Of a stretch of 64,000 nucleotides of DNA, positions 1 to 64,000 are shown piece by piece. Each line of letters opens with the position of its first letter. Position 1 is the first letter of the stretch. The translations under genes were made by a program, and so were the position numbers. This stretch comes from Eubacterium limosum (lineage in GTDB: Bacteria; Bacillota; Clostridia; Eubacteriales; Eubacteriaceae), in the NCBI RefSeq assembly GCF_000807675.2, contig NZ_CP019962.1:3755157-3819156 (forward strand), read 5' to 3'. The notes under the pieces are model-generated. The model saw only the letters and a list, made by a program, of their open reading frames with translations, ran no database searches and was not told the DNA's origin.

Positions 1-939
1 ACAAAATTGTTCTGGATTAAAATATAAATAAATTATCCGGCCCGGAGAAGTGTCAAAGCGGTAGCCGGTATCCGTAAAATCAAATTCTGCCATTGCCCTT
101 TCAATCTTTTCCTCTACCGTACGGTTTTCCTGCTCATAGTCAAAGGGGCCGTGCTCAAAAACAAGATACTCGGCCTCAGGGACATCCATCATGAGCATTT
201 GCGGCGGAACCTCGCCTTGATAGTCAATAGGAAGCCGTACACCATAGCACTCCGTGCGGGGAAAACCCCAATCACAGAGTCTTCCTTCCGGGTCATTGAT
301 GTACGCCATAATCTGGCCGCTGCCGCTGTTGGTCTCGCTCCCGCCGACATCATCCAACTTCCCCTTGATACTGTCGAGCAGACCGCAGATTGTTTCGCAG
401 TCCTGTCCTGGAATGAGGCTTTGTTTTTGCCAGAAATCCCAATAGCCGTTGCTCTCATAGTTTTTAATGTGCAGAAATTTATGCGCGGGGATGGTTACAA
501 AATAGATTTTAATATCTTCTGTGGATTTTATCATGCCAATCTCTCCAAATCCTAAAAAGTAGCGGTCAAAGGGGTTTATTTTTGTACGGAGAATGACGGG
601 CCTGGGATTTTTCCGGTATTCGCTTGGCGTTACACCATAGGTTTTCTTAAAAGCCCTGGTAAAAGCCTCATGGGACGAAAAGCCATAATCGAAAGCAATA
701 TCCAAAAGGCTTTTTTCGCTGTCCCGAACCTCCTTAAGCGCAAAAGCCAGCTTTCTGTGCCTCAGATAATCCCTAAAGGACATACCGGATATTTCTTTAA
801 ATTTCCTTGTTGTATAAAACTCAGAATAGCCCAGATGTTGGGAAAGAAACCGCAGTGTCAGGGCTTCATCATTATAATTTTTAATGCATTTGTCAATTTC
901 ATCAACAATGGTCTGAATCTGCTTTCGCCATTCATACAT
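1..939 (-). CDS. AraC-family transcriptional regulator with effector-binding domain (3' end cut by window)
   Basis: This frame is open from an ATG at 939 to the left edge, so the C-terminus is missing; 313 codons are visible. Residues about 8-105 form an AraC/XylS double helix-turn-helix (FLSQHLGYSEFYTTRKFKE, then DIAFDYGFSSHEAFTRAFKK and the family's GVTPSEYR). After a linker, residues about 125-313 resemble the GyrI-like/AraC effector-binding fold. By family knowledge such proteins bind a small ligand and activate stress or efflux genes; the ligand is unknown. The start follows GAGGTGG at a good distance. The upstream minus-strand DNA has a TATAAT near 975 and a GTACGTAC palindrome, but no clear -35. 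The next leftward gene is outside the window, so the target cannot be guessed. Confidence 0.85.
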   Translation of the reverse strand, partial: MYEWRKQIQTIVDEIDKCIKNYNDEALTLRFLSQHLGYSEFYTTRKFKEISGMSFRDYLRHRKLAFALKEVRDSEKSLLDIAFDYGFSSHEAFTRAFKKTYGVTPSEYRKNPRPVILRTKINPFDRYFLGFGEIGMIKSTEDIKIYFVTIPAHKFLHIKNYESNGYWDFWQKQSLIPGQDCETICGLLDSIKGKLDDVGGSETNSGSGQIMAYINDPEGRLCDWGFPRTECYGVRLPIDYQGEVPPQMLMMDVPEAEYLVFEHGPFDYEQENRTVEEKIERAMAEFDFTDTGYRFDTSPGRIIYLYFNPEQFC

Positions 940-1037
940 GTATCTGTCCACCTCGTTTCATCCGCTCTTTCTCTATTATAAAGAAATTGTACGTACGCCG
1001 CTTGATTTTACTTGCGGTCATTTTCCGACTCTGGTTT

Positions 1038-1727
1038 TCAGTGCTTTAGAAGCGCTGGAAGCTCCTCAAGGGTGTGTATTTCATAATCAGCGTGAATATC
1101 AAGAAGATTCTTCTCCCTGTCAGGGTTATACCAGCAGGTATCAATGCCGGCGTTTATACCGCCCTGGATGTCAGATGTTAAAGAGTCACCGACCACCAGC
1201 GCCTCGCCGGGATCATAGTCTGGAATACGGGCCGCGATATAGTCGAAAAAGTCCTTCTGGGGTTTTTGAGCGCCAGCGTCCTCAGAGACAAAGATGTCCG
1301 CCATGAGCCTGTCAAGCCCTGTAGCCGAAAGACGGCTGTACTGGGTGCTCGAGACGCCGTTGGTGACAATATAAAGCCTGAAATCCTTTTTTAAAGCCCT
1401 GCAGAGGTCATAGGCGCCGTCGATGAGAAAAGCGCCCCGTCCCAGGGCTGGCTGATAATCCGCCTCAAAAGCCATTCCGTCAATATCCAGTCCAAGCTCC
1501 AGAAACAAAAGCTGGAAACGGCTGGTGACCAGTGTGTCTTTGTCGATCAGGCCGTGCTCAAAATCCTTCCAGAGGCCGTGGTTAATGTCTGCGTAAAGAT
1601 CCAGAATCTCCCTTGTCGGGTGAATGCCGTATTTTCTGAAGGTCTGGTCCAGGGCCTGGGCCTCGGTCTTTTTAAAATCCATCAGAGTGCCGTCAGCGTC
1701 AAAGAGAAGCGTCGTGTATTTTTTCAT
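1038..1727 (-). CDS. yjjG: YjjG-family noncanonical pyrimidine nucleotidase (HAD hydrolase)
   Basis: A 229-residue haloacid-dehalogenase-type phosphatase. Motif I, LLFDADGTLMDF, carries the nucleophile and acid/base Asp at residues about 10 and 12. Motif II lies in IVTNGVSST, the conserved Lys in AQKPQKDFFDY, and motif IV in ALVVGDSLTSDIQGG. The cap is inserted after motif I. YjjG enzymes hydrolyse 5'-nucleotides of noncanonical pyrimidines and clean the nucleotide pool; the motif set, the length and the family's DADGTLxDF start fit this subfamily. The start lies 2 bases after the stop of the upstream DUF1648 gene, so translation is probably coupled. Other HAD nucleotidases cannot be fully excluded. 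Confidence 0.85.
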   Translation of the reverse strand: MKKYTTLLFDADGTLMDFKKTEAQALDQTFRKYGIHPTREILDLYADINHGLWKDFEHGLIDKDTLVTSRFQLLFLELGLDIDGMAFEADYQPALGRGAFLIDGAYDLCRALKKDFRLYIVTNGVSSTQYSRLSATGLDRLMADIFVSEDAGAQKPQKDFFDYIAARIPDYDPGEALVVGDSLTSDIQGGINAGIDTCWYNPDREKNLLDIHADYEIHTLEELPALLKH

Positions 1728-1729
1728 GT

Positions 1730-2266
1730 TCAGCGTGAATGTCCTTTCATAATCTGCCGCAGACGAAAATAATAAAAGAGGATCGCCCCGGCAAATAAAA
1801 CTGCAAAGCCAATGATAATATAGAGTGTCACTCTGTGCTGTACCAGAACGCTGTCCGAATAAATCATGGACAGAAAGATCGTGTTAAACAGATTGACAAA
1901 AAGCAGATCCGAAATGAGGATAATGGTGCGTGTCAGCAGGCGTATATGCTCCAGGGCGGATTGATTATAAATGTTCAGATCATCCTGTATATGCTTTGTG
2001 GCATTTATATTGGTCACCGCTGCCGGAAAAAAGCTGATAATGGTGATGATCACAAACAGGATGCTCTCAATCATGATCATGGGAACCAGCGTAAAGGCTT
2101 TTTTGCTGTAGCGGATCACCTCGCCCCCGGCATTGAATTTTGAGACCAGCCGTTCCGGGATCTGGTCCCAGCACAGAACCAGATAAATGATGAAACCGAA
2201 AAAGCTGATCAGCGTAAGTGCCAGCAGAATTTTCTGGCTGGCAGTCCAGCGAACCTTATCGTCCAT
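1730..2266 (-). CDS. DUF1648-domain membrane protein
   Basis: A 178-residue integral membrane protein. Four hydrophobic segments are visible, at about residues 13-30, 55-78, 110-135 and 147-170. Segment one is followed by the DUF1648 signature, in which Pro and a GGEVIRYSKKAF-like turn precede the second helix. DUF1648 proteins include SdpI-type immunity and signalling proteins, but many members have no known role, and none is claimed here. The start follows GGAGTGG. The gene lies 4 bases from the metallo-hydrolase upstream and 2 bases from yjjG downstream, so the three are probably cotranscribed. Confidence 0.75.
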   Translation of the reverse strand: MDDKVRWTASQKILLALTLISFFGFIIYLVLCWDQIPERLVSKFNAGGEVIRYSKKAFTLVPMIMIESILFVIITIISFFPAAVTNINATKHIQDDLNIYNQSALEHIRLLTRTIILISDLLFVNLFNTIFLSMIYSDSVLVQHRVTLYIIIGFAVLFAGAILFYYFRLRQIMKGHSR

Positions 2267-2270
2267 AACT

Positions 2271-3083
2271 TCACCACTCCAGCGTCAGACCGACGCCAAC
2301 TTCCCGCTTAAGAGGAACTTCCTGATGGATGGCCGCTCTCACCCGGAAGGAGGTGCAGTGGCAGGGGAGCAGGCTTTTGATATGGTTGTCTTTAAAATAC
2401 TGGATCGTCTGGTCAACCTGTTCTCCCAGCTTAAATAAATGAAAGCCGCCGATGATACCGAGCACCCGGCTGTCGCCTGTAACCCTTTTGGCGTGCTCCA
2501 CAATATTACAGATCCCGGAGTGGGAGCAGCCCGTCACAATGTATATCCCCTCAGGCGTGGTATAGACCAACGCGGAATCATCGAACAGAAAATCGGATTC
2601 GCCTTCACTGTTTTCTGCCGTGGTCGTCCCAATGGCCTTTCGCGGCTCAAAGTCTGTAAGCTGCGGAATTTCGCCTAAAAAAGTAAAATTTGGGCTGACC
2701 TTGTAAGGTGCCTTCGTCAAAATCAGCTGGCTGTTTTCAAGCAGTGTCATTTCCGACAGGGTCATCCCGATGTTTTCGCCGTCAAACTGTTTTTCAGACA
2801 GGGCCTCTGGGTGGGCGATGATTTTAAGCCCCGGGTTGTCAAAGTGTTCAAAATAGGCGGGAAGCCCTCCGGTATGGTCGTTATGGCCGTGGGAGAGGAC
2901 GATGGTATCAATATCGGATAAATCAATACCGAGACGCCTGGCGTTTTCGATGTAAATATCTGAATAACCTGTATCCAGAAGAAAGCGTGAGTCCTCATCC
3001 TCAATATAGTAGCACAGGCCTGGCTCTCCCAGGTAATAGTGGTCAATGCTGGTATGATTATCAACAAGTACAGTCAATTTCAT
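2271..3083 (-). CDS. Metallo-beta-lactamase-fold hydrolase
   Basis: A 270-residue protein of the metallo-beta-lactamase superfamily. The metal-binding signature SHGHNDHTGG is at residues about 64-73. A second metal His is in VTGCSHSGICNIVEHA, and the C-terminal CHCTSF supplies another. The order Asp-Thr-Gly (FLLDTGYS), HxHxDH, GCSHSG and PCHCT resembles the branch that includes the dihydropterin-ribofuranosylaminobenzene 5'-phosphate synthase-like proteins, which are often annotated only as MBL-fold. The substrate is unknown. The start follows AAAGGAG. This is probably the first gene of a short leftward operon with the DUF1648 gene and yjjG. Confidence 0.85.
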   Translation of the reverse strand: MKLTVLVDNHTSIDHYYLGEPGLCYYIEDEDSRFLLDTGYSDIYIENARRLGIDLSDIDTIVLSHGHNDHTGGLPAYFEHFDNPGLKIIAHPEALSEKQFDGENIGMTLSEMTLLENSQLILTKAPYKVSPNFTFLGEIPQLTDFEPRKAIGTTTAENSEGESDFLFDDSALVYTTPEGIYIVTGCSHSGICNIVEHAKRVTGDSRVLGIIGGFHLFKLGEQVDQTIQYFKDNHIKSLLPCHCTSFRVRAAIHQEVPLKREVGVGLTLEW

Positions 3084-3129
3084 ATAAAAGACTCCTTTCA
3101 GGATTCATTTAATCTTATTATAAAGAAAA

Positions 3130-3149
3130 GGCATTGACTTAGCAATGCC
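3130..3149 (-). terminator. Terminator after the leftward 3176-5869 gene group
   Basis: Seven-base arms GGCATTG/CAATGCC around a 6-base loop. Read on the minus strand, TTTTCTTT follows. It separates the hydrophobic-protein gene at 3176 from the metallo-hydrolase. Confidence 0.6.
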
Positions 3150-3175
3150 CTTAACTTAAAATACAGGAAATGAGG

Positions 3176-3862
3176 TTAAAAGATGTCATCCTCGGTATGG
3201 CGCGAAAAAAAATCGTTGCTGCTGTCAAAGATATCCACCTGTTTCGCAGAACTCACGCGGCTGGCGGCTGTACGAGGTCTGCGGTAATCATCTCTTCTGG
3301 TTTGTCTGGGAGAACGGGCGCCCGGCATCGATGTGCTGCGGGAAGCAGCAGATCGGCCATAGCCGCGTGTTTCTCTGGCAGAATACACCAGCAGCACCAG
3401 CGCAATAATCCCCATGACCATACTGACTGTAACGGCAAGGCCCAGAAAATAATTGGTGAACTCACCGATGGCAATACTGCCAAAGCCTTTCCCATAATTA
3501 AAGAGAAACGGCGAATTTACCGCCACAAAAGCTGGTGTGGCACTCGAAAAATCTAAAGCGGCGGCTTTAAAAAAGGCTGGCAGGTTTAAAACAACGGCCA
3601 GCAGCACAAACAGACAGGCAATGTACAGAATCTGTCCGGGAACGGCTGAGCCGCTTGTCTTTTTCAGCGCTAAAAAAGACAGGATCAGGGTGATAACCGC
3701 AAAGGCTGCGTACAGGGCAAAACTCACAAGCGCAAAGGCCTGGAATTCTGTAAAATCAATGGACAGCGAAGTGTCAACGACCAGGGTGGAAAGGCGGATC
3801 GCAAGCGCCGCAATCCCGGTGACCAAAAGAAATACCCTGAACGTCCGATTTAGTTTATTCAT
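3176..3862 (-). CDS. Hypothetical four-helix membrane protein with basic tail
   Basis: I do not recognise the family. The 228-residue product has an N-terminal hydrophobic segment (residues about 8-28) and three more near 40-62, 75-100 and 130-160. A polar, Arg/Ser-rich cytoplasmic-looking tail follows (residues about 165-228, with RGYGRSAASRS and RRDDYRRPRTA). The layout suggests an inner-membrane protein with a disordered basic C-terminus. The start overlaps the end of the lyase gene at 3855, so it is translationally coupled to it, which argues that it is a real gene. No function is proposed. Confidence 0.7.
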   Translation of the reverse strand: MNKLNRTFRVFLLVTGIAALAIRLSTLVVDTSLSIDFTEFQAFALVSFALYAAFAVITLILSFLALKKTSGSAVPGQILYIACLFVLLAVVLNLPAFFKAAALDFSSATPAFVAVNSPFLFNYGKGFGSIAIGEFTNYFLGLAVTVSMVMGIIALVLLVYSARETRGYGRSAASRSTSMPGARSPRQTRRDDYRRPRTAASRVSSAKQVDIFDSSNDFFSRHTEDDIF

Positions 3863-4886
3863 GGCACAGCCTGTCTAAATCCTTTATAAACGAATCCACC
3901 ATGTCGTCGGTCATGGCCCAGGAGGTCACAAACCGTACGGCTGTATGCCCCTCGTCAATGGTTTCCTGATCTCTGAAGGATGTTTTTCGCCTCAGCTCAG
4001 CGATCAGCTCATTGGGAAGAATCGGGAAAATCTGGTTGCTGGGAGAATCTACCAGAAAGGAAAAGCCCTTTTCCTCAAAGGCAGTCTTCAGCCGGGCTGC
4101 CAGCCCGTTGGCGTGAGCGCCAAGCTCCAGATAAAGATTATCTTTAAAAAGCTCCTCGAACTGGATACCGAGAATACGTCCCTTGGCAAAGAGGCCGCCG
4201 CGCTGCTTCAGAGTAAAATTAAAGTCCTCTGCCAATGCCGGGTTAACCAGCACTAACGCCTCGCCAAACAGAGCCCCGCATTTTGTGCCTCCGATATAAA
4301 ACGCGTCGCAGAGCTTTGGGAAATCTGTGAGCGCCAGATCATTGCCTGGTGCAGTGAGGGCAGACGCAAGGCGAGCGCCGTCCATATAAAGGTACAGGCT
4401 GTTCCTGTCGCAGGCCTGCCGTATGGCCGATAATTCGGCCTTTGTATAAATTGTACCGATCTCGGTTGAATCCGAGAGATAGACCATTTTAGGCGCAACC
4501 ATATGGTGGTCGGTATGGGCATCTACCGCGGCCTGGATGAGCTGCGGGGTCAGTTTTCCGTCCTTTGATGGCACAGCGATAATTTTATGGCCAGATGCCT
4601 CGATGGCGCCGGTCTCATGTGTACAGATATGGCCGGTTTCAGCCGCAATCACAGCCTGCCACGGCTTTAACGCGTGGGCGATAAATGTCATGTTGGTCTG
4701 GGTACCGCCAGATAAAAAATAAATATCGCAATCCGGACAGCCGATCGCCCTTTTGATTAAGGCTCGCGCGTTGTCACAATGGGGATCTTCCTCATAACCC
4801 TCGGTCTGTTCAAAATTGGTGCGGGCCAGGGCATCCATAATTCTCGGATGCCCTCCTTCACAATAGTCACTGCTGAATAGAATCAT
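3855..4886 (-). CDS. ltaE: Low-specificity threonine aldolase-type PLP enzyme
   Basis: A 343-residue fold-type I PLP enzyme of the beta-eliminating lyase/threonine aldolase family. Visible features are the N-terminal substrate loop (FSSDYCEGGHPRIM), FLSGGTQTN near residue 60, the PLP-stacking His in ETGHICTHETGA, YMDGARLASAL with the Asp that contacts the pyridine nitrogen (about residue 172), and GGTKCGAL with the Schiff-base Lys (about 203). Family members cleave L-threonine or L-allo-threonine to glycine and acetaldehyde. The ATG overlaps the stop of the PNPOx-fold gene in an ATGA-type junction. Exact amino-acid specificity cannot be read from sequence. Confidence 0.85.
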   Translation of the reverse strand: MILFSSDYCEGGHPRIMDALARTNFEQTEGYEEDPHCDNARALIKRAIGCPDCDIYFLSGGTQTNMTFIAHALKPWQAVIAAETGHICTHETGAIEASGHKIIAVPSKDGKLTPQLIQAAVDAHTDHHMVAPKMVYLSDSTEIGTIYTKAELSAIRQACDRNSLYLYMDGARLASALTAPGNDLALTDFPKLCDAFYIGGTKCGALFGEALVLVNPALAEDFNFTLKQRGGLFAKGRILGIQFEELFKDNLYLELGAHANGLAARLKTAFEEKGFSFLVDSPSNQIFPILPNELIAELRRKTSFRDQETIDEGHTAVRFVTSWAMTDDMVDSFIKDLDRLCHE

Positions 4887-5365
4887 ACGCGCTCCTTTCG
4901 GTTGGCCTTGCCAGTAAATTCATGGACTGTCAGTTTTAAAACGGTGGTGTGGTTCAGCACCTTCTCATCAAAATCCCAGTCGTCTCGACCGCTGTAGTGG
5001 CGCATCAAATGACTGAGAGCAGCCTTTTTGGCCTCAGGCTCAGCCAGCCTTTCCAAAAGCCCCCATCCCACAATACTCATAAACTGAGTGGAATAATGGC
5101 AGGCTTTCGGCCCGGTCACCAGCTTTTGTCCACAGTCCAGTTCAAATCCGGCGCGGTTATCAGCTGTCATGAGCTCAAGCTTGCGTCCCTCATCCGCGCA
5201 GTGAAAATAGAGGATTAAGCGATTGTCCTCCAGGGTATAACCATAACTGAGCGGAACGATATAGGGCGCACTGCCAGTATTCAATGCCAGACGGCAGGTA
5301 TCCGCTGTCTCAAGAGTCTGGCGCATGAGCTGTTCGTCTTTAATCTCTCGGTTTGCTTTACGCAT
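4883..5365 (-). CDS. PNPOx-fold flavin-binding protein (NimA-like)
   Basis: A 160-residue split-barrel protein of the pyridoxamine-phosphate-oxidase-like superfamily. It starts with a basic helix (MRKANREIKDEQLM), then has LALNTGSAPYIVPLSYGYTLEDNRLILYFHCADEGRKLELM, the hallmark of the NimA-related branch: a Pro-Leu-Ser/Tyr strand and an HxAxEGxK flavin-phosphate loop. Relatives bind FMN or F420 and reduce or bind small molecules; nitroimidazole resistance is known for only a few. It is translationally coupled to the threonine-aldolase-type gene. The substrate is unknown. Confidence 0.8.
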   Translation of the reverse strand: MRKANREIKDEQLMRQTLETADTCRLALNTGSAPYIVPLSYGYTLEDNRLILYFHCADEGRKLELMTADNRAGFELDCGQKLVTGPKACHYSTQFMSIVGWGLLERLAEPEAKKAALSHLMRHYSGRDDWDFDEKVLNHTTVLKLTVHEFTGKANRKERV

Positions 5366-5383
5366 TTTGTATTCACCTTTCCT

Positions 5384-5869
5384 TTACAGATTCAGCAATG
5401 CAATGCTGTTGCCATTGCTTTCGATACATTTAACGAGATCCTCATAGCTGAGGACAACCGTAGCCGTATTGTCACAGGGATGCACGCCAAGGTTCGGGCA
5501 GCCCACCAGATCCTTATCGAGAAGAACCTCCACATTGGCTTCAGGGTTTCCGAACACGCCCAGTGGGGTGACAGCGCCCTTGGTCAGCTGAAGGTGCTTC
5601 ATCAGCCGCTCTTCCGAAGCAAAGCTAAGCTTTGAACAGCCCAGTTGTTCGCGGATTCCTGCCAGATCAGCCTTTTTGTCTTTGTCGAGCACCACAAGAA
5701 AATGGCGCTTTCCCTTGGCGTCACGCAGGAACAGGTTTTTAACCACATTACATTTAAAGGTAACCCCCAGATTATCCATCTCCTCGATGGTATAAACTGC
5801 GGGATGGTCTATTTTTTCATAGATGATGCCCAGGGCATCCAGCCTGCTTAAGGTTTCTTTACAATTCAT
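5384..5869 (-). CDS. proX: Prolyl-tRNA deacylase (ProX/YbaK-type editing protein)
   Basis: A 161-residue YbaK/EbsC-fold stand-alone editing domain. By family knowledge it hydrolyses mischarged tRNA-Pro (for example Ala-tRNA-Pro), backing up prolyl-tRNA synthetases that lack the insertion domain. Markers are YEKIDHPAVYTIEEM at residues 17-31, the conserved Lys in NVVKNLFLRD (about 44) and the glycine-rich GAVTPLGVFGN region, followed by GVHPCDNTATV typical of the ProX (PrdX) branch. The start follows AAGGAG. It is the first gene of the leftward group ending at 3176. Whether the symbol proX or prdX is better is a naming matter. Confidence 0.85.
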   Translation of the reverse strand: MNCKETLSRLDALGIIYEKIDHPAVYTIEEMDNLGVTFKCNVVKNLFLRDAKGKRHFLVVLDKDKKADLAGIREQLGCSKLSFASEERLMKHLQLTKGAVTPLGVFGNPEANVEVLLDKDLVGCPNLGVHPCDNTATVVLSYEDLVKCIESNGNSIALLNL

Positions 5870-5971
5870 TTGCTGGTCTCCTTATGTCATGGTATGATAT
5901 TCTTACTATACCATACTAAAGAACCGCCGTAAAGAATACAAAATTGCATTAGCGAAAGGAGTCGGGTAAAA

Positions 5972-6343
5972 ATGATGGATATTGACCAGTTTGAGGCAGC
6001 GCTGGACACCATTGCCAATACGTTGCCGCCAGCCTTTTACGAAGAGCTGAACGGCGGCATTTTGCTTCTTCCAGAAGCCAAACGCCACCCCAAAGCCAGA
6101 GGGGACGACCTCTACATCATGGGGGAGTATCATCGCGACCAGGTCATGGGGCGCTATATCGTCATTTACTACGGCTCTTTTGAGCGGGTGTATGGCTATC
6201 TGAGTGATGAGGCGTTAAAAGACCAGATGGAAAAAACACTCCGGCACGAATTTCGGCACCACATGGAATCCAGGGCTGGCATGCGTGATCTTGAAATTGT
6301 GGACCGCATGCAGATGGAGGACTATGAAAACCGGAAAAAATGA
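5972..6343 (+). CDS. Small zincin-like metallopeptidase family protein
   Basis: A 123-residue protein with a zincin motif LRHEFRHHME (HEFRHH, an HExxH variant) at residues about 90-99, preceded by a two-strand acidic domain. This matches the short, widespread zincin-like family PF06262, whose bacterial members have no well-defined substrate. The start follows GAAAGGAG by about 10 bases. The stop codon (6341-6343) overlaps the first base of a terminator hairpin, so the gene appears monocistronic. Confidence 0.8.
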   Translation: MMDIDQFEAALDTIANTLPPAFYEELNGGILLLPEAKRHPKARGDDLYIMGEYHRDQVMGRYIVIYYGSFERVYGYLSDEALKDQMEKTLRHEFRHHMESRAGMRDLEIVDRMQMEDYENRKK

Positions 6344-6375
6344 GCACGGCGCAAAAGTGTGCCGTGCTCATTTTT
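6342..6375 (+). terminator. Terminator; copy 1 of a recurring GCACGGC hairpin
   Basis: Arms GAGCACGGCGCA and TGTGCCGTGCTC (one G-U pair) around AAAG, followed by ATTTTT. Related hairpins occur at 8111, 25428 and 39938. Confidence 0.8.
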
Positions 6376-6443
6376 CAGTTGCAAGGTCTATGAAAAGGTG
6401 CTATGATGAAAAAAGAAAATCTTTTGAAAGTGAGGAATCCGAA

Positions 6444-7121
6444 GTGAAAAGGTTAACAGCAACAGCACTCATTTTGGCAGCTTGTCTTTGTTTTTCAGGC
6501 TGTGTCAATATTTACACCGATGGTGGCAAAGGAAAGGAGAAAGGGGAGACGCCAGCACCTGCCGCTACAGCCGAACCCACTGCCGACACCTCGAAAATTG
6601 ACACCGGCTCGGCCAAGGCGTATGAGGATTATGGAATCCTGCGGGCTGCCTCAGGCGGAGAAAACATCCCGAGAACACAGGACTATCAGATCAGCGCTTC
6701 CTCGACCAAGCCACCCATGGCTGGGATTTCCTATGGCGCCGAAAATCTGAAGGATAACAGCCTGGATACCGCCTGGGTAGAGGGCGCGTCCGGCTCCGGT
6801 GTGGGTGAGCGGCTTCTTATCACACCTGCCCACAGCATGGAGATGAAGGGCTTTCTCATCCGAAACGGCTACTGTAAAAATGACAAAGCCTTTGCCGAAA
6901 ACGGGCGGGTACGCCTTTTGAAGGTGCACCTGTATGACGGTTCGCCCCTCTGTACCCTCCAGCTGGAAAATGACCGCGGCGCACAGTACTTTGCACTGCC
7001 CGAGGTGGTGACCGTCCACGGCGGCGATACCCTGGGCTTTACCATTGAGGATACCTACTCGGGTCCTGAGGACGGCGAATATGATACAGCCTTGTCTGAA
7101 ATCGCACTCCTCGGCTTTTAA
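6444..7121 (+). CDS. Lipoprotein with discoidin-like (NADase-type glycan-binding) domain
   Basis: The longer frame opens at 6285, but that start would lie inside the zincin gene. The GTG at 6444, with GTGAGG upstream, begins a proper lipoprotein signal: VKR, a hydrophobic stretch, then lipobox FSGC (Cys about 20). An Ala/Pro/Thr-rich linker follows. Residues about 75-225 resemble the NADase-type glycan-binding domain (ASSTKPPMAGISYGAENLKDNSLDTAWVEG, then a beta-sandwich ending in ALSEIALLGF). It is probably exported and lipid-anchored, and may bind carbohydrate on the cell surface. The ligand is unknown. Confidence 0.75.
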   Translation: MKRLTATALILAACLCFSGCVNIYTDGGKGKEKGETPAPAATAEPTADTSKIDTGSAKAYEDYGILRAASGGENIPRTQDYQISASSTKPPMAGISYGAENLKDNSLDTAWVEGASGSGVGERLLITPAHSMEMKGFLIRNGYCKNDKAFAENGRVRLLKVHLYDGSPLCTLQLENDRGAQYFALPEVVTVHGGDTLGFTIEDTYSGPEDGEYDTALSEIALLGF

Positions 7122-7193
7122 TGACATGACAATCGCGACAGCTTCACTAAACTTGATGCTCTTTCTTATCTGGATAAAAGGAGGTTACCTGTC

Positions 7194-8078
7194 ATGTATG
7201 AATTAATTCAGGTTTCAGAAAACAGTTATTACATTCAAAGTCCTGCAAAAATAGGGCTGGTAAGGCTGAATGACACAGAAGTCTGTCTGATTGACAGTGG
7301 AAACGAAAAAGACGCCGGACGCAAGGTCCGCCAGATATTAGAAGCAAATGCATGGCATTTGACCGCTATTTATAATACGCATTCGAACGCCGACCATATA
7401 GGCGGCAATAAATATTTACAGGGACAGACAGGCTGTAAAATCTATGCGCCGGGAATTGAATGTGACTTTACACGACACCCCATTTTAGAACCTTCTTTTT
7501 TGTACGGCGGGTATCCATGTAAAGACTTGAGGCATAAATTTCTGATGGCACAGGCAAGCAATTCGGAGTATCTTACCAAAGAGGTACTGCCCAATAAATT
7601 CGAAATCATTCCGCTGCCAGGTCATTTTTTTGATATGGTCGGTTTCCGCACGCCGGATAATGTCGTCTATCTGGCGGACTGTCTCTCCAGCCGTGAAACG
7701 CTGGACAAATATCAAATCGGATTTATTTATGATGTCGGCGCCTATCTTACTACCTTGGAGAAGGTCAAAAAACTAAAGGCCAGAATTTTTGTGCCAGCCC
7801 ACGCAGAAGCCACTGAGGACATTGCGCCGCTGGCCCAGTACAATATCGACAAGGTGAAAGAAATTGCCGAAAATATTGCGGCGCGATGCGTCGAGCCTTT
7901 ATGCTTTGAAACGCTTTTGCAAAAGCTGTTTACCGATTATAACCTGACGATGAATTTTGAACAGTATGTTCTTATTGGCAGTACCGTTCGTTCTTATCTC
8001 TCATGGTTGAGAGACTCCAATGAGATTAGCGCTTTTTTTGAAAACAACCAATTGCTGTGGAGAAGGACGGCTCAATAA
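7194..8078 (+). CDS. MBL-fold metallo-hydrolase
   Basis: A 294-residue metallo-beta-lactamase-fold protein. The Zn signature THSNADHIGGNKYL is at about residues 63-76, LPGHFFDMVGFRTPDNVVYLADCLSSRETL gives the second His and bridging Asp (about 142-170), and VPAHAEATEDIAPL gives the third His. The C-terminal 70 residues are helical, resembling the winged-helix tail of glyoxalase II-like MBL proteins. In the first metal motif the usual HxHxDH is HSNADH, with Asn in place of the second His. This is odd and may lower or change metal binding. The start follows AAAGGAGG. Substrate unknown. Confidence 0.8.
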   Translation: MYELIQVSENSYYIQSPAKIGLVRLNDTEVCLIDSGNEKDAGRKVRQILEANAWHLTAIYNTHSNADHIGGNKYLQGQTGCKIYAPGIECDFTRHPILEPSFLYGGYPCKDLRHKFLMAQASNSEYLTKEVLPNKFEIIPLPGHFFDMVGFRTPDNVVYLADCLSSRETLDKYQIGFIYDVGAYLTTLEKVKKLKARIFVPAHAEATEDIAPLAQYNIDKVKEIAENIAARCVEPLCFETLLQKLFTDYNLTMNFEQYVLIGSTVRSYLSWLRDSNEISAFFENNQLLWRRTAQ

Positions 8079-8110
8079 ACAGACAATCCCATTAAATTTG
8101 TCTGCACTCT

Positions 8111-8145
8111 GAGCACGGCACATTTTTGCGCCGTGCTCATTTTAC
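8111..8145. terminator. Bidirectional-looking terminator; copy 2 of the GCACGGC hairpin
   Basis: Arms 8111-8122 and 8127-8138 with a TTTT loop. In minus-strand orientation it reads nearly the same as copy 1. A T-rich stretch follows on the plus strand, so it can end the 7194 gene; it also lies just after the MerR gene end. Confidence 0.7.
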
Positions 8146-8148
8146 ATT

Positions 8149-9039
8149 TTACATTTCATCCCTGTATAAATCCTCAGCCTCTGGAAACTTTTCTTTCAAC
8201 AGCTGGTCGGCTTCTTTCAGCTGGACAAGATAAGCTTCATACTCAGGGCTGAGCCGCTCCATATTATGGATAAAAACCTCAGTATAGCCGCTTTCATTCT
8301 GAAACTCACGTAGTCTGCGTTCAAGCCTGGCAGCCGGTGTTTTTTGAAAGGAATCGGATTTTTTGTATTTCAGATAAGCAGTGATGGCCTCACCATTTTC
8401 CGCTATATAAGTGTCGATGTCCTGACAGACAGTATCCAGAGCCTGGCTGGTTTCTTCTGCCATCGATTCAGGGTCCATGTCACTTGTTATCTCCTCCAAA
8501 AGGTCGGATAGCTCAGAGTCCAGATAGAACTCGATGCTGTCCAGATACTCCAGTATTGCTCTGTAGGCTGTTTTCTTTTCATCAGTGTCAATTTTTCCGT
8601 TCAGAAACTTTCCGAAATGCAGTGCGATAAACAGACCATAGTTTCCGGGAAAAGCAAGCAGCAGCCTCTCTTTGACAGTATACCATTCATTTTCGCAGAT
8701 ATGCAGATTTTGGAAGAATTTCTCAATATCATAATCCGCCACAAGGTTGACAAGGGATTCCCGATGGAATTCAAGTCGCTTCTGTTTTAAATCAGACAGA
8801 TATTGATATTTTTTTAGGACGGCCTTTTTATCGGCACTTTCCAAAATTCCTTTGATCTCCCGTATATTCATTCCGAGACTCCTGAACACCGAGATTTCCT
8901 TGAGCGTCTGAATATCCGCCTGGCTATAATCCCGATACCCATTTTCAAGCTTTCGAGGGCAGATCAGGCCTTTTTCCTCATAATATTGAATGGATTTTTT
9001 CGTCAAACGGCAGCATCGGCAGGCCTCTTTAATATGCAT
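8149..9039 (-). CDS. MerR-family transcriptional regulator
   Basis: The ATG at 9039 (AGGAGG 6 bases upstream) is preferred over the in-frame ATG at 9087. The product has 296 residues. Residues 1-70 are a MerR winged helix (CCRLTKKSIQYYEEKGLICPRKLENGYRDYSQADIQTL then FRSLGMNIREIKGIL), followed by a coiled-coil dimerisation helix. A large all-helical, acidic C-terminal domain of about 190 residues follows, with no cysteine-rich metal loop. This suggests an organic or drug ligand, as in TipA/BmrR-type regulators, though I do not recognise the sensor domain. Its own promoter has the 19-base spacer expected for MerR control. No obvious partner efflux gene is adjacent. Confidence 0.85.
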   Translation of the reverse strand: MHIKEACRCCRLTKKSIQYYEEKGLICPRKLENGYRDYSQADIQTLKEISVFRSLGMNIREIKGILESADKKAVLKKYQYLSDLKQKRLEFHRESLVNLVADYDIEKFFQNLHICENEWYTVKERLLLAFPGNYGLFIALHFGKFLNGKIDTDEKKTAYRAILEYLDSIEFYLDSELSDLLEEITSDMDPESMAEETSQALDTVCQDIDTYIAENGEAITAYLKYKKSDSFQKTPAARLERRLREFQNESGYTEVFIHNMERLSPEYEAYLVQLKEADQLLKEKFPEAEDLYRDEM

Positions 9040-9075
9040 GTCTATTCCTCCTGTTAGTGGATTAGTCTTTTCTCT

Positions 9076-9106
9076 ATTGTAAGGCACCCCCCTGGGGGAT
9101 AGTCAA
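9076..9106 (-). promoter_or_regulatory. MerR-type promoter/operator with 19-bp spacer
   Basis: On the minus strand, -35 TTGACT (9106-9101) and -10 TACAAT (9081-9076) are separated by 19 bases, with a CCCCCAGGGGG palindrome in the spacer. Over-long spacers with an internal dyad are the hallmark of promoters untwisted by MerR-family proteins; autoregulation is inferred. Confidence 0.8.
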
Positions 9107-9137
9107 GGAAAATATTATAATAGTACTTTAACATCAA

Positions 9138-9179
9138 AAACCCCAGGCACACAGTTTAAATACTGTGTGCCTGGGGTTT
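9138..9179 (-). terminator. Strong terminator after argGH
   Basis: A perfect 18-bp stem with a 6-base loop, followed on the minus strand by TTTTTGA. It ends 3 bases after the argH stop and insulates the MerR gene. Confidence 0.85.
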
Positions 9180-9182
9180 ATT

Positions 9183-10562
9183 TTATGCCTTCTGAAATAA
9201 GCTTCGGTTAACGGCGATGGCGCGGCGGACTGTGCTCTCCGCCGGGCCTCCGACAATATCGCGCTGGTTAACACAGGTCTGCAGGTCGATGGCTTCGTAA
9301 ATGCTCTCGTCAAAAACCGGGTCGACAGCATTGTATTCTTCCAGTGTCAGCTCATCCAGACTTTTACCCTTTTCCAGTGCGTAGAAAACCAGCTTTCCGA
9401 TAATGGCGTGGGCATCGCGGAAGGCTACGCCGTGCTTGACAAGCCAGTCGGCAGCGTCAGTCGCGTTGGAGAAGCCACCTGCGGCCGACTTGCACATCAC
9501 CTCACCGTTGACCGTCATGGTGCCGATCATCTTCTCAAAGGTAATGGCGCATATTTTAGCCGTGTCATAGGCGTCAAAGACAGGTTCCTTATCCTCCTGC
9601 ATGTCCTTATTGTATGCCAGGGGAATCCCTTTCATCGTCGTTAAAAATCCCAACAGATCGCCGTAGGTCCGGCCGGCTTTCCCACGGACAAGCTCTGCAA
9701 TATCCGGGTTTTTCTTCTGGGGCATGATGCTGGAGCCGGTGGAGAAAGCATCATCGAGTGTGATGAAGTTAAATTCTGAGGAGCACCACAGAATAATTTC
9801 TTCAGAAAAACGGCTCAGATGCATCATGAAAACAGACACAGCCTCCAGGAAGTCAATGCAGAAATCCCGGTCAGACACACCGTCAAGGCTGTTCATGGAC
9901 ACATTTTTAAAACCCAGTTCGCTGGCAACATAGTAGCGGTCCAGCGGGTAGGTGGTGGTGGCCAGAGCGCCTGAGCCGAGTGGAAGCGTATCTGCCATGT
10001 CGTATACCTGGTCAAGACGTTTCATATCCCGTCTGAACATTTCAACATAAGCCATCAGGTGGTGGGCGAAGGTGATGGGCTGAGCCCGCTGCAGATGCGT
10101 ATAGCCCGGCATAATGGTTTTGGTATGCTTGCTGGCCATATCCAGCAGTGTAAGGCCAAGAGCCCTTATCAAGTCCTTGAGCTCCATGGAAATATCCTTA
10201 ACGTAAAGACGCATATCGGTGGCAACCTGATCGTTACGGCTGCGGCCAGTATGCAGTTTCTTTCCAGTTTCACCAATGCGCCCGGTGAGTATGGATTCAA
10301 TATTCATATGGATATCTTCCATATCAATGGAAAACTCAATTTTTCCGGCTTCGATATCCTCTAAAATTTCACCCAGAGTTTTGACAATTAATTCGGACTC
10401 GGAAACAGAGATAATTCCCTGTTTCCCAAGCATTTTTGCGTGGGCAATGCTGCCCTTGATATCTTGTTTATATAAACGCTGGTCGAAAGAAATAGAGGAA
10501 TTGAAATCGTCTGTTAACGCGTCCGTTCCTTTATTAAATCGACCGCCCCACATTTTACTCAT
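9183..10562 (-). CDS. argH: Argininosuccinate lyase
   Basis: A 459-residue enzyme of the fumarase/aspartase superfamily. It splits argininosuccinate into arginine and fumarate, the last step of arginine synthesis, in the cytoplasm as a tetramer. Family regions are all present: KMWGGRF at the N-terminus, TGRSRNDQVATD (residues about 107-118), HTHLQRAQPITFAHH-like segment (PGYTHLQRAQP, about 155) and the signature GSSIMPQKKNPD (about 278) with the mobile catalytic Ser. Its ATG shares one base with the argG stop, so the pair is translationally coupled. Length and motifs are normal. Confidence 0.97.
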   Translation of the reverse strand: MSKMWGGRFNKGTDALTDDFNSSISFDQRLYKQDIKGSIAHAKMLGKQGIISVSESELIVKTLGEILEDIEAGKIEFSIDMEDIHMNIESILTGRIGETGKKLHTGRSRNDQVATDMRLYVKDISMELKDLIRALGLTLLDMASKHTKTIMPGYTHLQRAQPITFAHHLMAYVEMFRRDMKRLDQVYDMADTLPLGSGALATTTYPLDRYYVASELGFKNVSMNSLDGVSDRDFCIDFLEAVSVFMMHLSRFSEEIILWCSSEFNFITLDDAFSTGSSIMPQKKNPDIAELVRGKAGRTYGDLLGFLTTMKGIPLAYNKDMQEDKEPVFDAYDTAKICAITFEKMIGTMTVNGEVMCKSAAGGFSNATDAADWLVKHGVAFRDAHAIIGKLVFYALEKGKSLDELTLEEYNAVDPVFDESIYEAIDLQTCVNQRDIVGGPAESTVRRAIAVNRSLFQKA

Positions 10563-11803
10563 TATTTATTTTCCTTTTCTGCTTCTTTTTCCTTTTCTTC
10601 ATGGCTCATGCGCATAAGAGCACGCACCTTAAGCGGCAGACCAAACAGGTGGATAAAGCCCTCGGCGTCCTTGTGGTCGTATAAATCCCCGGTGGTAAAG
10701 CTTGCGATCTCTGCGTTGTACAGGGAGTAGGGGGAGGATACGGAGGTCAAAATACAGTTGCCCTTGTACAGCTTCAATTTTACAACACCAGTGACCGTTT
10801 TCTGTGTTTCATCCACAAAAGCGGATAATGCTTCACGCAGCGGGTTAAACCACTGGCCATTGTAGGTGATTTCCGCGAATTTTACGGCAGCCTGCTGCTT
10901 AAAGGCAAAGGTTTCACGGTCCAGACACATGTGCTCCAGCTCTTCATGGGCACGGTACAGGATGGTGCCGCCTGGGGTTTCATAGATACCGCGGGATTTC
11001 ATACCAACCACACGGTTTTCGATAAGGTCGACCACGCCGATGGCGTTACGCCCGCCGATCTCATTGCAGGTTTCAAGAATTTTGCGCGGGCTCATAGCTT
11101 CACCGTTGATCTTGATAGGTTCGCCGTTTAAAAATTCGATTTCGATTTCTTCCGGAGTATCTGGCGCTTCTTCCAGTGTTTTGGTTAATTTTAACAGATG
11201 GTCATATTTGGGTTCCAGTGAAGGATCTTCAAGTTCCAGGCCTTCGTGGCTGATGTGAAGCAGGTTGCGGTCTCGGCTGTAGCTCTGGTCATGGCTCATG
11301 CTGACTTTGATGTCATGTTCAATGCAGAAGTCCATGCAGTCCTCGCGGGACTGTAAATCCCAGATACGCCACGGTGCGATAATTTTAAGCTGTGGGTCTA
11401 AAGCACCGATCCCCAGTTCAAAACGAACCTGGTCGTTTCCTTTACCGGTAGCGCCGTGGCAGATGGCTTCTGCACCTTCCTTATGAGCGATATCCACTAA
11501 TACCTTGGCGATCAGCGGACGGGCGAGGGAAGTCCCCAGCAGGTACTTCTTCTCATAGACGGCGTCAGCTTTGAGTGCCGGCCAGCAGTACTCTTCAACA
11601 AATTCATCGGTAACATCTTCTATATATAATTTGCTGGCGCCGGAGGATAAAGCCCGTTCTTCCAGACCTTCGGTTTCCTTACCCTGTCCAACATCGACGC
11701 ATACGCAGATAACTTCATAATCATAGGTTTCCTTTAACCACGGAATGATGGTTGTGGTATCCAACCCGCCTGAATAGGCTAAAATAACTTTTTTTGCACT
11801 CAT
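10562..11803 (-). CDS. argG: Argininosuccinate synthase
   Basis: ATP-dependent ligase joining citrulline and aspartate. The ATP-pyrophosphatase motif AYSGGLDTT is at residues about 8-16; [13 protein letters not shown] (about 112) and [18 protein letters not shown] (citrulline/aspartate site) are intact. The frame is open to 11833, but the ATG at 11803 follows AGAGGAGG and gives the usual N-terminus ([13 protein letters not shown]), so it is chosen; length 413 residues. The C-terminal tail is Lys/Glu-rich. It is transcribed divergently from argC from a promoter overlapped by an ARG-box-like sequence. Confidence 0.97.
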
Positions 11804-11863
11804 AACACTGTGCCTCCTCTTAATTGTTTTCATTTGATTTATTCTCGTGTTGCACTTACAATC

Positions 11864-11900
11864 TGTGAATGATTATACAATACCAAAACCGAAATTGCAA
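11864..11900 (-). promoter_or_regulatory. argG promoter with ARG-box-like operator over the -10
   Basis: Minus strand: TTGCAA (11900-11895), 17-base spacer, TATAAT (11877-11872). The imperfect palindrome TGTATAATCATTCACA (11879-11864) covers the -10 and fits the AT-rich ArgR operator pattern (TNTGAATWWWWATTCANA). Repression by ArgR with arginine is inferred from the pathway. Confidence 0.7.
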
Positions 11901-11926
11901 GGAATATTTGAAAAAATATGCGTAAA

Positions 11927-11982
11927 TTATTTATAAATATTCATAAAAAGTGCTTGAATATTCAAATGATTAGGGGTATAAT
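11927..11982 (+). promoter_or_regulatory. argC operon promoter with upstream ARG-box-like sites
   Basis: TTGAAT (11954-11959), 17-base spacer, TATAAT (11977-11982). TTATAAATATTCATAA just upstream and GAATATTCAAA over the -35 resemble ArgR half-sites. The predicted transcript would carry a leader of about 165 bases before argC. Confidence 0.7.
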
Positions 11983-12155
11983 TACAAAATAGTTTTCACA
12001 AAAGCTATTTTGTAAATGAATCATTAACAATTAATAATTAAGTCTTCCGGCTTAAAATGAAACGGTCAGCATTAATTGTTCATTATTAATGATTTATCGA
12101 AAATTTATTGTACCATTTGTATGATAAAAAATAAACCTAAAATTGGAGAGATTTT
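11983..12155 (+). promoter_or_regulatory. Structured argC leader
   Basis: The leader holds a 9-bp hairpin, ACAAAATAG (11984-11992) with CTATTTTGT (12005-12013). A long-range dyad follows: AATCATTAACAATTAAT near 12019 against ATTAATTGTT...AATGATT near 12072-12095. I see no T-run, riboswitch or leader peptide that I recognise. The remainder of the 350-bp argG-argC gap is AT-rich without genes. Confidence 0.45.
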
Positions 12156-13196
12156 ATGATTAAAGCATCAGTTATCGGCGGAACCGGCTATGCCGGACAG
12201 GAATTACTCAGAATACTTTACAGACACCCGGAGGTGGAAGTCGTATCCGTTGGCTCAAGGAGCTTTGCGGGGCAGCCTTTAAAAGATATCTATAGGAACT
12301 ATGAAAATGTAACAGATGCCCTGTGTGAAACAGCGGATATGGACGAATTGGTCGAAAAATCTGACGTGATTTTTATGGCGCTGCCTCACGGTATTGCCTC
12401 AAAGCAAGTGACCGAAGATGTCCTCAAAAAAACAAAGATCATTGATCTCGGCGCAGACTTCCGTCTCAAGGACGTGGATATTTATGAAGAATGGTACAAA
12501 GTCAACCATTATAATAAAGCGCTGCTGAAGGAAGCCGTCTATGGCCTGTGTGAGCTGCACCGCGAGGACATCCGGGGCGCGCGTCTGTTATCCAATCCGG
12601 GCTGCTACACCACCTGCAGCATTCTGAGCCTGGCGCCGCTGCTTAAAAACCATCTGGTTGATCCGCAGAGTATTATCATCGATGCAAAGTCTGGCGTCAC
12701 CGGAGCAGGGAGAAGCAGTGACACCGCATTCTCCTATTGTGAAGTCAATGAATCCATCAAGGCCTATAAAGTCGGATCACACCGCCATACGCCGGAAATT
12801 GAGCAGGAGCTGGGATTGCTTTCAGGCACCGACCTGAAGCTGCTTTTCACACCGCACCTCACACCCATGAACCGCGGGATTCTGGCACTCTGCTACGCGA
12901 ACCTGACCACAGATATGGATGAGGAAAGTCTGAGACAGGTTTACCGTGACTTCTACAAGGATGAATACTTTGTACGGCTGACAGAAGATAGGCTCCCGGA
13001 AACCAAATGGGTAAAAGGCTCAAATTACTGTGATATCGGCCTGAAGGTTGACAGGCGCACAGGCCGCGTGATCGTCGTTGGCGCCATAGATAATCTGGTA
13101 AAAGGCGCCGCAGGACAGGCTGTTCAAAATATGAACCTTATGTTTGGTTTTGATGAAAAAACAGGAATCGACTTTATTACAGATTTCCCGGTTTAA
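12156..13196 (+). CDS. argC: N-acetyl-gamma-glutamyl-phosphate reductase
   Basis: NADPH-dependent reductase for the third step of arginine synthesis, converting N-acetylglutamyl phosphate to the semialdehyde. The 346-residue product has the Rossmann motif GGTGYAGQELLRIL (residues 8-21), the catalytic Cys in LLSNPGCYTTCSI (about 150) and SGVTGAGRSSD, all family hallmarks. The start follows TTGGAGAG. It is the first gene of argCJBD; gaps between genes are 18-38 bases, each with a good ribosome site, indicating one operon. Confidence 0.97.
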   Translation: MIKASVIGGTGYAGQELLRILYRHPEVEVVSVGSRSFAGQPLKDIYRNYENVTDALCETADMDELVEKSDVIFMALPHGIASKQVTEDVLKKTKIIDLGADFRLKDVDIYEEWYKVNHYNKALLKEAVYGLCELHREDIRGARLLSNPGCYTTCSILSLAPLLKNHLVDPQSIIIDAKSGVTGAGRSSDTAFSYCEVNESIKAYKVGSHRHTPEIEQELGLLSGTDLKLLFTPHLTPMNRGILALCYANLTTDMDEESLRQVYRDFYKDEYFVRLTEDRLPETKWVKGSNYCDIGLKVDRRTGRVIVVGAIDNLVKGAAGQAVQNMNLMFGFDEKTGIDFITDFPV

Positions 13197-13214
13197 TTGT
13201 GAAAGGAACACGAT

Positions 13215-14447
13215 ATGAAAATAATTGATGGCGGCGTTTTAGCCGCAAAAGGCTTTAAAGCCGCCGGTATTGCCGCCGGTATAAAGGATAACGGAAATAA
13301 GGATATGGCGCTTCTGGTTGCGAATAAGCCCGCTGCAACAGCCATTATGACCACCTCCAACATGGTTCAGGCAGCGCCTGTGCAATGGGATAAGGCAGTG
13401 ATGACCGAGTCACCTTATAAGCGCGCGGTCGTGGTCAACAGCGGAAACGCAAATGCCTGCACCGGAGAAACCGGTATGCGCCATGTGGAGCAGACCGCCG
13501 GTGCTGCGGCTGAGCTTCTCGGCGTAAGCACACAGGACGTGCTGGTATCCTCCACTGGCGTCATCGGCGTGGTGATGCCCATTGACAAAATTTTAAAAGG
13601 TGTGCAGACCCTGGTAAATGAGCTCGGGGATGATGCGCAGCATGGGGATGACGCGGCGCATGGCATTATCACCACAGACCTTACTACCAAAACCATTGCG
13701 GTGGAGATCGAACTGGACGGAAAAACGGTTCATATTGGCGGGATGGCCAAAGGATCAGGGATGATCTGCCCAAACATGGCCACCATGCTTTCCTACGTTA
13801 CAACCGACGCCGCCATTGAACCAGAATGTCTGCAGAAGCTGCTCGCTAAAATCACCCAGGATACTTACAATATGATGTCCGTAGATGGCGACATGAGCAC
13901 AAACGACACAGTTGTAGTGATGGCAAGCGGTGAGGCAGGAAACAAAGAGATCACTCTTAATGACGTAACCTCACAGGATTTCGCCGTATTCAGTGAGGCT
14001 CTTTATTATGTCAATGAGCACCTCGCAAAATCCATCATCCGTGACGGGGAAGGGGCAACCAAATTTGTTGAGGTAAGTGTCTCTGGAGCAGCGACAGATA
14101 AAGACGCCCGTACCCTGGCGAAAGCCGTTATTAAATCCAGTCTGGTAAAGACCGCTCTCTTTGGAGAGGACGCTAACTGGGGCCGTGTTCTTTCGTCACT
14201 CGGAGCATCCGGGGTCGTTTTCGACCCACTTAAGGTCACCCTGGTATTCTTCAGCAGCGCCGGGATGATCACACTCCTGAACGAAGGGGTACCCATCGCT
14301 TTTGATGAGGATATGGCTAAAAAAGTGCTGTCTGAAAAAGAAATCTCCATCATGGTAACCCTCAAAGAGGGCGAAGATAAAGCGACTGCCTGGGGCTGCG
14401 ATTTATCCTACGATTATGTTAAAATCAACGGCGATTACCGCTCTTAA
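13215..14447 (+). CDS. argJ: Glutamate N-acetyltransferase / amino-acid acetyltransferase
   Basis: A 410-residue autoprocessing ArgJ. The proenzyme cleaves itself before the Thr in the conserved GMAKGSGMICPNMATML segment (Thr about residue 190), generating the Thr nucleophile of the beta chain. ArgJ transfers acetyl from N-acetylornithine to glutamate, making the pathway cyclic. Many family members also use acetyl-CoA, which would replace ArgA; no argA is seen here. The N-terminal GFKAAGIAAGIK and the C-terminal GCDLSYDYVKINGDYRS (substrate site) are intact. Mono- or bifunctional status cannot be read from sequence. Confidence 0.96.
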   Translation: MKIIDGGVLAAKGFKAAGIAAGIKDNGNKDMALLVANKPAATAIMTTSNMVQAAPVQWDKAVMTESPYKRAVVVNSGNANACTGETGMRHVEQTAGAAAELLGVSTQDVLVSSTGVIGVVMPIDKILKGVQTLVNELGDDAQHGDDAAHGIITTDLTTKTIAVEIELDGKTVHIGGMAKGSGMICPNMATMLSYVTTDAAIEPECLQKLLAKITQDTYNMMSVDGDMSTNDTVVVMASGEAGNKEITLNDVTSQDFAVFSEALYYVNEHLAKSIIRDGEGATKFVEVSVSGAATDKDARTLAKAVIKSSLVKTALFGEDANWGRVLSSLGASGVVFDPLKVTLVFFSSAGMITLLNEGVPIAFDEDMAKKVLSEKEISIMVTLKEGEDKATAWGCDLSYDYVKINGDYRS

Positions 14448-14485
14448 TTCACATACAAAACAATCAATCAGAAAAGGAAGTAAAA

Positions 14486-15382
14486 ATGTCAGATAATACA
14501 CAGAACATGGCGCAGTACATCGAAAAGGCCAATATCCTGGTCGAGGCGCTGCCCTATATCAAACAATTCAGAAAGAAGACAGTTGTCATCAAATACGGCG
14601 GCAGCTTTATGTATGACAATGATATTAAAAAATCCGTCATGGACGACATCGCCCTCATGAAGCTGGTAGGCCTGCGCCCGATTGTGGTCCACGGCGGCGG
14701 TAAAGATATCTCCGCATTCTTAAACAATCTGGATATTCAGACTGAGTTTATCGACGGTCTGCGCGTCACCAATGATGACGTCATCGAAGTGGCAGAGATG
14801 GTGCTCTCCGGTAAAATCAACAAGGAAATTGTCCAGCTTTTGGAAGACCGTGATATCACCGCGGTCGGCATCTCCGGTAAGGACGGCGGCATGCTTAAGG
14901 TGAGAAAAAAATTTGTCAATGGCCTGGATATCGGTTTTGTCGGCGATATTGTCAAGGTAAAGAGTGACCTTCTTCAGACACTGCTCAAAAGCGACTATAT
15001 TCCAGTCATTGCCCCGATTGGCAGCGACAAATACGGGCAGAGCTACAACATAAACGCAGACCATGTGGCTTATGCCATCGCCAAAGAGCTGAAGGCTGAA
15101 AAGCTGGTTTACCTCACAGATACTGACGGAGTCTATATGGATGCCAATGATCCGGACTCTATTATCCGCAGGTTAGATGTCGATGAGGTTGAACGTCTTA
15201 TTGAAGAAGGGATTATATCTGGCGGCATGATCCCGAAGGTGGAAAATTCTGTGGACGCGATTCGCTCTGGGGTCAATTCTGTCCATATCCTGGACGGGAA
15301 GGTTGAGCACTCGCTGCTGCTCGAACTCTTTACCGCGGCAGGCTGCGGGACAATGATCCGCCAATCGCTGACACAGGTATAA
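14486..15382 (+). CDS. argB: Acetylglutamate kinase
   Basis: Amino-acid kinase of 298 residues, phosphorylating N-acetylglutamate with ATP. KYGGSFM at residues about 33-39 holds the catalytic Lys, VVHGGGKDIS (about 70) the phosphate-binding glycines, and YLTDTDGVYMD and GGMIPKVENSVDAI the nucleotide and acetylglutamate sites. The N-terminal extension of about 25 residues (NMAQYIEKANILVEALPYIKQF) is characteristic of the hexameric, arginine-inhibited form, so feedback control by arginine is likely. It lies in the argCJBD operon, 38 bases after argJ, with AAAAGGAAG upstream. Confidence 0.97.
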   Translation: MSDNTQNMAQYIEKANILVEALPYIKQFRKKTVVIKYGGSFMYDNDIKKSVMDDIALMKLVGLRPIVVHGGGKDISAFLNNLDIQTEFIDGLRVTNDDVIEVAEMVLSGKINKEIVQLLEDRDITAVGISGKDGGMLKVRKKFVNGLDIGFVGDIVKVKSDLLQTLLKSDYIPVIAPIGSDKYGQSYNINADHVAYAIAKELKAEKLVYLTDTDGVYMDANDPDSIIRRLDVDEVERLIEEGIISGGMIPKVENSVDAIRSGVNSVHILDGKVEHSLLLELFTAAGCGTMIRQSLTQV

Positions 15383-15407
15383 GTATAAACATTTAGGAGA
15401 TAAAGAC

Positions 15408-16592
15408 ATGAACAAAAGTGAAGAGCTGATTAATCGGGCAGAGAAAGTGATCATGCCCACCTACGCACGGTTTCCCATTGCTTTCGAGAGTGGCAATGGC
15501 TGTGTTTTAAAAGATGTGAACGGAAAAGAATATCTGGATTGTGTAGCCGGCATCGCGGTAGACTGTCTGGGTCATAACCACCCGGGCCTCAATGCCGCCA
15601 TCGCGGACCAATGCCAGAAAATCATGCATGTTTCCAATCTTTACTGGACCGAGCCTCAGATTGACGCGGCGGAAATGCTGGTAAAGGCCAGCGGGCTGGA
15701 CAAAGTTTTTTTCTGTAACAGCGGCGCCGAAGCCAATGAAGCGGCCTTAAAACTTGCGCGGATTTACGCCAAGCAGTTTAAAAGTGAAGACGCGGTTGAG
15801 ATCATCGCCATGGATCATTCCTTCCACGGCCGTACCTACGGCGCAATCACCGCCACCGGCCAGGAAAAATACCACAAGGGCCTTTCGCCCATGCTACCGG
15901 GCATCTCACACGTACCTTTCAATGACTTTGACGCTTTAAAGGCGGCGGTGACCGATAAAACCTGTGCGGTGCTGCTTGAACCCATCCAGGGCGAGGGCGG
16001 CATTTATCCGGCAGATCATGAATATTTACAGGCAGTCCGCAAGCTCTGTGACGACGAAAATCTCGTCTTGATTTTTGATGAAGTGCAGTGTGGTATGGGC
16101 CGTTCCGGAAAATTCTTTGCTTACCAGCACTACAATCTGAAACCGGATGTCGTGTGCATGGCCAAGGGCATCGCAGGCGGTTTCCCCATGGGCGGCATCA
16201 TCGCCTGTGATAAGGTGGCTCAGGTCTTTACACCAGGCACCCACGCCTCCACCTTTGGCGGTAATCCACTGGCCTCGGCTGCCTCCCGCTATGTATTGAG
16301 CGTGATCACCGGCGATGGTTTTCTGGACGAAGTAGCTGAAAAGGGAAACTATCTGACAGAAAAGCTGCGTGTACTTAAAGAGGAACATAAATGCATTACG
16401 GATGTGCGTGGTATGGGTTTAATGATCGGAGTCGCTGTTTCAGTCCCTACTGGCGAAATTATAAACAAAGCGATGGAAAAAGGTCTTCTTTTAGTAGGGG
16501 CAGGCAGTGACGCCATAAGATTTGTTCCCCCATTAACTATTAATAAAGAAGAAATTGATCGGGCCGTTGAAATTTTTGGAGAATGTCTATAA
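15408..16592 (+). CDS. argD: Acetylornithine aminotransferase
   Basis: A 394-residue class-III PLP transaminase converting N-acetylglutamate semialdehyde to N-acetylornithine with glutamate as donor. Visible signatures are FFCNSGAEANEAALKLAR (residues about 103), SFHGRTYGAI (PLP ring), LIFDEVQCGMGRSG (PLP-nitrogen Asp) and VCMAKGIAGGFPMGG with the Schiff-base Lys (about 250). THASTFGGNPLA contacts the cofactor phosphate. Last gene of argCJBD, followed at once by a terminator. No argF or carAB is adjacent, so the ornithine carbamoyl step must be encoded elsewhere. Confidence 0.96.
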   Translation: MNKSEELINRAEKVIMPTYARFPIAFESGNGCVLKDVNGKEYLDCVAGIAVDCLGHNHPGLNAAIADQCQKIMHVSNLYWTEPQIDAAEMLVKASGLDKVFFCNSGAEANEAALKLARIYAKQFKSEDAVEIIAMDHSFHGRTYGAITATGQEKYHKGLSPMLPGISHVPFNDFDALKAAVTDKTCAVLLEPIQGEGGIYPADHEYLQAVRKLCDDENLVLIFDEVQCGMGRSGKFFAYQHYNLKPDVVCMAKGIAGGFPMGGIIACDKVAQVFTPGTHASTFGGNPLASAASRYVLSVITGDGFLDEVAEKGNYLTEKLRVLKEEHKCITDVRGMGLMIGVAVSVPTGEIINKAMEKGLLLVGAGSDAIRFVPPLTINKEEIDRAVEIFGECL

Positions 16593-16613
16593 ATTCTTGT
16601 TGAAAACCCCTTC

Positions 16614-16648
16614 AACCCATGATAATATATTATCATGGGTTTTCTTTT
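16614..16648 (+). terminator. Terminator of argCJBD
   Basis: A near-perfect inverted repeat AACCCATGATAAT/ATTATCATGGGTT, followed by TTCTTTT. The 205 bases from here to 16855 are AT-rich; no clear sigma-A promoter for the ATPase operon stood out. Confidence 0.85.
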
Positions 16649-16855
16649 AAATTTTTTTTTGAAACGAACAGGTGTCAAAGATGTTATCTGTCTTTTATTT
16701 TAGAGACAAGCCTGTAAACGTCAACAAAAAAGATTGCTTTTAAGTCCAATTATTTCTTTTGCTGCTGAAAGAATCTGGGTATAAAGACAGAAGCGGTCAT
16801 AAAGAATAAAGAAAATCTGAATTTGTGTGAATTTGAGAGTAAAGGTGGTGATTAA

Positions 16856-17164
16856 ATGTCGATTCTGGATTCAATCAACAAGGCTGAAGAGCGTGCAGCA
16901 GAAATGCGTTCGGAGGCAAAAGCAAAAGCGCGCGAAACCCTGCGTCAGGCTGAGGCCGAAGCCAGGGAAAAGGGCGACGCATTAATTCTTGAGGCCAAGG
17001 AAGCTTCTGAAGCAGTTCTTCTGCAGGAGGAGGCATTGGCCGAAAAAGAAATGGAACGCGTCCTTCACGATGCGAGTCTCGCAGATGAGAAGATGGCTGC
17101 AAATGCCAGGACTCGTATCCCGAAGGCGGTTGAATTTATTTTGGAAAGGGTAGAAACGCAATGA
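16856..17164 (+). CDS. ntpF: V-type ATP synthase subunit H (peripheral-stalk G/H-type)
   Basis: A 102-residue, highly charged, Ala/Glu/Lys/Arg-rich single coiled coil with almost no hydrophobic core breaks until the C-terminal ARTRIPKAVEFILERVE. This fits the G/H-type peripheral-stalk subunit (AhaH; NtpF in the Enterococcus scheme) that pairs with subunit E. It is placed first in the operon, immediately before subunit I, as in archaeal-type ATPase operons. The start follows AAAGGTGGTG. Its last codon overlaps the ATG of the next gene. Identity rests on position and coiled-coil character, because such stalk proteins diverge fast. Confidence 0.8.
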   Translation: MSILDSINKAEERAAEMRSEAKAKARETLRQAEAEAREKGDALILEAKEASEAVLLQEEALAEKEMERVLHDASLADEKMAANARTRIPKAVEFILERVETQ

Positions 17165-19035
17165 TTATTCCAATGAAAAAAGCAAAGCTCATTGCCCTGA
17201 AGGAAGATAAGGAAGCTCTTCTGCTTTCACTTCAGAGGTGCGGTGAGTTCATGGCTATTCCACCCGACGAAGAGACAGAACAAACCGCAAAAAATGAACA
17301 GATTGATTTAGACGTACAGCAGGCAGATGCCATGCTGCGGTTTATGCAGCGTTATCAGAAAAAGAAAAGCTTTTTCAGCGACCGCCCGGTATATGGTTAC
17401 GATGAGTTTATTAAGCGTAACGAAAAGGGCGAGGCTCTGGTTCAGGAAACCTCAGCGATCTCAGATAAGCTTTCAGCAGCACATTCTGAAATTATGACGT
17501 TGAAATCCGAGTGCTCCCAGCTGGAGCCATGGCTTTCGATGGATGTTCCCATCGAAGAGCTGAGACCAACGCAGTACACCAATTTTCATATTGGCTATCT
17601 GCCGCCTCTCGTCCATGAAGAAATCGTTGCCGCTGTGGCGGAACACAATGCTGAAATTCAGCTTTTCGGAAAAACCGCTGAAGGACAGGCAGCTCTGATT
17701 GTCTCCTTTATGGAGGACGATGCCGCTCTTTCAGACAGTATCAAGGTTCTTGGCTTTGTGGAGGCTTCCCTCCCGAGAGTAACAGGAACCGCGTCTGAAA
17801 TCAGCAAGAGCAATCAGGAAAAAATTGAGCTTCTGGAAAAGGATATTGAATCCTATGAAAAACAGATGGCTGAGCTGGCCGGGTCACAGCAGGAGCTTGA
17901 ACTCCTGAGTGAACAGTATAAAGCCGAGCAGGAACGCCAGTCTGTAAAGTTCATGGAAACGGTTGAAACGGTTTGTGTGGAAGGCTGGGTAAGAAATGAC
18001 CGGATGGAATCGGTTGAAAATGCCGTCAGCCAGGTAACAGACGTATATGATCTGGAATACAGTGACCCAGAGGAAGGCGAACAGCCCCCGACAGCACTGA
18101 AAAACAAAAAGTTCTGGAAGCCCTTTGAGTCAATTACAGATATGTACTCCCCACCAAAGCCGGGAACTATCGACCCTACACCAGTGTCCGCACCGTGGTT
18201 TTGGGTGATTTTCGGGATGATGATGGGGGACTTTGGCTACGGAGCGCTCATGGCCATTATCTTTGGACTCATGAAAAAGATCATGAAACCAAAGGGACAG
18301 TTTGGTATGCTGGTTACACTTTTGTTTTATTCCAGCATTACAACCATGATTTTTGGGATACTTTTCGGCAGTTATTTTGGCGAAACTTTTCATCCCATTC
18401 TCTTCTCGCCGCTGGATAACCCGGTAGCAATGCTGGTCTTTTCTCTGGTGATCGGGGTGCTCCATATCTTCTCAGGTATGGCCATCAAAATCACAGAGCA
18501 GGTCCGCGCCGGCCATGTGCTGGACGCGATCTTTGATCAGGTCAGCTGGATGCTGCTGATTGCTGGCGCAGGTTTGATCTTTCTAGAACAGACCAGAACC
18601 GTGGGAATGGTCCTCGCCATTGTGGGTGCGGTCATTATCCTCTTTACAGCAGGCCGTGAAAAGAAAAATATTGTGGGCAAGGCATTCGGCGGTATTATGG
18701 GCCTTTACGATGTCACCAGCTACCTGAGTGATATTTTGTCCTATGCCCGTATTCTTGCTTTAGGGCTGGCCACCGGCGTTATCGCCATGGTTATGAATAT
18801 TCTGGCCGGAATGGTGCAGATCAATGTGCTTGGGTTTATCTTGTCCCTTGTGATCTACTTTATCGGCCATGTTTTCAATATCACAATGAGCCTCCTGTCC
18901 GCTTATGTACACGACAGCCGTCTCCAGTATATTGAATTCTTTAATAAGTTTTATGATGGCGGTGGTTATAACTTCGAACCACTGGCAATTCAGACAAAAT
19001 CAATAGATGTCATTGACAATTCTAAAGAAGTTTAG
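17161..19035 (+). CDS. ntpI: V-type ATP synthase subunit I (a-type stator)
   Basis: A 624-residue stator subunit carrying the ion half-channels. Residues 1-330 are a soluble, coiled-coil-rich domain (for example EQTAKNEQIDLDVQQADAML), which joins the peripheral stalks. After PPTALKNKKFWKPFESITDMYSPPKPGTIDPTP come about seven membrane helices. Conserved points are FGMMMGDFGYGALM, SYLSDILSYARILALGLATGVIA (essential Arg about residue 533) and the final QYIEFFNKFYDGGGYNFEPL. The ATG overlaps the previous stop by 4 bases. Length is typical. Confidence 0.95.
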   Translation: MIIPMKKAKLIALKEDKEALLLSLQRCGEFMAIPPDEETEQTAKNEQIDLDVQQADAMLRFMQRYQKKKSFFSDRPVYGYDEFIKRNEKGEALVQETSAISDKLSAAHSEIMTLKSECSQLEPWLSMDVPIEELRPTQYTNFHIGYLPPLVHEEIVAAVAEHNAEIQLFGKTAEGQAALIVSFMEDDAALSDSIKVLGFVEASLPRVTGTASEISKSNQEKIELLEKDIESYEKQMAELAGSQQELELLSEQYKAEQERQSVKFMETVETVCVEGWVRNDRMESVENAVSQVTDVYDLEYSDPEEGEQPPTALKNKKFWKPFESITDMYSPPKPGTIDPTPVSAPWFWVIFGMMMGDFGYGALMAIIFGLMKKIMKPKGQFGMLVTLLFYSSITTMIFGILFGSYFGETFHPILFSPLDNPVAMLVFSLVIGVLHIFSGMAIKITEQVRAGHVLDAIFDQVSWMLLIAGAGLIFLEQTRTVGMVLAIVGAVIILFTAGREKKNIVGKAFGGIMGLYDVTSYLSDILSYARILALGLATGVIAMVMNILAGMVQINVLGFILSLVIYFIGHVFNITMSLLSAYVHDSRLQYIEFFNKFYDGGGYNFEPLAIQTKSIDVIDNSKEV

Positions 19036-19048
19036 GAGGAATGAAATC

Positions 19049-19522
19049 ATGTCTTTAGGTTTAGCATTAGCTATTTTTGGTGCAGCAATCGCTGCCGGTT
19101 TAGCAGGTATTGGTTCTGCCAAGGGTGTTCAGATTAGTGGTGAAGCCGCAGCAGGCGTTGTTGCGGAACGTCCGGAAATGTTCGGTAAAATGCTCGTACT
19201 CCAGGCACTGCCAGGCACACAGGGGATCTATGGATTCCTGACAGCGGTTCTTATCATGGTTCAGATCGGTATTTTAGGGGGCACCCCTCTTGATTTAAGT
19301 TTATATCAGGGAATGTCTTTCCTGGCTGCCGGTTTCCCAATCGGCATCGTTGGCTTACTCTCCGGGATTGCCCAGGGGAAAGCCGCTGCAGCGTCTATTC
19401 ATATGACCGCCAAGGATGAATCTGCTTTCGCAAAAGGGATCACCATTACCGCGATCGTAGAAACTTACGCGATCTTAGCCTTGCTCGTATCCATCCTGTT
19501 AATCTACAGCATCCAGTTATAA
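19049..19522 (+). CDS. ntpK: V-type ATP synthase subunit K (rotor ring, Na+-type signature)
   Basis: A 157-residue, four-helix proteolipid forming the membrane rotor. It is a duplicated hairpin: hairpin one holds ALPGTQGIYGF and hairpin two SGIAQGKAAAA and VETYAILALL. These correspond to the Enterococcus hirae NtpK sodium ligands (Leu-Thr-Gln on helix 2, Gln on helix 3, Glu on helix 4), and only the second hairpin has the ion-carrying Glu. I therefore infer Na+ coupling. The ATG at 19049 after TTTAGGAGG is chosen over the upstream in-frame start at 19007, which lies inside ntpI. Confidence 0.95.
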   Translation: MSLGLALAIFGAAIAAGLAGIGSAKGVQISGEAAAGVVAERPEMFGKMLVLQALPGTQGIYGFLTAVLIMVQIGILGGTPLDLSLYQGMSFLAAGFPIGIVGLLSGIAQGKAAAASIHMTAKDESAFAKGITITAIVETYAILALLVSILLIYSIQL

Positions 19523-19557
19523 GAACTGCAAAACACGTGAAAGTGAGGTGACAGCGT

Positions 19558-20163
19558 GTGAGTGCCGATAAAATTATTGAAAAAATCCTGGAAAAGGCCA
19601 ATGAAGATGTGGCTTTGATCGAACAGGAAACGGCAGAAAAGGTTCAGTCCTCTGTGGCCGCCATTGAGCGCCGTACAGAGCTGACATTGAACGCGCTAAA
19701 AAATAAAGAAAAGGCCGATGTGGAGGAAGTCCACCGCAGAAGCCAGCTGATGACCCGTTTGGATTCCAGAAAAAACATTCTGGCCGTCAAACGTAAGGTT
19801 ATTGATGAAGTTTTTGACAAAGCAAGAACAGCTCTCGACACCCTTGACGAAAGCCGCTACGAAGCGCTCGTGACAAAGATTGTCGTGAATGGCTCTGAAA
19901 CCGGAACCGAAAAACTGCAAGTCCCTGAAAAGGATATGAAGCGGTACAGGGACGGTCTGCTGAACAAGCTGAACGCCGCCCTTAAGGAAGCCGGAAAAAT
20001 TGGAGAGCTGACCCTTGACGAAACTCCGGCATCTTTTAAATCCGGTGTTATGCTCATCGGCGAAATGAGCGATGTCAACGGCTCCTTCGATGTTCTCATC
20101 GATGACGCCCGCGAAAAATATGAGCGAGAGGTTGCAGAAATGCTTTTTGAAGTGGAGGTGTAG
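19558..20163 (+). CDS. ntpE: V-type ATP synthase subunit E
   Basis: A 201-residue peripheral-stalk subunit. The N-terminal half is a long Glu/Lys-rich coiled coil (IIEKILEKANEDVALIEQETAEKV, up to about residue 85), and the C-terminal half is a mixed globular domain ending in FDVLIDDAREKYEREVAEMLFEVEV. It pairs with the H-type subunit at 16856 to hold the A3B3 head. GTG at 19558 is taken as start with GTGAGGTG upstream; another GTG two bases earlier is out of frame. It is 3 bases from the next gene. Confidence 0.92.
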   Translation: MSADKIIEKILEKANEDVALIEQETAEKVQSSVAAIERRTELTLNALKNKEKADVEEVHRRSQLMTRLDSRKNILAVKRKVIDEVFDKARTALDTLDESRYEALVTKIVVNGSETGTEKLQVPEKDMKRYRDGLLNKLNAALKEAGKIGELTLDETPASFKSGVMLIGEMSDVNGSFDVLIDDAREKYEREVAEMLFEVEV

Positions 20164-20166
20164 GCC

Positions 20167-21138
20167 ATGTCTGAAACCAGTTATCCCTATGCAATAGGGC
20201 GTATCAAGGTGCAGGAAGCAGGCCTTATCGACCGGACACGCTGGAACCGCCTCTGGGAGGCCGATGAAACCGAAGCGCTCAAGCTCCTGGATGAAATCGG
20301 CTATGGCGCAGAAGCCAAGGACCACAGCCAGCTCGATAACCTGATTGACGCAGAGCTGACCAAGACCCGGAACCTCATCAATGAGATCACCCCGGATAAA
20401 ACGGTAACGGATCTTCTGCTCATCCCAACAGATGTCCACAACATCAAAGCTATTTTAAAAGGACAGCTGCAGCGGGTCGAAGTCGAAAACCTTCTGCTTG
20501 AAGGCGGCGGCATTCCACTGGATATTCTTCAGAAAGCCCTGGAGCACGGTGATTACAGTCTTTTGCCGGAATGCTTCAGAGAGCCACTGAAGCGTCTTGA
20601 GGATATCACTGACCCAAGAGTCATCAGTGTGACCATTGATAACGCGGCTTATGCACAGATCTTAGAAACCTTATCACAGCAGAAGCATTCAAGTGAGCTG
20701 CTGAAAAAATATTACAAAGCAAAAATTGATTTTACCAATATTCTGACAGTGCTCAGAGCCAATGTTCTGGACTGGGGGACCTTCAAGGTAAAACCCCTGT
20801 TGATACCAGGCGGTGAAATCGAAGAAAAGGCACTGCTTGACGCAACGGATATTCCAAATGAACAGCTGGCAAAACAGCTGGGACACGGAGAACACAGTAT
20901 TCTGATCAAGTCTGTTCTTGAACGCTATGCACAGGATGGAAATTTGTCAGAAGTCGAACAGAAATTTGAAGATGCGGCTTTCAACATGATTCACGAACGA
21001 AGGAGTGATTCCTTCAGCATCGGCCCCATCGCGAATTACCTGTTCCAACGTCAGGCTGAAGGAAAGGCCCTTCGGGTCATGTTTGCGGGTAAACGCTCCG
21101 GTATTAAAATACCGCTCGCGGAACTCGGCGTTATTTAG
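20167..21138 (+). CDS. ntpC: V-type ATP synthase subunit C (d-type central stalk)
   Basis: A 323-residue all-helical, funnel-shaped subunit that caps the rotor ring and receives the central shaft. The sequence begins YPYAIGRIKVQEAGLIDRTRWNRLWEADE, typical of V-ATPase C/AC39-family proteins, and continues with NIKAILKGQL, DFTNILTVLRANVLDWG and a C-terminal PIANYLFQRQAEGKALRVMFAGKRSGI. These three-fold related helical repeats are a family trait. Spacing and overlap with neighbours fit one operon. Length is slightly shorter than the usual 330-350. Confidence 0.94.
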   Translation: MSETSYPYAIGRIKVQEAGLIDRTRWNRLWEADETEALKLLDEIGYGAEAKDHSQLDNLIDAELTKTRNLINEITPDKTVTDLLLIPTDVHNIKAILKGQLQRVEVENLLLEGGGIPLDILQKALEHGDYSLLPECFREPLKRLEDITDPRVISVTIDNAAYAQILETLSQQKHSSELLKKYYKAKIDFTNILTVLRANVLDWGTFKVKPLLIPGGEIEEKALLDATDIPNEQLAKQLGHGEHSILIKSVLERYAQDGNLSEVEQKFEDAAFNMIHERRSDSFSIGPIANYLFQRQAEGKALRVMFAGKRSGIKIPLAELGVI

Positions 21139-21147
21139 GAGGAAATC

Positions 21148-21465
21148 ATGAGTGAACAAGCTAAATTAGCCGTTATCGGCGATCAGGATTCCATCATGGT
21201 CTTTCAGGCGCTCGGGGTTCGCACCGTTTATGCCAATGCAGCAAAGGATATCGAAAAAGCCATCCACGCGCTGGCCAAAGAAGAAACGGCTGTCATTTAC
21301 ATTACCGAACAGGCCGCTGCCCTGGTGCCGGAAGCCATCGAAAAGTATAAAACAGAGCCCTTTCCAGCTATCATCCCAATTCCAAACCGTTTTGGAACCA
21401 ACGGATTAGGCATGAAGGGGATTCAGGATAACATTGAAAAAGCCATTGGCGCAGATATTTTATAA
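21148..21465 (+). CDS. ntpG: V-type ATP synthase subunit F
   Basis: A 105-residue central-stalk subunit (F in the general scheme, NtpG in Enterococcus). It shows the alpha/beta start KLAVIGDQDSIMVFQALGVRTVYANAAKDIEKAIHALA and the C-terminal helix-forming IPNRFGTNGLGMKGIQDNIEKAIGADIL. It binds subunit D and modulates ATPase activity. The ATG follows TTAGGAGGAAATC. Its place between C and A is the standard order in bacterial and archaeal V/A-type operons. Confidence 0.94.
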   Translation: MSEQAKLAVIGDQDSIMVFQALGVRTVYANAAKDIEKAIHALAKEETAVIYITEQAAALVPEAIEKYKTEPFPAIIPIPNRFGTNGLGMKGIQDNIEKAIGADIL

Positions 21466-21490
21466 ACTATAGAAAGGGGTGGATAGAACG

Positions 21491-23296
21491 ATGATTCAGC
21501 CCAATGAACAATCAACCATGAAGCAAGTAGGGACAATTGTCAAGGTTGCCGGTCCGCTGATTGTAGCAACCGGACTAGCCGATGTTCAGATGTTTGACGT
21601 TGTCCGAGTCAGTGAAAAACGACTCATTGGTGAAGTAATTGAATTAAGAGGTGACAGAGCCTCTATCCAGGTATATGAAGAAACCGCCGGCCTAGGCCCA
21701 GGCGAACCCGTATATGTGACAGGTGAACCCCTGTCCGTTGATTTGGCCCCTGGCCTGATTGAAAGTATTTTTGACGGTATCCAGAGACCGCTGACCACCA
21801 TTTACAACGAATCCGGAGACCGTATCAGCAGAGGGATTGATGTTCCCAAGCTTGACCGCGAAAAGAAATGGCCCTTTGTACCGGCCTGCCAGAAAGGCGA
21901 TGTGCTAAAACCCGGCGATGTGATCGGTACTGTACAGGAAACACCGGCAGTGCTTCAGAAAATCATGATGCCGCCAAAACTGGAAGGAACCGTTGATTGG
22001 GTTTTCGACGGTGAAGCCAATATTGTCGAACCCATTGCCAGAATTAAGAAAAAGGACGGAGAGATCGTGGAAGTGCCCATGCTCAGAAGCTGGCCAGTGC
22101 GACGCGGCCGTCCCTATACAGAAAAAATCGCACCCGATGAACCCATGGTCACCGGCCAACGCGTCATTGACACGCTGTTCCCGATCGCCAAGGGCGGTAT
22201 CGCCGCTATTCCAGGACCGTTCGGTTCCGGTAAAACCGTTGTACAGCATCAGCTGGCAAAATGGGCCGATGCCGACATCATTGTCTACATTGGCTGTGGC
22301 GAACGTGGTAATGAAATGACCGATGTTCTGATGGAATTCCCGGAACTGCATGACCCGCGTACCGGCCTGTCCCTGATGAAGCGTACCGTTCTTATCGCAA
22401 ATACCTCAGATATGCCCGTAGCCGCCCGTGAAGCATCCATCTATACCGGTATCACAATCGCGGAATACTTCCGTGATATGGGCTATAAAGTGGCAATTAT
22501 GGCCGACTCCACATCACGCTGGGCCGAGGCGCTGCGTGAAATGTCCGGCCGTCTTGAAGAAATGCCTGGTGAAGAAGGCTACCCGGCCTATCTTTCCTCC
22601 AGATTGGCAGAATTCTACGAACGTGCAGGCTTTGTCAAATGCCTTGGCTCAGAAGATCGTTATGGCGCTATTTCCGCCATAGGGGCCGTATCACCTCCGG
22701 GTGGTGACATCTCCGAACCCGTATCCCAGGCAACCCTGCGTATCGTTAAGGTATTCTGGAGCCTGAACGCCAACTTGGCGTACAAACGTCACTTCCCAGC
22801 CATTGACTGGCTGCAGAGCTACTCGCTGTACAGTGACAAAATGAATGTTTATTTTGACAAATCAGTTGAGACCGACTGGTCTGTTCATGTTCGCCAGACC
22901 ATGCAGATCCTTCAGGAAGAAGCTGAGCTGGATGAAATTGTCCGTCTCGTCGGGGTAGACGCCCTGGGCTTTAAGGACCGCCTGACACTGGAGTGCGCTC
23001 AGTCGATCCGTGAGGATTACCTGCACCAGTCTGCTTTTGACGATATTGATACCTATTCTTCTCTTGAAAAACAATACGCCATGCTGAGTATGATTCTGGC
23101 CTGGTACGAAAAAGGCGTTGCCGCCCTTGAATTGAACGTACCTTTTGCTAAAATCATTACCATGGATATCCGAGAAAAAATTGCCCGTATGAAATACGTA
23201 CCGGAAGACCAGAAGGAAGAACGCTTCCCGGCCATTGCCGCCGAAATGGAAGCAGAATTCTTAGCACTGATGGAAGGAAGTGGTGACGATGAATAA
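21491..23296 (+). CDS. ntpA: V-type ATP synthase catalytic subunit A
   Basis: Catalytic nucleotide-binding subunit of 601 residues. The P-loop [13 protein letters not shown] is at about residues 240-252, and the catalytic Glu is in [13 protein letters not shown]. The A-type bulge region (about 120-200) sets it apart from subunit [30 protein letters not shown] is the family segment around the adenine pocket. The GTG at 21479 is in frame, but the ATG at 21491 has AAAGGGGTGG at proper distance and is preferred. The stop overlaps the start of ntpB by 8 bases. Confidence 0.97.
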
Positions 23297-24698
23297 AGAG
23301 TACAAAACCATTAGTGAAGTCGTCGGCCCATTGATGCTGGTCGACCATGTAGAAGGTGTAAAATACGACGAGCTGGTCGAAATCGAGCAGGCCGACGGTG
23401 AAAAACGTCTTGGTAAAGTTCTCGAGGTCAATGGCGATAAAGCAATGGTACAGCTCTATGAAAGCTCCCAGGGCCTGCGAATCTCAAACTCCAAAGTACG
23501 TTTCCAGGGCCACGGCATCGAGCTCGGCGTGAGCAAGGATATGCTCGGCCGTGTATTTGACGGTATGGGACGCCCAACCGACGGCGGCCCGGAAATTATT
23601 CCGGAAAAGAAACTGGACATCAACGGTTCACCGATGAACCCAGTTGCCCGCGATTACCCTGCTGAATTTATTCAGACAGGCGTTTCTGCCATCGATGGTC
23701 TGAACACTCTGGTTCGTGGACAAAAACTGCCGGTATTCTCCGGCTCTGGTCTGCCGCACGCGCAGCTGGCGGCACAGATTGCCCGCCAGGCCCGCGTTCT
23801 CGACAACGACGAAGGTTTTGCCGTTGTCTTTGCCGCCATCGGGATCACCTTTGAAGAAGCAGACTTCTTCGTCAAGGATTTCCGCCGTACAGGCGCTATC
23901 GAACGTGCAGTGCTGTTTATGAACTACGCCAACGACCCGGCTGTCGAACGTATTTCCACACCACGTATGGCAATCACCTGTGCCGAGTATCTGGCCTATG
24001 AGCTGGATATGCAGGTGCTGGTCATCCTGACCGATATCACCAACTACGCCGAGGCACTGCGTGAAGTCTCCGCAGCCCGAAAGGAAGTCCCAGGCCGCCG
24101 TGGCTATCCTGGCTACCTGTATACCGACCTCGCGACCCTGTATGAACGTGCCGGCCGTATGCGAGGTAAAAAAGGCTCCATCACCCAGATTCCAATCCTC
24201 TCCATGCCTGAAGATGATAAAACTCACCCAATTCCCGACTTAACCGGGTACATCACCGAAGGCCAGATTATCTTATCCAGAGATCTGTACAGAAGAGGGA
24301 TTGAGCCTCCGATCGATGTATTGCCATCGCTCAGCCGTCTTAAAGATAAGGGAATCGGGGAAGGCAAGACCCGTAAAGATCACGCTGATACCATGAACCA
24401 GCTGTTCTCAGCCTATGCCCGTGGGAAGGACGCCAAGGAACTGGCTGTTATCCTGGGGGACGCAGCGCTGTCTGATGTCGATAAAATCTACGCGCGCTTT
24501 GCAACAGAATTTGAGGAACGCTATGTATCCCAGGGCTTTGAGACCAACCGGACCATCGAAGAAACCCTGACCATTGGCTGGGAGCTTTTATCCATCCTGC
24601 CGCGTACAGAGCTCAAACGTATTAAGGACGAATATATTGATGAATACATTCCCTCTCCGCTAAGTGAAGACAATGATATCATAGACGAGGAGGAATAA
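23289..24698 (+). CDS. ntpB: V-type ATP synthase subunit B
   Basis: Regulatory/non-catalytic hexamer subunit of 469 residues. It has the expected replacement of the P-loop ([21 protein letters not shown] at about residues 153-173), so ATP is bound only at the A-B interface. The Arg finger region lies in [36 protein letters not shown]. The C-terminus ends in a run of Asp and Glu. The start ATG lies inside the last codons of ntpA, giving coupled translation and 1:1 stoichiometry. The in-frame GTGs at 23280 and 23283 are less likely. Confidence 0.97.
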
Positions 24699-24701
24699 GC
24701 C

Positions 24702-25337
24702 ATGGCTATTCGTGTAAATCCTACCCGGATGGAGCTGACCCGTCTCAAGAAAAGGCTTAAAACAGCCACAAGAGGCCATAAGCTCTTAAAGGATAAACGG
24801 GACGAAATGGTAAGGCGTTTTATGGGATATATCCGCAGAAATAAAGAACTCCGGGAAGAAATTGAAGAGCAGCTGGGTGCTGCCATGGGACGTTTTGCCA
24901 TTGCCGGCGCCAGAATGGGCGAGGCAGCGGTAACCGAGGCGCTTTTGTGTCCGGCCCGTGAAGCGACCATAGAGCTTGGAAAACAAAACATCATGAATGT
25001 CGATGTGCCGACCATCAAGTACACAGCCATTGAAGGCGGTACAGATCTGCCGTACGGCTTTGCCTTTACATCAGGCGAGCTGGACGGCGCGGTACTGGAC
25101 ATGGCAGCTCTTTTACCGCTGCTCATCGAGCTGGCAGAGGTTGAAAAAACCTGTAACATGCTGGCTGATGAAATCGAAAAGACAAGACGCCGTGTCAACG
25201 CACTGGAACACGTCATGATTCCGGAAATGCTGGAAACCATCAAGTACATTACCATGAAGCTGGAAGATAACGAGCGTGGAAACATTACCCGTTTGATGAA
25301 GGTTAAGGAAATGATGGTATCGGAAAATCAAAATTAA
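24702..25337 (+). CDS. ntpD: V-type ATP synthase subunit D (central shaft)
   Basis: A 211-residue rotor shaft made of two long antiparallel helices. The N-terminal helix starts VNPTRMELTRLKKRLKTATRGHKLLKDKRDEMVRRF, the strict family signature. The C-terminal helix is EVEKTCNMLADEIEKTRRRVNALEHVMIPEMLETIKYITMKLEDNERGNITRLMKVKE. It turns inside the A3B3 head and couples it to the K ring through C and F. It is the last gene of the operon, 3 bases after ntpB, and is followed by a terminator. Confidence 0.96.
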   Translation: MAIRVNPTRMELTRLKKRLKTATRGHKLLKDKRDEMVRRFMGYIRRNKELREEIEEQLGAAMGRFAIAGARMGEAAVTEALLCPAREATIELGKQNIMNVDVPTIKYTAIEGGTDLPYGFAFTSGELDGAVLDMAALLPLLIELAEVEKTCNMLADEIEKTRRRVNALEHVMIPEMLETIKYITMKLEDNERGNITRLMKVKEMMVSENQN

Positions 25338-25371
25338 TACGTTTCGTGATTAATTTCAACAAATACAAAGG

Positions 25372-25408
25372 CAGTCATTGCATAACGCTATGCAGTGACT
25401 GTTTTTTT
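25372..25408 (+). terminator. Terminator of the V-ATPase operon
   Basis: A perfect 13-bp stem CAGTCATTGCATA/TATGCAGTGACTG with a 4-base loop and a seven-T run. Confidence 0.9.
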
Positions 25409-25427
25409 CATTTTACAGACATGGTAA

Positions 25428-25451
25428 GCACAGCACAATTTTGCGCTGTGC
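25428..25451. repeat. GCACGGC hairpin family, copy 3
   Basis: Arms GCACAGCACA and TGCGCTGTGC around ATTT; reads GCACAGCGCA-AAAT-TGTGCTGTGC on the minus strand. Both strands keep compensated pairs. It sits just behind the V-ATPase terminator, where a second terminator is not needed. Confidence 0.7.
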
Positions 25452-25507
25452 CCTTTAAAAAACAAAAACATAAAATGTAAAATTAACACAATTCTGGTAG
25501 AAATCGC

Positions 25508-25537
25508 TTTACAAACAACAAATAATTAGTGTATAAT
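25508..25537 (+). promoter_or_regulatory. Promoter of the zinc-ribbon microprotein
   Basis: TTTACA (25508-25513), 18-base spacer, TATAAT (25532-25537). The predicted start near 25544 leaves a leader of about 118 bases. Confidence 0.65.
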
Positions 25538-25599
25538 AAACCCATAGTATAGTAATGATTACATTGATTTCAAATGGTTACCATGTCCTGAAACATCTA

Positions 25600-25649
25600 C
25601 TCCATTTAAAAACTGAATCAGACCCTGTACAAGAAATTTTAAATGGAGG
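25600..25649 (+). promoter_or_regulatory. Leader hairpin that hides the ribosome binding site
   Basis: A perfect 12-bp stem, CTCCATTTAAAA (25600-25611) with TTTTAAATGGAG (25637-25648), 25-base loop. The 3' arm contains most of the GGAGG (25645-25649) of the 25662 gene. The A-T-rich stem should melt easily, so a thermosensor or ligand/protein-opened switch is possible. Confidence 0.6.
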
Positions 25650-25661
25650 TAACTAGACACA

Positions 25662-25829
25662 ATGGAAGATAAAACTTTAGTTTGTCAGGATTGTGGTGCT
25701 GAATTTGTATTCACTGTTGGTGAACAGGAATTTTACAAAGAAAAAGGCTTCGATAACGAACCTAAAAGATGTAAAGAATGCAGATCTAAAAGAAAACAGT
25801 CTACCAGAAGACCAAGAAATGAATTCTAG
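25662..25829 (+). CDS. Zinc-ribbon microprotein (zf-trcl type)
   Basis: A 55-residue protein with two zinc knuckles, CQDCGAEF (Cys 9 and 12) and CKECRSKRK (Cys 37 and 40), joined by VFTVGEQEFYKEKGFDNEPKR. A very basic tail, KQSTRRPRNEF, follows. The pattern matches the small probable zinc-ribbon family (PF13451) common in Clostridia and often highly expressed; its role is unknown, though nucleic-acid or ribosome binding is plausible from charge. It has its own promoter, a masked ribosome site and a terminator, so it is an independent, regulated unit. Confidence 0.9.
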   Translation: MEDKTLVCQDCGAEFVFTVGEQEFYKEKGFDNEPKRCKECRSKRKQSTRRPRNEF

Positions 25830-25850
25830 GACTGTCCCAAATGGAATTTA

Positions 25851-25873
25851 AAGATCCCTCCGGGGATCTTTTT
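25851..25873 (+). terminator. Terminator of the microprotein gene
   Basis: AAGATCCC/GGGATCTT around TCCG, then TTTTTT. Confidence 0.9.
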
Positions 25874-25908
25874 TAATGAAAAATATCGTTAAGGATGACA
25901 TACTGTTT

Positions 25909-26157
25909 ATGGACAAACACTACGTGTATATATTAAAATGTAAAGATAACAGCTTGTATACGGGTTGGACAACCGACATCGAAAAGCGCCTGAAAGCCCA
26001 CAACAGCGGCAAAGGTGCCAAGTATACTAAAAGCCGTAAACCGGTTGAGCTGGTATACAAAGAGGAATTTGACAATAAAAGCGACGCGCTGCGGCGTGAA
26101 GCCGCGATCAAAAGCCTCACCCGTAAACAAAAACTGGCGCTCATTAATAAACATTAG
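25909..26157 (+). CDS. GIY-YIG nuclease superfamily protein (UPF0213 type)
   Basis: An 82-residue single GIY-YIG domain. Strand one is YVYILKCKDNSLYTGWTTDIEKRLKAHNSGKGAKYTKSRKPVELVY, where VYI and YTG form the name-giving pair and Arg of RLKAHN is catalytic in nuclease relatives. Glu in LRREAAIKSLTRKQKLALI is the metal ligand. UPF0213 proteins (YhbQ-like) are associated with DNA damage or RNA binding, but the biology is unclear. The ATG at 25909 is chosen because the in-frame ATG at 25876 lies directly behind the terminator T-run without a ribosome site. Confidence 0.85.
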   Translation: MDKHYVYILKCKDNSLYTGWTTDIEKRLKAHNSGKGAKYTKSRKPVELVYKEEFDNKSDALRREAAIKSLTRKQKLALINKH

Positions 26158-26170
26158 AGAGGTACGTAGA

Positions 26171-27181
26171 ATGGATAATGTAGTAAATGATCTGACCGTG
26201 CATCAGACTCTGGCAAACGGCAACGCCATTCTGATTTTTTATGATATTTTTGTCCTCTGTCTTTTTCTGTTTGAGGTGTTTTTATATATCAACAGAGAGC
26301 ACTACAAAGCTCTTCTGCGCAAGAATATGGAAGCCGGGACACGGATCCGTCCAGTGCGCCGCTATCTCTTAAAATTAACCCGCTATTACGACCGTCACGG
26401 GCTTCTGACCGTAAACGCCCTGCTTTTAATCATCTCGGTTATTGCTATCTCCATGAGCCATATGGTCACTGTGCGCGAGATTCTGGGTTTGGTGGCTACT
26501 TTCATCGTCTTCATTGTAATCATGTATTTTGTGCAAAAACTTTTTGTAGGGCTTGATCAATTTGAGGATGACATGGTCAGCCGTTATGTCGATGTTATTT
26601 TTTATCTGCTATTGGGCCATTCCTTTGTTTATTTTGCCAGCTTTGTATCTCGGCCAAGTCTTCTTCTGACCTTTATCGGACTCCTTTTTGCCCTGTTTTT
26701 ATGCTTTTCTGTCATGATCCGCGCCATTATCAATCCCAACATTTTAATGAAGCCCACCAATGAACGGCGAAGAAACCGCGAGGCTTTTGGTATCATAAAG
26801 GGTATGGGCGCGTTGATGGGATGTGAACTGGGAATCCTGTATTTAATGATCTACAGCTGTTGGAAAACCAACCCCTTTTTCTTTCAGCACGCCACAGAAC
26901 GGCCTCTAGACTATCTGGACCTGCTCTATTATCTGTTTGTATCCTTTTCTACCATCGGATATGGCGATATTTATCCGGTTCGCGTGGAAGGCATGTTTTA
27001 CAGCCAGTTTACCGCCATTGTTATTTCAGTTACCAGCATTTTCAGCACAGCCTGCTTTGTCGGCGCTATTATCTCCGGCGCTTACAGCATCGGCCAGCAA
27101 AACCGGGAAAAGCAGGCGAGGGAAGAAGATACAAAGGAAAAATTAATTGACCAAACCATTAAAAAAGAGGAAGAATCGTGA
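26171..27181 (+). CDS. Potassium-channel-like membrane protein with STIGYGD filter
   Basis: A 336-residue membrane protein with about six hydrophobic segments, at about residues 16-37, 83-103, 106-130, 145-167, 170-190 and 217-237. A pore loop follows, LLYYLFVSFSTIGYGDIYPVRVEG (about 260-283), and a last helix FTAIVISVTSIFSTACFVGAIISGAYSI. TIGYGD is the K+ selectivity filter, so this is probably a 2TM-type pore domain fused to an unusual five- or six-helix N-terminal region, not a canonical voltage sensor. The C-terminal tail is charged and has no RCK domain. Its stop overlaps the next GTG. Confidence 0.8.
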   Translation: MDNVVNDLTVHQTLANGNAILIFYDIFVLCLFLFEVFLYINREHYKALLRKNMEAGTRIRPVRRYLLKLTRYYDRHGLLTVNALLLIISVIAISMSHMVTVREILGLVATFIVFIVIMYFVQKLFVGLDQFEDDMVSRYVDVIFYLLLGHSFVYFASFVSRPSLLLTFIGLLFALFLCFSVMIRAIINPNILMKPTNERRRNREAFGIIKGMGALMGCELGILYLMIYSCWKTNPFFFQHATERPLDYLDLLYYLFVSFSTIGYGDIYPVRVEGMFYSQFTAIVISVTSIFSTACFVGAIISGAYSIGQQNREKQAREEDTKEKLIDQTIKKEEES

Positions 27182-28254
27182 CAAAACATAAATTTTTAGG
27201 CCTACTGCTGACTGCAGTCTTTCTTGCATTCTCGGTGTTCGGATGCTCCGCGCTTAAGGATGACCCCGGGCTTTCCGTCGATGCGGAGGGAACGCTGCGG
27301 GTTCACTATATTGATGTAGGGCAGGGCGACTGTACCCTGATCCAGACGCCAGACAATAAAAATATTCTGATTGATACGGGCAATCCAGAGAATTATGATA
27401 CCATCAACATTTACCTGAAGGCTCAAAAAGTCGAAAAGCTTGACGTTATGCTCATCACCCATCCACACAGTGACCACATGGGGGCTGCTGAAAAAATTCT
27501 AAAAAACTACACTGTCGGAAGCGTCTATCTACCAAAGGTTGCACACAATACGATGCTGTTTGAAAACTTTATGAAAGCTATGAGTGAAAAAGGCTTAAAA
27601 GCCACTGCCGCCTATGCCGGCGTCAGTATCCCGGCAGGCGATACTGTTTCTATTGATCTTTTTTCTCCAATTGAAGGGAAAAGCTATGCAGAGCTCAATG
27701 ATTATTCGCCCATCGCCAGAGTAGCCTATGGCGAGACATCGTTTTTATTTACCGGTGACGGGGAAAATGAAGATGAGCAGGATGCCATCGCTCAGGCAGG
27801 GTTAAAGCTTAAAAGCGATGTTCTCAAGGTCGGCCATCATGGAAGCGATACCTCTACAGGGGAACTTTTTCTTTCCCTTGTTAATCCGCAGTACGCGGTG
27901 ATCAGTGTTGGACGGGATAACACCTACGGCCACCCGAGCGAAAACACTTTAAACAAACTGAAGGGAAAAACCATTTTCCAAACGGATAGAGAGGGCAATG
28001 TGGTGGCCATCAGCGACGGCCATGGGATCAGCTTCATCACACAAAACAGCGGCAAAATGGAAAACCCGGCACCTGCTGATGAATCCCCGGCCATCTCGGT
28101 AAAACCTATCGTCTATATTGGAAACACAAAAACAAAGAAATTTCATCTTACAAGCTGCAGCGGGCTGCCAAAAGCAGATAATCAGACCACTTTTGAAACC
28201 CGTGATGATGCTGTGGGGCAGGGCTATACGCCCTGTGGAATCTGCAAGCCATGA
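27178..28254 (+). CDS. ComEC-type MBL-fold hydrolase lipoprotein with C-terminal Cys cluster
   Basis: GTG at 27178 overlaps the channel stop (GTGA). The 358 residues begin with a lipoprotein signal (lipobox VFGC, Cys about 23). The metallo-beta-lactamase fold has YIDVGQGDCTLIQTPDNKNILIDTG, ITHPHSDHMGAAEKIL (HxHxDH, about 98) and VGHHGSDTS, matching the hydrolase domain of ComEC/Rec2-family proteins. A C-terminal module, VYIGNTKTKKFHLTSCSGLPKADNQTTFETRDDAVGQGYTPCGICKP, resembles the Ada-type metal-binding domain seen on secreted MBL and nuclease proteins. It probably acts outside the cell on a phosphodiester; the substrate is unproven. Confidence 0.85.
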   Translation: MTKHKFLGLLLTAVFLAFSVFGCSALKDDPGLSVDAEGTLRVHYIDVGQGDCTLIQTPDNKNILIDTGNPENYDTINIYLKAQKVEKLDVMLITHPHSDHMGAAEKILKNYTVGSVYLPKVAHNTMLFENFMKAMSEKGLKATAAYAGVSIPAGDTVSIDLFSPIEGKSYAELNDYSPIARVAYGETSFLFTGDGENEDEQDAIAQAGLKLKSDVLKVGHHGSDTSTGELFLSLVNPQYAVISVGRDNTYGHPSENTLNKLKGKTIFQTDREGNVVAISDGHGISFITQNSGKMENPAPADESPAISVKPIVYIGNTKTKKFHLTSCSGLPKADNQTTFETRDDAVGQGYTPCGICKP

Positions 28255-28285
28255 GGCATTGAATACGAAGAAAGGAATCGATCAT

Positions 28286-29713
28286 ATGGGAATTTTTAAA
28301 AAACTATTTGGCGGCAAGGCCTCTTACAAGCCTGGAAAACTGGATTTAAGCCGTCCTATGCCGCTCGGCGAAATTTTTCCGGATGTCAATCTCGCACACA
28401 GCGTGTTAAATGAGCTTAATAAACGTGCAGGAAAAAAGTTATCAAACATTAACGAGACTGTGACCATTGATGATTTAAAGGAAGTCCGCAGTCTGAAGGC
28501 GTCAGGCATGGAGATTCGTTCATTGGAGGGCATGGAATATTTATTCAAGCTACAGGAAGCAGATCTGAGCCATAACCTTATTCAGGAAATTCCCTTTAAC
28601 CTTGAGGATATCAATCGTCTGAATAACAAATATAAAGGCGGCTTCATCCTAAGCCTCTACTCCTTTGTACTTGATCTGAGCGATAACCGCTTCGCCGCAG
28701 TGCCTGACCTGGTTGTCCAGTACCGGGCCAAGGAAAGAAACCTGTTCATTGACCTGAGCGATAACCCGGTAATTGATCCTGAGGTCAAAAATCCTTCCGC
28801 CGAAGGCTGTGCCGAAGTCATTAAAAAGCATCACTCAGAATTGTCTTTTAAAGATTTTTCATGGCTGCTGTACTATATTAATGCCTACTATCTTGTAAAA
28901 ACCCAGAAAGGACTCTCGGGTTATGTCGAAACGACTCCTGGAGATTTCACTACAGAGCCTCTTGCTTTTATCAAGAAATCGGAACAGATGCTGGAAAACA
29001 CCATTTATCCGGAAGGCTTTAATGACCAGCACAATTTTGCGCTGGTCAATGACCGCGGAAGAGCCGCTGTCTCAGTAAAAAAGGCCGAACAGGATGCCAT
29101 CAAAAAAATGATTGATTTTAAGCTAAAGGACGGACTTCTGCCGACAGGAGCTGACGAACCCTTTAACGCAGCTGCTGACGGCGAAGCCGTCAATGAAACG
29201 GCTGTTTTAAATTACTATAACGAAAACACCGATAAACTCTGTCCTGAACTGTTTTCTGATGAGATTTTATCTGACAGCCTCTCCGCAGATAAAAAACGTG
29301 TTCTTGAACAGAAAAAGCTTTTAAAGGAAGCAACCGATTGTCTGGATACAGCCATTCATAACACGAAGAACCCCGAGGTTTCAGAAAAGCTTAAAACCAT
29401 CAAAAACCTTACCGAAAAAATCATGGGCCATATGGAGGAAAATCCAAAGGAGTATCATTTTTCTTTTGAGATCAACTATCTTCCTATGACACTGGACATT
29501 ATAAGGTCTTATAATAATCTCAACCAGACTGAGGAAGAGACAGCTGAAAACAGACATGCAAGGGAAAAGATTGAGGCCAGCCTTGACACGATCATCGAGT
29601 CTTTCAACAACTATATCAGCCAGTTTGAACAAAACGCCACCATTGATCTCCATTCTGATATTGATTCGCTTTTATCCCTGTTCGAAAGCCATGGCTTAAC
29701 CGATAAAAAGTAA
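28286..29713 (+). CDS. Leucine-rich-repeat protein, function unknown
   Basis: A 475-residue soluble protein without signal peptide. Residues about 45-160 hold leucine-rich repeats (LKEVRSLKASGMEIRSLEGMEYLFKLQEADLSHNLIQEIP and FVLDLSDNRFAAVPDLV and LFIDLSDNPVIDP). Most of the rest is helical and charged, with a probable coiled coil at about 375-440. I do not recognise the C-terminal domain. The ATG at 28286 follows AAAGGAATC; an upstream in-frame start at 28118 would lie within the hydrolase. The 31-base gap suggests cotranscription with the channel and the hydrolase lipoprotein. Confidence 0.75.
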   Translation: MGIFKKLFGGKASYKPGKLDLSRPMPLGEIFPDVNLAHSVLNELNKRAGKKLSNINETVTIDDLKEVRSLKASGMEIRSLEGMEYLFKLQEADLSHNLIQEIPFNLEDINRLNNKYKGGFILSLYSFVLDLSDNRFAAVPDLVVQYRAKERNLFIDLSDNPVIDPEVKNPSAEGCAEVIKKHHSELSFKDFSWLLYYINAYYLVKTQKGLSGYVETTPGDFTTEPLAFIKKSEQMLENTIYPEGFNDQHNFALVNDRGRAAVSVKKAEQDAIKKMIDFKLKDGLLPTGADEPFNAAADGEAVNETAVLNYYNENTDKLCPELFSDEILSDSLSADKKRVLEQKKLLKEATDCLDTAIHNTKNPEVSEKLKTIKNLTEKIMGHMEENPKEYHFSFEINYLPMTLDIIRSYNNLNQTEEETAENRHAREKIEASLDTIIESFNNYISQFEQNATIDLHSDIDSLLSLFESHGLTDKK

Positions 29714-29766
29714 AAAAAGAGAAGCCCCTGCAGCTTGAAAGGCCTGCAAGTGCTTCTCTTTTTTTA
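29712..29766. terminator. Bidirectional terminator between LRR gene and ilvA
   Basis: AAAAAAGAGAAGC and GCTTCTCTTTTTTT arms with an inner CTGCAG/CTGCA pairing. A and T runs on both flanks serve both converging genes. Confidence 0.85.
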
Positions 29767-29773
29767 TCCGTTT

Positions 29774-30979
29774 TTACTGTAAATTGTCTTTGAGCCGGTA
29801 TCCAGCGTCCTTAAGGGCGTTTTCAATTTGGTGGATATGGTCATAATTTCGTGTTTCAAGCTCGATCCTGAGGTAGCAGCCGTTCACATCTGCGTTCTCG
29901 CTGGCACGTTCATGGTGGATGGATACCACGTTGCCGCCCATGTCGGCGATGATAGCAGATACGCCCTTCAGCTGTCCGGGCTTATCGACCAGCTCAATAT
30001 TTAATGAACAGGTACGGCCTGATTTCAGGAGACCGCGTTTGATAACCCGTGAAAGGATCGTGACATCAATATTGCCGCCTGACAACAAACAGACCACCTT
30101 TTTGCCCTTGATGGGAAACTTGTTGAACAGAGCGGCCGCGACAGATACAGCCCCGGCGCCTTCAGTAATCAGCTTCTGCTGTTCAATGAGGGTAAGAATT
30201 GCAGTTGATATCTCATCGTCTGTGACCGTTGCTATTTCATCCACATATTGCCCGCAGATCTCAAAGGTATGCTTGCCCGGTTCCTTTACCGCTATGCCAT
30301 CGGCAATGGTCGATACCTCATCCAGGCGCTCGATCTGTTTATCGACGATGGAGTTGAGCATGCTTGGAGCGCCGCTGGCCTGCACGCCATAGACCTTTAT
30401 ATTCGGATTTAAAGATTTGATAGCAAAGGCAATGCCCGAGATCAACCCGCCGCCGCCAATGGGAACAATCACCGCATCCATATCCGGAAGCTGATCCAGT
30501 AACTCAAGGCCAATGGTTCCCTGACCGGCGATGACATTCTCATCGTCAAAGGGATGAATAAAAGTATAGCCCATTTCCTGCTGGAGCTCCAGAGCTTTCT
30601 GATACGCATCGTCGTAGACACCCTCAACAAGACAGACATCGGCGCCATAATGCTTTGTGGCCTCAACTTTTGAAATCGGGGCGCCGTCTGGCAGGCATAT
30701 CAGGGATTTAATACCATTTTTAGTCGCGGCCAGGGCCACACCCTGGGCATGGTTTCCGGCCGAGCAGGCAATAACGCCTTTTTCCTTTTCCGCATCGGTC
30801 AGCTGGGAAATTTTATAGTAAGCGCCCCGCACCTTAAAAGAGCCGGTCACCTGGAGATTTTCGGTTTTTAAATAAATTTTTCCATCCGATTTGATCCCCG
30901 GGGCGTATATCAAATCTGTTGGTCGAATCACTTTTTTTAACGTATAGGAAGCATGATAGATTTTATCGAGTGTCAGCAT
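29774..30979 (-). CDS. ilvA: Threonine ammonia-lyase with C-terminal ACT domain
   Basis: A 401-residue fold-type II PLP enzyme, converting threonine to 2-oxobutyrate and ammonia. The Schiff-base Lys lies in QVTGSFKVRGAYYK (about residue 51), the PLP phosphate loop in PIGGGGLISG (about 178), and CSAGNHAQGVA is conserved. Residues about 325-400 form one ACT domain (VDKPGQLKGVSAIIADMGGNVVSI). The single-ACT, 400-residue form occurs in both biosynthetic-like and catabolic-like clades, so the role could be isoleucine synthesis or threonine use. The ATG at 30979 follows AGAAAGG; a start at 30997 is possible but lacks one. It has its own strong promoter. Confidence 0.9.
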   Translation of the reverse strand: MLTLDKIYHASYTLKKVIRPTDLIYAPGIKSDGKIYLKTENLQVTGSFKVRGAYYKISQLTDAEKEKGVIACSAGNHAQGVALAATKNGIKSLICLPDGAPISKVEATKHYGADVCLVEGVYDDAYQKALELQQEMGYTFIHPFDDENVIAGQGTIGLELLDQLPDMDAVIVPIGGGGLISGIAFAIKSLNPNIKVYGVQASGAPSMLNSIVDKQIERLDEVSTIADGIAVKEPGKHTFEICGQYVDEIATVTDDEISTAILTLIEQQKLITEGAGAVSVAAALFNKFPIKGKKVVCLLSGGNIDVTILSRVIKRGLLKSGRTCSLNIELVDKPGQLKGVSAIIADMGGNVVSIHHERASENADVNGCYLRIELETRNYDHIHQIENALKDAGYRLKDNLQ

Positions 30980-31024
30980 GGTTTTCCTTTCTTTCAATCA
31001 TTCTTTTTTAAGCTGCTAACTGCT

Positions 31025-31053
31025 AATATACCTCTTGTAAATTTTTTTGTCAA
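31025..31053 (-). promoter_or_regulatory. ilvA promoter
   Basis: Minus strand: TTGACA (31053-31048), 17-base spacer, TATATT (31030-31025). I see no attenuator or T-box between it and ilvA. Confidence 0.75.
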
Positions 31054-31070
31054 GAAGTTTGGAAATATGA

Positions 31071-31100
31071 TTGGACTTATCCGCTGCCTTATATTATAAT
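31071..31100 (+). promoter_or_regulatory. Promoter of the DUF3006-murT-gatD-mnmA operon
   Basis: TTGGAC (31071-31076), 18-base spacer, TATAAT (31095-31100). The roughly 85-base leader contains a small CTGTC/GGACAG hairpin but no riboswitch that I recognise. Confidence 0.6.
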
Positions 31101-31193
31101 TTTATAGTTGAAGCCAAACTGGATACCTGTGGTTCGGAAGGCTGAAACAATACTTCTGTCTTAGGACAGGGGTTAAAAACAGGAGGAATCATC

Positions 31194-31397
31194 ATGACTG
31201 GGATTGTGGACCGGATTGAAGGTACAGTAGCCGTGATTGAGCGGGAGGACGGTGTTTTTATAAGCGAACCGGTCTCAAGCTATGGAGGAGCGCCCATTAA
31301 AGAAGGATATAAAGTCGACCTGGAGCGTCATGAAGTTTTAGTATCTGATTTTAACAAAGATGATTTGTCTGACATTAACCAATATTTTAACGATTAG
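31194..31397 (+). CDS. DUF3006-type small protein
   Basis: A 67-residue, acidic, beta-rich protein: MTGIVDRIEGTVAVIEREDGVFISEPVSSYGG, then KEGYKVDLERHEVLVSD. The opening IVDRIEG-AVIE and a short second beta unit fit the DUF3006 family, whose members have no assigned function. The ATG follows ACAGGAGG. It begins the operon that continues with murT 18 bases downstream, so a link to cell-wall precursor modification is possible but is only a neighbourhood inference. Confidence 0.75.
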   Translation: MTGIVDRIEGTVAVIEREDGVFISEPVSSYGGAPIKEGYKVDLERHEVLVSDFNKDDLSDINQYFND

Positions 31398-31415
31398 TTT
31401 AACGGAGGAACAAGT

Positions 31416-32765
31416 ATGAAGTTTTATTTGGCGTTATGGTACGCTAAAGCCATTAACGGCCTCATCAATCTTGTCAGCAAGGGGAGAGGTTCTAACCTTT
31501 CTGGAGAGAAGGCCTTAAAGGTAGACCCGAGAATGGTCGAGCATTTCAAGGGGATCGACTATTCCAAGGTTGTTTTTATTACAGGAACCAATGGTAAATC
31601 AAGCACCACCAACCTGGTGGCTCATATTTTACGGGAAAACGGAAAAACCGTTGTATCAAACCTGGAGGGCGCAAACCTGCTGCCCGGCATCGCCACCATT
31701 CTGGCAAAAGAATCGACAATGACCGGAAAACTCAAGGCGGACTATTTTGTCTTTGAAACAGACGAGCGTTATTTACCCCTTATTTATGACCAGCTGCCAG
31801 CTGAAAACATGTTAATCACCAATCTGCAGAAGGATCAGGTTCAGCGCAACGGCGACCCGGATTTTATCTATCGCAAGCTCACCTCTTTTATGAATCCAAA
31901 AATGCATTTATATTTAAATAATGAAGAGCCTCGAACAAAATCCTTTGAACGCTTTACCGACCATGTCACTTATTATGGCGTGGAAAAGCATTCTGAATCC
32001 TTTGAAAAAGACGAAACCTATCCGACCTGCGCCTGTCCAAAATGCTACCATAAGGTTGATTTTGACTATTATACCATCGACAGCGTCGGTCCGTTTACCT
32101 GTACAAACTGCGGGTATTCCAGTGAAGCGGCACCCCATTATGCCGTGAAGGATGTTGATTTTGAAAATAAGACTTTCACCGTTGAGGATGAAAGCTTTAA
32201 TATGCCCTATGACCTGCCGTTTATGCTGTACAACTACAGCGGTGCTCTGGCGCTTTGCGAACGCTTTGCCGGCGTCTCTGTCAAGGACGCGGTCCCTGCC
32301 TTTAATTCTTTTAAAAACATTGGCGGCCGTTTTGAGGTGCTTCACTACAAGGATAAAACCATTAAATATATGCGAATCAAGCAGGAAAACCCGGATACAC
32401 TCCAGAGCGCTTTAAACATCATGGCTTCAGACCAGGAAGAAAAAATGGTCTGTTTTGGCTTCTATGCGGTTTCGGATTTTATCCCATTCTATACCAACAC
32501 CTTTTACAGCTTTGACTGTGACTTCAAGCCACTTGCGGAATCGAATGTTGAAAAATATTTTTGTTTCTCTCAAAATGTCTGCTATGATACCGCCAACCGG
32601 TTGATTTACGAAGGCGTTGAATCGTCAAAAATCGCCATCAAGGATACCGATGATATCAAAACGATTTTTGAAGAAATTGAAAAAGCAGATACTTCAAATA
32701 TTTATCTGATTACATGGCTTGAAACCTTTAATAAAATGAAAAAATACATCGAGGAGGGCAATTAA
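31416..32765 (+). CDS. murT: MurT-like Mur ligase (lipid II alpha-carboxyl-activating subunit)
   Basis: A 449-residue Mur-ligase-fold protein. The ATP loop FITGTNGKSSTTNLVAHIL is at about residues 53-71; DYFVFETDERYLPLIYDQL follows. A four-Cys zinc ribbon, CACPKCYH and CTNCGYSS (about 205-234), is inserted in the central domain, as in MurT. The C-terminal DUF1727-type domain is present. In MurT-GatD this subunit activates the alpha-carboxyl of lipid II D-Glu for amidation. The usual GRDVSW segment, whose Asp completes the GatD triad in Staphylococcus aureus, reads FYTNTFYS here, so that Asp seems replaced. The GatD-like partner follows with no gap. Confidence 0.88.
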   Translation: MKFYLALWYAKAINGLINLVSKGRGSNLSGEKALKVDPRMVEHFKGIDYSKVVFITGTNGKSSTTNLVAHILRENGKTVVSNLEGANLLPGIATILAKESTMTGKLKADYFVFETDERYLPLIYDQLPAENMLITNLQKDQVQRNGDPDFIYRKLTSFMNPKMHLYLNNEEPRTKSFERFTDHVTYYGVEKHSESFEKDETYPTCACPKCYHKVDFDYYTIDSVGPFTCTNCGYSSEAAPHYAVKDVDFENKTFTVEDESFNMPYDLPFMLYNYSGALALCERFAGVSVKDAVPAFNSFKNIGGRFEVLHYKDKTIKYMRIKQENPDTLQSALNIMASDQEEKMVCFGFYAVSDFIPFYTNTFYSFDCDFKPLAESNVEKYFCFSQNVCYDTANRLIYEGVESSKIAIKDTDDIKTIFEEIEKADTSNIYLITWLETFNKMKKYIEEGN

Positions 32766-33536
32766 ATGAATGAAAAAACATTAAAGATCGGGTGGATGTT
32801 TCCCGATTCCCTGTACCTCCACGGTGACCGCGGAAATGTTCTGGCTTTAAAGCGTATGGGCGAAGCCGCAGGGTTTGAGGTGGAAATCGAAAAAATTGAT
32901 TTTGACACTGAAGATTTCACACCAATGGATTATGATTTCTTATTCTGTTCACCGGGAGAGATCGCTTCTTTTTCTTCCATCATTGATTATCTGGAGCCTT
33001 ATGACCTTTCACTCCGCGGCTTCATTCAGGCTGGCCGTCCCATGCTTGTCACTGGAACCAGCATTGCTCTCTGGGGCAATGAAATCAGGAGAGATGACGG
33101 CAGTGTCGTCAAAGGCCTGGGCATTATTGATGTGGAAACCACTGAAAACAAAGCCGTCTACGGTGATGATCTTTATTTCAGCTGTAACCTGAATGGCTCA
33201 CAAATGGAAATCATCGGGAACCAGATCCAGATGGCTGATTTCAGACTGACCGGCGACGACGAGCCCTTTGGAAAGCTGAACTATGGATACGGTAATAACG
33301 GCAAAGACACCAATGAGGGCGTCCAGATCAAAAACGCGGTCTTTACAAATACCCTTGGTCCGGTGCTTGTCTGTAATCCCTGGATGACCGAAGCCTTTGT
33401 CCGCATCATTGCAGATAATCAGGAAACAGACCTGGAAAACTTCTCTGTCAATATGACGCTTGAAGAAAAATCCTTTGAGACTAAAAAACAGTTTATTTTG
33501 AAAAAGACAACACATCTGACAAATTGTAAAAGATAA
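32766..33536 (+). CDS. GatD-like protein lacking glutaminase catalytic residues
   Basis: A 256-residue protein of the class-I glutamine-amidotransferase fold, clearly of the GatD branch: WMFPDSLYLHGDRGNVLALKR, then VKGLGIIDVETTENKAVYGD, LNYGYGNNGKDTNEGVQIKN and TLGPVLVCNP. Aligned by eye with S. aureus GatD, the nucleophile elbow TICGGYQ reads VTGTSIA (residues 95-101, no Cys), and the catalytic His of YLHGP reads NTLGP (Leu 197). Cys 61 sits elsewhere, in the glycine loop. The surrounding fold motifs are kept, so this looks like a constrained but glutaminase-dead partner and not a decaying gene. It starts one base after murT stops and is followed directly by mnmA. Confidence 0.85.
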   Translation: MNEKTLKIGWMFPDSLYLHGDRGNVLALKRMGEAAGFEVEIEKIDFDTEDFTPMDYDFLFCSPGEIASFSSIIDYLEPYDLSLRGFIQAGRPMLVTGTSIALWGNEIRRDDGSVVKGLGIIDVETTENKAVYGDDLYFSCNLNGSQMEIIGNQIQMADFRLTGDDEPFGKLNYGYGNNGKDTNEGVQIKNAVFTNTLGPVLVCNPWMTEAFVRIIADNQETDLENFSVNMTLEEKSFETKKQFILKKTTHLTNCKR

Positions 33537-34568
33537 ATGAAAAATAAAAAAGTAATTGTGGGATTCAGCGGCGGTGCAGACAGTGCTGCCGCTGTTCTGA
33601 TTTTAAAAAACAAAGGTTATGAGGTACTGGGCGTAACCTTTGATTTTTTTGGAAATGAACACCTTCTCGAAAAAGCCAGTGTCCTTGCAAAACAAATCGG
33701 CATCCAGCATGAATGCATCAACAGGCAGCGTGAGTTCAGGGAAAAGGTCATAAAACCATTTATAAGCGAATATCTCAGAGGTCATACGCCCAACCCCTGT
33801 GTCCGCTGTGACGCAGGGATGAAATTCAAAGGGCTGATGGCGTACGCCAATGAAAAAGAGGCTGAATTTATCGCGACTGGCCACTACTTAAGGCTTGAAA
33901 AACGTCATGGACAGGTTCAGATTAAGACCAGTGAGGATAGCAGAAAAGACCAGAGCTATTATCTCTATACCCTTGATCAGGAATATCTGAGCCGTCTTAT
34001 TTTTCCTCTGAGTGCTTTTCAGTCAAAAGATGCGGTGCGGGCTTTTTTGGAGAAGGAGGGGATAGCGATTCCAAAATCTGAAGAAAGCCAGGGAATCTGC
34101 TTTATCCCGGACGGAAATTACGCCCGTTTCATAAAAAAAGAAATACCGTTAATGCCCGAAGGACGTTTTCGGGATCGTTTTGGTAAAATTCTCGGCAGCC
34201 ATAACGGTTTTTATTATTATACGGTTGGGCAAAAGCGCGGCGTTCCGGTGATTTCCGGAAAAAAATATGTTGTTACTGCTCTGCGTCCAGAATTTAATGA
34301 GGTTATTCTCGGTGAGGAATCCGATCTTTATCAGAAGAAAATCTTTTTAAAAGAACTTCACTTTATTGACGGCAGCTTATATTCAGGAGAAATACAATTT
34401 AAAGTATGCCGCTGGGGTTACCTTTATCCGGGAAGGCTCCACCTGTCCGGTGACCGCAGAGGCTATCTGGAGTGTGAAAAAGCTGTTCGAGCGCCTATGC
34501 CCGGGCAGTCTGCAGTCTTTTATGACGGGGACAGGCTTTTAGGCGGCGGAATCATCGAGTATAAGTAA
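33537..34568 (+). CDS. mnmA: tRNA-specific 2-thiouridylase
   Basis: A 343-residue enzyme that thiolates U34 of Lys, Glu and Gln tRNAs. The PP-loop is GFSGGADSAAA (residues about 9-19; the usual SGGVDSS is slightly altered). The two catalytic cysteines lie in TPNPCVRCD (about 85) and ESQGICFIPDG (about 182). YYTVGQKRGVPV, then the C-terminal barrel with RAPMPGQSAVFYDGDRLLGGGII, are standard. Its ATG directly follows the gatD-like stop, so it is in the murT operon, perhaps only by convenience. A second, more canonical MnmA elsewhere in the genome is possible. Confidence 0.88.
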   Translation: MKNKKVIVGFSGGADSAAAVLILKNKGYEVLGVTFDFFGNEHLLEKASVLAKQIGIQHECINRQREFREKVIKPFISEYLRGHTPNPCVRCDAGMKFKGLMAYANEKEAEFIATGHYLRLEKRHGQVQIKTSEDSRKDQSYYLYTLDQEYLSRLIFPLSAFQSKDAVRAFLEKEGIAIPKSEESQGICFIPDGNYARFIKKEIPLMPEGRFRDRFGKILGSHNGFYYYTVGQKRGVPVISGKKYVVTALRPEFNEVILGEESDLYQKKIFLKELHFIDGSLYSGEIQFKVCRWGYLYPGRLHLSGDRRGYLECEKAVRAPMPGQSAVFYDGDRLLGGGIIEYK

Positions 34569-34593
34569 AACATGATATAATCCTTTAAATGAA

Positions 34594-34622
34594 TTGATTT
34601 ATTTTTGTTTTAAAGCTATAAT
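34594..34622 (+). promoter_or_regulatory. glmM promoter
   Basis: TTGATT (34594-34599), 17-base spacer, TATAAT (34617-34622), followed by a leader of about 35 bases. Confidence 0.7.
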
Positions 34623-34663
34623 AGAATTTGATTTTATTTGATTTATGGAATAGAGGTTAAAAA

Positions 34664-35998
34664 ATGGGAAAATTTTTTGGTACTGATGGTGTTCGTGGTG
34701 TCTTTGGTGAGGAGTTAACCACAGAATTAGCCTATCAGCTTGGACGTTATGGCGCTTATATATTATCAGAAGGCAGCCATAATCCTAAAATTGTTATTGG
34801 GAAGGATACCCGTATTTCGGGCGATCCTCTTGAAAAAGCTCTGACAGACGGTATTATCTCGGTAGGGGGTAAAGTTGTACTGGCAGGCGTTATACCAACA
34901 CCCGCTGTCGCGGTCATTGCCCGCGAGATCAAGGCAGATGCCGGGATTGTCATCTCCGCATCGCACAACCCTTATCAGTTTAATGGGATTAAATTTTTTA
35001 ATGGCGCAGGTTACAAGCTCTCTGATGACGTAGAAAATCAGATTGAAAAATGTATCATTGACCAGCTTACAATCAATGACCGGACCGATGGTTCAGTCGA
35101 AACCCTTGAGCAGCCTGAAAAAATCTATGTGGAGCACATCACAAAAGGATTCGCCTGCGATTTTTCCGGTATCCGTATGGTGCTGGACTGTGCCAATGGC
35201 GCTTCCTACCGCATTGCGCCGAAGTTTTTCATGGAAGCCGGAGCCGATGTGGTTGTGATCGGTCATGAACCAAACGGCAAAAACATCAATGACGGATACG
35301 GTTCTACCTGTCTTGACAAGCTGAGCGATCATGTCCTCTCAGAAAAAGCCGACATCGGGATTGCCTTTGACGGTGACGCAGACCGCTGTCTGGCAGTTGA
35401 CAATGAAGGCCGCATCATCGACGGCGATAAGATCCTTCATCTGGTCGGCGCAAAGCTGAAACAGGAGGGCCGGCTGAAAAAGGATACAGTCGTGGTGACC
35501 GTTATGAGTAATATCGGCCTCGATATCGCTTTGAAAGACTGCGGCTGCAAAAGTGTTAAGACAAATGTCGGCGACCGCTATGTTCTGGAAGAAATGCTGA
35601 AAGAAGGGTATAATCTCGGCGGGGAACAATCTGGCCATGTTATCTTGCTGGATCATAATACCACCGGCGACGGTCTTTTAACCGCAGTATCTCTTTTAAC
35701 GATCTTAAAGGAAGAAACCCGCACCTCAGCTGAGCTTTCGTCCTTAATGACCTCCTATCCACAGGTGCTTGTGAATGCAAAAGTGACCAATCAGACTAAA
35801 AATGACTACCTGACAGATGAAATTATCCAGAAGCGAATCACAGAGGTTGAAAAGCATTTTGACGGCCAGGGGCGTGTATTAATCCGCCCATCAGGCACGG
35901 AGCCTCTGGTGCGTGTCATGATTGAAGGCAAAGACCAGTCTGAACTTAACCGCATTGCCACAGATCTGGCTAAACTCATTGAGGAGCGCCTGGCTTAA
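34664..35998 (+). CDS. glmM: Phosphoglucosamine mutase
   Basis: A 444-residue alpha-D-phosphohexomutase interconverting glucosamine-6-phosphate and glucosamine-1-phosphate, feeding UDP-GlcNAc and the cell wall. FGTDGVRG opens the protein (residues 4-11). ISASHNPYQFNGIKFF (about 98-113) holds the phosphoserine, and FDGDADRCLAVD (about 235) the metal Asp residues. RPSGTEPLVRVMIEG (about 408) binds the substrate phosphate. Length and all four motifs are typical. It has its own promoter and no overlap with mnmA. Confidence 0.97.
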   Translation: MGKFFGTDGVRGVFGEELTTELAYQLGRYGAYILSEGSHNPKIVIGKDTRISGDPLEKALTDGIISVGGKVVLAGVIPTPAVAVIAREIKADAGIVISASHNPYQFNGIKFFNGAGYKLSDDVENQIEKCIIDQLTINDRTDGSVETLEQPEKIYVEHITKGFACDFSGIRMVLDCANGASYRIAPKFFMEAGADVVVIGHEPNGKNINDGYGSTCLDKLSDHVLSEKADIGIAFDGDADRCLAVDNEGRIIDGDKILHLVGAKLKQEGRLKKDTVVVTVMSNIGLDIALKDCGCKSVKTNVGDRYVLEEMLKEGYNLGGEQSGHVILLDHNTTGDGLLTAVSLLTILKEETRTSAELSSLMTSYPQVLVNAKVTNQTKNDYLTDEIIQKRITEVEKHFDGQGRVLIRPSGTEPLVRVMIEGKDQSELNRIATDLAKLIEERLA

Positions 35999-36003
35999 GA
36001 AGG

Positions 36004-36032
36004 TTGTAAAATTTTTTAAAATATGCTATAGT
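36004..36032 (+). promoter_or_regulatory. Promoter of the preQ1-controlled operon
   Basis: TTGTAA (36004-36009), 17-base spacer, TATAGT (36027-36032). Between it and the aptamer lies a GCTTGC/GCAAGC hairpin (about 36052-36075). Confidence 0.65.
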
Positions 36033-36105
36033 ATCCATAGAAAATGATGGCTTGCGCTGTCTGTAAAGCAAGCTGTTTTGCACATATTAACCGTTTTTAA
36101 AACGG

Positions 36106-36140
36106 AGAGGTTCGTAACCATCCCTCTATAAAAAACTAAG
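36106..36140 (+). promoter_or_regulatory. PreQ1 class I riboswitch aptamer
   Basis: AGAGGTTC, loop, CCCTCTAT, then AAAAAACTAA: the compact H-type pseudoknot consensus of the preQ1-I aptamer, with P1 AGAGG/CCTCT and the A-rich tail ending in the ACTAA that forms P2 with the loop. It precedes a terminator, and so is expected to switch transcription off when the pre-queuosine base is plentiful. Confidence 0.93.
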
Positions 36141-36154
36141 GAAAGAGCGTTATA

Positions 36155-36185
36155 AAGGGCGTACGGTTACACGTGCGCCCTTTTT
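36155..36185 (+). terminator. Riboswitch-controlled terminator
   Basis: An 11-bp stem AAGGGCGTACG/CGTGCGCCCTT (one G-U) with a 6-base loop and trailing TTT, 14 bases behind the preQ1 aptamer. Confidence 0.8.
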
Positions 36186-36227
36186 GCGTTTATCCGCTGG
36201 TTGAACTTAACCGAGGAGAAAAATATC

Positions 36228-37211
36228 ATGACAAGAAGAAAAGTAATTATTGACTGCGATCCGGGAATTGACGATGCTCTGGCCATTATGCTGGCATGCC
36301 GTTCTCCGGAATTGGAAATTTTAGGCCTTACTATTGTATCCGGTAATATCAACGGTTATCAGTGCGCTGAAAATGCGCTCCATATTTTAAAGGTGATGGA
36401 CCGTCTGGATATTCCAGTTTATCTTGGTGCGACGCGCCCTCTTCTGAGAGATATGGTTGTTGCAGAGGAAACACACGGCGAGGATGGCCTTGGCGGTGTT
36501 AAATTTGAAAAAATTGAAGATGTCCGTTATCGTGAGGGGGCTGTCGATTTTATTCTGAATACTCTAAAGACAGAAGATAATGTCTCTGTTCTGGCCGTTG
36601 GCCCTTTAACCAATATCGCGCTGGCCTTACAGACCGATAAATCTGCATTAAGTCGGATGGATGAGCTTGTTTTAATGGGCGGGGCTTTTAAAAGCCATGG
36701 AAACTGCTCACCGGTGGCTGAGTTTAATTTCTGGGCAGATCCTGATGCTGCTGAAATGGTCCTGAACCAACTGGACCGGCCCATTACGATGGTTGGGCTG
36801 GATGTCACCCGGGAAGTCGTTCTGACACCAAATTATATTGAGCTGCTACGCCAGTTTAATGATCCAGTGGCAGATTTTATCGTCGATATCACCCGTTTTT
36901 ATTTGGATTTTCACTGGGAACAGGAGCGCACTCTCGGCTGCGTCATCAATGACCCTCTGGCCATCGCTTACTTTATTGATCCCTCCGTCTGTTCAGGGAA
37001 GGCCTATTATGTAGATGTTGTCACCGAAGGCAAGGCGATCGGGATGAGCATGGTAGACGTAGGTGGTATTTACAAAAAAGACCCGAACTGCCTTGTCCTT
37101 ACCCAGGTACATGCCAAAGACTTTATGGAAATGTTTATGACACGCCTTTTTCCTGAGCATAAAACGGATATAATATCCGTTTTATCCAATGAGAAATACG
37201 GCTACGAGTAG
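36228..37211 (+). CDS. queK: Nucleoside hydrolase, probable queuosine hydrolase (QueK-type)
   Basis: A 327-residue inosine/uridine-type nucleoside hydrolase. The Asp cluster IIDCDPGIDDALAI (residues 6-19) binds Ca2+ and ribose, and the C-terminal VINDPLAIAYFIDP supplies the last Asp. It lacks an export signal. A preQ1 riboswitch upstream and an ECF S-component downstream point to queuosine salvage: QueK-type hydrolases release queuine from queuosine in intestinal Clostridia such as Clostridioides difficile. The specificity is inferred from context, because ordinary ribonucleoside hydrolases share these motifs. The ATG at 36228 follows CCGAGGAG and is preferred to the in-frame start at 36201. 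Confidence 0.8.
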   Translation: MTRRKVIIDCDPGIDDALAIMLACRSPELEILGLTIVSGNINGYQCAENALHILKVMDRLDIPVYLGATRPLLRDMVVAEETHGEDGLGGVKFEKIEDVRYREGAVDFILNTLKTEDNVSVLAVGPLTNIALALQTDKSALSRMDELVLMGGAFKSHGNCSPVAEFNFWADPDAAEMVLNQLDRPITMVGLDVTREVVLTPNYIELLRQFNDPVADFIVDITRFYLDFHWEQERTLGCVINDPLAIAYFIDPSVCSGKAYYVDVVTEGKAIGMSMVDVGGIYKKDPNCLVLTQVHAKDFMEMFMTRLFPEHKTDIISVLSNEKYGYE

Positions 37212-37223
37212 GCGGTGGCTATT

Positions 37224-37784
37224 GTGAAGAAGCTTACAACCAATATGCTTGTTTTTATGGCCATGGCTGTTGGATTAAATTTTGTAGGATGCTTTGTCGC
37301 GCTCGTACTTAAGCTTCCAGTATATCTGGATTCTATGGGTACGTTGCTTTCCGCAGTGCTTATGGGACCGGCAGCAGGAGCAGTCGTCGGCGGCCTGACC
37401 GCATTGATTAACAGCGCAACTATTGATCCGATTTCTCTTTACTTTTTACCAGTACAGATAGTGGCCGGTGTATCAACAGGGCTGCTGTTTAAAAGCGGCC
37501 GTTTTGAAGGCTTAAAATCCGTGTTGGGAATTGTGCTTGTAACCTTGTTTGTCTCAGTCATGTCCTCTGTTATCGTCGCCTTTGTGTTTAACGGCGTTAC
37601 CTCATCAGGCTCCAGCTTTATTGTAGCTGTTCTGAAGAACTCCGGCGTCAACATTATCACCTCAGTTTTTTCAACTCAGATTATTACGGATCTGCTGGAT
37701 AAGGCAATCTGCTTTTCGGTGGTCTTTGGCATTATTAAAGTTATGCCAGTACCCTTAAAAAATAAATTAGTAAAGCATTATTAA
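37224..37784 (+). CDS. ECF transporter S component, probable queuosine/queuine importer
   Basis: About 186 residues with six hydrophobic helices and the ECF S-component look: MLVFMAMAVGLNFVGCFVALVLKLPVYLDSMGTLLSAVLMGPAAGAVVGG at the N-terminus, where the small-residue helix 1 contacts the shared T subunit. Under the preQ1 riboswitch and next to the nucleoside hydrolase, it is a candidate QrtT/QueT-like binder of queuosine, queuine or preQ1. GTG at 37224 has GGTGG at proper distance; GTG at 37215 is an alternative. The A and T subunits must come from elsewhere. A terminator follows. Confidence 0.8.
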   Translation: MKKLTTNMLVFMAMAVGLNFVGCFVALVLKLPVYLDSMGTLLSAVLMGPAAGAVVGGLTALINSATIDPISLYFLPVQIVAGVSTGLLFKSGRFEGLKSVLGIVLVTLFVSVMSSVIVAFVFNGVTSSGSSFIVAVLKNSGVNIITSVFSTQIITDLLDKAICFSVVFGIIKVMPVPLKNKLVKHY

Positions 37785-37814
37785 AAAAAAGAAGGCTCAG
37801 GCCTTTCTTTTTTG
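37783..37814 (+). terminator. Terminator of the queuosine-salvage operon
   Basis: AAAAGAAGGC/GCCTTTCTTTT with a 4-base loop (one bulged T) and a following T-run. Confidence 0.8.
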
Positions 37815-37848
37815 TCAATTTTTTCCCTGTATTCCTGTTTTTGCTTCA

Positions 37849-37877
37849 TTGACAATACGGTTGGTCAGCGGTAGACT
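37849..37877 (+). promoter_or_regulatory. Promoter of the HD-domain gene
   Basis: TTGACA (37849-37854), 17-base spacer, TAGACT (37872-37877). Confidence 0.6.
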
Positions 37878-37924
37878 TTATGTTACATGGTAAAATGCTT
37901 ATATAAAGGAGGACGTGCATAAAA

Positions 37925-38428
37925 ATGAAAGACATCTTGAATAATTTAATAAGCGAAATGATTGTATATGAAAAAGGAAATCCCCGCCGTGTTCAACACT
38001 TTTTAAAGGTTCATGCCTTTGCCAAAATCATTGCGGAACAGGAGGGCTTAGATGAAAGAACGCAAGATACCCTTGAAATCGCAGCTGTTTTGCATGATAT
38101 CGGTATAAAGCCAAGTGTGAAAAAATATGGCTCCAGTGCCGGAAATTACCAGGAAATCGAGGGACCTCCTGTGGCTCGTCTTTTTTTAAAAAAATATAAC
38201 GTATCCGATGAAATCATGGAACGCGTCAGCTTTTTGATCGCTAACCATCATACTTACGGCAGTATTCAAGCAGTTGATTACCAGGTGCTCATCGAAGCGG
38301 ACTTTCTGGTCAATATTTACGAGGACAGCATGAAACCTTCTCAAATCGAAAGCATACGTGACCGTCTCTTTAAAACAAGAACAGGGATCCACCTTTTGGA
38401 AACCATGTTTCTCTCACAGGAGAATTAA
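37925..38428 (+). CDS. HD-domain phosphohydrolase-like protein
   Basis: A 167-residue single HD domain. Metal ligands are visible: His in RRVQHFLKVHAFAKII (about 23), HD in AAVLHDIGIKPS (about 58-59), and His-His in LIANHHTYGS. A later Asp lies in VLIEADFLVNIYED (about 125). This is the small metal-dependent phosphohydrolase class that acts on nucleotides or related phosphates; the substrate is unknown. The start follows AAAGGAGG. It has its own promoter and is separated from the salvage operon by a terminator, so membership in that pathway is not implied. Confidence 0.8.
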   Translation: MKDILNNLISEMIVYEKGNPRRVQHFLKVHAFAKIIAEQEGLDERTQDTLEIAAVLHDIGIKPSVKKYGSSAGNYQEIEGPPVARLFLKKYNVSDEIMERVSFLIANHHTYGSIQAVDYQVLIEADFLVNIYEDSMKPSQIESIRDRLFKTRTGIHLLETMFLSQEN

Positions 38429-38487
38429 ATTGGCAGATAAATAAAATAGGGAATCGTCGTAATAACAAGTAAAATTAACAATACAAG

Positions 38488-38521
38488 GAGGATAAGACTG
38501 AAATCAGTTTTATCTTCTTTT
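38488..38521 (+). terminator. Terminator of the HD-domain gene
   Basis: GAGGATAAGACTGA/TCAGTTTTATCTTC (two G-U pairs) with a 2-base gap and TTTTTT. The stem contains an AGGAGG that should not be read as a ribosome site. Confidence 0.8.
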
Positions 38522-38554
38522 TTGTTCCCAAGCAACTTATAACAGCTCTTGAAA

Positions 38555-38601
38555 TTGACTTTTTGAACATTGTTCAGTATAATAAAATTGAACAACGTTC
38601 A
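38555..38601 (+). promoter_or_regulatory. Promoter with twin TetR operators
   Basis: TTGACT (38555-38560), 17-base spacer, TATAAT (38578-38583). Two 13-base palindromes, TGAACATTGTTCA (38564-38576, in the spacer) and TGAACAACGTTCA (38589-38601, after the -10), have centres 25 bases apart. Autorepression by the 38613 product is inferred. Confidence 0.8.
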
Positions 38602-38612
38602 GGGAGGCGACA

Positions 38613-39185
38613 ATGGATAGTAAAGAAGCTATTATTGAGGCGACAATTACTCTTATCAGTGAGAAGGGCGAAAGTTTGAATGAAATAACTGTACGAGAAA
38701 TCTGTAAAAAAGCAAATGTTGGGTTAGGGCTTGTCAATTACCATTTTGGAAACAAGGATAAGTTAATAGAATTATGTGTGGAGCGTATGATCAGTGGTAT
38801 CGTTGACCACTTTCATTCGATTCAGGAAAAGACAGACCGGCTTGCTCCTTTTGAAAAACTGGATTATCTTGGCAATATGACACTGACTTTCTTATTTGAT
38901 CATTATGCCATATCAAAAATTTCCATTCTTTCTGATTTGAGCTCGCCCGAAAAAAACGATAATACGCACAGAACTTACAAAGCCTATCTACCACTTGTTT
39001 CTGCCTGCCGTCCAGATTGGGACAAGACAGTTGTAAAACGTAAAACATACTGTCTGATTGCAGCGATGCAGCAGGCGTTTTTAAGATGTGAAGTGATTTT
39101 ACAAACCCAGGGAATTGACCTGTCCGTACAAGAAACACGCAGCGCATTCCATACACAGATATTACACGATATTTTGGAGATATAA
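38613..39185 (+). CDS. TetR/AcrR-family regulator
   Basis: A 190-residue TetR-type repressor. The N-terminal helix-turn-helix is DSKEAIIEATITLISEKGESLNEITVREICKKANVGLGLVNYHFGNKDKLIELC (residues 2-55), with the family's YHFGNKDKL after the recognition helix. The remaining helices form the ligand and dimer domain and are not recognisable. Two strong palindromes lie over its promoter, which fits autoregulation. The flavodoxin-like gene starts 3 bases after its stop and is likely the regulated partner. Confidence 0.85.
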   Translation: MDSKEAIIEATITLISEKGESLNEITVREICKKANVGLGLVNYHFGNKDKLIELCVERMISGIVDHFHSIQEKTDRLAPFEKLDYLGNMTLTFLFDHYAISKISILSDLSSPEKNDNTHRTYKAYLPLVSACRPDWDKTVVKRKTYCLIAAMQQAFLRCEVILQTQGIDLSVQETRSAFHTQILHDILEI

Positions 39186-39188
39186 CCC

Positions 39189-39908
39189 ATGAAAATTACA
39201 GTTATAAACGGAACCGAAAAGCACGGCGTTACTTATCGTCTGAAAGAAATGTTTTTAGCTCCTTTTAAAGAGCATGCTGAGATCATGGAATACTATCTAC
39301 CAAGAGACTGTCCTCATTTCTGCAATGGCTGTACAAATTGCTGCCTGAAAGGAGAACAAACCTGTAAAGACGCAGAGTATGTACAATCCATTGAAAACTC
39401 GCTTTTAAAAGCTGATCTAATCGTAATGACTTCACCAGCCTATGTCTTTCACACAACAGGTGCCATGAAAGCACTGCTTGACCACTTTGCCTATCGCTGG
39501 ATGCCGCATCGGCCTGCTCCTGAAATGTTTGGAAAGCGGGCTGTCATCATCGTTCAATGCCTTGGAGCCGGGGCAAAATCTGCGGTAAAGGATATAAAAC
39601 ACAGCCTTTCCTGGTGGGGAATATCAAAAATCAGCGTCTTTACAGGCGCGTTGATGGGTGATATCATCTGGGATCGGCTTACCGAAAAAAAGCGGACTAA
39701 GTTTCATAAAAAGATGAAAAAGCTATCCGGAAAATTTCTCCGCATCAATTATACGAAACCTGCTCAGACAAATCTAATCACAAAGATGAAATTCTATTTT
39801 TGCCGTATGATTCAAAAATCACTGCGCAGAAATGATCCAGAATACTACGATGGTAAATACTGGTCCGAACATGGCTGGCTTGAGAAGGTAAGACCTTGGA
39901 AAAATTAA
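39189..39908 (+). CDS. Flavodoxin-like NAD(P)H-dependent oxidoreductase
   Basis: A 239-residue FMN-reductase-fold protein: MKITVINGTEKHGVTYRLK (FMN phosphate loop), a Cys cluster CPHFCNGCTNCCLKGEQTC at residues about 38-56, and VMTSPAYVFHTTGAMKALLDHFAYRW. The Cys spacing is like that of iron-sulfur flavoproteins, but more crowded. Redox chemistry on a small molecule is likely, with the TetR protein as its sensor. The C-terminal 80 residues are basic (KFHKKMKKLSGKFLRI) and unrecognised. The product may act as a quinone, nitro or azo reductase; none is proven. Confidence 0.8.
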   Translation: MKITVINGTEKHGVTYRLKEMFLAPFKEHAEIMEYYLPRDCPHFCNGCTNCCLKGEQTCKDAEYVQSIENSLLKADLIVMTSPAYVFHTTGAMKALLDHFAYRWMPHRPAPEMFGKRAVIIVQCLGAGAKSAVKDIKHSLSWWGISKISVFTGALMGDIIWDRLTEKKRTKFHKKMKKLSGKFLRINYTKPAQTNLITKMKFYFCRMIQKSLRRNDPEYYDGKYWSEHGWLEKVRPWKN

Positions 39909-39937
39909 AACATAAATAGGCGCGTTTTATTTTAAAA

Positions 39938-39967
39938 GAAGCACGGCGCAAAATTGTGCCGTGCTTC
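39938..39967. repeat. GCACGGC hairpin family, copy 4
   Basis: Arms GAAGCACGGCGCA and TGTGCCGTGCTTC around AAAT. It follows the flavodoxin gene and may end its transcript, although there is no long T-run. Confidence 0.75.
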
Positions 39968-40032
39968 TCAAAGTAACTTAATTCTTCATAAAGCCGTTTT
40001 TAAATGGAATTGGACGATAAAATTAAAAAATC

Positions 40033-40061
40033 TTGATATTTGTTATTTTTTTTGCTATAAT
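40033..40061 (+). promoter_or_regulatory. Promoter of the recombinase gene
   Basis: TTGATA (40033-40038), 17-base spacer, TATAAT (40056-40061). The -10 lies inside the left arm of the 40-bp palindrome. Confidence 0.75.
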
Positions 40062-40093
40062 TGCGTATAACCTACGTTATACGCAATTATAGC
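40054..40093. other. Perfect 40-bp palindrome with dif-like 11-6-11 core
   Basis: Arms GCTATAATTGCGTATAAC (40054-40071) and its exact complement (40076-40093) around CTAC. The core reads ATTGCGTATAA - CCTACG - TTATACGCAAT (40060-40087), the layout of Xer recombination sites (two 11-base arms, 6-base centre), and GCGTATAA resembles the XerC arm of dif. It lies 20 bases before the recombinase start. It may be the recombinase's target, its operator, or both. Confidence 0.7.
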
Positions 40094-40113
40094 GATTGAA
40101 AGGAATATATAAA

Positions 40114-41076
40114 ATGGACCTCAAACATAATCCCCTTCTCGATGAACTCGACGATTATCTGCTCTCCATTCGAGGGTTTTCACCAAACACATTAATTTCA
40201 TACCGAAATGATCTGATGCAGTTTTTCCGCTTTTTAAAGGTACGGTTTCAGATGGTTGATCCTGAGGCCGAATTCGACACCATTTCCATAGATGATGTGG
40301 ATCTGAGAGTCATTAAACAGGTAACGCTTCCGGATATTTACGCTTTTCTGAGCTACGCTACCTCCAAACGCAGCAACATTGATTCAACCCGAAAAAGAAA
40401 AACCGCAGCCATCAAAAACTTATACCACTATCTGACAACAGTCATTGACACTAAAATGGACGATCCGACACAGCGTCTTGAAATACCAAAGGTTAAGTCA
40501 CGAGACCCAGTCTATCTTACCCTCGATGAAGCTTTAAGCCTTTTAAATGCTGTTGACGGTGAATTTTATGAGCGCGATCTGTCGATCATCACTTTGTTTT
40601 TAAATTGCGGAATTCGCCTTTCCGAATTAACTAACCTTAAAATTGAGGATATCCAGGAAGAAACAATCCATATTGTAGGTAAAGGTAATAAAGAGCGGAA
40701 TATAAGGCTTAACGATGCCTGTGTCGAAACACTGGAGGCTTATATGGCTGTGCGGCCTGAAGATACAGAGGTGCCCTACGTATTTTTAAGCAAACGAAAG
40801 ACCCCTCTTTCCAACCGTACAGTGCAGTCGATGGTAAAAAAATATGTTTTAAAGGCTGGCCTGAATGCGGATAAGATCTCTGTTCATAAGCTCCGTCACA
40901 CTGCCGCCACGCTGATGCATAAATATGGACAGGTAGACATTCGTACGCTCCAGAAAGTCCTGGGCCATGAGAGTATTTCCACTACAGAAATTTACACACA
41001 CATCGAGGTAGATGATGTTCGGGAGGCGATCTACCAGAATCCCCTCGCCAAACGAAACCCCGGACACAAAAAATAA
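40114..41076 (+). CDS. xerC: XerC/XerD-type tyrosine recombinase
   Basis: A 320-residue tyrosine recombinase. Residues about 1-110 are the core-binding SAM-like domain (LDELDDYLLSIRGFSPNTLISYRNDLMQFFRFL). The catalytic set is complete: Arg in LNCGIRLSELTNL (about 172), Lys in VGKGNKERNIRL, HKLRHTAATLM (His and Arg, about 257-260), His in LGHESISTTEIYTH, and nucleophile Tyr in that last segment (about 292). Length and domains fit chromosomal Xer proteins, not phage integrases, and no phage genes are near. The ATG at 40114 follows GAAAGG; the in-frame ATG at 40096 is possible. lexA is next. Confidence 0.9.
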   Translation: MDLKHNPLLDELDDYLLSIRGFSPNTLISYRNDLMQFFRFLKVRFQMVDPEAEFDTISIDDVDLRVIKQVTLPDIYAFLSYATSKRSNIDSTRKRKTAAIKNLYHYLTTVIDTKMDDPTQRLEIPKVKSRDPVYLTLDEALSLLNAVDGEFYERDLSIITLFLNCGIRLSELTNLKIEDIQEETIHIVGKGNKERNIRLNDACVETLEAYMAVRPEDTEVPYVFLSKRKTPLSNRTVQSMVKKYVLKAGLNADKISVHKLRHTAATLMHKYGQVDIRTLQKVLGHESISTTEIYTHIEVDDVREAIYQNPLAKRNPGHKK

Positions 41077-41099
41077 ACAAACATGGCTTCATTTTTCGA

Positions 41100-41137
41100 G
41101 AACAAATGTTTACTTTTTTTTTCTTTTATGTTATAAT
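41100..41137 (+). promoter_or_regulatory. lexA promoter with LexA box
   Basis: GAACAAATGTTT (41100-41111) fits the Gram-positive SOS box GAAC-N4-GTTC with one mismatch. It overlaps the -35 TTTACT (41109-41114); a 17-base spacer leads to TATAAT (41132-41137). Confidence 0.75.
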
Positions 41138-41165
41138 AAACCCAACAAACCTGGGGGTATCAAAA

Positions 41166-41807
41166 ATGTACGAAGATTTAACCGAAAAACAAAAACAAAT
41201 ATTAGAATTTATAAAAAAACAGACCAGAGAATGTGGGTATCCGCCTTCTGTCCGTGAAATATGTGAGGCTGTAGGTTTTAAATCCACGTCATCGGTGCAC
41301 TCTCACCTTAAAACACTTGAGCAGCATTCTTATATTCGACGAACATCACTCAAAACGCGTGCCATTGATGTTATTAACAAGGATAACGAGGACGGTCTTG
41401 AAAACTTCCAGACTGACCGGGAGATGGTCACACTTCCTCTGCTTGGTAAAATCACTGCAGGTGACCCGATCCTGGCAACTGAGGATGTCATGGATCAGAT
41501 TCCTCTTCCCCTTAGCTTTGTCGGCACCGGCGAACATTTTCTGTTGAGAGTTAAAGGCACCAGTATGATCAATGCAGGAATCTTGGACGGAGACGACATT
41601 ATCGTCAAAAAACAGAACACCGCCAACGATGGAGATATTGTCGTTGCCTTTTTACTCGAAAATGAAGAGGCAACCGTTAAGACTTTCTACCGTGATCAGG
41701 ATATCGTTATCCTGAAGCCTCAAAACCCAAATTTTGAGCCGAGAGAACTTAAAGATACCGAGGTTCAGATTCTGGGCCGTGTAACCGGGCTTCTACGCAA
41801 AATGTAA
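41166..41807 (+). CDS. lexA: LexA repressor
   Basis: A 213-residue SOS repressor and self-cleaving protease. The winged helix is LTEKQKQILEFIKKQTRECGYPPSVREICEAVGFKSTSSVHSHLKTLEQHSYIRR (residues 5-60). The cleavage site Ala-Gly is in GKITAGDPI (about 98-99), Ser in VKGTSMINAGILDGDDI (about 135), and Lys in EATVKTFY (about 173). The ATG at 41166 follows CTGGGGGT; the longer frame from 41106 would begin in the promoter. A LexA box overlaps the -35, so it should repress itself. Confidence 0.96.
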   Translation: MYEDLTEKQKQILEFIKKQTRECGYPPSVREICEAVGFKSTSSVHSHLKTLEQHSYIRRTSLKTRAIDVINKDNEDGLENFQTDREMVTLPLLGKITAGDPILATEDVMDQIPLPLSFVGTGEHFLLRVKGTSMINAGILDGDDIIVKKQNTANDGDIVVAFLLENEEATVKTFYRDQDIVILKPQNPNFEPRELKDTEVQILGRVTGLLRKM

Positions 41808-41820
41808 AACCATAAAAAGA

Positions 41821-41850
41821 AACCTCCAGTTTTTGGCTGGAGGTTTTAAT
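41821..41850. terminator. Terminator between lexA and zapA
   Basis: AACCTCCAG/CTGGAGGTT with a T-rich 7-base loop and TTTAATTTT behind. It sits between two converging genes. Confidence 0.85.
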
Positions 41851-41851
41851 T

Positions 41852-42439
41852 TTACAATTCCGGACGATTCGAAGAGCCTTCTGGTTCCATATCCGTCTGA
41901 AGTGTATCCTGATCAATCTCTTCAGGATTTTTTTTGTTTGCCTTTACCAGTTCAATCTGGCTTTCAAACAGCTGGTTTTGGAGATCAAGAATCGCCTTAC
42001 GGTTAGATTCACTTTCGATTTTAGCTTGTTTCAGATGTTCACGGTATTGATTGAGCAGCTCATTCTTTTCCTCAATTTCTTTTTGAAGCTGTTCTTTTTC
42101 CTCGACAAGCTGAAGCTTACTCTCTTTAAGTTCATTGATTTCTTCGCCAGCAGTCTTTAACTCTTCCTTTACCAGATTAATATTATTGGCTTCTTCCTCC
42201 TGCTTACGCTCAGCAATGATCACATCCTTTTTAGCTTCAAATAAAAGCTCAGTGATGTTCATACAGCCAAGAATTGCAATGCGGATGTGGTTTGTGAAAG
42301 GATTGCGTTCCTTAACCTTTGTCAGTTCATCGTTGACAAAGGTTGCGATTTCGCGGATGTAATCTTCACTTTCCCCAGCTTTTACAGAAAAATCATTCTC
42401 TAAGATGCGAAGTTCGACAACTTTTTTTTCTTCAGGCAA
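41852..42439 (-). CDS. zapA: ZapA-like cell division protein with long coiled coil
   Basis: A 195-residue protein. Residues about 7-85 match the ZapA N-terminal domain (VVELRILENDFSVKAGESEDYIREIATFVNDELTKVKERNPFTNHIRIAILGCMNITELLFEAKKD), which bundles FtsZ filaments. It is followed by an exceptionally long Glu/Lys coiled coil (about 85-165) and an acidic tail. Typical ZapA has about 85-110 residues; extended forms are known in Clostridia. TTG at 42439, 8 bases after AGGAGG, is the start. It lies between lexA and a DprA-like gene. Confidence 0.8.
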   Translation of the reverse strand: MPEEKKVVELRILENDFSVKAGESEDYIREIATFVNDELTKVKERNPFTNHIRIAILGCMNITELLFEAKKDVIIAERKQEEEANNINLVKEELKTAGEEINELKESKLQLVEEKEQLQKEIEEKNELLNQYREHLKQAKIESESNRKAILDLQNQLFESQIELVKANKKNPEEIDQDTLQTDMEPEGSSNRPEL

Positions 42440-42536
42440 TTAACTTACCTCCTGTATATAAAAATTAATTAGTTCTCTTTCTATCATTATAAGTAATCTT
42501 GTAAGAAATTTCAAATAAAATATTAAAATATTACAA

Positions 42537-43427
42537 TTATTGTCGATTTTTAAGGATAAATTGCTTAATTTCTTCCATATTGCCAACTTGATACGCAATT
42601 CCTTCCTCCGTCATGGCGTCATAGCCATCGACATCGGATTTGACAATGGCATCATCGGCATAAATCGGTTTCCCATAGGTATGGGCAAAATGCAGAGTAT
42701 GAAGCGTCCCGCTGTTTCGGGCAAATTCAGATACAAGCACAAAATTAGAAGCCGCTGCCTGAAGCCGGTCTCTTTCAATAAACATATAGGCGTTCGAAGT
42801 GGACAGAGGAGAAAATTCACTGATGATACAGCCTCCCCCTGCTATGATACGTTCTGCGAGCTCCATATTTTCGCGAGGTGTAATGGTCATTAAATTTGAC
42901 GGTAAAAAGGCAACGGTTTTTCCTCCGGCCTTCAGGCAACCGAGATGTGCTGCGGTGTCACAGCCAAGAGCCAGTCCACTGACAACTGTATAGCCCTGTT
43001 CTGCCAGGCTTTTACCGCAATTATAGGCAAAATGATAGCCGATGTCTGACGGTACACGGGTGCCGATAACGGCCGCTCTGTTCATATTGGTAAGAGGTGA
43101 CAAATCGCCTTTATAATAGATCAGATCGGGACCATCCTCAAAAAGCAATGCTTTTGGAAAATTCTCAGAATAAGAATTGATCATCTTGATATCATTTTCT
43201 TCACAGCATTTTAAAATCTCATCCGCACGCTTTCGGGCATCTAAAAAGGTACCGATCGTACTATTGCGTGAAAAAACATTCAAAGATATACCGATTTCAA
43301 CCAGCTCTAAAAGATGGTAGTCCGCCGGATTATCAACGGATTTTAAAATGGTTTTTACTTTCTTTCGGCCAATGCCCTTTAGCTGGCAAAGTGCTATAAT
43401 ACTGCGGTTTAAATCGTTCTTATTCAT
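42537..43427 (-). CDS. DprA/Smf-like DNA-processing protein
   Basis: A 296-residue protein. Residues about 5-70 are helical and resemble a SAM/HhH-like N-terminal region (LCQLKGIGRKKVKTIL). A Rossmann DprA domain follows: AAVIGTRVPSDIGYHFAYNCG (about 115), VVSGLALGCDTAAHLGCLKAGGKTVAFLPS (about 145), FIERDRLQAAASNFVLVSEFARNSGTLHTLHFAHTYGKPIYA. DprA loads RecA on incoming single-stranded DNA; Smf paralogues outside competence loci have unclear roles. The C-terminal winged domain of classical DprA is missing. The ATG at 43427 follows AGAAGGG and is chosen over 43487. Confidence 0.8.
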   Translation of the reverse strand: MNKNDLNRSIIALCQLKGIGRKKVKTILKSVDNPADYHLLELVEIGISLNVFSRNSTIGTFLDARKRADEILKCCEENDIKMINSYSENFPKALLFEDGPDLIYYKGDLSPLTNMNRAAVIGTRVPSDIGYHFAYNCGKSLAEQGYTVVSGLALGCDTAAHLGCLKAGGKTVAFLPSNLMTITPRENMELAERIIAGGGCIISEFSPLSTSNAYMFIERDRLQAAASNFVLVSEFARNSGTLHTLHFAHTYGKPIYADDAIVKSDVDGYDAMTEEGIAYQVGNMEEIKQFILKNRQ

Positions 43428-43496
43428 AATTCTCTTCCCTTCTATTGCTAAGGCAGACGAAGGTGCTGCCTGGTATTTAAATTTCATGCATTAAGA

Positions 43497-43516
43497 CCGG
43501 GGCTTTTCAGCCCCGG
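43497..43516. terminator. GC-rich hairpin between the DprA-like gene and pheT
   Basis: CCGGGGC/GCCCCGG around TTTTCA with TCTTAA behind on the minus strand. It probably ends the pheST transcript. Confidence 0.6.
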
Positions 43517-43531
43517 TAAATTCCTGCAAAT

Positions 43532-43583
43532 AAATCTTTATATAATCTTAACGCGATTCGCAAAATCTTTATACGATCTTAAC
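43532..43583. repeat. Two tandem 21-base repeats
   Basis: AAATCTTTATATAATCTTAAC (43532-43552) recurs at 43563-43583 with two changes, 31 bases apart. About three helical turns between copies suggests a direct-repeat operator upstream of the DprA-like gene; only two copies, so not a CRISPR. Confidence 0.6.
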
Positions 43584-43602
43584 ACACTACTATTATACCA
43601 TA

Positions 43603-45987
43603 TTAATCCCTTAATTGGGCATTAAATCCATTTTTGAGGTCAGATAAAATTTCGTCCATTACTGGATTAATGTCATCATCTGTCAATGTCCTTTCTGGAT
43701 GACGGAATAAAATCGAATAAGCCAGGCTCTTCTTGCCCTTTTCAATCTGCTCGCCCTGGTATACATCAAAAAGCTCAACATTCTCCATAATACCTGTATC
43801 GTGAGCTTTGATAGTCGCCTCAATTTTTGAAGCCGGCACGTCCTCATCCAGGACAAGAGCGATGTCTCTTGAAGAACCAGGATACTTGGGCATTTCAACA
43901 AATTTAATGGCGTCCTGCTGTAATCCGGCCATTACGTCAAAGTCCAGCTCACAAGCATATGTACGTTTCGGCAGATCATAGTTTTTGACAACCATCGGAT
44001 GAATCTCCCCTATCTGTCCAACGAGGGTATCCCCCACTCTTATCTCCGCCTTTCTGCCTGGGTGATAGAGGTCTGGTCCAGCCAGAACAAAGTCGTATCC
44101 AGCAATACCCGAACGGTCAATCAGGAGCTCAACAACGCCCTTAATATCAAAATAATCAGTATTTCCGTAGGAAGAAATGACCAAGTGCTTGCGCTCAACA
44201 GGCAGTTCATCCTTATTCGAATTTTTATGGTAGGTTTGGGCAAATTCAAAGAAACGGCCTTGTGGATTTTTACGGTTATGGTTTAAACTCACCACTTCCA
44301 GCTGGTGACCTACCAGTGTATTACGCATAATGCTGTTTTCTTCACCAAGTGGGTTGATAAGCGGAACCAGCTCGTCACTGCAGTCCATATTTAAAGCGTT
44401 GATACGGTTGACACTGGTAAAAGAGGTGGTAAGGGTCTGGTAATATCCAGCGCCTACCAGAAGACTTTGAAGCATATCCTGGTATTTCTGTTTAGCACTC
44501 TTTCCACCGACAAGGGTAGTCCCGCCCATAATGGTGCTTGGAATCCTGTTATAGCCATAAATTCGCGCAACCTCTTCTGCCAGGTCTTCACGAATTTCGA
44601 GATCCTGTCGGTAGTCGGGTACCTTGACAACCAGATTGCCTTTGCCCATATTTTCAACGGTCAGGAACAGTCTTTCAAAAATACGGATGATTTCATCCTC
44701 AGAGAGATCGATACCAATGAAACGATTGATCCAGTCCACATTCACAGCAACCTCACGCGGTTCTTCTGGGTTGTGATAAACATCAATCATCCCCTCCAGA
44801 ACATCGCAGGCACCGATCAGATCAAACAGATAGGTTGCACGCAGAGCTGCGGTTTCAGCAAGACCCGGATAGATGCCCTTTTCATAGCGCCCAGAAGCCT
44901 CCGTACGCATGCCAAGCTTCTTAGATGTCAAGCGGATGCTGGTTTTGTCAAAACAGGCGGATTCAAGAACAACATACTCCGTATTTTCTGTAATTTCTGA
45001 GTTAGCGCCCCCCATAATCCCAGCGACAGCCACAGGGTATTTTCCGTTGGTGATCATCATCATGGATTCATCAATATTACGTTCCCTGTCATCCAGTGTG
45101 ACAACAGTCTTTTCCTTATTACCGGTTTTAACCACAATCTCGTCAGAATTAAGGCTCTTGTAATCAAAGGCATGAAGCGGCTGCCCAAGCTCTAACATGA
45201 CGTAATTTGTCACGTCAACAATATTGTTAATCGGGCGGACTCCACTGTTTAAAAGCTTAAGCTGCATCCACAGCGGAGAAGGCTCAATTTTTTTAACCTT
45301 GAACATTTTAGCCACATAGCGCGGACACAGCTCGGTTTCGACTTTAACACTCAGATAATCGGCAATTTGGTTTTGAGTTTCTTTTTTATCATAGAGTTTA
45401 ACCGGAGCCACTGACTCGTCAAGCGCTGCCGCAGCTTCACGTGCAATGCCATAAATAGACTGGCAGTCTCCGCGGTTAGCCGTTAATTCCACCTCGATGA
45501 TGCTGTCATCAATCCAGAGCAGCTCACGCACCTCAACACCCAGCTCAGTATTTTCAGGCAGAATATAGATACCATTTTTAATTTCAGGGGAAAACAAATC
45601 TGTATTCATCCCCAGCTCTTCAACAGAGCACATCATGCCATAGGACATAATGCCGCGAAAATCGGTACGGCTCATTTTATGCCCACCAGCTACCACTGAG
45701 TTTTCTACCGCAACCGGGACAACCGCCCCTTCAAAAACATTGGTCGCACTGGTGACAATGGTCAAAGGAGACGCAGCTGCCACATCAATCTGACAAACAA
45801 CCAGCTTATCAGCATCAGGATGCTTTTCAATTTTAACAATCTTACCAGTGATAACACCGGAAACTTCATCCGAAATGGGCTCAATGGTTTCCACCTTTGT
45901 GCCGGACATTGTCAGGATATCCCCGAAAGTTTTGGGGTCCTGTTCGATTTTTACATATTCTTTTAACCAGTTGAGTGATACTAACAT
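43603..45987 (-). CDS. pheT: Phenylalanyl-tRNA synthetase beta subunit
   Basis: A 794-residue beta chain of the (alpha-beta)2 synthetase. The N-terminal EMAPII-like tRNA-binding domain (ISDEVSGVITGKIVKIEKHPDADKLVVCQIDV) spans about 38-150. The B3/4 editing domain (about 200-400) and B5 domain, which holds ADxRxDLEIxEDLAEEVARIYGY-like sequence, follow. The C-terminal anticodon-binding ferredoxin-fold domain covers the last 90 residues (FVEMPKYPGSSRDIALVLDEDVP). The ATG follows AGGAGG. It lies 12 bases behind pheS, so one transcript under a T-box is expected. Confidence 0.97.
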   Translation of the reverse strand: MLVSLNWLKEYVKIEQDPKTFGDILTMSGTKVETIEPISDEVSGVITGKIVKIEKHPDADKLVVCQIDVAAASPLTIVTSATNVFEGAVVPVAVENSVVAGGHKMSRTDFRGIMSYGMMCSVEELGMNTDLFSPEIKNGIYILPENTELGVEVRELLWIDDSIIEVELTANRGDCQSIYGIAREAAAALDESVAPVKLYDKKETQNQIADYLSVKVETELCPRYVAKMFKVKKIEPSPLWMQLKLLNSGVRPINNIVDVTNYVMLELGQPLHAFDYKSLNSDEIVVKTGNKEKTVVTLDDRERNIDESMMMITNGKYPVAVAGIMGGANSEITENTEYVVLESACFDKTSIRLTSKKLGMRTEASGRYEKGIYPGLAETAALRATYLFDLIGACDVLEGMIDVYHNPEEPREVAVNVDWINRFIGIDLSEDEIIRIFERLFLTVENMGKGNLVVKVPDYRQDLEIREDLAEEVARIYGYNRIPSTIMGGTTLVGGKSAKQKYQDMLQSLLVGAGYYQTLTTSFTSVNRINALNMDCSDELVPLINPLGEENSIMRNTLVGHQLEVVSLNHNRKNPQGRFFEFAQTYHKNSNKDELPVERKHLVISSYGNTDYFDIKGVVELLIDRSGIAGYDFVLAGPDLYHPGRKAEIRVGDTLVGQIGEIHPMVVKNYDLPKRTYACELDFDVMAGLQQDAIKFVEMPKYPGSSRDIALVLDEDVPASKIEATIKAHDTGIMENVELFDVYQGEQIEKGKKSLAYSILFRHPERTLTDDDINPVMDEILSDLKNGFNAQLRD

Positions 45988-45999
45988 ATGGGGCTCCTC

Positions 46000-47022
46000 C
46001 TATTTGAATTGTGTCAGAAAACGCATGTCGTTTTCGAAAAGCAGACGTAAGTCGTTGATTCCGTATTTGGTCATGGCCACACGTTCAAGGCCCATGCCAA
46101 AAGCGAATCCGCTATAAACCTCCGGATCAATGCCGCAGTGGCGCAGTACATTAGGATGTACCATCCCACAGCCTAAAAGCTCAATCCAACCACTGTTGCC
46201 GCACACTTTGCAGCCGGTGCCGCCACATTTAAAGCAGGTTACGTCCATTTCAGCACTTGGCTCGGTGAAATAGAACTGATGCGGGCGGAATTTAGTCTGA
46301 ACAGTTTCTCCAAAAAGTTTTTTTGCAAACATATCAAGGGTTCCTTTTAAATCGGCCATCGTAATACCCTTATCAATGACAAGCCCTTCCATCTGATGGA
46401 ACACCGGTGAATGAGTCGCGTCGATTTCATCGGCACGGTAAACGCGACCCGGAGAGATAACACGCAGTGGCGGCTTTTCATCCATCATAACGCGAACCTG
46501 AACGGGTGAAGTCTGAGTTCTTAAGACAACCTCGTCATTGTAATAGAAGGTTTCCTGTAAATCTCTGGCCGAATGCTCCTGTGGCATGTTAAGATAATCA
46601 AAATTATATTTTGACCATTCAATCTCTGGCCCTTCGGCAATGGAAAAGCCCATTCCCAGGAAGATTTCTTCCAGATCGTTAATGATGATATTTAAAGGGT
46701 GCAGATTGCCTTCAGAAGGTTTTTTACCCGGCAAAGAAACATCCAGCTTTTCTTTTTCGATGGCTGCCATCATTTCCGCTGTCTCCAGCGCTTCCTTTTT
46801 TCCTGCCAGTCCGGTTTCAATTTCCTCCCGAACCTCATTGGCCAGCTTGCCAATAACAGGGCGCTCTTCCTTGGAAAGCTTGCCCATTCCCTTTAAGGCA
46901 GCGGTTAAAACACCTTTTTTACCAAGATATTTTACGCGGATGTCATCGAGCGATTTCATATCGCCGACAGTTTTCAGATCTTCCAAACAATTTTCTCTGA
47001 TGCGATTTAATTCCTCTTGCAT
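46000..47022 (-). CDS. pheS: Phenylalanyl-tRNA synthetase alpha subunit
   Basis: The 340-residue catalytic class-II chain. The N-terminal coiled coil (1-85) binds tRNA. Motif 2 is in HSARDLQETFYYNDE with VRVMMDEKPPLRVISPGRVYRADEIDATHSPVFHQMEG (about 195-225), and motif 3 in GFAFGMGLERVAMTKYGI (about 310). CFKCGGTGCKVCGNSGWIELLGCGMVHP is the usual Cys-rich C-terminal loop. The frame is open to 47142, but that stretch lies in the T-box leader; ATG at 47022, 6 bases after AAGGAG, is correct. Confidence 0.97.
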   Translation of the reverse strand: MQEELNRIRENCLEDLKTVGDMKSLDDIRVKYLGKKGVLTAALKGMGKLSKEERPVIGKLANEVREEIETGLAGKKEALETAEMMAAIEKEKLDVSLPGKKPSEGNLHPLNIIINDLEEIFLGMGFSIAEGPEIEWSKYNFDYLNMPQEHSARDLQETFYYNDEVVLRTQTSPVQVRVMMDEKPPLRVISPGRVYRADEIDATHSPVFHQMEGLVIDKGITMADLKGTLDMFAKKLFGETVQTKFRPHQFYFTEPSAEMDVTCFKCGGTGCKVCGNSGWIELLGCGMVHPNVLRHCGIDPEVYSGFAFGMGLERVAMTKYGINDLRLLFENDMRFLTQFK

Positions 47023-47073
47023 TTTTATCTCCTTCTTCATAATAACAATTTTATCGGATCGCGGCAGCAAACT

Positions 47074-47335
47074 AAAAAAGCCCTTTATGCAAAACTGCAT
47101 AAAGGACGAATAGATTCCGCGGTACCACCTTTGTTGCCGCAACCTATTTGGTGCAGCCCCTCACGTATAACGTCACGTTGACGTTGACCACTACAAGCAC
47201 CATGTGCCTTGGCAGTCAAAACTCAGGAGGGAACTTCAGTAGCACTGTTCACCAAAACCCTCTCAGCCGCCGGGGTTTTCTCTCTGTAAGTGAGCGGCGT
47301 GCCGCCTACTTTCTCCATCATCGTCTTTATCATAT
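47074..47335 (-). promoter_or_regulatory. T-box leader of pheST
   Basis: Read on the minus strand, the antiterminator bulge GGTGGTACCGCGG is at 47130-47118, followed by the terminator (arms CCTTTATGC/GCATAAAGG, T-run 47079-47074). A TTC at 47233-47231, in CTGAAGTTCCCTC, fits a Phe specifier codon. Uncharged tRNA-Phe should open the leader. Confidence 0.92.
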
Positions 47336-47341
47336 TCTTTT

Positions 47342-48178
47342 TTATTCGTGCATCGCCCGCGCGATATCGTACATCAAAATACCTGCCGCTACCGAAACAT
47401 TTAAAGATTCAGCATGTCCGTACATAGGTAGCTTGTATAAGTCATCACAGAGGTCCGCAATACACTTTGACATTCCCTTTGACTCATTGCCAAGAATAAT
47501 GCCCACAGCTTTCTGTGCAGCCAGCGAAGCAGACAGACTAGTTTTTCCCTGAAGCGAAGTCCCGATTATACGTGTACCCTGCTCCTTTAGAAAAAGAACC
47601 GTTTCTTCAAGGGCACAGGTTTGAAGCACCGGCAAATGAAACACCGACCCCATGGCCCCGCGCAAAACTTTTTCATTGTATATATCTGCGGTTTTTGATG
47701 AGCAGATAATACCGTCAAAGCCAGCGGCATCCGCTGTACGTATAATGGTTCCAACATTGCCCGGATCCTGCACATCATCTAATATAACATAACTCAGACA
47801 TTTTTTCCCGTTTTTTTTGCATTTTTTTTCAAAAAATTTTTCAGAGGTATCAAATTTATCTGCCGTACATAAAATACCTTCCGGCATCTTTAAAGCCGAC
47901 ATGGCTTCAAAAACGCTGGCGTCAACAGTGAAAACCGGGATACCCATGTCTTTCAGACGTTTAAAAGCTGACTTTACAGCCTCTTCAGCTCCCTCAATCC
48001 ACTGCGGCGTTACATAAACCGCAGTGATCGCCACATTCCAGGCTTCAGCCTCCATGAAAAGCTTGTTTCCTTCCAGAATAAACTGTTTCTCGCGGTCTCT
48101 GTTTTTTTTCTGTTTTAGCTTGATAACATTCTTAACCGTCAAATTCTGGCGTGATGTAATTAATTCTTGGCCCATCAT
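47342..48178 (-). CDS. TrmH/SpoU-family RNA 2'-O-methyltransferase
   Basis: A 278-residue SPOUT methylase. Residues 1-95 hold the SpoU substrate-binding region (NVIKLKQKKNRDREKQFILEGNKLFMEA). The knotted SAM domain has SYVILDDVQDPGNVGTIIRTADAAGFDGII (about 140-170), KVLRGAMGSVFHLPV, VGIILGNESKGMSKCIADLCDDLYKLPMYGHAESLNVSVAAGILMYDIAR. All three family motifs are present. The target is probably 23S rRNA, but the exact ribose is not deducible. ATG at 48178 lies 2 bases after the ktrA remnant stop; the in-frame start at 48226 would overlap it. Confidence 0.88.
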   Translation of the reverse strand: MMGQELITSRQNLTVKNVIKLKQKKNRDREKQFILEGNKLFMEAEAWNVAITAVYVTPQWIEGAEEAVKSAFKRLKDMGIPVFTVDASVFEAMSALKMPEGILCTADKFDTSEKFFEKKCKKNGKKCLSYVILDDVQDPGNVGTIIRTADAAGFDGIICSSKTADIYNEKVLRGAMGSVFHLPVLQTCALEETVLFLKEQGTRIIGTSLQGKTSLSASLAAQKAVGIILGNESKGMSKCIADLCDDLYKLPMYGHAESLNVSVAAGILMYDIARAMHE

Positions 48179-48179
48179 T

Positions 48180-48849
48180 TTAATTTCCAGACTGATAGAG
48201 GCGGGTGACATCATTAATATCTGCATTATCTCCGATCACGACCAGCTTATCGCCGGCCCGGATAACATCTGTTGCCACCGGCGAAACATTTAAATGATCC
48301 TGAGACCGGATCGCAATGACATTGAGCCCGTACTTTGTACGCATATCCAGTGATTCCAGGGCCTGGTTTTCCCATTTATGCAAGGCGTCAACCTCAACGA
48401 TCGAATGGTCTGTATCAAGCTCCAGTGCATCGATAAAATCACCGGAATAAAGACTGTGGCCGACGCGTTCCCCCATATCACGTTCTGGTGAAAAGACCTT
48501 TTTAACCCCCAGTTTGAGCAGAACCTTTTCGTGCTGGGCATTGTTGGCTTTTCCATAAATTTCCTGAATCCCAAGCTCCTGCGCGTTGACAACACCCATG
48601 ATACTGCTGTTGATATCGGAGGTAATAGAGATAATCACACGCGTCCACATTTTTTAATCCGATAGACTTCAGAGCATTAATATCCGAAACGTCGGCTTGC
48701 ACAGCGTAGGTGACATAGTTGGCAATATTCTGCACCTTTTCTTCATTCTTATCAACAACGATCACGTTTGATCCTAACTCACTCAAAGTGATGGCGAGCG
48801 CTTCGCCAAAACGGCCAAGCCCCAGAATAGCAAATTGTTTTTCTTTCAA
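48180..48849 (-). pseudogene. ktrA: ktrA/trkA K+-uptake regulator broken by a +1 frameshift
   Basis: Two frames together make one KtrA. The first (TTG 48849, AAGGAG upstream) gives the Rossmann start EKQFAILGLGRFGEALAITLSELGSNVIVVDKNEEKVQNIANYVTYAVQADVSDINALKSIGLKNVDA. The second continues with VIISITSDINSSIMGVVNAQELGIQEIYGKANNAQHEKVLLKLGVKKVFSPERDMGERVG and a TrkA-C domain. Dropping one base near 48639 (CACACGCG to CACCGCG on the plus strand) restores NVDAVIISIT, as in the family. This may be a true mutation, phase variation or a sequencing error. It lies 12 bases after ktrB and presumably formed its gating ring. Confidence 0.85.
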
Positions 48850-48861
48850 TTTATGCTCCTT

Positions 48862-50244
48862 TTAACCAATCAAGACATTGCCTTCAGGCAGCTTAAACTG
48901 GCCTTTATTCTCAAGTTCTTTTCTTTCTTTTCTCGTAATAACATAAGCGATCGTGAGTGGCCCGACACGTCCGATAAACATTGTAATAATCAACGCAACC
49001 TTGCTGAGCGCATGTAGGTGCGGTGTTAAATCACAGGTAAGACCAACAGTGGAGTAAGCCGAGAATACCTCAAAGGTAACGGCCATTGGGTCAGCTCCAG
49101 GTTCGCAGACCATTAAAACCATAATGATAACAATAATGATGGAAATACCAATGGTCAGCACACATGCCGCCCGCTTAATCGTGATCTCTGGAATACGACG
49201 TTTAAAACAAGTGACATCCTTCCGGCCCATCAGCTCAGTAAACAATGTGATAGCCATCATAGCCACAGCTGTCGTTTTAACCCCACCTGCCGTTGATCCG
49301 GGTGAACCGCCGATAAACATCAGAACAATCGTCAGCACCTTAGAAACCGGGTTGAGCCCTGTTTGACTAATGGTGTTGGAACCAGCTGTACGCGGCGTTA
49401 CAGACTGATAAAAAGCGGCGTAAATTTTCCCGTACCATGGCAAATTCCCCATTGTTTCAGGGTTAGCATGCTCAAAAATATAAAAAAGGACAGCACCGCC
49501 CACTACCAAAATAGCGGTGATGCTTAAAACAATTTTAGAGTGCATGCTCAACCGTCTGGTTGTCCGATAGCTGACGATTTCACTGGTAACTGCAAAACCC
49601 AGACCGCCGACAATAATAAGCGCACAAACAGTAAAGTTCAGCAGAAAGTTATTGGCATATCCTGTAAAGCTCTGAAAGCCGCCGATCAAGTCGAAACCAC
49701 CGTTACAGAACGAGGAGATCGAATGCCAGATACCAAAATAAATACCTTTCCCCAACCCGTAATCCGGAACAAAAACAAAGGACAGCAGCAACGCGCCGAT
49801 TCCCTCAATCACCAGGCAGGAAAAGACAATGTATTTGGTGAATTTCACAACCCCCTGTACCCTGTCTGAATTTACAGAGGATTGAATAAGCAGACGGTTT
49901 TTAATCGTAATGCGTTTACCCGCCAATACGAAAAAAATAGTCATTAAAGACATAAAGCCGAGACCACCGATTTGAATTAAAAGAATAATGACAATCTGAC
50001 CAAACAAAGACCAGTAAGTTCCAGTATCCACAACTACTAATCCTGTAACACATACACTGGAGGTCGCTGTAAATAAACAGTTTAGAAATCCCGGACTTTG
50101 ACCGGAGGCACTGGAGATTGGTAGGTTCAGAATCACTGCCCCCAGAAATATCACTGCTGCAAAGCCGAACATCAGAATTTCGGCTGGAGAACGATGCCGC
50201 ATAAAGGTAGTCATACGGCCACCTTTTTTAACAATGTTTATCAT
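48862..50244 (-). CDS. ktrB: KtrB/TrkH-type potassium transporter
   Basis: A 460-residue cation transporter with four membrane-pore-membrane repeats. Filter loops are visible: FTATSSVCVTGLVVVDT (about 65), SISSFCNGGFDLIG, YQSVTPRTAGSNTI and FEVFSAYSTVGLTCDLTP. FIGGSPGSTAGGVKT is the gating loop of KtrB. The KtrA partner gene directly downstream is frameshifted. The ATG at 50244 follows TTGGAG; GTG at 50280 and ATG at 50214 are alternatives. If ktrA is truly broken, K+ uptake by KtrB would lose nucleotide and c-di-AMP control. Confidence 0.92.
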   Translation of the reverse strand: MINIVKKGGRMTTFMRHRSPAEILMFGFAAVIFLGAVILNLPISSASGQSPGFLNCLFTATSSVCVTGLVVVDTGTYWSLFGQIVIILLIQIGGLGFMSLMTIFFVLAGKRITIKNRLLIQSSVNSDRVQGVVKFTKYIVFSCLVIEGIGALLLSFVFVPDYGLGKGIYFGIWHSISSFCNGGFDLIGGFQSFTGYANNFLLNFTVCALIIVGGLGFAVTSEIVSYRTTRRLSMHSKIVLSITAILVVGGAVLFYIFEHANPETMGNLPWYGKIYAAFYQSVTPRTAGSNTISQTGLNPVSKVLTIVLMFIGGSPGSTAGGVKTTAVAMMAITLFTELMGRKDVTCFKRRIPEITIKRAACVLTIGISIIIVIIMVLMVCEPGADPMAVTFEVFSAYSTVGLTCDLTPHLHALSKVALIITMFIGRVGPLTIAYVITRKERKELENKGQFKLPEGNVLIG

Positions 50245-50378
50245 TTGTCTGCTCCAAGTAAATATTTTATTTGCTTTCACCTATTGTACCATTCTGTCAA
50301 AAAAAAGCAAGGCCGTTTACCGCAACCAATATCTTTCTAAAGGAGATTATTACCCAACATGGTGAAAATATCACATAA

Positions 50379-50412
50379 AAAAAACTTCCCAAGGACTGAG
50401 AAGTTTTTTGTC
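50379..50412 (-). terminator. Terminator of infC-rpmI-rplT
   Basis: AACTTC/GAAGTT hairpin with TTTTTTTTA on the minus strand, 15 bases after rplT. Confidence 0.8.
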
Positions 50413-50426
50413 TTGGTTCTTAAAGC

Positions 50427-50783
50427 TTAAGCCTGATGTGCTTTTGCAACATCAACTAATTTTGCGAATGCATTAATGTCATTCATTGCTAAATCAGCTA
50501 AGATTTTACGGTCCATTTCAACGCCAGCCTGTTTCAGACCAAACATGAATTTGCTGTAGCTTAAACCATACATACGGGCACCTGCATTGATACGGGTAAT
50601 CCATAATCTTCTGAAATTTCTTTTCTTTTCTTTACGACCTCTGTAAGAAGAACGAAGTGCACGCATAACTGCTTCGTTCGCTGGTCTGTATAACTTGCTT
50701 TTAGCACCATAATAGCCTTTTGCAAGTTTTAATACTTTTTTATGCTTCTTTTTGGCATTAACGCCTTTTTTAATTCTAGCCAT
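50427..50783 (-). CDS. rplT: 50S ribosomal protein L20
   Basis: A 118-residue, strongly basic protein starting [70 protein letters not shown], a textbook L20. The long N-terminal helix enters 23S rRNA, and the globular end carries [28 protein letters not shown]. In Firmicutes L20 also binds the infC leader and represses its own operon; the candidate leader is at 51621-51775. It lies 24 bases after rpmI. Confidence 0.98.
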
Positions 50784-50807
50784 TAAAATTTTCCTCCTTG
50801 CTCACTA

Positions 50808-51002
50808 TTATTTCATTAACATTTTTTTGACAACTTTTGCGTCACTTGGTACTAAGTAACCAGCTTTTCTAAGATTTCTCTTTCTTTTCTGGCTTTTCTT
50901 ATTTAAGATGTGGCTTTTATAAGCCTTAGCGCGTTTGATCACACCTGATTTTTTCACTTTGAAGCGCTTTGCAGCACCACGATGGGATTTCATTTTTGGC
51001 AT
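50808..51002 (-). CDS. rpmI: 50S ribosomal protein L35
   Basis: A 64-residue basic protein, [64 protein letters not shown], matching L35 over the whole length. It assembles into the large subunit near L15. Gene order infC-rpmI-rplT is nearly universal. The start follows GGAGGAATCG. Confidence 0.98.
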
Positions 51003-51092
51003 AGTCGATTCCTCCTCCCTATCTTCGTCAACTTATTTTTTTATTTTATTTATATAATGAAGTATAACAAGTTATACCATTATAGGCTTAGC

Positions 51093-51620
51093 TTACTTAT
51101 CCTTCTTAGGGGATAAGAACATGACCATGCTGCGGCCTTCCATTTTTGGTGGCTTGTCAACCGTACCATAATCAGTTACACGTTCAGCGAAGTCAAGTAA
51201 AACACCCCTACCCTGATCCGTATAAGCCATTTCACGGCCTCTGAAACGGATGGATACTTTGACACGATTGCCCTGTTCTAAGAACTTGATACAGTTTTTG
51301 ACTTTAACCATGATGTCGTGTTCCTCAACCCGTACAGACATACGGATTTCTTTGATAACAACCGCTTTCTGGTTTTTCTTTGCTTCTTTAACACGTCGCA
51401 TTTCTTCATAACGGAATTTACCGTAGTCCAAAATTTTGCAGACTGGCGGCTTCGCGTTAGGAGAAACCTTAACGAGATCCAGACTCTTTTCATCTGCCAT
51501 TTTTTGTGCTTCTTTGGTTGGCATAACGCCCAGCATTTCTCCGTTTGCATCAATTACGCGGACTTCTCGATCGCGGATTTCCTCGTTAATTTCGTGTTGA
51601 ACTTCTCTTGCTATAGTAAT
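51093..51620 (-). CDS. infC: Translation initiation factor IF-3 with non-AUG start
   Basis: A 175-residue IF-3: N-domain INEEIRDREVRVIDANGEMLGVMPTKEAQKMADEKSLDLVKVSPNAKPPVCKILDYGKFRYEE, a basic linker, and C-domain KEIRMSVRVEEHDIMVKVKNCIKFLEQGNRVKVSIRFRGREMAYTDQG. No ATG, GTG or TTG stands in frame between the ribosome site and the conserved core. Right behind GGAGG are ATT (51620) and ATA (51614). IF-3 genes of many bacteria use AUU for self-control, so ATT is chosen; the next upstream ATG at 51668 lies in the leader. Confidence 0.93.
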   Translation of the reverse strand: MTIAREVQHEINEEIRDREVRVIDANGEMLGVMPTKEAQKMADEKSLDLVKVSPNAKPPVCKILDYGKFRYEEMRRVKEAKKNQKAVVIKEIRMSVRVEEHDIMVKVKNCIKFLEQGNRVKVSIRFRGREMAYTDQGRGVLLDFAERVTDYGTVDKPPKMEGRSMVMFLSPKKDK

Positions 51621-51775
51621 ACACCTCCATTTATAGGAATTTATTAAAACAAAAATGCAGGTAGACATGGTCCACCTGCATTAAACAATCAATTACTTAA
51701 ATTGCTATGAACCCGCCTTGTTAGAAGACCAGGTGAGAAGTGGACACCTCTACTTTGTTTGCTTAATAAGTATAT
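51621..51775 (-). promoter_or_regulatory. L20-type leader of infC-rpmI-rplT with attenuator
   Basis: On the minus strand the leader reads GTAGAGGTGTCCACTTCTC, then ACCTGG and GGCGGGTTC. A terminator GCAGGT...ACCTGC (51679-51657) with TTTTTGTTTT comes before infC. Order and sequence fit the Firmicute L20 leader, in which L20 binds and causes termination. I recall this family from memory and did not align it. Confidence 0.75.
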
Positions 51776-51810
51776 ATCAGCCATAAATAATTGTCAAGCA
51801 CTTTTTAAAA

Positions 51811-53724
51811 TTAATCTAAAACCAGCGATTTTTGGGCAATATTCTGAGCCAGACGATATTTAAACTCATCAATTTTCAAAGTTTCCTGCTCACCGGTATC
51901 GCGGTTACGGATACTCAGACGTCCTGATTCAACTTCCTTATCCCCAATGACCAGCATGTATGGAATTTTCTGCATCTGTGCTTCACGGATACGATAGCCG
52001 ATCTTTTCATCCCTGAAATCAATTTCTACACGAATGCCTGCTTCTTCCAGTTTTGCGGCTATTTCTTTTGTAAAAGCGTCATGTGCATCGGATACCGGAA
52101 TTAGCTGTACCTGTACTGGAGCCAGCCAAAGCGGGAATTTTCCTGCGAAGTGTTCGATTAATATACCAAGGAAACGCTCAATACTGCCAAAGATCGTACG
52201 GTGCAGGATAACCGGGCGATGTCTCTCTCCATCACTGCCAACATAGGTTAAATCAAAACGTTCCGGCATCTGCATATCTAACTGGATCGTACCGCATTGC
52301 CAGGTGCGTCCAATGCTGTCTTCCAGATGGAAGTCAATCTTAGGACCATAAAACGCACCGTCTCCCGGATTCAGCTGATAATCCATTCCTTTGGCTTCAA
52401 GCGCTTCGCGCAGTGCATCTGTCGCGACTTCCCAGTCTTCATCTTTGCCAATGGCCTTCTCAGGCTTGGTAGAGAGCTCAACTTTATATTTAAAGCCAAA
52501 AATATCATAGATTTCATTTGCCAGATCAATGATTCCAATGACTTCATCCTTTACCTGATCCATAGTCAGGAAAATATGTGCATCATCCTGTGTAAAGGTA
52601 CGAACACGCATAAGGCCATGAAGTGCACCGTGAAGCTCATGGCGGTGTACCTGACCCAGCTCGCCCATGCGCAGTGGCAGCTCACGGTAGCTGTGCTGTC
52701 TTGTTTTGTAGACAAGCATACCGCCTGGGCAGTTCATTGGCTTGACAGCAAACTCCTGTCCGTCTATTTCCGTAAAATACATATTTTCTTTATAGTTGTC
52801 CCAATGGCCAGAGCGTCTCCACAAATCTGCGTTCAGCATAATCGGTGTCTTGATTTCTTTATAGCCTTTTTTCGTATGTTCACTGCGCCAGAAATTTTCA
52901 AGCTCATTACGCAGAACCATTCCCTTAGGATGGAAAAATGGAAAACCTGGCCCTTCTTCATGCATTGAGAAAAGATCTAATTCCTTACCAAGTTTACGGT
53001 GGTCACGTTTTTTAGCTTCTTCCAATCGCTGTAAGTATTCATCGAGTTCTGACTTTTTCGGGAAAGCAATCCCGTAGACACGCTGGAGCATTTTGTTATT
53101 GGCGTCGCCATGCCAGTAAGCGCCTGCAAGACTTAAAAGCTTGAAAGCCTTGATCTGAGATGCGTTTCGGATATGCGGGCCTGCACACAGATCGGCCCAT
53201 TCGCCCTGTCCATAGAATGAAATGACTGCATCCTCCGGCAAATTGTTGATCAATTCGGTTTTATAGGTTTCGCCCTCTGACTCTGCCCATTTCAGCGCAT
53301 CCTCTCTGGATTTGGTATAATACTCAATTTCCGGCGCTTCCTTAACAATTTTTTTCATTTCCTTTTCAATCTTCTCAAGATCTTCTGGGGTTAAAGTATG
53401 CTCTAAATCAATGTCATAGTAAAAACCATTGTCAATCGCCGGACCGATGGTTAACTGCGCTTCAGGCCAGAGCCGCTTGATTGCCTGAGCCATAAGATGG
53501 GACGCGGAATGCCAGAAAGCATGTTTGCCGCCTTCAGAGTCAAAGGTCAATAAATTCAGTGTGCTGTCTTCCGTAATGGGTTTGCGGATATCCACCAGCT
53601 CGCCATTTAATTCACCGGCCATTGTGTTGCGTGCTAGACCTTCGCTGATATCCTTCGCTACATCATAAACAGTGATACCAGGTTCATACTGTTTAACAGA
53701 ACCGTCTTTTAAAGTTATGTTCAT
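51811..53724 (-). CDS. thrS: Threonyl-tRNA synthetase
   Basis: A 637-residue class-II synthetase. The TGS domain (MNITLKDGSVKQYEPGITVYDVAKDIS, 1-60) and the editing domain with HSASHLMAQAIKRLWPEA (HxxxH, about 74) come first. The catalytic core includes MNCPGGMLVYKTRQHSYRELPLRMGELGQVHRHELHGALHGLMRVRTFTQDDAHIF (motif 2, Zn Cys about 334) and RPVILHRTIFGSIERFLGILIEHFAG (motif 3). The C-terminal anticodon domain starts at LAPVQVQLIPVSD. The ATG follows ATGGAGGTAATC. A T-box lies upstream. Confidence 0.97.
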   Translation of the reverse strand: MNITLKDGSVKQYEPGITVYDVAKDISEGLARNTMAGELNGELVDIRKPITEDSTLNLLTFDSEGGKHAFWHSASHLMAQAIKRLWPEAQLTIGPAIDNGFYYDIDLEHTLTPEDLEKIEKEMKKIVKEAPEIEYYTKSREDALKWAESEGETYKTELINNLPEDAVISFYGQGEWADLCAGPHIRNASQIKAFKLLSLAGAYWHGDANNKMLQRVYGIAFPKKSELDEYLQRLEEAKKRDHRKLGKELDLFSMHEEGPGFPFFHPKGMVLRNELENFWRSEHTKKGYKEIKTPIMLNADLWRRSGHWDNYKENMYFTEIDGQEFAVKPMNCPGGMLVYKTRQHSYRELPLRMGELGQVHRHELHGALHGLMRVRTFTQDDAHIFLTMDQVKDEVIGIIDLANEIYDIFGFKYKVELSTKPEKAIGKDEDWEVATDALREALEAKGMDYQLNPGDGAFYGPKIDFHLEDSIGRTWQCGTIQLDMQMPERFDLTYVGSDGERHRPVILHRTIFGSIERFLGILIEHFAGKFPLWLAPVQVQLIPVSDAHDAFTKEIAAKLEEAGIRVEIDFRDEKIGYRIREAQMQKIPYMLVIGDKEVESGRLSIRNRDTGEQETLKIDEFKYRLAQNIAQKSLVLD

Positions 53725-53796
53725 AAGATTACCTCCATAAAATTGATACGTTAATATTGATTAAATAAATATTTTTTCTGAATGGGGCGGAATATC

Positions 53797-54015
53797 AAAA
53801 ACGTCCCATTGTCTACGACAATGGGACGTTCATTACGCGGTTCCACCCAAATTGGTATACATGGTATACCCACTCTGATACTGATAACGGACAGTGTTCC
53901 GGTACTGCATTTGACAGCCAACTCGTGGGATGGTCTTCAATTAAATATCGGTTGCGACAATTCCAGCACCATGCCTGCTCTCTGTAACCTTCATTTAACT
54001 TACTCTTCCCAGTCA
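53797..54015 (-). promoter_or_regulatory. T-box leader of thrS
   Basis: The minus strand shows the stem I AGAGAG motif near 53980, an ACC (53952-53950) that fits a Thr specifier, the bulge GGGTGGAACCGCG (53848-53836), and a terminator ACGTCCCATTGTC/GACAATGGGACGT ending in TTTTTGA. The remaining bases of this 470-bp gap hold the DUF445 promoter and are otherwise AT-rich and empty. Confidence 0.92.
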
Positions 54016-54126
54016 TCATCTTTAAATGTTTAATTTATACACAGTATACCCCTAAACACCAAAAGATTCAACACCTTTTTGAAAATATTTATGTAAATTT
54101 AAATGGTTTTAAGTTAAACTTGAGGA

Positions 54127-54155
54127 TGGACATTTATGAGCGTCATCGTTATAAT
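54127..54155 (+). promoter_or_regulatory. Promoter of the DUF445 gene
   Basis: TGGACA (54127-54132), 17-base spacer, TATAAT (54150-54155). Confidence 0.6.
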
Positions 54156-54194
54156 ACTATAATAACCAATCATTCTATTAAAGGAGCGATCATA

Positions 54195-55091
54195 TTGGAT
54201 CTACACTTTCTAATCGGCCCTTTGGTCGGTGCTGTTATCGGTCTTATCACCAACGGGATTGCCATACGCATGTTATTCCGGCCACTGAAGCCTGTCAAAA
54301 TTTTAGGATGGACGCTTCCCTTCACACCGGGGATCATTCCAAAAGAAAAACCGCGAATCGCAAAATCTGTGGGGGCTGTCATTGGATCTACACTTGTAAA
54401 TGAAGAAGTTCTGAGCCGCGGGCTTCTGTCACCGGAAATGGATGCTAAAATCAGCGGCTACATCGATCATAAAATCGAGGCTTATAAAGACAGCCCTATG
54501 ACCATTCGCGAAATTATTATTCACTATACCGACGAGGAAAAAACAGAAGCGCTGACAAATACAATTACTGAAAAGGCAACTGCACTGCTGTATCGTAAGG
54601 TATGCCAGATGGACGTCGGCGATATGGTAGCCGATGCCGCGATGGATGAAATCAAGAATAATTCGTTGTTTTCAGCTTTTTCTTTTATGGTCAGTGATAA
54701 CACCATGATCGGTATCCGTGAAAAGCTTAAGGATACGGTCAACAACATGGTCTTTGAGCGCGGCGAGGAAATGATCTGCAATCTGGTAGACCGCGAGAGC
54801 CATGAAATACTGGATTACAGTATGGCTGAGCTCTACGATCGTTTCGGTTCAAGTGTACCGAAGGTAAAAGAGAGTCTGCTTAAGGCCTATCACAATCTGG
54901 TCGAAAACAACTTATCCAAGGCGCTCATCGCTTTGGATATTCCTCAGCTGGTAGAAGACCAAATCAATGGCTTTGACGTGTTGGAGATGGAGAAAATCAT
55001 TTTGAGCATCATGAAAAAAGAATTGAATGCCATCATATGGCTCGGCGGTCTGCTGGGGATGATTATGGGATTTGTAATGAATTTCTTTTAA
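54195..55091 (+). CDS. DUF445 membrane-anchored protein
   Basis: A 298-residue protein of the DUF445 (YheB-type) family. An N-terminal hydrophobic helix DLHFLIGPLVGAVIGLITNGIAIRMLFRPLKP is followed by the family's PFTPGIIPKEKPRIAKSVGAVIGSTLVNEEVL. A long helical, acidic middle and a C-terminal helix IIWLGGLLGMIMGFVMNFF close it. It is probably a hairpin with both ends in the membrane. Function unknown. TTG at 54195 follows AAAGGAG at 8 bases; the ATG-started frame from 54120 would add residues lacking a ribosome site and overlapping the promoter. Confidence 0.82.
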   Translation: MDLHFLIGPLVGAVIGLITNGIAIRMLFRPLKPVKILGWTLPFTPGIIPKEKPRIAKSVGAVIGSTLVNEEVLSRGLLSPEMDAKISGYIDHKIEAYKDSPMTIREIIIHYTDEEKTEALTNTITEKATALLYRKVCQMDVGDMVADAAMDEIKNNSLFSAFSFMVSDNTMIGIREKLKDTVNNMVFERGEEMICNLVDRESHEILDYSMAELYDRFGSSVPKVKESLLKAYHNLVENNLSKALIALDIPQLVEDQINGFDVLEMEKIILSIMKKELNAIIWLGGLLGMIMGFVMNFF

Positions 55092-55096
55092 AGTGT

Positions 55097-55132
55097 AAAA
55101 ACGGTTCCGGAAAATGCCAGAACCGTTTTTTA
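55097..55132 (+). terminator. Terminator after the DUF445 gene
   Basis: AAAACGGTTC/GAACCGTTTT with a 12-base interior and TTTT run. Confidence 0.85.
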
Positions 55133-55181
55133 TTGCTTTATTTTGTCCTAAAAGGGTATTCTAAAAGAAAACCCTTAAGGA

Positions 55182-57032
55182 GTGATTTCAATTTTAAAAG
55201 CCATCAAAAATTTCTTTAAGGCATTGCCCAAAACATTGCCAGCCATTATCTTCGGTTTGTTTCTTATGGGAACGGTCATTCTGCTTTTCGGCAGAAATAA
55301 TGCGGTTATCGCTCTTGTTTTTCTCTTATACACGCAGACCATGGCTAAAACTCGCCTCTCCATTGTCAACATGCTCCTCGATTCTCTTTGGTTGGTTGGC
55401 TACGCCATTCTAGGGACTCTGGTCTCCATGCATTTTGCAACATTGATTATTATAGGATTTCTGCTGATTTTCTTTTTGATCTATGCCGATGCCAATGAGT
55501 TTTTGAAAACAAACTATTACATCCCCGGTATGGCATTTATCCTAGTACAGATCAGCCCTGGGACACTGGCAGACCTCCCAATCCGTATATTGGCACTTCT
55601 TTATTGTCTGGTCATCTGTATTGGAATAAGCATACTGTTGCAAAAGCGTCAAAAGGCAGGCCCCTTCAATCCCCTTGTAAAGGAAGCGCTCAGCTGCACA
55701 GGTGCTGGATTTAGAACGCTGGGACAAGAAAAAAACTCCAAAGACGAAGCGGTTGGTAAAAAAATTGATGCTCTGTCTCTGAAGCTGAGCAGTAATATTT
55801 ATCCCGCTGTTTTCAGACAAATGGGACTCATGAATGGCAGCCAGAAATATTCTTATGGCTTGATGCTCTGCCTCGAACAACTCGGACAGGTGCTGCAGTC
55901 CTTAAGTGCTTCTGTAAAAGAGCTTTCGGAAGTTGATCAGGCTCAATTCTCTATTTTAGGTCAACGGCTGGAGGCGGCCGTTGATCCCAAAGCACTGGCG
56001 GCAGATTTACAGGCATTTTTGAAAAAAACCACTTTAAGTACCGACCAGATAAATCAGGAACTGTTGCTGGTGTTGGAATCCCTTCGGGAGCGTCTGATGG
56101 ATGACTGTCATTACAGGGATCTCAACACTTCCATTAAGACGGGACTCCAATATAAAGCCTTTACACTGCAGCATCGGTTCAGCCTTGATTTTTTCCAGAT
56201 GCGTTTCGCACTCCAGACTGCTGTTATTGTCACCGTCTGCACCATCATTGCACACTTTATCCCCCATTGGTTTAATATTCCTCTCCATGAATGGCACGGC
56301 TACTGGATACCACTTATGGGTTATTTATCTTCCAGCATTTACATCCGTGACACACTAAAAAAAGCAGCTTATAAAGTGAGCGGTACAATTCTGGGAATGC
56401 TATTTTTTATTCTTGTCACACAATATATTCCCGCCTCAATACGACTGCCGCTCACCGTTGCAGTCGGGCTGGTTTTTATGCTGACCATAAAAAGTTCAAT
56501 TGTCAGCACCATGATCAGTACACAAATGACCTCCGTTATGTTTTTACCCCAGCTGGGCGTCATGGATCTGGTGTTATTTCGAGTATTCTGTGTTATCGGC
56601 GGTGTCTCTATCGCTGTACTTGGGGGGATTTTCATATTTAGAACACGCAAACAGGATGTCTTCCGATATGAGCTCACGAGTCTTTTTAAATCAGATTTAT
56701 TTATTCTTTATAATCTGTGGAACCTGGCTGAAAAGCAGGAGGCTGGTCCCTTGCTTTACGAAAACCTGTTAAACCTCCATCTGGTCAGCAATCAGCTGGA
56801 GAGCCTGTCAGAAGATCAAAAGCTTATATCAAAAGAATCCTTTAAAAAAATAATGGATAAAAGCCGTCATTTTTTAGCATCAGCTGTTCATTTAAGCATG
56901 TACTTAAGCTTAAAAGGCGTTTCTCCAGAAAAATGGCAACACATTAAAACTGAAATTCACAGAGCTGGCGAAACACTTAAAAGGGCTTTTGAAACCACAA
57001 AGATTCCTTCAGAAAAAACTGGACAGGCTTGA
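55182..57032 (+). CDS. FUSC/aromatic-acid-exporter-like membrane protein
   Basis: A 616-residue protein with two blocks of about six membrane helices, at residues about 15-150 and about 345-500, each followed by a soluble helical domain. This is the duplicated FUSC/YccS-type architecture: AVIALVFLLYTQTMAKTRLSIVNMLLDSLWLVG in block one and HEWHGYWIPLMGYLSSSIYIRDTLKKAAYKVSGTILGMLF in block two, the latter with the family's basic R-x-x-G turn. Probable efflux of aromatic acids or similar, unproven. The start is unclear: GTG 55182 touches AAGGAG, whereas ATT 55191 is well spaced. Confidence 0.8.
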   Translation: MISILKAIKNFFKALPKTLPAIIFGLFLMGTVILLFGRNNAVIALVFLLYTQTMAKTRLSIVNMLLDSLWLVGYAILGTLVSMHFATLIIIGFLLIFFLIYADANEFLKTNYYIPGMAFILVQISPGTLADLPIRILALLYCLVICIGISILLQKRQKAGPFNPLVKEALSCTGAGFRTLGQEKNSKDEAVGKKIDALSLKLSSNIYPAVFRQMGLMNGSQKYSYGLMLCLEQLGQVLQSLSASVKELSEVDQAQFSILGQRLEAAVDPKALAADLQAFLKKTTLSTDQINQELLLVLESLRERLMDDCHYRDLNTSIKTGLQYKAFTLQHRFSLDFFQMRFALQTAVIVTVCTIIAHFIPHWFNIPLHEWHGYWIPLMGYLSSSIYIRDTLKKAAYKVSGTILGMLFFILVTQYIPASIRLPLTVAVGLVFMLTIKSSIVSTMISTQMTSVMFLPQLGVMDLVLFRVFCVIGGVSIAVLGGIFIFRTRKQDVFRYELTSLFKSDLFILYNLWNLAEKQEAGPLLYENLLNLHLVSNQLESLSEDQKLISKESFKKIMDKSRHFLASAVHLSMYLSLKGVSPEKWQHIKTEIHRAGETLKRAFETTKIPSEKTGQA

Positions 57033-57074
57033 ATCTCTTTTCAAAAAAAGCTATAATAAAAATAGAATCATACA

Positions 57075-57157
57075 AGGGGAGCTCGCCGCAGCGGGCTGAG
57101 AGGAAGCTCTGTCGCTTCGACTCAAAACCTGATTTGGATAATGCCAACGTAGGGACA
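57075..57157 (+). promoter_or_regulatory. TPP riboswitch (THI box)
   Basis: GGGGAGC, then GGGCTGAGAGGAAGC, and ACCTGATTTGGATAATGCCAACGTAGGGA: the CUGAGA and ACCUGAUN-GGAUAAUGCCA-CGUAGGGA motifs of the thiamine pyrophosphate aptamer are intact. It controls thiW by the terminator at 57171. Confidence 0.97.
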
Positions 57158-57170
57158 ACATCGTATTTTA

Positions 57171-57203
57171 TGGGGTACGCCACGTAGGCGTATCCCATTT
57201 TTT
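57171..57203 (+). terminator. TPP-riboswitch terminator
   Basis: An 11-bp stem TGGGGTACGCC/GGCGTATCCCA (one G-U), 5-base loop, then TTTTTT. Confidence 0.9.
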
Positions 57204-57220
57204 GTCTGGAGGCTTCTATT

Positions 57221-57739
57221 ATGGAAAAAAATCGTACGCAAAAATTGACAATGGCCAGTATTCTTATTGCTGTAGGGGTTGTCTGCTCACCCTTCAGTAT
57301 TCCTTTGGGGGCGGCGCGCTGTTTTCCGGTTCAGCATATGGTCAATATTCTCTCAGCAGTATTCCTCGGTCCTTTTTATGGCGTTTCAATGGCTTTTATC
57401 ACCAGTCTTATCCGGGTAATGCTTGGAACCGGCAGTCTTCTGGCCTTCCCCGGTAGTATGTGCGGCGCGCTTCTCTGCGGTTTGGTGTTTCGTTATACTG
57501 AAAAGCTGACCTTCACCTATCTTGGCGAACTTTTGGGCACCAGCATCCTCGGGGCACTTGCGGCTTACCCGATTGCGACTATCGTCATGGGAAAGGAAGC
57601 AGCTCTATTCGCCTACGTAATACCTTTTTTCATCAGCTGTATCGGCGGTGTGGTTCTTGGGGCTGTCCTGGTTGCAGCCATTCAGAAAACTGGTATTATG
57701 AGCCATATTCTAAATGATAAATCCAGGCAGCAACAATAA
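57221..57739 (+). CDS. thiW: ECF thiazole/thiamin-precursor transporter S component
   Basis: A 172-residue, six-helix S-component. KLTMASILIAVGVVCSPFSIPLGAARCFPVQHMVNILSAVFLGPFYGVSMAFITSLIRVMLGTGSLLAFPGSMCGALLCGLVFRY is the characteristic ThiW start, with Gly/Ala-rich helix 1 for docking to the T subunit. The TPP riboswitch directly upstream backs import of the hydroxyethylthiazole part. No thiM/thiE follow; the shared A and T subunits are elsewhere. The ATG follows CTGGAGG. Confidence 0.93.
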   Translation: MEKNRTQKLTMASILIAVGVVCSPFSIPLGAARCFPVQHMVNILSAVFLGPFYGVSMAFITSLIRVMLGTGSLLAFPGSMCGALLCGLVFRYTEKLTFTYLGELLGTSILGALAAYPIATIVMGKEAALFAYVIPFFISCIGGVVLGAVLVAAIQKTGIMSHILNDKSRQQQ

Positions 57740-57772
57740 AGCTTTAATCTGCCTGATGCTTGGAATTAATGC

Positions 57773-57801
57773 TTGCACAAAGAGATGAAATCGATTATAA
57801 T
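57773..57801 (+). promoter_or_regulatory. Promoter of the orphan small RNA
   Basis: TTGCAC (57773-57778), 17-base spacer, TATAAT (57796-57801): close to the sigma-A consensus, with no open reading frame after it on this strand. Confidence 0.65.
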
Positions 57802-57807
57802 GGAACA

Positions 57808-57904
57808 AATATCACATTGTAGTGAAGCTTACCATTTCACTACACCTGCTTTTTGCAGCAGAGCTTCATACCTTTTGTCGGGACCTGTAAAGGTCCCATT
57901 TTTT
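57808..57904 (+). ncRNA. Probable orphan structured small RNA, about 97 nt
   Basis: It is bracketed by a strong promoter and an intrinsic terminator (GGGACCT/AGGTCCC, GTAA loop, six T). In between are a GTAGTGAA/TTCACTAC hairpin (57819-57843) and CTGC-TTTTT-GCAG. The GAAGCT in the first hairpin can also pair with AGCTTC at 57862-57867, suggesting a pseudoknot or a switch. The only next gene is on the opposite strand and its stop overlaps the terminator. I recognise no known RNA family. Confidence 0.55.
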
Positions 57905-58268
57905 ATGCTGTCATCTCTTTCATTTTAAGCGCTTCAAAGGTTTCCACACTAAGGACATGCTCCAATCGGCAAGCATCCCGTTCAGCCGTTTGGGTTGATA
58001 TTCCCAGAAAATAGACAAGAAAATCACGAATACGCAGATAGCGCTCATAAATATTTAATGCCCTTTTGAGTCCCGTCTGTGTTAAACAAACATTATTACT
58101 CTTCACGCTGACCAGATCACTCTCCTCCAAAAGCTTAATCATATAGCTGACACTGGCTTTGGTATAGCCCAGAAAATCGGCTATATCTGTTTTTCGCACT
58201 TTATCGAGTCGCTGATGAAGAATCAGAATAGCCTTCAGATAATTTTCTCCTGCTGAATAATTTGACAT
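57903..58268 (-). CDS. DtxR/MntR-family metal-dependent regulator
   Basis: A 121-residue protein. The winged helix is AGENYLKAILILHQRLDKVRKTDIADFLGYTKASVSYMIKLLEESDLVSVKSNNVCLTQTGLKRALNIYERYLRIRDFLVYFLGISTQTAERDACRLEHVLSVETFEAL: the YLKAI start, the recognition helix and the HRHRLxE-like metal segment of the DtxR/MntR family (here IYERYLRIRDFLVYFLG and CRLEHVLS). It is short, without an SH3 domain, like MntR. It may sense Mn2+ or Fe2+. ATG at 58268 after GAGGAG is preferred to 58304. Confidence 0.85.
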   Translation of the reverse strand: MSNYSAGENYLKAILILHQRLDKVRKTDIADFLGYTKASVSYMIKLLEESDLVSVKSNNVCLTQTGLKRALNIYERYLRIRDFLVYFLGISTQTAERDACRLEHVLSVETFEALKMKEMTA

Positions 58269-58295
58269 GGATAATCTCCTCACTTTGTATTCGAG

Positions 58296-58360
58296 TGAAT
58301 TCATTCATTTATAGGATAACCCAGCTTGATTTTATTGTCAATAAAAAATGAATATATTCA
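58296..58360 (-). promoter_or_regulatory. DtxR-gene promoter with two TGAATNNATTCA operators
   Basis: Minus strand: TTGACA (58341-58336), 17-base spacer, TATCCT (58318-58313). Palindromes TGAATTCATTCA (58296-58307) and TGAATATATTCA (58349-58360) flank it and match the site in the neighbouring TetR promoter. Confidence 0.7.
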
Positions 58361-58377
58361 CTCATTAAAGAATGAAA

Positions 58378-58406
58378 AAGCCGCTCAGTTTTTACCAAGC
58401 GGCTTC
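58378..58406 (-). terminator. Terminator of the TetR-family gene at 58412
   Basis: AAGCCGCT/AGCGGCTT with a 12-base loop and TTTTTCATT on the minus strand. Confidence 0.8.
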
Positions 58407-58411
58407 ACAAA

Positions 58412-59098
58412 TCAGTTTTTATTCTTCTCATCCCATACCAGCAGCTGTTCAGGGTTGTCAATTTTTAACAGGTCGACCAGCATTTTTCGGATGAAGATAA
58501 CGAAATGGTGTATGTAAGCTTCAATATTTTCTGCTGGAATCTCCTCATGAAAGGTGTGCAGCATACCAAAAACGATAAACCTTGTGGTCGTCTCCGGGTT
58601 TTCACAATGAAATGTCCCCTCACGAATTCCTTGTTGTATAACCGGAATCAGATCTTCCACCATTTTAGCCGCTACCTTATCAATTCGGCTGGCTCTTATT
58701 TCACTGTTTTCGTGATAGTTTGCTTCAAACTCCTTATGCTTCAGAGTATAATCAAAAAGATATTGTATAAAATAATGAAGCTTATCAACCGCAGGCATAT
58801 CAGGTTCATTGAGAATCTGAGTCTCGCGGAGCGATTCGGTCGCATAGAACTCACAGGCGGCTTCAAAAATATCTGTTTTCGATTTAAAATATCTGTAACA
58901 CAGCCCCACAGATACATTCATCTGTGCCGCAATATCCTGAATCGTGGTATTTTCAAACCCCTTCTCAGAAAACAGCCCAAAGGCCGTTCGAATAATTTCC
59001 TGACGGCGCTCCATCGGTTTTTTTGATATGCGCGGGCGGGTTGGGCTGTTGGGTGCGCTTCCTCTATGATTATGCATATGATTTCGGCGTTGTGACAT
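58412..59098 (-). CDS. TetR/AcrR-family regulator
   Basis: A 228-residue TetR protein with a 25-residue basic, disordered N-terminal tail (MSQRRNHMHNHRGSAPNSPTRPRISKKPMERR). The helix-turn-helix follows: IIRTAFGLFSEKGFENTTIQDIAAQMNVSVGLCYRYFKSKTDIFEAA (about 34-80). The ligand domain is typical in size, but the ligand is unknown. ATG at 59098 follows GGAGG. Its promoter and that of the DtxR gene share the palindrome TGAATNNATTCA, so it probably controls both. Confidence 0.87.
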   Translation of the reverse strand: MSQRRNHMHNHRGSAPNSPTRPRISKKPMERRQEIIRTAFGLFSEKGFENTTIQDIAAQMNVSVGLCYRYFKSKTDIFEAACEFYATESLRETQILNEPDMPAVDKLHYFIQYLFDYTLKHKEFEANYHENSEIRASRIDKVAAKMVEDLIPVIQQGIREGTFHCENPETTTRFIVFGMLHTFHEEIPAENIEAYIHHFVIFIRKMLVDLLKIDNPEQLLVWDEKNKN

Positions 59099-59120
59099 AA
59101 TAGGCCTCCAGTAGTATCAG

Positions 59121-59132
59121 TGAATAAATTCA
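59121..59132. promoter_or_regulatory. TetR operator in its own promoter region
   Basis: TGAATAAATTCA, same pattern as the two sites at 58296 and 58349, 23 bases ahead of the start. Confidence 0.65.
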
Positions 59133-59272
59133 TTATTGCCGACTTTAACGGCTTTGTCAAGATTTTTAAAAACATACTATTTACCTATAATGACAGAACG
59201 GGACAAATAAATATTGCTTTCTGCTCCTTTGTGATATAATGCTATCATTAGATTACATAAAAGGAGCACTTT

Positions 59273-60079
59273 GTGAAAAAGGATAAGACATCAAAAGAAA
59301 AATCTGTTAAAAACATTCAGGAAAACAAGGGAAAATTTCTGCTGTACTTGCTGTTGAGAGCCATGGTTGTTGTTGTGATGATTGCTCAAATTATAAATAA
59401 AAACTGGGATAATGTGTTTCTGTGCCTGTTTACGCTGGTTTTATTTATGATTCCTTCCTTTGTAGATAAAGAGCTGCATATCAAAATGCCTACCACGTTG
59501 GAGGTTATTATACTTCTTTTTATCTTTTCTGCTGAAATCCTTGGTGAAATTCAGGAATACTACCTCATTTTTGACCATTGGGACGCAATGCTGCATACTA
59601 TTAACGGCTTTCTGATGGCTGCAATTGGCTTTTCACTCATCGATATTCTTAACGAGAATGAAAATTTCAGCCTTAGCCTGTCCCCCGTCTTTGTGGCAGT
59701 CTTTGCGTTTTGCTTTTCGATGACGGTCGGCGTTCTCTGGGAATTTTTTGAATTTGCAGCGGATTGGTTTTTTCATACGGATATGCAGAAGGATACCATT
59801 ATCCACAGTATCAGTTCGGTGATTTTTAATCCTGATGGTAAAAATGTCGCGGTCACCATTCCAATTGAGAGTGTCGTCGTCAATGGACAAACATGGAATT
59901 ATGGCGGCTATATTGACATTGGCTTGATCGACACCATGTCCGATCTCTTTGTTAACTTTATCGGGGCGGTCGTTTTTTCAATCTTTGGTCTGTTTTACAT
60001 TAAAGGACGTGGTAAGGGAACCTTTGTAAAACGCTTTATGCCAAAACTTAAAAAGTATAATAAAAAAAGTCCTGAATAG
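59273..60079 (+). CDS. Multi-pass membrane protein, DUF2238-like
   Basis: A 268-residue protein with about six helices; residues 1-20 are basic, then helices at about 22-44, 47-63, 73-92, 108-127, 135-160 and 228-246. The core IFDHWDAMLHTINGFLMAAIGFSLIDILNE and FAFCFSMTVGVLWEFFEFAADWFF, followed by IDTMSDLFVNFIGAVVFSIFG, resembles the DUF2238/YjdF-type membrane proteins, where conserved His, Glu and Asp lie near the membrane. Function unknown. GTG start follows GGAGCAC. The stop codon lies inside its terminator. Confidence 0.75.
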   Translation: MKKDKTSKEKSVKNIQENKGKFLLYLLLRAMVVVVMIAQIINKNWDNVFLCLFTLVLFMIPSFVDKELHIKMPTTLEVIILLFIFSAEILGEIQEYYLIFDHWDAMLHTINGFLMAAIGFSLIDILNENENFSLSLSPVFVAVFAFCFSMTVGVLWEFFEFAADWFFHTDMQKDTIIHSISSVIFNPDGKNVAVTIPIESVVVNGQTWNYGGYIDIGLIDTMSDLFVNFIGAVVFSIFGLFYIKGRGKGTFVKRFMPKLKKYNKKSPE

Positions 60080-60088
60080 GACTTTTTT
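60063..60088 (+). terminator. Terminator overlapping the stop of the 59273 gene
   Basis: AAAAAGTCCT/AGGACTTTTT with GAAT loop; the TAG stop is in the stem. Confidence 0.85.
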
Positions 60089-60175
60089 GTCGTAATGATT
60101 CCATATTTTTTCTAAATCATTAAATTCAGTTTCACGAAGATACATTTTCACCCCTCTGATATTTTAATTTCAAGA

Positions 60176-60739
60176 TTATTTTGCCTTTTCTGTTTTCTTT
60201 TTATTCAATTTCAATGATATTCCTTTTTCTTCCGCCATGGTCTGAAATAATTTGACAACCTGTTTAGCGCTCTCTTTTATTGGTGTCTCTCCGGTAATTT
60301 TTTCCTTTATCTGCGCCATCACACTTTTTACATCTTCAAGTTCTAAAAGGTTCACAGCCGTACAGTAAAAGGATTTCCGTCTGCCGTCATTATAATGCTC
60401 TAAAAGATAATGCAGAATTTCAATCTTTTCATTCAGCATTATCTTATAGTTTTCCAGGCCGTCATGCTCAGCTTTTTGAAAGTCCTTTAACACGTGGCGA
60501 TATGTAATAAAGCTGTCATATGGACTGACTGTCTCATAGCGTTCGCAGGGATAATCTCTGCATTGAAAGCAGAATTCGACATTGTTATGTTCCTGGCCGC
60601 ATCTCTTAATCGCACAGGAATGATGTCCTTTTCCTCCACAGCCGGGACAGCCGGCTTCTCTCACATGGTACATAGGACACAGGCCACAATTAAGACCGCA
60701 CATAGAAAACTGCGGATACGCTCGTTCATTTTTTACCAT
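60176..60739 (-). CDS. DUF3795 Cys-rich protein
   Basis: A 187-residue protein. The N-terminal 70 residues contain nine or more Cys (MCGLNCGLCPMYHVREAGCPGCGGKGHHSCAIKRC and VEFCFQCRDYPCERY), the signature of DUF3795, which probably binds zinc or an iron-sulfur cluster. The rest is helical with a Lys-rich end. It is common in anaerobes and has no known function. The start lacks a strong ribosome site: GAGAAAAAGC precedes ATG. Confidence 0.85.
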   Translation of the reverse strand: MVKNERAYPQFSMCGLNCGLCPMYHVREAGCPGCGGKGHHSCAIKRCGQEHNNVEFCFQCRDYPCERYETVSPYDSFITYRHVLKDFQKAEHDGLENYKIMLNEKIEILHYLLEHYNDGRRKSFYCTAVNLLELEDVKSVMAQIKEKITGETPIKESAKQVVKLFQTMAEEKGISLKLNKKKTEKAK

Positions 60740-60776
60740 TTAGCTTTTTCTCCTTTAAATTTTCCACCAGTTTCAC

Positions 60777-61262
60777 CTATATTCCGGCACCGTTTATATT
60801 TTCTGCCTTTTCGGTGCTGGCCCGATAAATTCTGGAGGATTCTCCCCAGGGATGATAGCCTGTGCCAATACACTCATAACCGTAATGCTCGTAAAAGCCG
60901 ACATGGTCTGTACAGACATAGACATAAGAATATCCGGCCTTCCCGGCATCTTCGCGAGCCCTTTCAAGCAGACGCAACGCATAGGCATGTCCTCTGTGTG
61001 TCTCTTCAATATAAACAGCGCAGATCCATGGCCATAGATCCATACGACTCACAAAATCATTGGTAATCAGTCCAGCTCCGCCGATAATTGTATCATTCTC
61101 AAGCAAAAGATACCAACGCGGCAGCGGTGATTCTGTTGTAAGTCCATGAACAATGCAGTCCTCATAAATCATTTTACTGCGCTCTGTCGCCCACCGGCTT
61201 TGAAAAAAACCGATGGCAGCTTGTGTATAAGCGGGCTCTTCCCTCAATGATATGACTCTCAT
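60777..61262 (-). CDS. GNAT-family N-acetyltransferase
   Basis: A 161-residue acetyltransferase. Motif A, VYIEETHRGHAYALRLLERAREDAGKAGYSYVYVCTDHVGFYEHYGYECIG (about 83-133), with the R/Q-G-x-G/A acetyl-CoA loop written as RGHAYA, is clear. Substrate unknown. The start follows AGGAGGTAGA. It could form a two-gene unit with the DUF3795 gene, 37 bases downstream. Confidence 0.85.
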   Translation of the reverse strand: MRVISLREEPAYTQAAIGFFQSRWATERSKMIYEDCIVHGLTTESPLPRWYLLLENDTIIGGAGLITNDFVSRMDLWPWICAVYIEETHRGHAYALRLLERAREDAGKAGYSYVYVCTDHVGFYEHYGYECIGTGYHPWGESSRIYRASTEKAENINGAGI

Positions 61263-61301
61263 GCTTCTACCTCCTGTTTACCGATTACTCTTATCTTAAC
61301 A

Positions 61302-61337
61302 CAGAAAGAGACGTGGGACAAATACCCGCGCCTCTTA
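61302..61337 (-). terminator. Probable terminator of asrABC
   Basis: Minus strand: AGAGGCGCGGG and CCCACGTCTCT arms (one mismatch, one wobble) with TTTCTGTG behind. Confidence 0.6.
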
Positions 61338-61355
61338 TACAGAGATTTTAAAATT

Positions 61356-62399
61356 TTATTTGGATTCCTGTGGCCCTGCGTGTTTATGCTGTGATAAAGG
61401 CATGACATGTATATTGCTTCTCTGTTCATTTTCTGCCCAATAAATGTCATCTGCAACCTTTGCCTCAGGATTAAAGGTAACTCCTTCAAAAATGTGTTTG
61501 ATAAATTCTTTGTAACCAACACGGTCAATAAGATGTCCGCCATGGAGATATTCAGGTTTGTAATCCAGTGCCCAGGCTGAAAATTTCTGCCAGTTTGAAA
61601 ACATTCCCAATACGACTTCCTCTGTTACCCAGTTCATAAACAGTTTTCCCGAGCGTGGGCTCTGTTTGCCGGTACGTCCCCCCAGGGTCACGCGGTATAA
61701 TTTCTTGGGATCTCTTGTCCAAGCTCCAGTAGGACAGATCAGAGTACATTCACCACAGCCTACACAGCAGCAGGCATCCTTATCAATTTTTCCGTCTTTA
61801 TTGAGTGTAAGCACGCCGGTGGCATGACTCTGGCAAGCATCCACGCAGGAGCCACAGCCAATACAGCGATCATAGTCATAAACCTGTTTGTTAACACCCA
61901 TAATACCAAAATCATTAAAATTAGCCTTTGCGCAGTCATTTGGACAACCTGCAACAGCAACTTTAATGTGATAGTGTGAGGGAAAAATCAGTTTTTCAAT
62001 TTTTTTTGCGAGCTCATAGGTGTTGGTATTTCCTTTAATACAATGTGTATTTCCAATACACGCTATTACATTCCGGGCTCCAATGGTGGGATATCCGTAA
62101 TCGTCTGCCTCCATCTCGCAATCGCAGATTTTCACATCAACCTCTTCAATATATGATTTGATATAACGATTTACTTCAGGAATATTTTCGTATTTGACAC
62201 CTGGAATATCCAGAGTCTGCCGGGTTCCCATATGAAAGGAGCCATTGCCCCAGCGCTCACAGATTTCGGCTACCGCCTTCAGATGCTTTGCCTCAATCAC
62301 TGCGCCTGGCACACGCATCTGCAGCATAAATTCACCGGGTACTTTAGACTGTCTAAAGCAGTTTGTACGTACTTTTTTAACGTCGATATCATGATTCAT
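61356..62399 (-). CDS. asrC: Anaerobic sulfite reductase subunit C
   Basis: A 347-residue siroheme/iron-sulfur subunit. The ferredoxin-like half with VPGEFMLQMRVPGAVIEAKHL and FHMGTRQTLDIPG (sulfite/siroheme contact) comes first. NVIACIGNTHCIKGNTNT and VAVAGCPNDCAKANFNDFGIMG hold the four Cys for the siroheme-bridged cluster. Then follow two 4Fe-4S motifs CIGCGSCVDACQS and CVGCGECTLICPTGAW (about 180-235). It reduces sulfite to sulfide with electrons from AsrB and AsrA. The ATG follows AGGGAGC. Length and motif order are standard. Confidence 0.95.
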   Translation of the reverse strand: MNHDIDVKKVRTNCFRQSKVPGEFMLQMRVPGAVIEAKHLKAVAEICERWGNGSFHMGTRQTLDIPGVKYENIPEVNRYIKSYIEEVDVKICDCEMEADDYGYPTIGARNVIACIGNTHCIKGNTNTYELAKKIEKLIFPSHYHIKVAVAGCPNDCAKANFNDFGIMGVNKQVYDYDRCIGCGSCVDACQSHATGVLTLNKDGKIDKDACCCVGCGECTLICPTGAWTRDPKKLYRVTLGGRTGKQSPRSGKLFMNWVTEEVVLGMFSNWQKFSAWALDYKPEYLHGGHLIDRVGYKEFIKHIFEGVTFNPEAKVADDIYWAENEQRSNIHVMPLSQHKHAGPQESK

Positions 62400-62417
62400 T
62401 TTTTGCAGCTCCCTTCA

Positions 62418-63209
62418 CTAATCTACCAGGTACTTAGCCTGAGTATAATTGAATACAGGACCATCCAGACAGACATAAACCTCATCAATCCGGCAATGTC
62501 CGCACTTTCCTACTGCGCAGGACATACGGCGTTCAAAAGAAAGCCAGATTTTTTCATCCGGTACGCCGTTTTTGCTGCATTCAATACCTGTAAATTTCAT
62601 CATTGGTGGCGGACCTACAAGTACGACTTCATAATTATCACCAAATTCTGAAAAAGGCACCTGTGAGACAAATTCTGTTACAAAACCTTTATGCCAACCA
62701 TCGATTTTTTCATTGTCAAGGGTATAGAGAGTCGAAAAGGATTGACGCCAGCTTTCTAACTCCTGATGGAAAACAATCCCAGCTTCATTTTTAAAACCGC
62801 AGATCAGGTTAACACTCTCAACATAATCTGGATTTTTGGTAAAAAAATGAAGCATACTGCGAACTGGCGCGAGACCAGTACCGCCAGTAATAATGACCAT
62901 ATGCTTTCCCCTAAACTGGTCAATCGGCCAGCCATTGCCATAGGCGCCGCGCAGGAACAACTCATCACCAGGCTGTTTTTCGAAAATCTCATCTGTTACC
63001 TTACCAACAGAACGAATTGTAAAATCCAACCAGCCTTCTCCAAATGAGCTCACCGAAATAGGCGCTTCACCAATTTTGGGCAGTGAAAGCTGAAAAAACT
63101 GGCCATGTTTTGGGCGTATATCCGTTTTTACCTTAAATGTATACTCGTGCTGGCTCTCTCTTTTGATATCCATAATTTTACAGGCCTGTGGCTGCATAAT
63201 GTTTGCCAT
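62418..63209 (-). CDS. asrB: Anaerobic sulfite reductase subunit B
   Basis: A 263-residue ferredoxin-NADP+ reductase-like subunit. The FAD domain has HGQFFQLSLPKIGEAPISVSS (about 41-61), the NAD(P)H domain VIITGGTGLAPVRSMLHFF (about 110), and the C-terminus a 2Fe-2S Cys set SFERRMSCAVGKCGHCRIDEVYVCLDGPVF, as in dihydroorotate dehydrogenase electron-transfer subunits. The long frame opens at 63326, but the ATG at 63209, 8 bases after CAGGAGG, is correct. It passes NADH electrons to AsrC. Confidence 0.95.
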   Translation of the reverse strand: MANIMQPQACKIMDIKRESQHEYTFKVKTDIRPKHGQFFQLSLPKIGEAPISVSSFGEGWLDFTIRSVGKVTDEIFEKQPGDELFLRGAYGNGWPIDQFRGKHMVIITGGTGLAPVRSMLHFFTKNPDYVESVNLICGFKNEAGIVFHQELESWRQSFSTLYTLDNEKIDGWHKGFVTEFVSQVPFSEFGDNYEVVLVGPPPMMKFTGIECSKNGVPDEKIWLSFERRMSCAVGKCGHCRIDEVYVCLDGPVFNYTQAKYLVD

Positions 63210-63210
63210 T

Positions 63211-64000
63211 TTAACGTACCTCCTGTGCTTTTGTTTCAGCTTGTATCTCATCAATAGCTTGGGCCATCTTATTAACTGTAGCTGTGATTGAAATAAATTC
63301 TGGACAACGGCTAATACAACGCCCACAGCCTACACACATATGGTAGTCTTTGAACCGTGCCTTATAATCATGGAATTTATGGAGTACCTTATAGCGCATT
63401 CTGTCACCAGCAGTTGGTCTGAAAGACATACCACCAGCCATATCGGTAAATCCGCTGATCTGACAGGACGCAGAAGTACGCTTTCTTTCACCGACATTTG
63501 TATTTTCATTGTAAATGACGTCAGTTGTTGTAAAGCAGGTACAGGTGCTGCATGCTAACGTACAGGCACCGCAGGAGACACATCGCTTATCGAATTCCTT
63601 CCACATGGGGTGAACTTTCAGTTTAGCCAGAACCTCCCGGTCATTAATTTCCGGAACCTCCAATGTCAGATCGTTTTTTTCAATAAATTCAGGTTTAAAA
63701 TCACAGGACGCACAGCCCTCAAAATAAGGAAGCAGCTCAGAATCCTTGATTTCAAGGCTTAAAGTATTCTGCTCCGCGCGAACAGCCGCAGCATAATCAT
63801 CTGTTTTGTTAGTCCCCATACTTACACAGAAACAGGTGTCCCATCCTTCCTTACATTCCATCAAAACAATTTTTACTCTCTCATTCATACGCTTGTAGTA
63901 GCTGTCCTCAAACCCGCCATTTTCCAGGTAGATCTTTTCCTGATGGTACTTTGCATGAACATCACAGGGACGCATGAAAATCAAAAGTTTTTTTGAGGTT
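63211..64000 (-). CDS. asrA: Anaerobic sulfite reductase subunit A (5' part outside window)
   Basis: About 263 C-terminal codons of a 4Fe-4S protein are visible; the frame stays open to the right edge, so the first roughly 80 residues are missing. Motifs are FMRPCDVHA, CVSCGACTLACSTCTCF (two clusters share spacing) and CVGCGRCISRCPEF. The end overlaps no gene: asrB starts 2 bases after its stop. By the family it links reduced electron carriers to AsrB and AsrC. The promoter is outside the window. Confidence 0.93.
   Translation of the reverse strand, partial: TSKKLLIFMRPCDVHAKYHQEKIYLENGGFEDSYYKRMNERVKIVLMECKEGWDTCFCVSMGTNKTDDYAAAVRAEQNTLSLEIKDSELLPYFEGCASCDFKPEFIEKNDLTLEVPEINDREVLAKLKVHPMWKEFDKRCVSCGACTLACSTCTCFTTTDVIYNENTNVGERKRTSASCQISGFTDMAGGMSFRPTAGDRMRYKVLHKFHDYKARFKDYHMCVGCGRCISRCPEFISITATVNKMAQAIDEIQAETKAQEVR

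Follow-up and report, generated by a model that had tools for sequence, protein, structure and literature searches.

What reaction is left to a MurT-GatD pair whose glutaminase subunit has lost its catalytic residues? The question is raised by two genes of Eubacterium limosum (NZ_CP019962.1), which occupy positions 31416-33536 of the window, the whole 64,000-nt stretch of DNA that was analysed and to which all coordinates refer. The stop of the first frame and the start of the second are 0 bases apart:

31416..32765, + strand: MurT-like Mur ligase subunit of a remodelled clade, 449 aa, ORF intact
32766..33536, + strand: GatD-like subunit without glutaminase Cys and His, 256 aa, ORF intact

Elsewhere, MurT-GatD pairs use ammonia to amidate a building block of the cell wall. 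In group-B peptidoglycan, cross-linking proceeds via the alpha-carboxyl of D-Glu. We are aware of no enzyme assigned to making the first bond in the group-B bridge, nor of any curated family of group-B cross-bridge amino-acid ligases. The pair is a concrete two-gene candidate for this bond, with a predicted substrate: it probably constitutes a two-subunit, ATP-dependent ligase that works on a peptidoglycan precursor, attaching D-Orn or D-Lys at the alpha-carboxyl of its D-Glu, with GatD as a non-catalytic partner.

Loss of the glutaminase residues

The second subunit adjoins murT and, as a sequence-only reading of this DNA had proposed, keeps the GatD fold, with sequence matches to GatD of Streptococcus pyogenes, Staphylococcus aureus and S. 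pneumoniae at E-values of 2.6e-15 to 7.5e-14. Its Pfam GATase_3 score was 26.7 against a gathering cut-off of 27 bits in hmmscan, and 27 bits, marked over cut-off, in the genome search. The NCBIfam GatD equivalog gave 78 of the required 400 bits, a weak criterion since none of 291 Clostridia genomes reaches 400 bits. The positions of the former active site are as follows:

33048..33077, + strand: VTGTSIALWG, the former nucleophile elbow (alignments, codons checked)
33054-33056, + strand: Gly97 at the Cys position (alignments, codons checked)
33345..33362, + strand: TNTLGP (alignments, codons checked)
33354-33356, + strand: Leu197 at the His position (alignments, codons checked)
32826..32828, + strand: Asp21, kept, the acidic triad residue of GatD by the S. 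pneumoniae assignment (PMC6085368) (alignment, codon checked)

Gly97 aligns with S. aureus Cys94 and Leu197 with His189, and both the nucleophilic Cys and the catalytic His are absent. In the structure model, the former elbow forms a strand (93-96) followed by a helix (97-103). No replacement for either residue is visible in the sequence alignments: among 54 aligned GatD rows, Cys is nowhere invariant or close to it, and His is nearly invariant at one position only, His19, where the aligned intact GatDs carry Tyr. The further claim that all three triad members are lost stands or falls with the triad chosen. It holds for the triad reported for S. aureus, namely C94 and H189 of GatD with D349 of MurT (PMC6113224), but not for that of S. 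pneumoniae, in which the third member is reported to be an Asp of GatD (PMC6085368); this residue is kept here as Asp21, and its position is Asp or Glu in most clade rows of the GatD alignments.

A second, intact gatD was sought in the complete genome by profile search with PF07685 and PF08353, and no other murT or gatD was found. The four other GATase_3 matches were not counted as GatD: L003 reads as PdxT with PdxS adjoining, L004 as HisH amid other his genes, and two long matches (frames of 500 and 468 aa) were taken as CobQ and CobB by frame length.

Remodelling of the MurT subunit

The first subunit matches S. aureus MurT at E 3.9e-40 and carries both the Mur ligase middle domain and MurT_C over their Pfam gathering cut-offs, and its score against the NCBIfam MurT equivalog, 142.7 of 800 bits, lies under the cut-off. 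Conserved and altered motifs are found side by side:

31581..31601, + strand: ATP loop TGTNGKS (T56, G57, T58, G60, K61 and S62 invariant, N59 nearly invariant in 53 rows; codons checked)
31755..31772, + strand: E-T-D-E-R-Y at the Mg site, E-x-D-E-A in aligned intact MurTs (alignments, codons checked)
31821..31853, + strand: active-site loop NLQKDQVQRNG, mostly N-x-F-R-D-Q-L-D-R-Y/F-G in intact MurTs (alignments, codons checked)
32034..32111, + strand: zinc ribbon with C207, C210, C229 and C232 (all four Cys invariant in 53 rows; codons checked)
32373..32402, + strand: RIKQENPDTL, with two residues inserted and K-Q-E invariant; K-N-P in intact MurT (alignments, codons checked)
32484..32525, + strand: PFYTNTFYSFDCDF in place of the DNxADGxDxSW segment (alignments, codons checked)
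32496-32498, + strand: Asn361 at the place of D349, within PFYTNTFYSFDCDF (alignments)

The ATP loop and zinc ribbon are therefore intact, as had been read from the sequence, and the Mg-site residue E114 is likewise kept and invariant in 53 rows. The expected loss of D349 was also borne out, with Asn361 aligned there. At clade level, KQENP replaces KNP and NTFYxFDCD replaces DGxDxSW. Compared with the MurT-GatD lipid II isoglutaminyl synthases of S. aureus, S. pneumoniae and S. pyogenes, the pair thus differs in both glutaminase residues and MurT D349, in the MurT loop and C-terminal motifs, and in equivalog scores far under the cut-offs. MurE, the UDP-MurNAc-dipeptide:diamino acid ligase, consists of one subunit, has no zinc ribbon, and places the residue of position 3 on the gamma-carboxyl of D-Glu of a UDP precursor.

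The Mur fold also serves other products, and the fold matches include cyanophycin synthetase and folylpolyglutamate synthetase, so that a ligase for another peptide or cofactor might be considered in place of one for a peptidoglycan precursor. This is very unlikely, however, as MurT and GatD are the best fold and sequence matches and the pair is the genome's only MurT/GatD.

Conservation of the pair across the clade

The loss extends to many gut bacteria related to E. limosum. Relatives were assembled as 80 focal loci picked by MurT only, irrespective of GatD. A GatD frame adjoins MurT in 79 of the 80, and, with 82 neighbouring GatDs in total, the Cys is absent from every one (77 Gly, 3 Ser, 2 Ala), as is the His from all 81 that were readable. 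Among the 50 of 80 focal genomes scanned, no intact GatD was found elsewhere among the matches read, which do not include a second match of 285 aa in G755. Extra matches in G748, G752 and G756 fit tandem pairs, those with frames of about 500 aa were taken as cobyric acid synthase, and G745 (locus L232; Cys replaced by Gly, His kept) and G734 (locus L233; both residues lost) each had an additional short GatD, different in type.

The gatD gene is under purifying selection. Its dN/dS was 0.041 and 0.042 against two orthologues of the same genus (dS 0.60 and 0.85) and 0.04-0.16 wherever dS was above minimal and unsaturated; saturation left many pairs without a value, and the 0.537 obtained against E. 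callanderi FD has very few changes behind it (dS 0.012). Since the Cys/His loss is shared by all pairs of the MurT-picked loci and gatD is under purifying selection, the loss does not represent decay, nor is it a chance event. That GatD is a decaying relic beside a MurT acting alone could draw on its faster evolution (mean column identity of 42%, against 53% for MurT), yet this explanation is almost certainly wrong, given the adjoining frame in nearly every locus, the low dN/dS values and the nearly invariant residues present in the former active site in the 54-row alignment.

MurT trees were built after removal of over-similar rows, with 153 rows in FastTree and 75 rows in a quick IQ-TREE run. 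Both contain one superclade of pairs with glutaminase-dead GatD (69 and 38 rows, respectively), inside which the focal clade lies (52 and 25 rows), and changes between the intact and dead states number 7 and 6. When the MurT clade alignment was searched against 398 genomes of the phylum sample, only three passed a threshold of E 1e-70: besides the own genome, these were G463 (5.7e-175) and G126 (6.9e-74), the last belonging to another dead clade. The focal MurT clade is widespread but not common.

Association with ornithine racemase

An ornithine racemase (Orr) gene lies directly 3' of gatD in 13 of the 80 focal loci, which links dead pairs of these relatives to D-diamino acid synthesis, and an arginase gene follows in 6; neither arrangement occurs in 47 control loci, whose stretches are of similar length (median 12.0 kb, 6 under 11 kb; focal median 13.3 kb, 28 under 11 kb). 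In the own genome, the Orr gene lies at G000:C1:3051843-3052892 (genome coordinates), unlinked to the pair. Its product scores 437 bits, and four scanned operon copies score 345-458 bits, against the curated NCBIfam NF040742 cut-off of 480 bits; three of the four span nearly the whole model, and the fourth covers positions 1-305 of 351. In a 61-sequence tree, in which the deep branches are weak, the own and operon copies stand apart from the Orr sequences over cut-off.

At genome level, and with relatedness of genomes ignored in all counts, Orr occurs in 29 of the family's 30 genomes from dead-pair genera and in none of its 8 from intact-GatD genera. It was found in 43 of 50 scanned focal genomes against 44 of 291 in the Clostridia class sample, in which 8 genomes with the pair were read as focal, a list that may be incomplete as weak matches were partly read. 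Only 4 of 108 class-sample genomes with a strong GatD carry Orr, the 291-genome samples of the GatD and Orr scans being taken as identical. Each association may reflect few events: operon-linked Orr loci all come from a single region of the tree, and within the family the genera with Orr are closely related to one another.

These counts bear on whether another amino acid, such as glycine, serine or L-lysine, is joined to D-Glu, with Orr serving another wall step or catabolism. Orr is missing from 7 of 50 focal genomes, 5 of these in one subclade, and from all 13 genomes of a separate, related dead clade; moreover, Intrasporangium calvum is reported to carry glycine at the D-Glu alpha-carboxyl (PMC3035309). 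Orr may indeed serve ornithine catabolism, and where it is lacking the amino acid may differ or come from elsewhere. Nevertheless, such a general substitution is improbable for the focal pair: Orr follows the pair directly in 13 relatives and arginase in 6, and within the family Orr tracks the clade.

Proposed function and wall chemistry

The attachment of D-Orn or D-Lys is considered likely because the ammonia-making site is lost and the pair tends to travel with ornithine racemase. Here, MurT would bind ATP together with lipid I/II or a comparable precursor and phosphorylate the alpha-carboxyl of the position-2 D-Glu, whereupon D-ornithine or D-lysine, as a free D-diamino acid supplied by an Orr-type racemase, would attack the acyl phosphate rather than ammonia doing so. 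This step would yield the residue that branches off in group-B (B2) peptidoglycan. Having ceased to hydrolyse glutamine, GatD would be retained as a structural partner, probably closing or shaping the pocket. We infer substrate, reaction and GatD role alike from the loci and their relatives.

Wall analyses bear on this scheme. The wall of the E. limosum type strain is reported to contain Ala, Glu, Lys, Orn and Ser (PMC4791908), and a review table gives types A and B2alpha for the genus Eubacterium (PMC11382707), of which B2alpha favours the scheme and the A types count against it. The group-B link is supported by literature on a few named taxa, which do not include Emergencia, Hornefia, Mogibacterium or Collinsella. 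Biochemical precedents come from S. aureus, where MurT is reported to form UDP-MurNAc-Ala-Glu-Lys in vitro (data not displayed in the source paper) and to be inactive on lipid II without GatD (PMC3266927).

The same source describes a GatD C94G variant that still supports NH3-dependent amidation at pH 8.5 (PMC3266927). As Gly likewise stands at this position here, the pair could in principle be an ammonia-dependent amidase that makes D-isoglutamine from free ammonia instead of glutamine. Sporadic losses of Cys or His beside an otherwise canonical MurT (L222, L227, L228, L229, L232 and L289) also exist, as an ammonia-fed form would predict. The MurTs of these sporadic cases are largely canonical, however, whereas that of the focal pair is remodelled in its loop and in its KNP and D349 segments. 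In addition, no NH3 use was seen at pH 7.5 in the experiments reported (PMC3266927), and amidation would leave the Orr association and the B2alpha wall unexplained, which together make this an unlikely account. The sequence-only reading had offered an amino acid (D-Lys or D-Orn) or free ammonia as the co-substrate, with dead GatD as scaffold; the amino-acid branch is supported by the Orr linkage, the remodelled MurT, the absence of a second pair and the MurT-Lys and C94G precedents (PMC3266927), and the ammonia branch is less likely.

If the amino-acid ligase interpretation is true, a glutamine amidotransferase complex has been turned into an amino-acid ligase with its dead glutaminase subunit retained, and wall type could become predictable from genomes. 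The pair's hosts include cultured, genetically tractable acetogens. No published dead GatD or group-B bridge ligase was found in the literature covered, which was mostly open-access, with few subscription papers and no preprints.

Dead pairs beyond the focal clade

Dead MurT-GatD pairs may form a large, old group of peptidoglycan amino-acid ligases, a broader reading whose chances we judge to be even. The Orr-linked clade would then use D-Orn or D-Lys (group B), the KHENS-like Clostridia and KGENS-like Actinomycetota clades other residues, and two-residue bridges would be the product of tandem pairs, which occur at loci L143, L148 and L154. The unassigned ATP-dependent ligation steps behind alpha-carboxyl branches would thereby gain their enzymes. 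That some related dead clades have no Orr points to the use of other amino acids. In G036, which belongs to a genus with intact GatD, a dead pair is also present and Orr is absent, a point against the D-Orn or D-Lys interpretation.

Furthermore, MurT_C matches were found in 189 of 396 Actinomycetota genomes, and the loci of 60 genomes were read (the 30 best-scoring and 30 hand-chosen, mostly weak-scoring, Collinsella included). Micrococcus and Microbacteriaceae are known for alpha-carboxyl glycine and group-B peptidoglycan. With Collinsella counted among the focal loci, 36 of 41 tabulated Actinomycetota pairs retain Cys and His and 5 lack them. Ten more dead loci were recognised by motif (L323-L326, L328-L332, which are KGENS-like, and L335), and at L339 the Cys is lost (VGTGW) and HGP retained.

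The MurT-GatD pair and the loss of its glutaminase residues

Two intact frames were identified by ORF reading, lying head to tail with the murT stop touching the gatD start:

31416-32765, + strand: MurT-like protein, 449 aa
32766-33536, + strand: GatD-like protein, 256 aa

In Pfam, the MurT-like protein carries Mur_ligase_M and MurT_C, each above cut-off, and the GatD-like protein gives a borderline GATase_3 match. The best NCBIfam families are MurT at 142.7 of 800 bits and GatD at 78 of 400 bits. Among solved structures, the MurT/GatD complexes from S. aureus, S. pneumoniae and S. pyogenes match best in sequence. Of the named records, Eubacterium callanderi FD is the closest (MurT 100% by tblastn, dS 0.012-0.015).

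The sequence-only reading held that this GatD has lost the glutaminase Cys and His (C94 and H189 in S. aureus), and the relatives bear this out. GatDs lacking both are termed dead here and those with both intact. The focal set comprised the best 80 of 146 relatives found by scanning named genomes with a MurT alignment, including Eubacterium, Acetobacterium, Emergencia, Hornefia, Aminicella, Mogibacterium, Collinsella and many gut genomes. A paired GatD was present at 79 of the 80 loci, the exception (L116) ending about 100 bases past murT; with a second pair at three loci, 82 pairs were obtained. Cys was absent from all 82 (77 Gly, 3 Ser, 2 Ala), and His from all 81 readable pairs. The three tandem loci (L143:1470-5873, L148:5974-10373, L154:5977-10468) run head to tail, their second GatD reads VSSSG and TGCVGP, and they possibly perform two ligations in succession.

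Within the family, dead motifs were found at 28 loci of five genera (g1-g5, own locus included) and at one locus of genome G036, and CGGYQ and HG at 8 loci of three further genera (g6-g8), one of them in G036; these counts exclude duplicates of the own and G036 loci and a contig-end fragment in G021. One genome of these genera, G009, gave no GatD match in the family search. Of 398 genomes drawn at random from the phylum, only the own genome and G463 were found to carry a member of the focal clade. By FastTree on 153 MurTs, the focal pairs form one clade (52 rows, support 100) nested in a 69-row clade in which all GatDs are dead, with seven state changes overall. A quick IQ-TREE run on 75 rows gives the same picture, with the focal clade at 25 rows (support 100), the all-dead clade at 38 rows (support 98) and six state changes. 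Glutaminase loss here marks a clade and is not an accident.

The own genome (4,422,837 bases, one contig) was also searched for a second, intact gatD, which the sequence-only reading had named as a possible source of amidation, and none was found. It encodes a single MurT_C protein, and its four GATase_3 proteins besides the window GatD were taken as CobQ, CobB, PdxT and HisH, so no further MurT-GatD copy is available to amidate D-Glu. Unless the window pair itself amidates, D-isoglutamine of MurT-GatD origin should be missing from the wall.

Remodelling of MurT and conservation of GatD

The 53 MurT rows share R118, N136, K139, D140, Q141, Q143, R144, N145, K322, Q323, E324, P326 and D367 without exception, and N361, F363, Y364 and C368 almost without exception; intact MurTs mostly read DEA, FRDQLDRY, K-NP and DGxDxSW at the corresponding places. 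The segment rewritten in the own MurT is the counterpart of DNAADD in S. aureus MurT, which Muench and others liken to the MurE lysine site (PMC3266927). The partner is retained under purifying selection: comparison with two orthologues from the same genus gave gatD dN/dS of 0.041 and 0.042, and the computable Acetobacterium pairs gave 0.05-0.16; the value of 0.537 against E. callanderi FD has very few changes behind it.

Association with ornithine racemase and proposed mechanism

At 12 of the 80 focal loci, a homologous gene follows gatD directly, with frames touching or overlapping. NCBIfam assigns it to ornithine racemase (Orr); the four copies scanned gave E values of 3.5e-103 to 2.4e-137, with scores all below the curated cut-off of 480 bits. 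A profile of this downstream gene hit 13 of 80 focal loci, the thirteenth being a Collinsella locus with Orr again directly 3' of gatD, versus none of 47 control loci (49 fetched minus L041 and L231, dead pairs of the focal kind; 42 of the 47 have both Cys and His). Arginase follows Orr in six of the 12 (L117, L121, L123, L128, L135, L138); the one scanned gave E 2.5e-57 and 194.5 of 227.6 bits in NCBIfam, above the Pfam cut-off. An arginase in the operon of the pair would supply ornithine. An amino-acid ABC transporter lies upstream of the pair at five other loci, and the one binding protein scanned best fits the lysine/arginine/ornithine type, with a score under its cut-off.

At the genome level, in counts that ignore relatedness throughout, Orr was present in 29 of 30 family genomes of dead-pair genera versus none of eight of intact-GatD genera, among them G036, which carries a dead pair beside an intact one. 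Of the two g9 genomes, neither of which gave a GatD match, one had Orr. Among 50 of the 80 focal genomes scanned, 43 had Orr; five of the seven lacking it form one subclade (L130, L137, L142, L149, L151), which perhaps uses another amino acid. In a class draw of 291 genomes, Orr was found in 44, in 4 of the 108 whose GatD match was strong (E at or below 1e-47) and in all eight read as focal. In the own genome, Orr (437 of 480 bits) stands alone and is read as flanked by leuS and a transporter gene.

Altogether, the glutaminase residues are lost, the partner is conserved, the ligase is remodelled, and Orr and arginase are associated with the pair. The main rival is an ammonia-dependent amidase, which accounts for Gly at the Cys position and leaves the new MurT motifs and Orr unexplained. 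In the preferred scheme, MurT would use ATP to activate the alpha-carboxyl of D-Glu, the nucleophile would be D-Orn or D-Lys, and GatD would position the parts; as a whole, this ligase mechanism is considered probable. In S. aureus, MurT formed UDP-MurNAc-Ala-Glu-Lys in vitro (data not shown in that paper), MurT on its own had no activity on lipid II, and the GatD C94G variant still allowed NH3-dependent amidation at pH 8.5 (PMC3266927). Such precedents make it plausible that MurT could accept a diamino acid, that a Cys-less GatD would still enable MurT, and that GatD would be needed as partner. B2 bridges start at the D-Glu alpha-carboxyl, via a D-diamino acid. In the E. limosum type strain, the wall includes Ala, Glu, Lys, Orn and Ser (PMC4791908). 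The genus Eubacterium is listed with types A1gamma, A4alpha, A4beta and B2alpha in a 2024 review (PMC11382707), and glycine on the D-Glu alpha-carboxyl is described for Intrasporangium calvum (PMC3035309).

Other dead lineages

A second dead clade spans many Clostridia (L230, L275-L278, L280, L283-L288), with MurT mostly reading RDQ.TRN[GA]H, KHENS and ISRKYxTxxxSW, and GatD reading TGN[SA] or near variants and mostly IGP, TGP or SGP. In the class draw, Orr was absent from all 13 genomes of this KHENS-like clade, the thirteenth (G126, L077) being included by its place in the tree. A third dead type comprises nine Actinomycetota loci (L323-L326, L328-L332) with KGEN[SD] in MurT and GN[AV] and [IL]GP in GatD. 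If the KHENS-like and KGENS-like clades are ligases too, their amino acids probably differ from that of the focal clade.

Several remaining state changes are single lineages with a largely canonical MurT (e.g. L222, L228, L229, L232). Sporadic loss of Cys or His from GatD was seen at these four and at L227, L289, L290 and L339; most keep canonical MurT motifs, the MurT of L290 being split over two frames and that of L339 divergent. These eight loci are candidates for ammonia-fed amidation.

Neighbouring genes

A 67-aa frame (MTGIVDRIEG..., window 31194-31397) ends 18 bases upstream of murT, possibly as the leading gene of the murT-gatD operon; we take it to resemble DUF3006. Immediately past the gatD stop begins a gene (33537-34568) that has the look of mnmA, encoding a tRNA 2-thiouridylase, with glmM downstream of it (34664-35998). 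The order gatD, mnmA-like gene, glmM also occurs in the Acetobacterium loci whose contigs extend far enough.
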